Virus record (IMG/VR): IMGVR_UViG_3300049793_000155
Coordinates: 1 to 20,116 of that record
DNA from: a virus
Reading direction: 5' to 3' (one strand)
Length of the DNA: 20,116 nt
The notes beneath the pieces were generated by a model, which was not told the origin of the DNA, did no database searches, and saw nothing but the letters and a program-made list of their open reading frames with translations. Within the stretch, counting starts at the first letter, position 1. Every line of letters begins with the position of its first letter. This document shows positions 1 to 20,116 of this stretch, in pieces. Position numbers and translations under genes: made by a program.

Positions 1-15
1 AAAGGAAAGTTAAAA

Positions 16-240
16 GTGAAAGAAATTACACGAGAAGTAGCCTTTGAAATGTTTTGGGAAAAGTATGACTATAAAATTTCAGGCAAAGAAGAGGCAAAAA
101 GAGCATGGCAAAAACTCTCAAAAATAAATCAGCTTATGGCATTCGATTATATCAAGCAATATGAAGGTCAATTAAAGTTAAATCCCGTATCAAAATTATA
201 CGGAGCCTCTTACTTAAATGCTAAACGCTGGGTAAAATAA
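16..240 (+). CDS. Hypothetical protein, possibly the C-terminal end of a longer protein
   Basis: A 74-residue reading frame from GTG at 16 to TAA at 240. No stop precedes it back to base 1, so the true start may lie left of the window and this may be only a C-terminal part. It is basic and helical, with an FWEKY motif near the start, a KEEAKRAWQKL segment and a C-terminal YLNAKRWV. This pattern (aromatic FW, then an AxxAWxKL helix, then YLNxxRW) resembles the tail of phage replication/primosome-type proteins, but that is only a resemblance. It is followed without a gap by the ATG at 241, so it belongs to a run of small co-oriented early genes. Function unknown. Confidence 0.6.
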   Translation: MKEITREVAFEMFWEKYDYKISGKEEAKRAWQKLSKINQLMAFDYIKQYEGQLKLNPVSKLYGASYLNAKRWVK

Positions 241-420
241 ATGGGTAAGCAGCTTAATATATTCGACCACAAGTACTGCTTCAATATGCAGGAGCAAACG
301 GTAGGTATGTTATACGCTGAAATCGAAAAACTAAAAAAAGAATTAGAACAAAAAAATAACACAATCAAGACTTACAAAGGTCATTTTACAAAACAATCTA
401 AAAAACAACACACATGTTAA
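241..420 (+). CDS. Small hypothetical protein with coiled-coil segment (59 aa)
   Basis: ATG at 241 directly follows the previous stop (238-240); TAA at 418-420. The product starts MGKQLNIFDH and has a charged heptad-like helix (LYAEIEKLKKELEQKNN, about residues 24-40) that could form a short coiled coil, then a basic tail ending in Cys. It overlaps the next start (414) by 7 bases, which suggests translational coupling. The gene is short, but the tight packing on both sides supports it being real. I do not recognise a family. Confidence 0.5.
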   Translation: MGKQLNIFDHKYCFNMQEQTVGMLYAEIEKLKKELEQKNNTIKTYKGHFTKQSKKQHTC

Positions 421-605
421 CAGAAATCAAAAAAGGTACAAACGTATCTACAGAGGAGGTAGTAGCCGTAAACACAAGTAATGATGTACTAGTCGGATAC
501 TTAACACAACTTCCTGACGGAGAATGGATATGCGAAAGTGAAGAAACAATGCTAGAAGATGTAACCCATTACATCACAGTTAAAAATCTTTTAAAAACTA
601 AGTAA
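414..605 (+). CDS. Small hypothetical protein (63 aa)
   Basis: ATG at 414 overlaps the preceding stop by 7 bases; TAA at 603-605, one base before the next ATG at 607. The product is acidic, with a middle segment (VLVGYLTQLPDGEWICESEE) that looks like a small beta-rich fold. No signal peptide, membrane segment or known motif is visible. Its place in a close-packed run of short genes is typical of accessory genes in the early region of transposable phages. Function unknown. Confidence 0.55.
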   Translation: MLTEIKKGTNVSTEEVVAVNTSNDVLVGYLTQLPDGEWICESEETMLEDVTHYITVKNLLKTK

Positions 606-606
606 T

Positions 607-819
607 ATGTCAGAAAAAACAAGAATAGATTACTCTACAGGAGATCATATCGAACGACCGGATACGGTTGTTATCACAATAACCGGTACAGGTATGAAAA
701 TGACTAATGAAAAACATCGTCACTTCTTAGACATACTTATAAAAGTATTTGCAGTTGAGATGTATGCCAAAGCAAATAATATTGATCATAAAGAAATAGT
801 TTTTCAGGATGGAAACTAA
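607..819 (+). CDS. Small hypothetical protein (70 aa)
   Basis: ATG at 607, stop TAA at 817-819. The N-terminal half is polar with a beta-like VVITITGTG stretch, and the C-terminal half is helical (FLDILIKVFAVEMYAKANN). The last 11 bases overlap the next gene, which starts at 809 in another frame. No family recognised. Spacing and orientation place it in the same operon as its neighbours. Confidence 0.55.
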   Translation: MSEKTRIDYSTGDHIERPDTVVITITGTGMKMTNEKHRHFLDILIKVFAVEMYAKANNIDHKEIVFQDGN

Positions 820-979
820 TAAGTGTAAATACTGTGGTTGTGATGTGCATATATCCTCTTTGGTTATATGTGATAAAACAACCGAGTACCCGTTACCTTA
901 TAAAACGTTGCGAATCAATATTAGAGTGAGAAAGAATACAGAAACTTTTAAGCTCACAACAACAGATTTTGTTCTTTAA
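809..979 (+). CDS. Small cysteine-rich protein, possible zinc ribbon (56 aa)
   Basis: ATG at 809 overlaps the end of the previous gene by 11 bases; TAA at 977-979. The product opens METNKCKYCGCDV and has a further Cys at residue 21, giving Cys at about 6, 9, 11 and 21. A CxxC knuckle so close to the N-terminus suggests a small zinc-binding fold, although the second ligand pair is not a clear CxxC. The rest is basic (RINIRVRKN). It is the last gene before the 176-base gap holding the promoter and structured RNA. Function unknown. Confidence 0.5.
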   Translation: METNKCKYCGCDVHISSLVICDKTTEYPLPYKTLRINIRVRKNTETFKLTTTDFVL

Positions 980-998
980 AATATTTGTTCTATTTTTG
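968..998 (+). promoter_or_regulatory. Bacteroidetes-type promoter for the antirepressor transcript
   Basis: TTTG at 968-971, a 19-base spacer, then TATTTTTG at 991-998. This matches the Bacteroidetes -33/-7 consensus (TTTG or TTG, about 17-23 bases, TAnnTTTG) at every fixed position. Transcription would begin near 1003-1006, giving a leader of about 150 bases before the gene at 1156. The -33 element lies inside the end of the preceding small gene. Confidence 0.6.
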
Positions 999-1030
999 CT
1001 CTCGAACGTTGCACTTACTTCGAGAGTGAA
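995..1030 (+). promoter_or_regulatory. Inverted repeat over the -7 box and predicted start site
   Basis: CTCTCGAA (999-1006) and TTCGAGAG (1019-1026) are perfect inverted 8-mers separated by 12 bases. With G-T wobbles, pairing can extend to 995-998/1027-1030. The left arm sits between the -7 box and the predicted start of transcription, the usual place for a repressor operator. As RNA it would be mostly lost if transcription starts near 1003-1006, so a DNA-level role is more likely. No repressor gene for it lies in the window. Confidence 0.5.
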
Positions 1031-1054
1031 TTAAATCGAAGCAATTAAGATAAA

Positions 1055-1126
1055 CTAGGATGGTCAGTATAAACCGTAAGGCTGACGGCTTTCTACACTC
1101 GTGTAGGTGCGACGTTCACATCCTAG
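1055..1126 (+). ncRNA. C4-like antisense RNA (72-nt cloverleaf) in the antirepressor leader
   Basis: A closing stem pairs CTAGGATG (1055-1062) with CATCCTAG (1119-1126). It encloses two hairpins: GTCAG/CTGAC (1063-1067/1082-1086), flush with the closing stem and holding an inner CC-GTAA-GG, and CTACA/TGTAG (1093-1097/1102-1106) with loop CTCG. The segment 1107-1118 is unpaired and complementary to the start-codon region of the downstream gene. A cloverleaf RNA of about 77 nt, made from the leader of the ant mRNA and pairing around the ant ribosome-binding site, is the known design of C4 RNA in phages P1 and P7. The structure and complementarity are seen here; assignment to the C4 family is inference. 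It cannot be a tRNA: there is no T-stem. Confidence 0.6.
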
Positions 1127-1155
1127 ATATATTAACAGTTTAAACTTTAAAAGAC

Positions 1156-1677
1156 ATGAACGTCGTAAAAGAAAACAAGGCGATGAGCCTAACAGTAACG
1201 GAAGGATTAACCGTTCAAATTATCCCAAATCCCCAACATGAATTTTTAATGGATTCAAAACAAGTAGCTTTAGGCTATGGTGTTTCTTATGGAAATATCA
1301 GAGAGCACAAGCGGGTTAATGATGAGTTTATTGAAGGTAAACACTTTTTAATAGGTGTCAGAATTTCTGACAGCGAACCTAATAATAAAGTTTATTGGAC
1401 TAAACGAGGCATTGTGCGTTTAGGTTTCTTTATCAAAAGCAAAAACGCTAAGTTATTTCGAGATTGGGCAGAGGATTTAATCATCAATAAACTAGGGGAA
1501 CAAACTACTTTATTTGATTTGCAACCTAAGCTATTAAACGGTAAGCGCTTGTATAATGGCAACAGGCTTACACCCGCTCGTATGGTTGATATTTTACATG
1601 AAGTATGTAAAATAGAAGATGCTCAGTTACGCGCTACCATTAGCAATAAATTGAAAGGAGGTAGCTATGGAAATTGA
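1156..1677 (+). CDS. Phage antirepressor-like protein (KilA-N/ORF6N/Bro-N-like)
   Basis: A 173-residue protein from ATG 1156. Residues about 28-112 look like the N-terminal domain of phage antirepressors and Bro/KilA-N/ORF6N proteins: a helix-turn-helix-like segment (KQVALGYGVSYGNIREHKR), an EGKHFL turn, then the hallmark WTKRGIVRLGFFIKS and FRDWAEDLI. The C-terminal part is helical and may form oligomers. In phages of this kind the protein titrates or displaces the lysogeny repressor, or binds DNA directly. Its mRNA has a long structured leader with its own promoter and a C4-like antisense RNA, the control arrangement of the P1/P7 ant gene, which supports the antirepressor reading. It overlaps the next small gene by 11 bases. 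The family call comes from motifs only. Confidence 0.65.
   Translation: MNVVKENKAMSLTVTEGLTVQIIPNPQHEFLMDSKQVALGYGVSYGNIREHKRVNDEFIEGKHFLIGVRISDSEPNNKVYWTKRGIVRLGFFIKSKNAKLFRDWAEDLIINKLGEQTTLFDLQPKLLNGKRLYNGNRLTPARMVDILHEVCKIEDAQLRATISNKLKGGSYGN
1157..1167 (+). promoter_or_regulatory. Predicted target of the C4-like RNA at the antirepressor start codon
   Basis: TGAACGTCG (1157-1165) is the exact reverse complement of CGACGTTCA (1110-1118) in the leader RNA. One G-U and one A-U pair extend this to 11 base pairs (1108-1118 with 1157-1167). The site contains the last two bases of the ATG and the next three codons, so pairing would cover the initiation region. Confidence 0.55.
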
Positions 1678-1801
1678 TGAGATTATTAAAATAAACGATG
1701 TGATTATTGCAAGGTTAAAAGAAGTGGTAGTCTTGCAAAAAAAGTTGATGAATGATAAAAAAAACGAACCAAAAATAATACCACTTATAAAAGTAAAATA
1801 A
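1667..1801 (+). CDS. Small hypothetical protein coupled to the antirepressor (44 aa)
   Basis: ATG at 1667 lies inside the end of the antirepressor-like gene; TAA at 1799-1801. A strong AAAGGAGG sits 5-6 bases before the start, notable in a window where most starts lack any Shine-Dalgarno sequence. Because it overlaps the preceding coding frame, the purine run may partly reflect codons. The product is a short amphipathic helix (about residues 1-30) with a basic tail and no Cys, signal or membrane segment. Overlap and RBS support translational coupling. Function unknown. Confidence 0.5.
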   Translation: MEIDEIIKINDVIIARLKEVVVLQKKLMNDKKNEPKIIPLIKVK

Positions 1802-1831
1802 TTTATATATTTAACACTTAAAATCAAACTT

Positions 1832-2371
1832 ATGAAATCAATATTAATAGTAATATCAGCTTTATTTTTCGCAACATCTTGTGATTCAACTTCTACGGAA
1901 GAAACAACTGGTAAACCTAAATCTACTGCAAATAAAACGGTAAGTAATTGGAAGTATAGTAATGAAGAAGATAAAATGACTGGTGATACAGCTTTTTTCG
2001 CTGTAGCTAATTCCCCTACATTAGCACATTTTAAATTCCCTTATAATGAAGAAGGAGGCTCTAAGTTTAGCCTTACAATTCGTAAAAATGGTAGCGGTAG
2101 CGATGTTGCATTGCAAGTATCTAAAGGTTATTTTTTAACAAATATAATGGACGATACTAAAATTCGCATTAGATTTGATAATGAAAAACCTGAATCATAT
2201 ACCTGTGGTGCTCCAGCGGATCATAGTAATGAAACTATTTTTATTTATCCCGAAAAGAAGTTTATTAATAAATTAAAAAAAGCAAAAAAGATTTTTATTG
2301 AAGCAACGTTTTATGATGAAGGAACAATACCCGTAGAGTTTAACGTCGATTCCTTTAAATGGAATCATTAA
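1832..2371 (+). CDS. Putative phage-encoded lipoprotein (moron candidate)
   Basis: The 179-residue product begins with a lipoprotein signal: Lys2, a hydrophobic run to about residue 14, then ATSC with Cys17 as the lipidation site. After a Ser/Thr/Glu-rich linker, residues 39-179 form a beta-rich domain starting WKYSNEEDKMTG and ending with FNVDSFKW. This pattern (W-x-Y start, FPY, charged KKAKKIFIEATFY near the end) recurs in small exported proteins of bacteria and phages with no settled function. The gene stands alone with its own terminator and sits between the lysogeny module and the late genes, as morons do. Surface exclusion or a change to the lysogen envelope is possible, but nothing in the sequence proves it. 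Confidence 0.7.
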   Translation: MKSILIVISALFFATSCDSTSTEETTGKPKSTANKTVSNWKYSNEEDKMTGDTAFFAVANSPTLAHFKFPYNEEGGSKFSLTIRKNGSGSDVALQVSKGYFLTNIMDDTKIRIRFDNEKPESYTCGAPADHSNETIFIYPEKKFINKLKKAKKIFIEATFYDEGTIPVEFNVDSFKWNH

Positions 2372-2372
2372 T

Positions 2373-2401
2373 AAAAAGCCACTCATTGAGTGGCTTTTTT
2401 T
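2373..2401 (+). terminator. Rho-independent terminator after the lipoprotein gene
   Basis: GCCACTC (2378-2384) and GAGTGGC (2388-2394) form a perfect 7-bp stem with a 3-base ATT loop, preceded by five A and followed by seven T (2395-2401). It starts two bases after the lipoprotein stop codon and would isolate that gene from the one at 2465. Confidence 0.9.
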
Positions 2402-2423
2402 ATGTTAGTATCTCGCCTAAAGT

Positions 2424-2458
2424 TTTGTAATTATTCCCCCGTCCGTGAATTAAATTTG
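2424..2458 (+). promoter_or_regulatory. Candidate Bacteroidetes promoter for the 103-aa gene
   Basis: TTTG (2424-2427), a 23-base spacer, and TAAATTTG (2451-2458), a full match to TAnnTTTG. The spacer is at the long end of the known range. Transcription would start within a few bases of the ATG at 2465, so the mRNA would be nearly leaderless. The preceding terminator means this gene needs its own promoter, which adds support. Confidence 0.4.
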
Positions 2459-2464
2459 TAAATA

Positions 2465-2776
2465 ATGAGAGGGCAACAATCTTTATTTTCAAATATATTT
2501 GAAGTAGAAACAATAAGGGTGGAAGAAAAGCCACGCCCCCGTAACTATTATATGCCTGAGCGAAACCTCGCTATTTGCTACCGATACTATTACTATGCTG
2601 AAATAGAATGTAAACGTTACGATAAGTGTTTGGAGTTTTTAGAGAATGAATTTTATATTACAGAAGCTCGCATCATTGATGTTTTAAGTGAATGTCACGA
2701 TTCTATTAAATTAATTGTAGCGGAAAAACCAACCATCAAAGATTTACAAAAAAAAATACCACACTTTAAATGGTAA
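2465..2776 (+). CDS. HTH-like small protein, candidate Mor/C-type late activator
   Basis: A 103-residue basic protein. After an N-terminal arm (RGQQSLFSNIFEVETIRVEEKPRPRN), the core YYMPERNLAICYRYYYYAEI leads into two helices, KCLEFLENEFYITEARIIDVL, which read like a helix-turn-helix (about residues 58-80). Closely similar proteins occur in Bacteroidetes transposable phages as far as I can recall, without assigned function. The order 'IP-basic-RN, aromatic helix, L--xF-I---RI--VL' resembles the Mor/C family of Mu late activators. The gene lies where Mor/C would be, just before the late operons. The activator role is inference. Its stop abuts the convergent leftward operon (stop codons at 2774-2776 and 2777-2779) with no terminator between them. 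Confidence 0.6.
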   Translation: MRGQQSLFSNIFEVETIRVEEKPRPRNYYMPERNLAICYRYYYYAEIECKRYDKCLEFLENEFYITEARIIDVLSECHDSIKLIVAEKPTIKDLQKKIPHFKW

Positions 2777-3274
2777 TTAAACTAATACCATTGGCGGTGT
2801 TGGTGTTGTAGCAGATACTTCCTCTGTACTATTATCCTCAAATTCTAATTTATAAGTCAATGGTCTCACACGTATAGCTTGTGGCTTATTATCGGAATCC
2901 ATCATCGCCCTGGTCAGATATCCAAACTCATCTCCCGGACTCCAATTATGTAATGCTTTGTGAAGCTTCCACTCAAGATCATAATATCCCAATGCATATT
3001 CACGCCATAGAGGCTCAGTTGTATTACTACTATTCACATACTGAGCAAAGGCTAACTTGATAATAACATCGCCTTGTACCATTTGGGTACTAGCCCCAAG
3101 ATTATCGGCTGTAAAGTTTTTAAAGTCAACTAAAATGCAAGGAAAAGCAATCGCGGGCCGAATACTAGTTCCCTCCAGCTGACCAAGATCATGATCAATG
3201 TGTTTGATTTCGGGAAGTTGAGATTGTATACGAGCCATGATGGCTAAGAATATTTTTGCAAAAGGACTGTCCAT
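2777..3274 (-). CDS. Tail terminator/completion protein, Mu gp37-like
   Basis: A 165-residue protein, last gene of the leftward operon. It has the layout of small tail-terminator/completion proteins: an N-terminal helix (FAKIFLAIMARIQSQLPEI), then HIDHDLGQLEG, then a beta-strand with AIAFPCILVDF, a further strand (GDVIIKLAFAQY) and a helix with an aromatic cluster (YYDLEWKLHKALHNW). These fit the gp37/DUF1834-type proteins that cap the tail tube. It lies two bases after the gpG-like gene, the same pairing as in Mu (G then gp37). No Cys motif, signal or membrane segment is present. The specific family is recalled from pattern, not from a search. Confidence 0.6.
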   Translation of the reverse strand: MDSPFAKIFLAIMARIQSQLPEIKHIDHDLGQLEGTSIRPAIAFPCILVDFKNFTADNLGASTQMVQGDVIIKLAFAQYVNSSNTTEPLWREYALGYYDLEWKLHKALHNWSPGDEFGYLTRAMMDSDNKPQAIRVRPLTYKLEFEDNSTEEVSATTPTPPMVLV

Positions 3275-3276
3275 GT

Positions 3277-3777
3277 TTACTTATTTAAAATGTTACTAAT
3301 ACTGGAACTTATTACTTGCTCCACTTGTTTGTTTAATGTAGGGCTTTGTTTGTCGATTGTAGGGGCATATTGGCGCTTAGGAATCTTCATATGCTTCTTG
3401 TAAGCCTTTACCTTCACTTTGCCTGTTTTTGTCTTCTTAGCGCCTTTTTTCTTAAATGAGTTCCTGAAGTGTTCCGGAACAGAAACTTCCCCATCAAAAC
3501 CTTCGTTGTGAACCGGCGCATATTTTACGTCATTTGTAAATCGAACCTGATCAGTACCCACATCACTTTCAAAACCTCTCCGCAGCGCACCACTTTTTAC
3601 CAATATGGTACCGTCGCTTTCCTTCCACTTTTCGCCTTCATAGCCTTGGTTTCTAAAGTTGTCATCTACAAATCTAAGCCCGGCACTTTCAATCTTGAGA
3701 AGGATATCCTTCTCAATGGCTTTTTTAACTTCCTCTGACTTCTTTTGCAGAGCCTTATTAAATTGTGTAAAGTCCAT
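3277..3777 (-). CDS. Phage virion morphogenesis protein, Mu gpG / P2 gpS-like
   Basis: A 166-residue basic protein. The central part has the gpG/gpS hallmarks: FVDDNFRNQGYEGEKW, ILVKSGALRRGFES, then DVKYAPVHNEGF, and a late RQYAPTI where the family usually has a motif like IPxRPF. Family members act in tail completion or head-tail joining, so it should be a virion assembly protein. A lysine-rich insert (about residues 108-132, KKKGAKKTKTGKVKVKAYKK) separates the two conserved halves. Its ATG overlaps the stop of the spike gene by one base, and the tail-terminator gene follows two bases later. Confidence 0.75.
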   Translation of the reverse strand: MDFTQFNKALQKKSEEVKKAIEKDILLKIESAGLRFVDDNFRNQGYEGEKWKESDGTILVKSGALRRGFESDVGTDQVRFTNDVKYAPVHNEGFDGEVSVPEHFRNSFKKKGAKKTKTGKVKVKAYKKHMKIPKRQYAPTIDKQSPTLNKQVEQVISSSISNILNK

Positions 3778-4343
3778 TAGTGTTTGATATCAGGGTTTTC
3801 AATGTCGGTTTGTACTGTTTGAGCTAAAGGAGAAATAGCCGCAAAGGACGGGGCAAAAGGATATGTACCTGAAGGAGCTAATGGCACAACAATTCCTTGA
3901 ATAGCTGTGAGTAAATCGTTGAATTTATTTTCAAGATTATTTAACTTAGTCGTTAATTCCTGAATCTTTACTAATCCATCATGATTACCGCCATTAAATA
4001 CAAAGCCATTAGTATCTACTACTAAAGACTTGCCTCCAATATTAATCATGACCTTGTCAATCTTAGATGCTTTAATCAATACATAATCGACACCGCCATC
4101 TATTTTACCGATAACTACATAACTATCAATAGAAGGTATTACATACAAGCCGTCTGTATTATCAATAACACTTCTTAGCCTAACATCATGTATAAGCAAA
4201 TTATCATTGATTAAAACATCCATAGTAGTAGTACCTTCATCTACAGCTGATACCTGAGCGCTGCATATTTCAGATATACCGAAGCCTGTCAGCTCACGAA
4301 TACCTGCAACAATCTTTTCTCTATTTTTACTACTACCGGCCAT
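3777..4343 (-). CDS. Baseplate spike/assembly protein, gpV / Mu gp45-like
   Basis: A 188-residue protein beginning with a short helix, then an OB-fold-like beta domain (SEICSAQVSAVDEGTTTMDVL through VIPSIDSYVVIGKI), as in gpV-type baseplate assembly proteins that form the membrane-piercing spike. A strand segment (DKVMINIGGKSLVVDTNGFVFNGG) would form the beta-helix stem. A coiled-coil-like segment follows (LTTKLNNLENKFNDLLTAI), then a Pro/Ala-rich tail. It sits after the hub gene with a 1-base stop/start overlap, the order expected for hub and spike. No C-terminal iron-binding HxH motif is seen, so the tip may be a separate protein. Confidence 0.7.
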   Translation of the reverse strand: MAGSSKNREKIVAGIRELTGFGISEICSAQVSAVDEGTTTMDVLINDNLLIHDVRLRSVIDNTDGLYVIPSIDSYVVIGKIDGGVDYVLIKASKIDKVMINIGGKSLVVDTNGFVFNGGNHDGLVKIQELTTKLNNLENKFNDLLTAIQGIVVPLAPSGTYPFAPSFAAISPLAQTVQTDIENPDIKH

Positions 4344-5329
4344 TAGCTTAGTTTTATTCCGATTTCAGGTTTACGACGAGCGCCACTCATTCCAAATTCT
4401 ACAACTGTTCCTACTACAAAATAGTTCCCCTCACGCTCCTTATATCTAGTAGCTGTTAATTCAGCTCTGTATCCGGGTTGTGCATATGGCTCTAAAAACG
4501 CCAATAACGATCCTTCGTAACCATCATAACTTTCCTGAAGGAGTTTTGCTTTGGCAATATCCTCCATGTGTTTAGAGTCAGTAACGGCTGTTAAAGTTTC
4601 TCTCCGGGTAACTCCTCCAGTCTTACCTGAAGAAATTGTTTTTTGTTTTCCATCGGGTTCTCTAATTTGGAACTCTATATTTACTTCCTCATCCTTTGCC
4701 TCTCTGTATTTTAACTCTGTTTCTGATACAGTGTTCCAGCCTAACTTATACTTTACTGTTTTATTTGTAACATCGGCATAGGTTAAGCCAACATACAATA
4801 CGTCATCAAAAAAACAAGCCGTTAAGGTTCCCTTTAAAAGTTCTTTTAGATACTCAATAACCTGTGTGCCACTGGCTTTATTTATCACTAAATTTTTTAA
4901 AGGGATATCAGGAATTTTAGGGTGAAGCTTCACATCTGTTCCACTTACAACTTCCTTCAGTACTTCCAATAATGTGGTTGTTTTCCAACTCTTCACAATG
5001 TTTTTCTTTTTGCGAAGTTGATATGAATAGCCCTCGCATTCAATCTCTACCGGAGTGGTTAAATTGATCCTGGACACGAACCCAACAAACTCATTATTAT
5101 ATCTGTTATTATAAGCAAGTTCGATACTTACCTTTTCGCCTACTTTAAATTGATGAGCTGTTTGAACACTGGAGGTAATACGCTTTCCATTTTGAGTTAA
5201 TACAGATGTTGTGGGTATTTTAATGATAGCGGTATTCTTCATTTCTAAAATACTTTTAGTAATGACAAGTCCATTCACGCCTTTAAACCTGAATTTACCT
5301 ATTTCTATTTTACTACCTAATACAAACAT
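4343..5329 (-). CDS. Baseplate hub protein, gpD / Mu gp44-like
   Basis: A 328-residue protein with the arrangement of phage late control protein D and Mu gp44: an N-terminal beta barrel (residues 1-100, with VGEKVSIELAYNN and EFVGFVSRI), a 'wing' domain (about 110-200) and a second barrel ending PYAQPGYRAELTATRYKEREGNYFVVGTVVEFG. The segment YSYQLRKKK... LLEVLKEVV matches the usual helix after the first barrel. It forms the central hub of the contractile-tail baseplate that carries the spike. It overlaps both neighbours by one base, implying coupled translation with the preceding tail protein and the spike. Confidence 0.75.
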   Translation of the reverse strand: MFVLGSKIEIGKFRFKGVNGLVITKSILEMKNTAIIKIPTTSVLTQNGKRITSSVQTAHQFKVGEKVSIELAYNNRYNNEFVGFVSRINLTTPVEIECEGYSYQLRKKKNIVKSWKTTTLLEVLKEVVSGTDVKLHPKIPDIPLKNLVINKASGTQVIEYLKELLKGTLTACFFDDVLYVGLTYADVTNKTVKYKLGWNTVSETELKYREAKDEEVNIEFQIREPDGKQKTISSGKTGGVTRRETLTAVTDSKHMEDIAKAKLLQESYDGYEGSLLAFLEPYAQPGYRAELTATRYKEREGNYFVVGTVVEFGMSGARRKPEIGIKLS

Positions 5330-5883
5330 TATATTATTTCTAATTCAAATTCCTGATCTGTCACTAAATCAAAGGAAAAACCTCTTACATGTTCAACTCC
5401 CGGGTTTTCTGCAAAGCTTAAATTTGTGATGATCACTTTATCCTGTCCGCCATGCTCAGTCGATAATAAAAATATATCTGTTAAAACACATTTGATTGAT
5501 ACAGCTTCCTGTCTTTCCCAAAGTGTTTTTAAGTCCTCCACATCTTTTTCAGGAAACTGACCGTTGTGACCAATCAATAAGCCTTTTATACTTATTTTGT
5601 AATCCTCCATATTAATCAGCTCATGAACAGAACCACGGCGCTCAGTCATTGGAGTTTCAACAAGTCGCTTACTACCGCTAATATTTAACCATACATACGG
5701 CATAAATAAACTGCCTAATGTTACTGGCATAAATACATCTCTACCCATGACATCCTTAGCGTAGTATGATCCGTATTTACCATCGCCACTTTTTATCGTG
5801 ACATCTTTTGGATCAATTTTTATCTTTCCCGGACTATATCCAAACATCGAGGAAAACATGCTATTTAAATCAAATATTGCCAT
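5329..5883 (-). CDS. Bacteroidetes phage tail/baseplate protein (DUF6046-like)
   Basis: A 184-residue beta-rich protein. After a Gly/Lys-rich start it has a strand pair (DVFMPVTLGSLFMPYVWLNIS), then GSKRLVETPMTERRGSVHELINMEDYKISIKGLLI, a helix (EKDVEDLKTLWERQEA) and a last strand block (HVRGFSFDLVTDQEFELE). The 'TxRRGxVxELI' motif and overall size match a family found in Bacteroidetes contractile phages and annotated as DUF6046, as I recall. Its position just before the hub suggests the role of Mu's DNA-circulation/gp43-type protein at the baseplate centre, which is inference. It begins after a 106-base gap, the only large gap in this operon. Confidence 0.55.
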   Translation of the reverse strand: MAIFDLNSMFSSMFGYSPGKIKIDPKDVTIKSGDGKYGSYYAKDVMGRDVFMPVTLGSLFMPYVWLNISGSKRLVETPMTERRGSVHELINMEDYKISIKGLLIGHNGQFPEKDVEDLKTLWERQEAVSIKCVLTDIFLLSTEHGGQDKVIITNLSFAENPGVEHVRGFSFDLVTDQEFELEII

Positions 5884-5905
5884 ATTTATATTTTTTGTAT
5901 ATTTG
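5877..5905 (+). promoter_or_regulatory. Candidate + strand promoter inside the leftward operon gap
   Basis: TTG (5877-5879), an 18-base spacer, then TATATTTG (5898-5905), a full match to TAnnTTTG with acceptable spacing. It points rightward, against the operon, and no + strand protein gene follows. It would start a transcript near 5911 reading into the terminator-like structure at 5935-5991. The sequence is AT-rich, so a chance match is possible. Confidence 0.35.
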
Positions 5906-5910
5906 TACTT

Positions 5911-5991
5911 CGGTTAACCACCATAACGGTTACTAAGTGAAACTAATGGAATGCCTCTTCGTAGGCATCGGCGCAAAGGTTTCACTTTTTT
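5911..5991 (+). ncRNA. Candidate small RNA, antisense to the portal-tail intergenic mRNA
   Basis: The gap 5884-5989 holds a structured segment. AAGTGAAAC (5935-5943) pairs with GTTTCACTT (5979-5987), a perfect 9-bp stem. It encloses a second hairpin, ATGCCT/AGGCAT (5951-5956/5963-5968) with loop CTTCGT. On the + strand the outer stem is followed by a T run (5986-5991), as in an intrinsic terminator, and a promoter match lies upstream at 5877-5905. Together these predict an RNA of about 80 nt. On the minus strand the structure lacks a T run, so it would not end the operon transcript but could fold in it. The exact 5' end is a guess. Confidence 0.35.
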
Positions 5992-8599
5992 ATTTTCTAT
6001 TAATTAATACCCCTCTTCTTGTAATATCCCTTAGTTGTTTATACTTACCGGTTCCGTCAACTTTTGATGCGTACATTGTCCAATCATTAGGTTCATCAAC
6101 AGGGTAAGAAAATACAACAGGTTGCCCATTGTAATATTTTATATATCGCTTATAGGTTCTAATAATACCTGAAGGCGTTTTTTGTTTAGTCATCCAAACT
6201 TCATCAGCATTTTCAAGTATATCTTTTGTATTATTAATATACTTCCATCTGTCCTGGTCAGGATGATCTTCCACAACATGGTTCCATCTATCTGTAAAAT
6301 CCCAGTCTAAACCATCAATACTCTTTGCTGTTTTAGTTGCACCATTCCATTGTTCTAAAGCCTCAGCTTCGGTAGCTGCTTGTGTAAATTCGGGAAGTCC
6401 TTTTTTAGATAAGATAGTTTCGGGCGATGGCATATTATAATTTTCTTCAGCCATTAATTCTACTTGCTTGTTTACTCCAGTCTTGAACTGTTTTACCTTA
6501 TCAAAATATGGATGTTCATCTTCGTTAAACGCTACATGATCTATACCCACATTCTTTTTAAAATAGGGTTTTAAAGCAGGGCTTTCGCTAAACTGATGTG
6601 CCATGTCGCGATTCAATTGTGTTGCTCCCTGAGCGGGTATTACTGTACATCTACAGTTCCAATCATTAGGTGGGTATATCTTACCCCACAGTGGGTCATT
6701 TGATGGTAAAATAGTACCATCTAAAACAGCGTGGGCTTTCCGTACACGACTATCGCCAACAGTTCTATATTCTAACATATCATATTGCTGAAGCTTTGTC
6801 CACTTGTTTCCCATTTGTCCCATAGCCACGGCGCTTTTATACTCCGTGTTTAAATATACGTCGTTAAATTCCTCATCTGTTTGTACTACTTTATCTCTGA
6901 ACGTACCGTAATTCACTGATTCGCCTTTATCATCTTTTAAAGATTTGGAGTACTCTGATAGCATTGTTAAGCTTTTAGCAGCGCTAAAGGCATAGATATT
7001 ATTTTTAAACTTGTCAAATAACTTTGCTTGTGGATTATCTACACTGAAACTTTTTAAACCAATGCCTTCAGCAACCGCATCACTTAGTTTTTTCGCAACA
7101 TCAAAATAGTAACCGTCATGTATTTGTCCATCCTTTAATTCTCCATTAAAAACCTTTTTAATGAAGTCATCATTCACTGGCTTGTTTCCAGCTAATTTAA
7201 TTAGTTTAGCAGTGTTATGTTTACAACACTCATCAGTTAAGTATAAATTTTTTAGCGACGCTTTTATATCAGCCCCTGTCGCTTTCGGGGCTCTCAAAAA
7301 AAGTCCGACGTCCCGCAGTTTTGTTAAGAGATCAGGTAATGACATTTGTAAGGCGCTGGCATCCGCTGCCTTCTTTGCTGCCATAGCTTCTTTTTGCGCA
7401 TCATAATCATCAGGCTTTTCAATGCCATACGTTTCATAGAAGTAATCATCGCTCATTGGCAATCCCACTTCGTTTTTCAAACGGATATCATTATTTAATT
7501 TAGTGCTTACGACGGTGGGATCATCTTCCTGATCCTGGTCTTTTACTAAAAACTTTCCTCCCGGCTCGAGTAGTCCTTGAGTCTCTAGCATCTTTAATAG
7601 TCGCTTGTTTAATAAGCGCCTAACAAATTTAATATCACTTTTATTAATATCGTTTTCAGTGCCTGCATGTACAGTTGCTTGTGCCTGTCCGCTACTTGCG
7701 CTGCTCTCGGTTGTTTCTGTTTGACCTACTAAAAGAATACTGAGAGCATCATTACAAATGCCAATAATACCTTTATAAATCTCTCCTGTTGGATTATTAG
7801 AACCGCCTTGTAAGAAAGTTAATTCCGTTCCGGCAGGTCTTACAATTTGCCCACCGCTTCCCATATCATTTAAAGCTTTTAATAAAGATAATCTTTGGTC
7901 TTCATCAAATCCATCCCACACAGCATCAATTAATGGTTGCCCGAATACCTCTGCAAATTGTGCCCAATCACTTAAACTACCACGTTTGAAAATAACATAC
8001 TGAGCAGCTACCATTAATAAACCTAAGTCGGTTTCATCTCCGGCTTCTAAAATAGTATCAGCATAAACGCCTTCACGAATATTGATGCCTGCATCTCCTG
8101 TTTGCTCAGTTGAGATCATTCCCTTACTTGGACGCATGTGTTTGCGTGGAATTAAATAAACTCCGAAAGTACCATCAGCATAAAAGTCTAACTCTAGCAT
8201 GGTATAACCCCAAAGTTTCGCCTTCAGCATTTCACTAGTTACCAATTCAAAATCAGGCGTGTCGATCCAGTCCGTAACCCATTGTACTTCCTGTCCATTT
8301 TTGTCTAGGTAAGTCCATTCGATATTAGTTACACCCATGATTCGTTTTTCATATACAGAGCGAAGGTGTGCATCGCTTGATAAGAAATCCGCATACATGT
8401 CATATAACTCAGTCCGTCTTGGAACCATTGCTTCTGCTGTTCGTATAGCAGTTAGCATTGTTGCTATGTCTTGTGAGCGCCTGTATAGAGGTCTGATTGT
8501 TAATTGTTGAATTAACATCGGTCGTTCTTTTCCTTCAGCATCAGTTTTAGACTGGGATACATATCCAATAGGATTTGTATGGTTATTTTGTTTCGCCAT
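5990..8599 (-). CDS. Portal (DUF935, Mu gp29-like) fused to MuF head protein plus C-terminal nuclease-like domain
   Basis: An 869-residue fusion. Residues 1 to about 430 are a DUF935 portal: IATMLTAIRTAE, YADFLSSDAHLRSVYEKR, GYTMLELDFY, the TETTESSASSGQAQ stretch and the DPTVVS segment. Residues about 590-665 are a MuF domain with the hallmark YRTVGDSRVRKAHAVLDG, DPLWGKIYPPNDWNCRC. Residues about 756-869 form a further domain with His774 (RWNHVVEDHP), a charged strand (GIIRTYKRYIKYYNG), PVVFSYPVD and a final KYKQLRDITRRGVL, resembling BECR-fold (Barnase/EndoU/colicin/RelE-like) nuclease domains attached to phage structural proteins. In Mu, portal and F are separate. The portal forms the DNA channel; MuF proteins are minor head proteins that can carry attached domains into the virion and perhaps the host. 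Confidence 0.85.
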   Translation of the reverse strand: MAKQNNHTNPIGYVSQSKTDAEGKERPMLIQQLTIRPLYRRSQDIATMLTAIRTAEAMVPRRTELYDMYADFLSSDAHLRSVYEKRIMGVTNIEWTYLDKNGQEVQWVTDWIDTPDFELVTSEMLKAKLWGYTMLELDFYADGTFGVYLIPRKHMRPSKGMISTEQTGDAGINIREGVYADTILEAGDETDLGLLMVAAQYVIFKRGSLSDWAQFAEVFGQPLIDAVWDGFDEDQRLSLLKALNDMGSGGQIVRPAGTELTFLQGGSNNPTGEIYKGIIGICNDALSILLVGQTETTESSASSGQAQATVHAGTENDINKSDIKFVRRLLNKRLLKMLETQGLLEPGGKFLVKDQDQEDDPTVVSTKLNNDIRLKNEVGLPMSDDYFYETYGIEKPDDYDAQKEAMAAKKAADASALQMSLPDLLTKLRDVGLFLRAPKATGADIKASLKNLYLTDECCKHNTAKLIKLAGNKPVNDDFIKKVFNGELKDGQIHDGYYFDVAKKLSDAVAEGIGLKSFSVDNPQAKLFDKFKNNIYAFSAAKSLTMLSEYSKSLKDDKGESVNYGTFRDKVVQTDEEFNDVYLNTEYKSAVAMGQMGNKWTKLQQYDMLEYRTVGDSRVRKAHAVLDGTILPSNDPLWGKIYPPNDWNCRCTVIPAQGATQLNRDMAHQFSESPALKPYFKKNVGIDHVAFNEDEHPYFDKVKQFKTGVNKQVELMAEENYNMPSPETILSKKGLPEFTQAATEAEALEQWNGATKTAKSIDGLDWDFTDRWNHVVEDHPDQDRWKYINNTKDILENADEVWMTKQKTPSGIIRTYKRYIKYYNGQPVVFSYPVDEPNDWTMYASKVDGTGKYKQLRDITRRGVLINRK

Positions 8600-8617
8600 T
8601 TAAACGCTATTTAAAAA

Positions 8618-9046
8618 TTAATTAAAGTGGTTCTTTCTTTTTGTATTGCTCGACATGTGAAAGAATGTTTCTTTCCCATCAGGAGTTTTTGGAGGCCAGT
8701 TAACCGGAACAGCCTTTCCGCTCTGAATACTTTTAAGCCAACTGATAGCTTGATCATAACGAGCTTGCGCAACTTCATAGTCAATATTTTGATTACCAAT
8801 ATTTATAAAATGCCATTTAGCAATGTTCTTAACATACATCATGAGCGTTGGGTCTGCCACCCACCCTACAACTGCATCTACATTATCAAATAATTGTTCT
8901 ACACGGTAACGGCTACAATAGCCCTTAGCTTCCATGATAGCTGCATCAATAGCGGATTGTAAAAGTGAAGCGTCACCTTGAGAAATAGCATTGCTAATTC
9001 CGGGCTCCATGTGCGTTTTCATTTGTGTTGGTGTGAGAAATGCCAT
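8618..9046 (-). CDS. DUF1320 head-completion/adaptor protein, Mu gp36-like
   Basis: A 142-residue helical protein. It opens MAFLTPTQMKTHMEPGI and continues with the DUF1320 pattern: QGDASLLQSAIDAAIMEAKGYCSRY, VEQLFDN, an Asp-rich turn, LMMYVKNIAKWHFI, then ARYDQAISWLKSIQSGKA. Mu gp36 of this family sits at the head-tail neck, so a connector or adaptor role is likely. It is placed between terminase and portal here, two bases after the large terminase and 18 before the portal. The last 20 residues are basic and polar. Confidence 0.75.
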   Translation of the reverse strand: MAFLTPTQMKTHMEPGISNAISQGDASLLQSAIDAAIMEAKGYCSRYRVEQLFDNVDAVVGWVADPTLMMYVKNIAKWHFINIGNQNIDYEVAQARYDQAISWLKSIQSGKAVPVNWPPKTPDGKETFFHMSSNTKRKNHFN

Positions 9047-9048
9047 AG

Positions 9049-10560
9049 CTAGTGTCTTTTAGATGGGTTTTTAAATGGTTTAATAACGGATACTTGCTGA
9101 TTGCCAAACTGTTTTTTACCATTGATAATAAATACAGCGCCTTCAACAGAGTCAGGAGCATCATCATGTGCTTTACTTCCCGGCTCAATCGCTAAGAACT
9201 GTTCCTCAACTGTTTTCATGTGAGGATTATCTTTATCATCAATGTTTAAGTATAGTTTACCATTAGTATTTAAAGGCTCTAAGAGTGTTTCTATACGTGT
9301 AAACTTATCGTCCTTCTTACGCTTATCTCCTTTGATTGGAATAACCTTTCCACGCTTTTCAGCTTCACGGTATATTTCAGGTAAAATCGTGTCTTGAATA
9401 AAGTTAGCCTCCATGAAAAAATAGATAGGAACTTCATCGTTAACAAAGTCATCAATTTCATATAACCAACCAATCATTACTGCGGTTGTTGTTTGCTTGC
9501 AATATCCTTTAATGATATGAAACTCATCTTTCCACTTACCTACCAATACAGTGGCTTTAAAGTCGTTTTTAGAAGTGCTTTTAAAAGAAGGGTCGGTGTA
9601 GCATACTAGAAATCTGTATTCTTTTAACGGTCGCATTGCCTTGTATGCCATTGCTTTAAACACCGTCCCTTCTGTTATGGGGTTATTAAAATATTCTTTT
9701 TGTGCGGATGCATAGGACATGAGTGATAAAATTGCATCGATATCTTCCTCACTGTTTTTGTTTGGCCAAGTACTTTTACCGTGTTCATCTCGTATATTTA
9801 CGATGTCTACATGCTTAGCTAATTGCATGCAATAAGCCACAACACTTGTTCTGCTTATTAAGTTACCACATACTAAAATGCGATAGCTTCCTGATACGGA
9901 TACGGTTGGTATAACTGCTTCCTGAAACCACTTGAATTTTAATTTTGTAAGAGCTTCATTTCTACACTCTACATCAGTGTCGTTATCATCCATTAGGACA
10001 CAATCAACCCTGTAATTTTCAAAACGGGTACCACGTGGAGATTGTCCGGCGCCTACTGCTCTGAATGATACACCGTTACGGGTGATAAACTCGAAGCTTT
10101 GCCATGTTCCAATACTAGCCTGTATTCCGTAGTCATTGATAATTCGATCATTCTTTTCAAGGGCAATTTTATAGGGTAGTAATAAGCGCTCAGCATTGTC
10201 TTCAGTACTACTGATCATTAGACAATTTTTGATTTTCTTTTTAGCTAATGCTAAATAAAGAACCTCTTCCATTGCGCGAGTACTCTTCGCTAATTCCCTT
10301 GACCACACACGAGATTCAAACCAACGGTCATTATCAATAAAACGTGTTGATGCATCTTTATGAAATTGCTCAGGCTCACATATTGCGTAATTAGGAAAGT
10401 AATATTTAAACCACTCTTCATGATTTCCATCAGCCTCCAATTTCTGCATACGCAAAAGCTTGTCTTTCTCACTCTCATTAGTATCTATGTGAATAGATTT
10501 ATTGAGTGATCTATGGAACTCGTCCCAATCTTTTATGGCTGATTTTTCCTGTTGATTCAT
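9049..10560 (-). CDS. Large terminase subunit (TerL), Mu gp28-like
   Basis: A 503-residue packaging motor. The N-terminal ATPase has a variant Walker A, SRELAKST (residues 87-94), and a Walker B, DCVLMDD (186-192). A motif III-like ILVCGN lies at about 228-233. The C-terminal RNase H-like nuclease shows TDPSF with Asp323, FMEANF with Glu384, GDKRKKDDK at about 411-419, and a final HDDAPDSVEGA (466-475). All expected acidic positions are present. It cuts concatemeric or host-joined DNA and pumps it through the portal; in Mu-like phages packaging is headful from integrated copies. Its ATG overlaps the small-terminase stop (TAATG). Confidence 0.9.
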   Translation of the reverse strand: MNQQEKSAIKDWDEFHRSLNKSIHIDTNESEKDKLLRMQKLEADGNHEEWFKYYFPNYAICEPEQFHKDASTRFIDNDRWFESRVWSRELAKSTRAMEEVLYLALAKKKIKNCLMISSTEDNAERLLLPYKIALEKNDRIINDYGIQASIGTWQSFEFITRNGVSFRAVGAGQSPRGTRFENYRVDCVLMDDNDTDVECRNEALTKLKFKWFQEAVIPTVSVSGSYRILVCGNLISRTSVVAYCMQLAKHVDIVNIRDEHGKSTWPNKNSEEDIDAILSLMSYASAQKEYFNNPITEGTVFKAMAYKAMRPLKEYRFLVCYTDPSFKSTSKNDFKATVLVGKWKDEFHIIKGYCKQTTTAVMIGWLYEIDDFVNDEVPIYFFMEANFIQDTILPEIYREAEKRGKVIPIKGDKRKKDDKFTRIETLLEPLNTNGKLYLNIDDKDNPHMKTVEEQFLAIEPGSKAHDDAPDSVEGAVFIINGKKQFGNQQVSVIKPFKNPSKRH

Positions 10561-11012
10561 TACTTCATATTTTCTTTGATGAATGAATTAAGCAGGTCAG
10601 AAACTTCTTTAGCTTTCTCTAGGTTAAAAGCACTTAACCACTTCGTGAACCTAGTTGATACTTGTATAATTTCACTAAGGTTAGCCTTTGTTTCTAAGTC
10701 CTTAATGTCTTTAATAATTTTACGTCTAACATCAGCTTCTTTACTATCTGCATAGCGACTCCCTGCTTTTTTTAGTTGTATAGATTCGTTTAATTCGACA
10801 AGCTCTTGTAATAGGTTTTGCATTTGCTCTTCACGAGTTAATAGCATGTTATTACGATACTTCTCCCAATTCTCATCACGAACCCAACGACTGATAGTAT
10901 TTTCACTAACGCCAACTTTAGCAGCAAGTTGTTTTTGAATAACCATATTCTCTTTGGTATAAAGAGTATAAGCCCATTCCTTTTTTTGTTTCGTGTTAAG
11001 TTTATCTGACAT
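10560..11012 (-). CDS. Small terminase subunit-like protein with N-terminal HTH
   Basis: A 150-residue, highly charged helical protein. Residues about 8-50 contain a helix-turn-helix (IQKQLAAKVGVSENTISRWVRDENWEKYR), typical of the N-terminal DNA-binding domain of small terminase subunits. The rest is long helix (MQNLLQELVELNESI, then VRRKIIKDIKDLETKANLSEI) suited to ring oligomerisation. It is the first gene of the leftward operon, directly before the large terminase, which supports the role: it recognises phage DNA and regulates TerL. DUF1804-type annotation is a possible alternative name. Confidence 0.75.
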   Translation of the reverse strand: MSDKLNTKQKKEWAYTLYTKENMVIQKQLAAKVGVSENTISRWVRDENWEKYRNNMLLTREEQMQNLLQELVELNESIQLKKAGSRYADSKEADVRRKIIKDIKDLETKANLSEIIQVSTRFTKWLSAFNLEKAKEVSDLLNSFIKENMK

Positions 11013-11034
11013 AGTGATGCAAATTTCACTATAT

Positions 11035-11082
11035 AAAGGCTATTTTAAAACAAAGCCTTTTACTTCGGATATACAGTAAAAG
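11035..11082. promoter_or_regulatory. Paired inverted repeats in the divergent late control region
   Basis: The 174-base gap 11013-11186 separates the two divergent late operons. AAAGGCT (11035-11041) and AGCCTTT (11054-11060) form one inverted repeat. CTTTTACT (11057-11064) and AGTAAAAG (11075-11082) form a second that overlaps the first by four bases. Their centres are 22 bp apart, about two helical turns, so bound proteins would face the same side. No complete TTG...TAnnTTTG promoter is seen for either operon: the best is a GAAATTTG box before 11012 on the minus strand. This fits activator-dependent late promoters, as in Mu. Confidence 0.5.
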
Positions 11083-11148
11083 CAATATACTACAGCTATG
11101 TGCCTGTTATGTTTTCTTAAATTTTTTATGATTTTTTTTCACGCAACA

Positions 11149-11168
11149 TTTGTAAAATAAATTACAAA
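11149..11168 (+). promoter_or_regulatory. Short inverted repeat before the protease gene
   Basis: TTTGTAA (11149-11155) and TTACAAA (11162-11168), separated by six bases. It overlaps an imperfect -7 box AACATTTG (11145-11152) and ends 18 bases before the ATG at 11187. It could be an operator half-pair or a weak leader hairpin. It is short and AT-rich, so chance is not excluded. Confidence 0.3.
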
Positions 11169-11186
11169 CCTAACCGAAAAATTATC

Positions 11187-12326
11187 ATGCCTAAGTCAAC
11201 AAAACGTTTCATTTTTAGCACAAGCGGACTTAACGGTCAGGGCTTTCGTATGCTATCTGAAGGTGCTGTGATGGAGGATTTTTATAATAATCCGGTAATG
11301 TTGTTTAATCATACTCGTCCTGAAGGAACAGATAAAAATCAAATTTTACCTATTGGTCATTGGGAAGACATTGAATTAAACGGCGACAATTGGAGTGCTG
11401 TACCAGTGTTTGATGACAAGGATGAGTTTGCTATGTCTATCTACAATAAAGTGGAGGCAGGACACATCCGAATGTGTAGTGCGGGTGCTGAGCCTTTAGC
11501 TACTAGCGCAAACCCAAAAGACATTTTAGCAGGACAAACAAAAGCTTCTGTAACTAAATGGAGATTAAAAGAAATTAGTATTTGCGATATCGGAGCTAAT
11601 CCGGGAGCACTTGCTGTAGCTCTTTATGACTCTAAAGACAATCTGATAAGACTATCAGATAAATCAATCGAAAACTTAATCCCAAATATAATGGCAAAAA
11701 CAACGACTACCGCTAAGGCTGCTGCTGCAAAAGTAGCTGCCGATAAAGCAAAAAAAGAATTGGCTGTTGCAAAAGCAAAAGCAATAAAATTAGCAGATGA
11801 CGCTGAAGCAGCAAAATTAGCAGATGATGCTGAGGAGCCTGATGCTGAGTTAACAGATGGTGAAGATGAGCCGGATGGTGATGAAGACAAAGATGCGACT
11901 ATTGCTGCGTTAAAAAAACAGTTAGCTGATTGCCAAGAGCAATTAAAATTAGCTGAAGAGAAAATGAGTTTGGCTGATGCTCAACAAGAAGACACGAAAG
12001 CTGAGCAGTTAGCTGACAAAGCTATTGCGATGAAAAAAATCACGCTAGCTCAAAAACCCCATATTATCAAGTTAGCTAAAACTGACTATAACGGAACGGT
12101 TGAGTATTTGAATACAATAAAATCTCATACACCGGTAAAGGATATAATCGAATTAGCTGATAAATCTAAAACAGGTGATGCTACTAAGCTTGAAACATTA
12201 TCCGCTAAAGGTTGGGATGAGTTATTTAAATCATCAGGCGACTTGAACTTTATCAAGTTAAAAGCACCGGAAGTGTATAAAGCAAAGTTCAAAGAAAAAT
12301 TCGGTAAAGAACCCAAAAACGTTTAG
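11187..12326 (+). CDS. Prohead protease with C-terminal scaffold, Mu gpI/gpZ-like
   Basis: A 379-residue protein. Residues 1 to about 160 are a U35/HK97-type prohead protease as in Mu gpI: VMLFNHTRPEG with catalytic His42 candidate, GHWED, HIRMCSAGAEPL with Ser98 candidate, and LKEISICDIGANPGALAVAL. Residues about 170-250 are Ala/Lys- then Asp/Glu-rich, with a helical coiled-coil-like segment (IAALKKQLADCQEQLKLAEEKM) that suits a scaffold. The C-terminal part (KPHIIKLAKTDYNGTVEYLNTI onward) is the tail usually seen in Mu-type I proteins. The scaffold shapes the procapsid; the protease then cleaves it and other head proteins. First gene of the rightward operon. Confidence 0.85.
   Translation: MPKSTKRFIFSTSGLNGQGFRMLSEGAVMEDFYNNPVMLFNHTRPEGTDKNQILPIGHWEDIELNGDNWSAVPVFDDKDEFAMSIYNKVEAGHIRMCSAGAEPLATSANPKDILAGQTKASVTKWRLKEISICDIGANPGALAVALYDSKDNLIRLSDKSIENLIPNIMAKTTTTAKAAAAKVAADKAKKELAVAKAKAIKLADDAEAAKLADDAEEPDAELTDGEDEPDGDEDKDATIAALKKQLADCQEQLKLAEEKMSLADAQQEDTKAEQLADKAIAMKKITLAQKPHIIKLAKTDYNGTVEYLNTIKSHTPVKDIIELADKSKTGDATKLETLSAKGWDELFKSSGDLNFIKLKAPEVYKAKFKEKFGKEPKNV
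11691..12326 (+). CDS. Possible nested scaffold protein from an in-frame internal start (Mu gpZ analogue)
   Basis: In-frame ATG at 11691 (residue 169 of the protease gene) begins MAKTTTTAKAAA, exactly where the protease domain ends. Starting here gives a 211-residue protein of only the scaffold region. In phage Mu the scaffold Z is made from an internal start within gene I in the same frame, so the same layout is expected. The bases before the ATG are A/T-rich like other leaders here. No transcript or protein data can be seen, so this is inference. Confidence 0.45.
   Translation: MAKTTTTAKAAAAKVAADKAKKELAVAKAKAIKLADDAEAAKLADDAEEPDAELTDGEDEPDGDEDKDATIAALKKQLADCQEQLKLAEEKMSLADAQQEDTKAEQLADKAIAMKKITLAQKPHIIKLAKTDYNGTVEYLNTIKSHTPVKDIIELADKSKTGDATKLETLSAKGWDELFKSSGDLNFIKLKAPEVYKAKFKEKFGKEPKNV
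11786..11833 (+). repeat. Direct repeat of 21 bases inside the scaffold region
   Basis: AAAATTAGCAGATGA(C/T)GCTGA occurs at 11786-11806 and 11813-11833 with one difference, a period of 27 bases. It encodes KLADDAE twice. This in-frame duplication lengthens the acidic linker and probably arose by slippage. Confidence 0.8.
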
Positions 12327-12372
12327 TAATCAATTCAAATAAAAAAAAGTCAAACCAAATAAAAAAAACAAT

Positions 12373-13473
12373 ATGAAAAAGTTCATCAATTCTTTTGCAA
12401 TCCCTTTCCTAATGTTCGCATTGTGCATTAGTTTCGTATCATCCCCTGCCTCTGCTGCAATGGGTATTAACCCTATGTTAATTGTAGGTGGCGCTACGGT
12501 AGCGGTAGTAACTTACGTAAAGCTTTTCCCAACGGTAGATTCCGGTCATACCATGAATGGTGTTGAAGTTGAAATTTGGGCACAGTATATCATTGATCGT
12601 TTATGGAAAGACAATCAGTTCTTAACACGAGCCTTTAGTGATGATGATAAAGTATTAGCCGGTAAAATAGTTCATATACCACAACCGGGTGCAAAACCAA
12701 CTGTTGTTAAAAATAGAAACGTTTTCCCTGCAACAGCGGTTCGTAGAACAGATACTGATATCCTTTATAGCTTAGATGAATACTCAACAGATCCTACACA
12801 TATTCAGGATGCTGAAAAGGTAGAGTTAAGCTACGATAAAATTAACTCTGTGTATGGTGATCATGCAGGGCAGATTTCTGAAGATGTAGCGGGAAGCGCC
12901 ATTGTAAAATGGTTAGATGCTATTCCTCAAACGAATATCATCCGTACTTCAGGTGCTAATACATCTGAGTTGTTAACTGGCTTAACAGGTACTCGTAAAG
13001 TAATGGTACATACGGATATCCGTAAAATGCAAAAGCAATTTAATAAATGGAACATCGGGGCTGATGCGCGTACAGCGTTATTATCACCTGATATGTTAGA
13101 TCAATTATTAGAGTCATTGAGCAATACTCAATACCGTGACTTCTCTGCATATATGGATGCTAAGGAAGGTGTTGTAGGACGCTTATATGGCTTTGATATT
13201 TTACAACGTAGCGAGGTTGCGGTAGCAGCTGAAGCAGTACCGGGCACTTGTACCATCAATGCTTATGGAACAGCTAATGCTGCAGCCAATCATGATGTAG
13301 CAATGTTTTGGCACAAAGATGCTGTAGCGAGAGCGCTTGGAGAAGTTAAATTCTTTGAGAACGTAGATCGTGCAGAATACTTCGGTGATGTGTACTCAGC
13401 CTTATTACGCTTCGGTGGACGTCGCCGTAGAGCTGATAACTACGGTGTGGGTGCAATTGTTCAATCAGCATAG
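12373..13473 (+). CDS. Major capsid protein with N-terminal signal-peptide-like leader
   Basis: A 366-residue protein. From Met61 (MNGVEVEIWAQYIIDRLWK) it reads as the major capsid protein of Bacteroidetes tailed phages: DDKVLAGKIVHIPQPGAKP, TAVRRTDTDILYSLDEYSTDPTHI, a long helix region, LLSPDMLDQLLESLS and a C-terminal YFGDVYSALLRFGGRRRR. Its place after protease/scaffold agrees. The first 29 residues look like a Sec signal: KK at 2-3, a hydrophobic core FAIPFLMFALCISFV, and PASA before a small residue (cut after 28 or 29). A second hydrophobic run follows (MLIVGGATVAVVTYVKLF, 35-52). In-frame ATGs at 12460 (Met30) and 12553 (Met61) are alternative starts. The A-rich leader carries a repeated 13-mer (12336-12348 and 12356-12368). 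Confidence 0.8.
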   Translation: MKKFINSFAIPFLMFALCISFVSSPASAAMGINPMLIVGGATVAVVTYVKLFPTVDSGHTMNGVEVEIWAQYIIDRLWKDNQFLTRAFSDDDKVLAGKIVHIPQPGAKPTVVKNRNVFPATAVRRTDTDILYSLDEYSTDPTHIQDAEKVELSYDKINSVYGDHAGQISEDVAGSAIVKWLDAIPQTNIIRTSGANTSELLTGLTGTRKVMVHTDIRKMQKQFNKWNIGADARTALLSPDMLDQLLESLSNTQYRDFSAYMDAKEGVVGRLYGFDILQRSEVAVAAEAVPGTCTINAYGTANAAANHDVAMFWHKDAVARALGEVKFFENVDRAEYFGDVYSALLRFGGRRRRADNYGVGAIVQSA

Positions 13474-13497
13474 TTATAACCTTTTAAATTAATTAAA

Positions 13498-13755
13498 GTG
13501 GAGTTACTCAACTATATCCTAGCCTTCTTAGCCCCGATAGCATCAGCTATCGTGGGTTGGGTGTTAGGGAAACGAAAAACAAACGCAGAGGCAACTGCTT
13601 CTGAAATGGCAAATGTCGAGAAAGCTTTGGGTATCTACCGAGAAATGGTAACAGACCTTGGGGATAAAGTGTCTCGCTTGGAGCAAGAACTCGGTAACCT
13701 TCGGAAACAGTTGAATGAAGCAATGGAAGAGAACAGAAAATTAAAACAGGGATGA
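13498..13755 (+). CDS. Membrane-anchored coiled-coil protein of the lysis cassette
   Basis: An 85-residue protein from GTG 13498; no ATG gives a sensible N-terminus. Residues 4-24 (LNYILAFLAPIASAIVGWVLG) are one membrane segment followed by GKRK, predicting the C-terminus inside or outside by topology not resolved here. Residues about 35-83 form a heptad-rich coiled coil (KVSRLEQELGNLRKQLNEAMEENRKL). Its stop overlaps the amidase start (ATGA), so the two are coupled. Small proteins of this shape sit next to endolysins in Bacteroidetes phages. A pinholin/holin-like role or endolysin partner is possible; a holin is not otherwise evident in the window. Confidence 0.65.
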   Translation: MELLNYILAFLAPIASAIVGWVLGKRKTNAEATASEMANVEKALGIYREMVTDLGDKVSRLEQELGNLRKQLNEAMEENRKLKQG

Positions 13756-14198
13756 GACTAATAAAGTATATCGCAATTCATTGCACGGCGGGAAACCAAC
13801 AGGAGCCTATTCCACAGCTTTTAGCATACTTCAAAGATGTTAGAAAGTGGTCTGTACCCGGCTATCATTATGTGATCAAAGCTGATGGCGAGATCGTTAA
13901 TATTTTACCGATTGAACAGGTGAGTAATGGCGTAGCCGGATTTAACCATGAGATCATAAATATTGCATACTTAGGCGGAATTGATGCCAAAGGAAAAGCA
14001 ATTGATAACCGAACAACACAACAAAAAGCAAGCTTAGTTAAGTTGCTTACCGAATTAAAAAAACAATTTAAAACAGCCATTATACAAGGGCATAGAGATT
14101 TCTCAGCGGATTTAAACCATGATGGTCAAATCGAATCGTTTGAGTGGATTAAAATCTGTCCCTGCTTTGATGCTAAAAAAGAATATGAAAAAATTTAA
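13752..14198 (+). CDS. Endolysin: N-acetylmuramoyl-L-alanine amidase (T7 lysozyme type)
   Basis: A 148-residue Amidase_2 domain with no extra wall-binding module. Zinc ligands match T7 lysozyme: His10 (IAIHCTAG), His114 (QGHRDF) and Cys136 (IKICPC). Lys134, two residues before that Cys, corresponds to the catalytic Lys, and Tyr40 (GYHYVI) to the catalytic Tyr. The enzyme cuts the amide bond between MurNAc and L-Ala in peptidoglycan for host lysis. There is no signal peptide, so it needs a holin or other route to reach the periplasm. An insert NHDGQIES (122-129) looks like a short Asp/Asn-rich, calcium-loop-like turn. It overlaps the previous stop by 4 bases and the next gene by 14. Confidence 0.9.
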   Translation: MRLIKYIAIHCTAGNQQEPIPQLLAYFKDVRKWSVPGYHYVIKADGEIVNILPIEQVSNGVAGFNHEIINIAYLGGIDAKGKAIDNRTTQQKASLVKLLTELKKQFKTAIIQGHRDFSADLNHDGQIESFEWIKICPCFDAKKEYEKI

Positions 14199-14697
14199 GA
14201 TACTGCTTGTGTGTTGTGGTGTTCTTTCACTGGCAGGATGTAAAACCTTATGTCCTCCAGCAGAAAGAATTGTAACTCACGATACGCTAAGTACTGAAAC
14301 TGTGGTTCATATACATGACACCATCCTTTATTCCGCCCCAGCCTCAGTAACTGGAGAAATCGCGTTAGGTGATTTGATCATAAAGGAAAAATTTAAGCCT
14401 GTTAAAACAAGCTATAAGCATGCAACGCTTACTCAAAAAGTTGTAAACGATACCTTAGTATCAACATGCCTTTGCGACACGGCTGCGATTAGGGCGCAGT
14501 ATCGTGATAGTATCACGAATAGAATTCGTTCGTCATTAAGTAAAGAAACTCTTCCACCAGTAGAAGTAAAGTATATTCCTTGGTGGGTAAAAATACTTGC
14601 ATGGATTGGAGGTATTAGCACATTATTTCTATTGATAGGAATAGTGATCAGAATCTGTAAATGGTACTACGGTGGTAAGTCATTACCCAAAATTTAA
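14185..14697 (+). CDS. u-spanin-like lipoprotein with C-terminal membrane segment
   Basis: The frame is open from 14119, but the ATG at 14185 is preferred because it gives a proper lipoprotein signal: MKKFKILLVCCGVLSLAGC, lipobox L16-A-G-C19. The 170-residue product then has a beta-prone periplasmic part (ERIVTHDTLSTETVVHIHD), a charged stretch (AIRAQYRDSITNRIRSSLS) and a C-terminal membrane segment (about residues 133-158, WWVKILAWIGGISTLFLLIGIVI) with a basic tail. A lipidated N-terminus in the outer membrane plus a C-terminal inner-membrane anchor is the design of unimolecular spanins (phage T1 gp11 type), which fuse the two membranes at the last step of lysis. It directly follows the endolysin. 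The spanin role is inferred from topology and context. Confidence 0.7.
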   Translation: MKKFKILLVCCGVLSLAGCKTLCPPAERIVTHDTLSTETVVHIHDTILYSAPASVTGEIALGDLIIKEKFKPVKTSYKHATLTQKVVNDTLVSTCLCDTAAIRAQYRDSITNRIRSSLSKETLPPVEVKYIPWWVKILAWIGGISTLFLLIGIVIRICKWYYGGKSLPKI

Positions 14698-14736
14698 ACG
14701 TCATTTAATTATTGTTTAATCTATATAAAAAACATC

Positions 14737-15081
14737 ATGAAACAAATCAAATCGATTTTCAAAAATCATCCAACAGCAAAAGAAGTACACGTTACTTCAG
14801 ACAAAACAATCTTCTTTGAAAAACACCATGCTGTTTCTCATTCCAATGGATTAGAAGATGACCGTGTAAAAACTATTACACGTGAAGAAGCAGATGCTAT
14901 TCCTGATGATGAATCTGAGAAAACAGAGGCATCAATGGAAGCAGTTGAAAAAGAAGTGGCTGATAAGCTACAGCCCGAAAAGGAAGCCGAAGAAAAACAG
15001 GTAGCTGAGAAAGAAGCGACTGATAAGGCAACATCCGAAGCAGAGGTATCTGATAAAACATCAAAAGAAAAAAAGAAATAA
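14737..15081 (+). CDS. Small phage protein with acidic/lysine-rich tail (unknown function)
   Basis: A 114-residue protein. The first 40 residues (KQIKSIFKNHPTAKEVHVTSDKTIFF) are compact and match, as I recall, short proteins common before the sheath gene in Bacteroidetes Mu-like phages. Residues about 55-114 are low-complexity Glu/Lys/Ala repeats (EKEAEEKQVAEKEATDK), likely disordered or helical. It lies between the lysis genes and the sheath. A structural or assembly role (neck or head decoration) is possible but not shown. Confidence 0.55.
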   Translation: MKQIKSIFKNHPTAKEVHVTSDKTIFFEKHHAVSHSNGLEDDRVKTITREEADAIPDDESEKTEASMEAVEKEVADKLQPEKEAEEKQVAEKEATDKATSEAEVSDKTSKEKKK

Positions 15082-15105
15082 TAATAACCTTTTAAAATAT
15101 AAAGC

Positions 15106-16272
15106 ATGTTACCTAACGTAAGGATTCTTTTACAAAATGGCAGTCTTGGAGGATTACTTCGATTTGCTGCTGGGGTTGCCGCCCTTATGGGCACAGGTGT
15201 AGCTGTATCAGGTAAAATTGGTATCGGTGATCCTCGTTTAATTTTCAGCCTCACTGAAGCTGAGGCGCTCGGAATTACATTAGCGGATAATCCTATTGCA
15301 TATCGTCAGGTAAAAGAATTTTACGACGAAGCCGGAACTGGTGCAGAATTATATATTATGTTGGTTGCTGATACGATGAGTCAAACTGATATGAATGACC
15401 TTACAAATGCCAATGGCATTGTGAAGTTATTAAACTATGCTTCGGGCAGAGTTCGTATATATGCAACATTCTATAAGCCAGCGGTGGGTTATGTTTTAGT
15501 AACAACTCATGGAATTGATGAGGATGTATTTACAGCAGTTGTTAAAGCGCATGCTACAAACGAAGCTTATGCATTACTTCAAATACCTTGCAGATCATTA
15601 TTAGAAGGCAGAGCATTTACAGGAACTGCTGCATCATTAACTGACATAACTACCATGACTAATAATCGTGTGGGTATTGTAATTGGTGGAACAGCAAATG
15701 ATGGTTCTTGTTCTGTTGGATTAGCATTAGGTCGTTTGGCTAAGGATCCTGTACAAAGAAAATTGAGCCGAGTTAAATCAGGCCCATTGAATATTACAGC
15801 GGCTTTTGCGGGTACTATTGATGTAGATCATTCTACACAATTAAACTTAATGCATGATAAGGGATATATTGTTTTAAGAACATTCCCGGGCTTTACCGGA
15901 TTTTACTTCAGTAGCGATCATGTAGCGGCTAAGCCAACTGATGATTATTGTTTCATATCTCGTGGTCGAGTTATTGACAAAGCATCTGTACTTGCTTATG
16001 CTACTTATGTAGAAGAGTTAGATGACGAAGTAACAATTAATACAGACGGAACTTTAGATATCGGTCAGGTTAAATATTTGGAGCAAAAAATTGAGAATCA
16101 AATTAATAGTACCATGACTGCTAATAAAGAAATCAGCAGTGTAAAATGTACCATTAATCCAAATCAAAACTTGCTTTCAAATCCTTTATTACAGGTTGTA
16201 TTAAAAGTTACTCCAGTAGGTTATAACTCTGCTATAGATGTATTGTTAGGATTCGATAATCCAAATGTTTAA
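15106..16272 (+). CDS. Contractile tail sheath protein (DUF2586-like, Mu gpL role)
   Basis: A 388-residue protein with a hydrophobic, Gly/Ala-rich start (LLRFAAGVAALMGTGVAVSG), an AEALGI...AYRQVKEFYDEAGTGAELYIML segment, a central GRVRIYATFYKP and VGIVIGGTANDGSCSVGLALGRLAKDPVQRKLSRVKSGPLN, and a C-terminal domain with TYVEELDDEVTINTDGTLDIGQVKYLEQKIENQI. These are the features of DUF2586-type sheaths in Bacteroidetes phages. The position (before tube, chaperone and tape measure) confirms it. It contracts to drive the tube through the envelope. A signal-like start is present but is part of the sheath fold. Confidence 0.85.
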   Translation: MLPNVRILLQNGSLGGLLRFAAGVAALMGTGVAVSGKIGIGDPRLIFSLTEAEALGITLADNPIAYRQVKEFYDEAGTGAELYIMLVADTMSQTDMNDLTNANGIVKLLNYASGRVRIYATFYKPAVGYVLVTTHGIDEDVFTAVVKAHATNEAYALLQIPCRSLLEGRAFTGTAASLTDITTMTNNRVGIVIGGTANDGSCSVGLALGRLAKDPVQRKLSRVKSGPLNITAAFAGTIDVDHSTQLNLMHDKGYIVLRTFPGFTGFYFSSDHVAAKPTDDYCFISRGRVIDKASVLAYATYVEELDDEVTINTDGTLDIGQVKYLEQKIENQINSTMTANKEISSVKCTINPNQNLLSNPLLQVVLKVTPVGYNSAIDVLLGFDNPNV

Positions 16273-16300
16273 TCAGTTTAATCCTTAAAAATTTAATAAG

Positions 16301-16720
16301 ATGTTTTTTGATACAAAAGAATGTGAATGGTCAGATCAGGATATATATCTGAATGGCTTCAAAATAGCTAAATGTACTGGGGCGAAATTTAAAAAATCTC
16401 AGGAGAAAGAAGCTTTATATGCTGGCGGTAATGAGCCGTTAAGTATACAAAAGGGTAACAAGGCATACGAAGGTACCTTAACCTTATTGAAGGGTGCTGT
16501 CGATAATATGAATGCCGCTGCGGTAACTGCTGGAGGAGATGATCTATTGGATATCGAATGGACATTAACAATTGTTTTTAAAGCGAAAGGCGCTCGTATT
16601 TTAAAATCTCATACTCTAGTAGGAATTGAATTTGATGAGATCGAAGAGGGCTTAATGCAAAATGATAAGAAGTCAGAAATTCCATTACCATTTAAATATT
16701 TAAGAAAACTATCAACCTAA
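16301..16720 (+). CDS. Tail tube protein (Mu gpM role)
   Basis: A 139-residue beta-rich protein immediately after the sheath. Signature segments are FKIAKCTGAKFKKSQEKEALYAGGNEPLSIQKGNKAYEGTLTLLKG, which match tube proteins ('GG..P..I..G...YEG.LTL'), and a C-terminal LVGIEFDEIEEGLMQNDKKSEIPLPFKYL. The subunit forms the stacked rings of the tail tube inside the sheath. Sheath, tube, chaperone, tape measure order is standard for contractile tails. Confidence 0.8.
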   Translation: MFFDTKECEWSDQDIYLNGFKIAKCTGAKFKKSQEKEALYAGGNEPLSIQKGNKAYEGTLTLLKGAVDNMNAAAVTAGGDDLLDIEWTLTIVFKAKGARILKSHTLVGIEFDEIEEGLMQNDKKSEIPLPFKYLRKLST

Positions 16721-16726
16721 AAAATC

Positions 16727-17140
16727 ATGACACAAGTAGCAGACAAAATTGAAGAGGTTATTAATCCAGAATTAACAATCGGAGAAGAGTTCAAATTACT
16801 TGAACTTACACAGGAACAGCAAGAAGAAAAAATACGCCAGGAGCTCTTACAAAAAGCATACGAGGATAAGTGCGCTAGCATTAAAGCTAAGTACCCTAAA
16901 GCATTTGAATTAGTTGTTGGAGACAAGCGTGCATTTGTGAATTCAATCACACGTAAGGTTATTTCAATGGCTCAAACAGTAAGTAATGGCGACGAAGTAA
17001 ATCTTTGTGAACTCATCTTAGATGCTTGTTGGATTGAAGGTGATGACGAGATCAGAGATGATGACGATTACTTTATTCCGGCGATGGCTCAGATTCAAGG
17101 TTTATTAACTCTTAAAACTGCATCGCTAAAAAAGCTTTAG
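16727..17140 (+). CDS. Tail assembly chaperone, short (0-frame) form
   Basis: A 137-residue acidic helical protein between tube and tape measure, the place of the tail assembly chaperones (lambda gpG, Mu gp41). The N-terminal part is Glu-rich (LELTQEQQEEKIRQELLQKAYED) and the middle is the compact domain (IKAKYPKAFELVVGDKRAFVNSI...ISMAQTVSNGDEVNLCELILDACW). The stop TAG at 17138-17140 comes two codons after a slippery heptamer, so a longer form is also made. Its acidic character suits binding the tape measure while the tube assembles. Confidence 0.8.
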   Translation: MTQVADKIEEVINPELTIGEEFKLLELTQEQQEEKIRQELLQKAYEDKCASIKAKYPKAFELVVGDKRAFVNSITRKVISMAQTVSNGDEVNLCELILDACWIEGDDEIRDDDDYFIPAMAQIQGLLTLKTASLKKL

Positions 17141-17316
17141 CAGATCGCGAATTAGTAGATACAGATCACAGCGATACTGCATTAATCCGTAAAGTAAATA
17201 GTCAGATAAGTTATTACACAACTTATAATCCCTTGGATTTAACTGACGAAGAATGGGCGACGGTTTGGAATGATCTGATTTGGATAAGAAAAAAAGAAGC
17301 TGAAAAAAAGAAGTAA
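16727..17316 (+). CDS. Tail assembly chaperone, long form by -1 frameshift
   Basis: At 17128-17134 the 0 frame reads ..CTA AAA AAG.., so A AAA AAG is a correct-phase -1 slippery heptamer. Slipping back one base continues with 60 more codons (ALADRELVDTDHSDT ... IRKKEAEKKK) to TAA 17314-17316, joined to the first 136 residues for a 196-residue product. The extension has no start codon or neighbouring gene of its own and would otherwise be unexplained open frame. Its stop overlaps the tape measure ATG by one base. This is the gpG/gpGT arrangement of long-tailed phages, where both forms are needed in a fixed ratio. Confidence 0.85.
17128..17180 (+). promoter_or_regulatory. Programmed -1 ribosomal frameshift signal with stem-loop
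   Basis: Slippery site A AAA AAG (17128-17134), a 5-base spacer (17135-17139), then a hairpin. GCAG (17140-17143) pairs with CTGC (17177-17180), and ATCGC (17144-17148) with GCGAT (17171-17175), with A17176 bulged: nine base pairs around a 22-base loop. The spacer length is in the usual 5-8 range for a stimulatory structure. Confidence 0.85.
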
Positions 17317-19247
17317 TGGGAAACATAGTTGAGTTCATAATAAAAATGCGCGACGGACTTTCGAGTCCACTTAAAAAAGCGGGCAAAGAAGTCGACTCAA
17401 CGACCAACGGATTTAATAGACTGTTAGCTTCTAATAAGAGGCTACAGGTATTAATGGGAACTACGGCTAACTCTGCCACTGATTTAAAAGCAAAAATCCA
17501 AAAGCTTCAGGAATTTCGAGATCTGCTCCCGGCTTCATCTACTAAGAACATTAGAAAGATTAACGATGAAATAGAAACCCTGACCGGGAAGATTTCAAAA
17601 ATAGAAACCATGAAAAGTGGTAAGGGTATCAAAGGATACTTCAGTGATTTGGTAAGTCAAATACCACCAATCTTAACCAATCCAATTGTAGCTATTGGTG
17701 CTGGTATCGGCTTCTCTATTAACAAAGGATTGGAGAATTCAAAAACAAAATTAGAATTATCAAACCTAGTCGGAAAAGATTCGGGTAACGCTTTATATAA
17801 AAGCTTATCCGGAATAAAATCTATGTTAGGTGATGAGACCTTTGATTTTGGTAAAAAGATATTGAATAGCGGTGTTGCTGTTGATAAGGTTACATCCACT
17901 TTAAAAAGCTTAGGGAATATAGCTAATGGGGATAAAGCTGCATTAGCTAATGTTGTTGATGCTTTTTCAGAAATGAGAGTGGAAGGAAAATTTACTGAAG
18001 AAGGTTTTAAAAAGTTTGGTATGCTTGGTTTTAATCCGCTACAGCAAATTAGCAAAACCACTGGTGAGAGTATGGCTAAGTTGACTCAAAGAATGGATGA
18101 CGGAAAAATTAGTGTTGCTGAAATTGAAAAAGCAATGGAAGGTGCAACCTCCCAGGGCGGTCAGTTTTATGGTAACCTTGAGCGCATTAATAATTCGCCT
18201 CAAGGAAAGTGGAATTCAATGATAGCTAAGATTAGTAAGTTCGGTGGAATGATCGGCGAATACTTAATGCCATTAATTACCTCTGTAGTTGATACAGCGG
18301 TAGATGGTTTTGGTTGGCTGTCTGATAAAATTTCAATGGTACTAGGTTGGTTAAAGCCATTAACAAAATCCTTTGCGGAATTTAAAGGTATTATTGGCTT
18401 AGTAGCTTCTGTCCTCGGAGGATTAGCGATTGGTATATGGGCAGTTACTGCCGCTAAAACTGCTTGGGGAACTATAACGGAATGGCTTACATTAACTATT
18501 GAATCGATGAGTGCTTCCATTATGGCTATACCTGTTTTTGGATGGATACTTGCAGGCATTGCTGCCGTTATAGCAGCTGTTATGTATTTAAGAAGTCATT
18601 TTGAAGGGTTCGGTAGATTCTTCAAGAATCTATGGTCGATTTTAAAAGCGACATTCACTTATACTGTTTCCGGTTTTAAACAGGGATTTGATTCGATTAG
18701 TTATTATGTTCAGTTGTTATGGCTTAAACTTAAATCATTCGGTCAATATGTGGGGCAACTATTTACAAATATTGGTGAGTCTTTATCGTTAGCAGCTCAG
18801 TTTAAATTTTCGGAAGCCAAAGCAAAACTAACAGCAACTATTACTACAGAGGCTAGTAAAGAAATTAAACAGTTAGATAAAGATCATGCTGCTAAGCAGG
18901 ATGGTTATATGAAGGAGCAAATGACCTCCCTTGCAGTAATAGCACTAACTCCATTAAAGGGAATTATTAAAGCTAAAAAAGAAGATCCTAATGCAGCAAC
19001 GGATCAAGCTTTTGGAGATAGTAAAGGAAGATCATCTAGTGGATCAACAACTAATACAGCTAAAGTAGATCAAGGTATTAATGCAATATCCGGAGGCGGT
19101 GTAAAAAATATTTATGTCACAGTAAACAAAATGATTGAAAACTCATATATAACTGTAACACAAGAAACAAAACAAGCAGCTCGTGACCTTGAGAGATTAA
19201 TCGAAGAGGGTATGGTTAGAGCGATAGCTTCAGCAAGCGCAAGATAA
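17316..19247 (+). CDS. Tape measure protein
   Basis: A 643-residue protein after the chaperone, the expected place. It starts with a helical, coiled-coil-prone region (LLASNKRLQVLMG...DLKAKIQKLQEFRDLL), has a Gly-rich hydrophobic patch near residues 112-135, a central tape-measure-like domain (MRVEGKFTEEGFKKFGMLGFNPLQQISKTTGESM), two strong membrane-like segments (about 361-385 and 400-425) and a C-terminal basic/Ser-rich linker and helix. By the rule of about 1.5 angstrom per residue this sets a tail near 95 nm, similar to Mu; that is a rough estimate. The protein also likely enters the host membrane to pass DNA. ATG shares its first base with the chaperone stop (TAATG). Confidence 0.85.
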   Translation: MGNIVEFIIKMRDGLSSPLKKAGKEVDSTTNGFNRLLASNKRLQVLMGTTANSATDLKAKIQKLQEFRDLLPASSTKNIRKINDEIETLTGKISKIETMKSGKGIKGYFSDLVSQIPPILTNPIVAIGAGIGFSINKGLENSKTKLELSNLVGKDSGNALYKSLSGIKSMLGDETFDFGKKILNSGVAVDKVTSTLKSLGNIANGDKAALANVVDAFSEMRVEGKFTEEGFKKFGMLGFNPLQQISKTTGESMAKLTQRMDDGKISVAEIEKAMEGATSQGGQFYGNLERINNSPQGKWNSMIAKISKFGGMIGEYLMPLITSVVDTAVDGFGWLSDKISMVLGWLKPLTKSFAEFKGIIGLVASVLGGLAIGIWAVTAAKTAWGTITEWLTLTIESMSASIMAIPVFGWILAGIAAVIAAVMYLRSHFEGFGRFFKNLWSILKATFTYTVSGFKQGFDSISYYVQLLWLKLKSFGQYVGQLFTNIGESLSLAAQFKFSEAKAKLTATITTEASKEIKQLDKDHAAKQDGYMKEQMTSLAVIALTPLKGIIKAKKEDPNAATDQAFGDSKGRSSSGSTTNTAKVDQGINAISGGGVKNIYVTVNKMIENSYITVTQETKQAARDLERLIEEGMVRAIASASAR

Positions 19248-19534
19248 TGCAAGATTTTTTAATAGATGAAAATACGAATGAGATGAAGTTCCTAAATGGG
19301 GACTTCGCTTTTGGCGATTCTACTAAACAAAATCAAAAAGCATTGTTGTTAGCTAATAAGAATTCATACAAAGAAAGTCCATTAATTGGCGTTGGTATTA
19401 TGTCTAGTATCGATGATGACAGTAATGATTTATTAAGAGACATCCGAATTGAAATGGTGAGAGATGGAATGACAATAAATGAATTAAAAGTAATTAGTCC
19501 TGGTAAAATTAATCTTGATGCAGAATATAAGTAA
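19247..19534 (+). CDS. Baseplate wedge protein, gp25 / Mu gp46-like
   Basis: A 95-residue protein starting one base inside the tape measure stop. It has the layout of small baseplate wedge proteins of the T4 gp25/Mu gp46 type: DFLIDENTNEMKFLNGDFAFGDSTKQNQKALLLANKNSYKESPLIGVGI, then a helix with DLLRDIRIEMVRDGM, then a strand (ELKVISPGKINL). Such proteins lock the sheath to the baseplate. The resemblance is to the pattern, not a database match. Its stop overlaps the next ATG by one base. Confidence 0.65.
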   Translation: MQDFLIDENTNEMKFLNGDFAFGDSTKQNQKALLLANKNSYKESPLIGVGIMSSIDDDSNDLLRDIRIEMVRDGMTINELKVISPGKINLDAEYK

Positions 19535-19854
19535 TGGCTGTAAAAAAAATAACTGTATTACCCAATCAATCAATATGGGATATATCGGTCCAGTATTTCG
19601 GTTCGGTTGATGGTGTTAAGCAGTTGATTCTTGACAATCCTAATTCTTGTGATTTTGAAAATTCATTAGTTCCAGGAACATTATTAGTTATTCAGGATGC
19701 TCCAATTAATAAAGCAGTTGTAGAGTACTTTGATAATAGAATTATAAAACCAGCTACAGCAATCGAATCTCCTATAATATCAGGATGGATATTGGATACC
19801 GGTATTTGGAATGATAATAAATGGTGGAACGATAACCAATGGTGGATAGACTAA
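19534..19854 (+). CDS. LysM-domain baseplate protein
   Basis: A 106-residue protein. Residues 5-53 form a LysM-like fold: ITVLPNQSIWDISVQYFGSVDGVKQLILDNPN ... LVPGTLLVI. LysM modules bind glycan and are common in small hub-associated proteins (gp53/gpX type) of contractile tails. The C-terminal part is unusual: WILDTGIWNDNKWWNDNQWW, with Trp-Asn-Asp repeats. Overlaps upstream stop by one base and ends one base before the next ATG. Confidence 0.7.
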   Translation: MAVKKITVLPNQSIWDISVQYFGSVDGVKQLILDNPNSCDFENSLVPGTLLVIQDAPINKAVVEYFDNRIIKPATAIESPIISGWILDTGIWNDNKWWNDNQWWID

Positions 19855-19855
19855 A

Positions 19856-20116
19856 ATGGCAAATATAAATAACATATTAAACGGAGATACCGGATTGTCG
19901 GCACGCCAAAAATTGCTTATACTAATTGATTTTTACAATCAATTTGTAAACTCTGATGGCTCGTATAATTTACAATCGTTTTCATCTAAAAAAACATTGG
20001 TATTCAAAGGCGCTACCGATGGATTATCAAAAATTGAATTTATTCCTACAGATGGCGGTGCAGGTATTATCAATGTTTATAATAATGCTGGAGTTTTAAA
20101 AACTACTATCAATGGC
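19856..20116 (+). CDS. Partial tail protein (baseplate or fibre), runs off the window
   Basis: ATG at 19856, open to the last base (87 codons seen), so the 3' end is missing. The start MANINNILNGDTGLSARQKLLILIDFYNQF looks like an attachment region, and the repeat-like KKTLVFKGATDGLSKIEFIPTDGGAG and INVYNNAGVLKTTING suggest beta-solenoid or fibre sequence. It follows the LysM protein by one base, so it is in the same operon. A fibre-type protein is the likely class, but no gpJ-like motifs are visible in the part seen. Confidence 0.5.
   Translation, partial: MANINNILNGDTGLSARQKLLILIDFYNQFVNSDGSYNLQSFSSKKTLVFKGATDGLSKIEFIPTDGGAGIINVYNNAGVLKTTING

Follow-up and report, generated by a model that had tools for sequence, protein, structure and literature searches.

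The window (the whole stretch of DNA analysed here, identical to a virus record of 20,116 bases) carries Mu-type structural genes, namely those for a portal-Mu F-like fusion protein, a terminase and a capsid. The gene at 5990-8599 on the minus strand joins portal, Mu F-like domain and a C-terminal PBECR2 nuclease-like domain in one fusion protein. From the promoter type described below and from the relatives, we infer a Bacteroidota host for this Mu-like phage. In a longer record of a relative (L114, record G010), a divergent CI-like repressor gene, a MuA-like transposase gene (whose rve match was weak) and a MuB-like AAA ATPase gene lie upstream of the antirepressor-like gene (ant), a gene order that, judged from the sequence, marks this stretch as the early region of a temperate, Mu-like phage. 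The leader in the window is about 155 nt long and is flanked by a block of small genes and by ant (1156-1677, plus strand). The product of ant, a Bro-N-like protein of 173 aa, matched six anti-repressor families of PHROG, phrog_373 being the best (E 2.9e-6), while its match to Pfam Bro-N (E 0.04) was below the cut-off and no KilAC/ANT domain was found in it. Ant encodes the N-terminal Bro-N-like part only; its putative antirepressor activity is assigned by family resemblance, and it probably ends the dormancy of the phage. After ant come a lipoprotein-like gene (1832-2400, phrog_1848) and then a strong intrinsic terminator (AGCCACTCA-TTGAGTGGCTTTTTTT).

Leader elements and their complementarities

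A predicted promoter of the Bacteroidetes type (968-998, plus strand) was read upstream of the leader as TTTG at 968-971, a spacing of 19 nt and TATTTTTG, that is TAnnTTTG, at 991-998. A scan for E. coli-type promoters gave at best a 9/12 match, at another place. The original prediction of a cloverleaf lying between a promoter and an antirepressor-like gene thus describes the locus correctly. Just 3' of the promoter is a hairpin (999-1026, plus strand) formed by CTCTCGAA (999-1006) and TTCGAGAG (1019-1026), so that the feature begins about 4 nt earlier than position 1003, where its start had been placed. This 5' hairpin encloses seqA (1004-1018, plus strand, GAACGTTGCACTTAC), a near-copy of the start of ant and an upstream target copy like a1b1 of phage P1. 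Since the TAnnTTTG box lies 2-5 nt 5' of seqA in most related leaders, seqA is predicted to be the 5' end of the RNA. The 3' arm of the hairpin has an alternative partner (CTTCGA at 1018-1023 with TCGAAG at 1036-1041), and similar hairpin rearrangements are visible in related leaders.

The cloverleaf spans 72 nt (1055-1126, plus strand), an extent that had been predicted and that was borne out by the fold, by covariation in relatives and by a match of the model R1 described below. It consists of the closing stem P1 (1055-1062/1119-1126), which is a perfect helix of 8 bp, P2 (1063-1068/1081-1086) and P3 (1092-1097/1102-1107); P1 and P2 stood as originally drawn, and P3 had to be moved from 1093-1106. 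The fold has a predicted energy of -22.7 kcal/mol against -16.4 ± 2.5 kcal/mol for shuffles (z = -2.48, with 2 of 200 shuffles as good), and by itself this energy is only moderately better than chance. A tRNA or tmRNA was ruled out as the identity of the cloverleaf, none being found by ARAGORN.

Eight bases between P3 and the 3' strand of P1 (1111-1118, GACGTTCA) are unpaired in the cloverleaf, and this stretch (GACGUUCA) is the exact complement of bases 2-9 of ant (1157-1164, UGAACGUC). The whole antisense segment, seqB (1103-1118, plus strand), has two partners. Through 1108-1118 it pairs with seqC (1157-1167, plus strand, UGAACGUCGUA), the downstream target that begins with the U of the AUG and reaches into codon 4, in a helix of 11 pairs including G-U (predicted energy -16.8 kcal/mol), and through 1103-1117 it pairs with seqA at 1004-1018 in a helix of 15 bp, likewise including G-U (-22.6 kcal/mol). 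These complementarities to the start codon and to the 5' hairpin, which were absent from the original prediction, are the core of the feature. A possible second pairing of GAGTG (1024-1028, plus strand) to CACTC in the P3 region (1096-1100) is weak and could be due to chance.

Covariation and co-change among related leaders

Homologues were collected from IMG/VR contigs and from genomes including those of Winogradskyella and Maribacter, among them W. psychrotolerans D3R19 and Maribacter sp. ACAM166 (leaders L014 and L015); a DNA similarity search of the leader in the phage collection gave nothing useful. About 40 distinct leaders of homologous antirepressor genes from Mu-like Bacteroidota phages showed the same triple of seqA, a cloverleaf with seqB, and seqC at the start codon, with differing sequences that change together. 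One such locus, with the same Bacteroidota-type promoter and leader and a 71% identical antirepressor, is on a contig labelled as a Patescibacteria MAG (L012, JAQWDY010000010.1), which may be a mis-binned phage contig. Two homologous antirepressors (L025 and L044) are preceded by another leader fold (GCGGCAGCC...GGGCTGCCG), which may be another type of the same switch.

The decisive evidence for the predicted cloverleaf is comparative, that is, covariation and the match of the window by a model built from 16 relatives. The original prediction had proposed a search for covarying pairs in homologous leaders, and in the alignment of these 16 relatives 20 of the 27 cloverleaf pairs have changes on both sides, with 91% of cells paired versus 65% in shuffles and 34-44% when the partners were slid. 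The covariation score is 0.652 against 0.206 for shuffled alignments, and it is 0.714 on 36 sequences. A covariance model made from the phage leaders of the same 16 relatives, with the window excluded (R1), matched the window at 1048-1136 with 20.2 bits (E 0.0099 over 223 kb) and had no second match within it; the closest relative of the window (L001) scored 34.7 bits, and compensating changes between these two are found in all of P1, P2 and P3. R1 had one match among 395 Bacteroidota genomes and the antirepressor profile likewise one, suggesting that few of the sampled genomes carry a prophage of this type. One chromosomal R1 match (L117:1197-1586, minus strand) lies where a 93-aa gene begins; the first codons of this gene (ATGACAAAAG) correspond to an antisense stretch of the same kind (TTTGTCACACC), and the phage-type leader may therefore control other genes too.

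The complementarities are specific to each locus. Among 31 non-redundant leaders, the mean score of seqB with its own seqC was 21.8 versus 12.1 ± 2.5 between loci, and that of seqA with its own seqB was 31.3 versus 15.1 between loci; neither sum was reached in 20,000 permutations (p < 5e-5). The start of ant in the window pairs best with its own leader, none of the leaders of 78 other loci being as good. When all three segments were tested jointly, 37 of 79 loci passed, including nearly all with this leader type, compared with 1.2-1.3% of random triples. In most leaders seqC begins at the U of the AUG, with the exceptions of L008, L023 and L040, in which the target lies just 5' of the annotated start or at an alternative ATG before it.

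A tail resembling that of an intrinsic terminator, with a T-run after the closing stem, was found by a simple rule in 21 of the 31 leaders, compared with 9% of shuffles. Such tails in many relatives are what would be expected if the element were simply an attenuator of transcription or a terminator hairpin, and complementary to the start codon by chance. We consider this extremely improbable, and as a complete explanation it is refuted by the joint test and by the own- versus cross-locus scores: complementarity at both sites is far above the cross-locus controls, its position is fixed at the AUG, and no intrinsic terminator was found in the window's own leader. The release of a small RNA in the window would therefore need processing, the route known from P1 (PMC5320573) and the one on which the window would likewise rely. 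In the many relatives that have it, a terminator at the end of the cloverleaf would give a longer primary RNA. P4 CI RNA acts by terminating transcription prematurely.

Relation to C4, CI, c4-2 and IsrK RNAs

The RNA had been proposed to be of the C4 type, and the layout, the covariation in all stems and the three pairing sites speak for this assignment, while the Rfam C4 model does not. This model (RF01695), which the original prediction had named as a check on the leader, does score on P1 and P4, the P4 match being the CI locus, but it matched neither the window nor 11 related genomes and records at E values up to 10. Neither the c4-a1b1 model (RF03163) nor isrK (RF01394) matched the window, and permissive thresholds for Rfam gave only chance-level matches in the leader. 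The c4-2 model (RF02944), which shares clan CL00128 with C4, gave no score in the window either, but it matched the leader of L063 with 44.6 bits (cut-off 41); among 35 related genomes or records, one was above the cut-off and 11 more were below it. Reciprocally, R1 detected canonical c4-2 RNAs at 25-33 bits, compared with 20.2 bits for the window. Hence, on these profile matches, the RNA in the window appears to be a far-diverged relative within the c4-2/C4 clan; intermediates connect it to c4-2, whereas its own score does not make it a member.

The architecture can be compared piece by piece. As in C4, the antisense occupies the unpaired stretch between P3 and the 3' strand of P1 (1111-1118 in the window), and complementary target copies lie upstream and downstream, like a1b1 and a2b2, in the window and in about 40 relatives. 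As in the CI scheme of P4 (PMC4825925), seqB is complementary to seqA upstream and to seqC downstream. The order of promoter, upstream target (a1b1 or seqA), cloverleaf with antisense, and downstream target (a2b2 or seqC) is thus shared with both C4 of P1/P7 and CI of P4. In the P1 record, a1 and b1, C4, and then a2 and b2 are annotated in this order before icd-ant, and when we applied the same pairing test to P1, CTGTCAA of C4 paired with TTGACAG of a1, at the same position in the cloverleaf as in the window; P1 C4 pairs a second time, using the loop of P3. Mature C4 has about 77 nt after processing by RNase P and represses in trans. From the equality of layout with P1 and P4 and from the position within P1 C4, we infer that the cloverleaf RNA occludes the start codon of ant. 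Differences are seen as well: the target here is the AUG and first codons, whereas in P1 it consists of sites upstream of icd (a2, b2); seqA here is at the 5' end of the transcript; and the cloverleaf of many relatives carries a terminator, whereas P1 and P4 have a terminator-like isrK match upstream of C4.

With c4-2 the phage leaders share P1 with an internal loop, P2 with a GGAAAC-like loop, P3 and an unpaired stretch preceding the 3' strand of P1. The family was reportedly described by Weinberg in 2017, and in the available part of its Rfam entry it is an sRNA with no target stated. Canonical c4-2 was matched in 10 of 395 sampled Bacteroidota genomes (9 above the cut-off) and occurs in 2-6 copies in a few Bacteroidota chromosomes. 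In the canonical loci (L123-L142) it lies between ordinary genes, at about 1501-1580, and is followed by the gene of a conserved 77-aa protein, which had no match in Pfam, NCBIfam or PADLOC and no significant one in PHROG. Like the phage cloverleaf, most of the inspected c4-2 RNAs have a copy of a short site on either side, the downstream one adjoining a start codon. Their P3 loop is the complement of both sites, and where the loop differs between c4-2 copies the sites differ with it, indicating that the logic of two targets around one antisense extends to the wider family. The antisense site is thus mainly the P3 loop in canonical chromosomal c4-2 but the unpaired stretch 3' of P3 in the phage leaders, and the gene behind it encodes the 77-aa protein without known family in the former and the antirepressor-like protein in the latter. 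In several canonical copies we observed that the upstream target has its own ATG, opening a short ORF that runs through the c4-2 RNA.

The original prediction expected the finding to widen the range of C4 RNA beyond proteobacterial phages, and a survey of 2010 listed C4 under "Proteobacteria, phages" (PMC2864571). This expectation was weakened, because c4-2, from the same clan, already matches Bacteroidota genomes as well as related leaders. What is new here is the predicted targets and the design, the kind of RNA itself being known.

The leader also resembles that of IsrK of Gifsy-1 (RF01394), an RNA from the leader of an anti-repressor operon in which read-through of a terminator and refolding through complementary segments take place (PMC4825925). 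By analogy, a short leader RNA might bind and open the read-through mRNA and so switch antirepressor translation on, since IsrK activates translation in trans. We regard such activation as improbable here; seqB lies directly over the AUG and the first codons and should block rather than open translation, so that direct occlusion of the start codon is predicted, and, as noted above, the isrK model found nothing in the window.

Proposed control of ant by the leader RNA

Immunity by antisense RNA as in C4 and CI is rare among viruses and was worked out in coliphages. In the window, a leader RNA with the logic of C4/CI is likely, from the sequence comparisons above, to keep the phage antirepressor off, presumably acting in trans after processing. 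Transcription would start at or just 5' of seqA, and the leader would fold, as its sequence and covariation suggest, into the 5' hairpin and a cloverleaf that displays seqB unpaired. By its complementarity and co-change, seqB would pair with the AUG and first codons of ant, and initiation would be blocked. In a lysogen, the same promoter would supply cloverleaf RNA, through processing in leaders of the window type and, in about two thirds of the relatives, through transcripts that end at the cloverleaf; the targets of this RNA in trans would be ant mRNA and seqA of the nascent transcript. Alternatively, seqA of the nascent transcript may capture seqB in cis, breaking the cloverleaf and the terminator and freeing the AUG. 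In a cell that contains no cloverleaf RNA, for instance a naive cell just infected, ant would be expressed; where such RNA is present and occupies seqA and the start codon, the leader would terminate or stay untranslated.

The predicted energies are compatible with such a refolding. When the two halves of the leader were folded apart in a two-state comparison, hairpin plus cloverleaf and seqA:seqB came out close, with a median difference of -1.3 kcal/mol and +2.7 kcal/mol for the window (the value for L027 is an artefact of a misplaced seqA). The close energies and the T-runs together suggest a seqA/seqB switch. Balanced energies, the order of seqA, seqB and seqC and the position of seqA at the extreme 5' end are also what a switch acting only in cis needs. 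In that case seqA:seqB as anti-sequestor and seqB:seqC as sequestor would exclude each other within one mRNA, the outcome being decided by kinetics, a protein or a ligand, and no small RNA would act in trans. The same complementarities fit this scheme, as does the finding that seqA:seqB is predicted to be stronger than seqB:seqC in 35 of 39 leaders. We nevertheless think it unlikely, because many leaders have a terminator after the cloverleaf, which would set free an RNA that includes seqB and lacks seqC, because an elaborate, covarying cloverleaf that displays seqB would not be needed, and because P1 C4 and P4 CI, the known RNAs of related layout, work in trans (PMC5320573, PMC4825925). One point against the preferred reading, in which the cloverleaf RNA acts in trans, is that a short RNA of full length would contain seqA as well as seqB and might be self-silencing.

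As seqB and its targets vary from phage to phage, each version would mark out an immunity group. We found two leaders (L004 and L032) that are otherwise different and yet have seqA (GCATGACATTCATA) and the target in common, which would place their phages in one such group. Tentatively, and with somewhat less than even confidence, we propose that the Bacteroidota phages and the free-standing chromosomal c4-2 cassettes share a general, rapidly re-targetable module of antisense immunity, in which the antisense covers the start codon, in keeping with hosts that make little use of Shine-Dalgarno sequences, and a decoy copy of the start at the 5' terminus has the roles of anti-antisense and antiterminator; a single leader RNA would then be immunity factor, sensor and attenuator at the same time. 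With the aligned leaders, a target can be predicted for c4-2, its variable part has an explanation and about 40 natural specificities are at hand, and RNA-based immunity groups and prophage-phage exclusion in Bacteroidota would become predictable from sequence.
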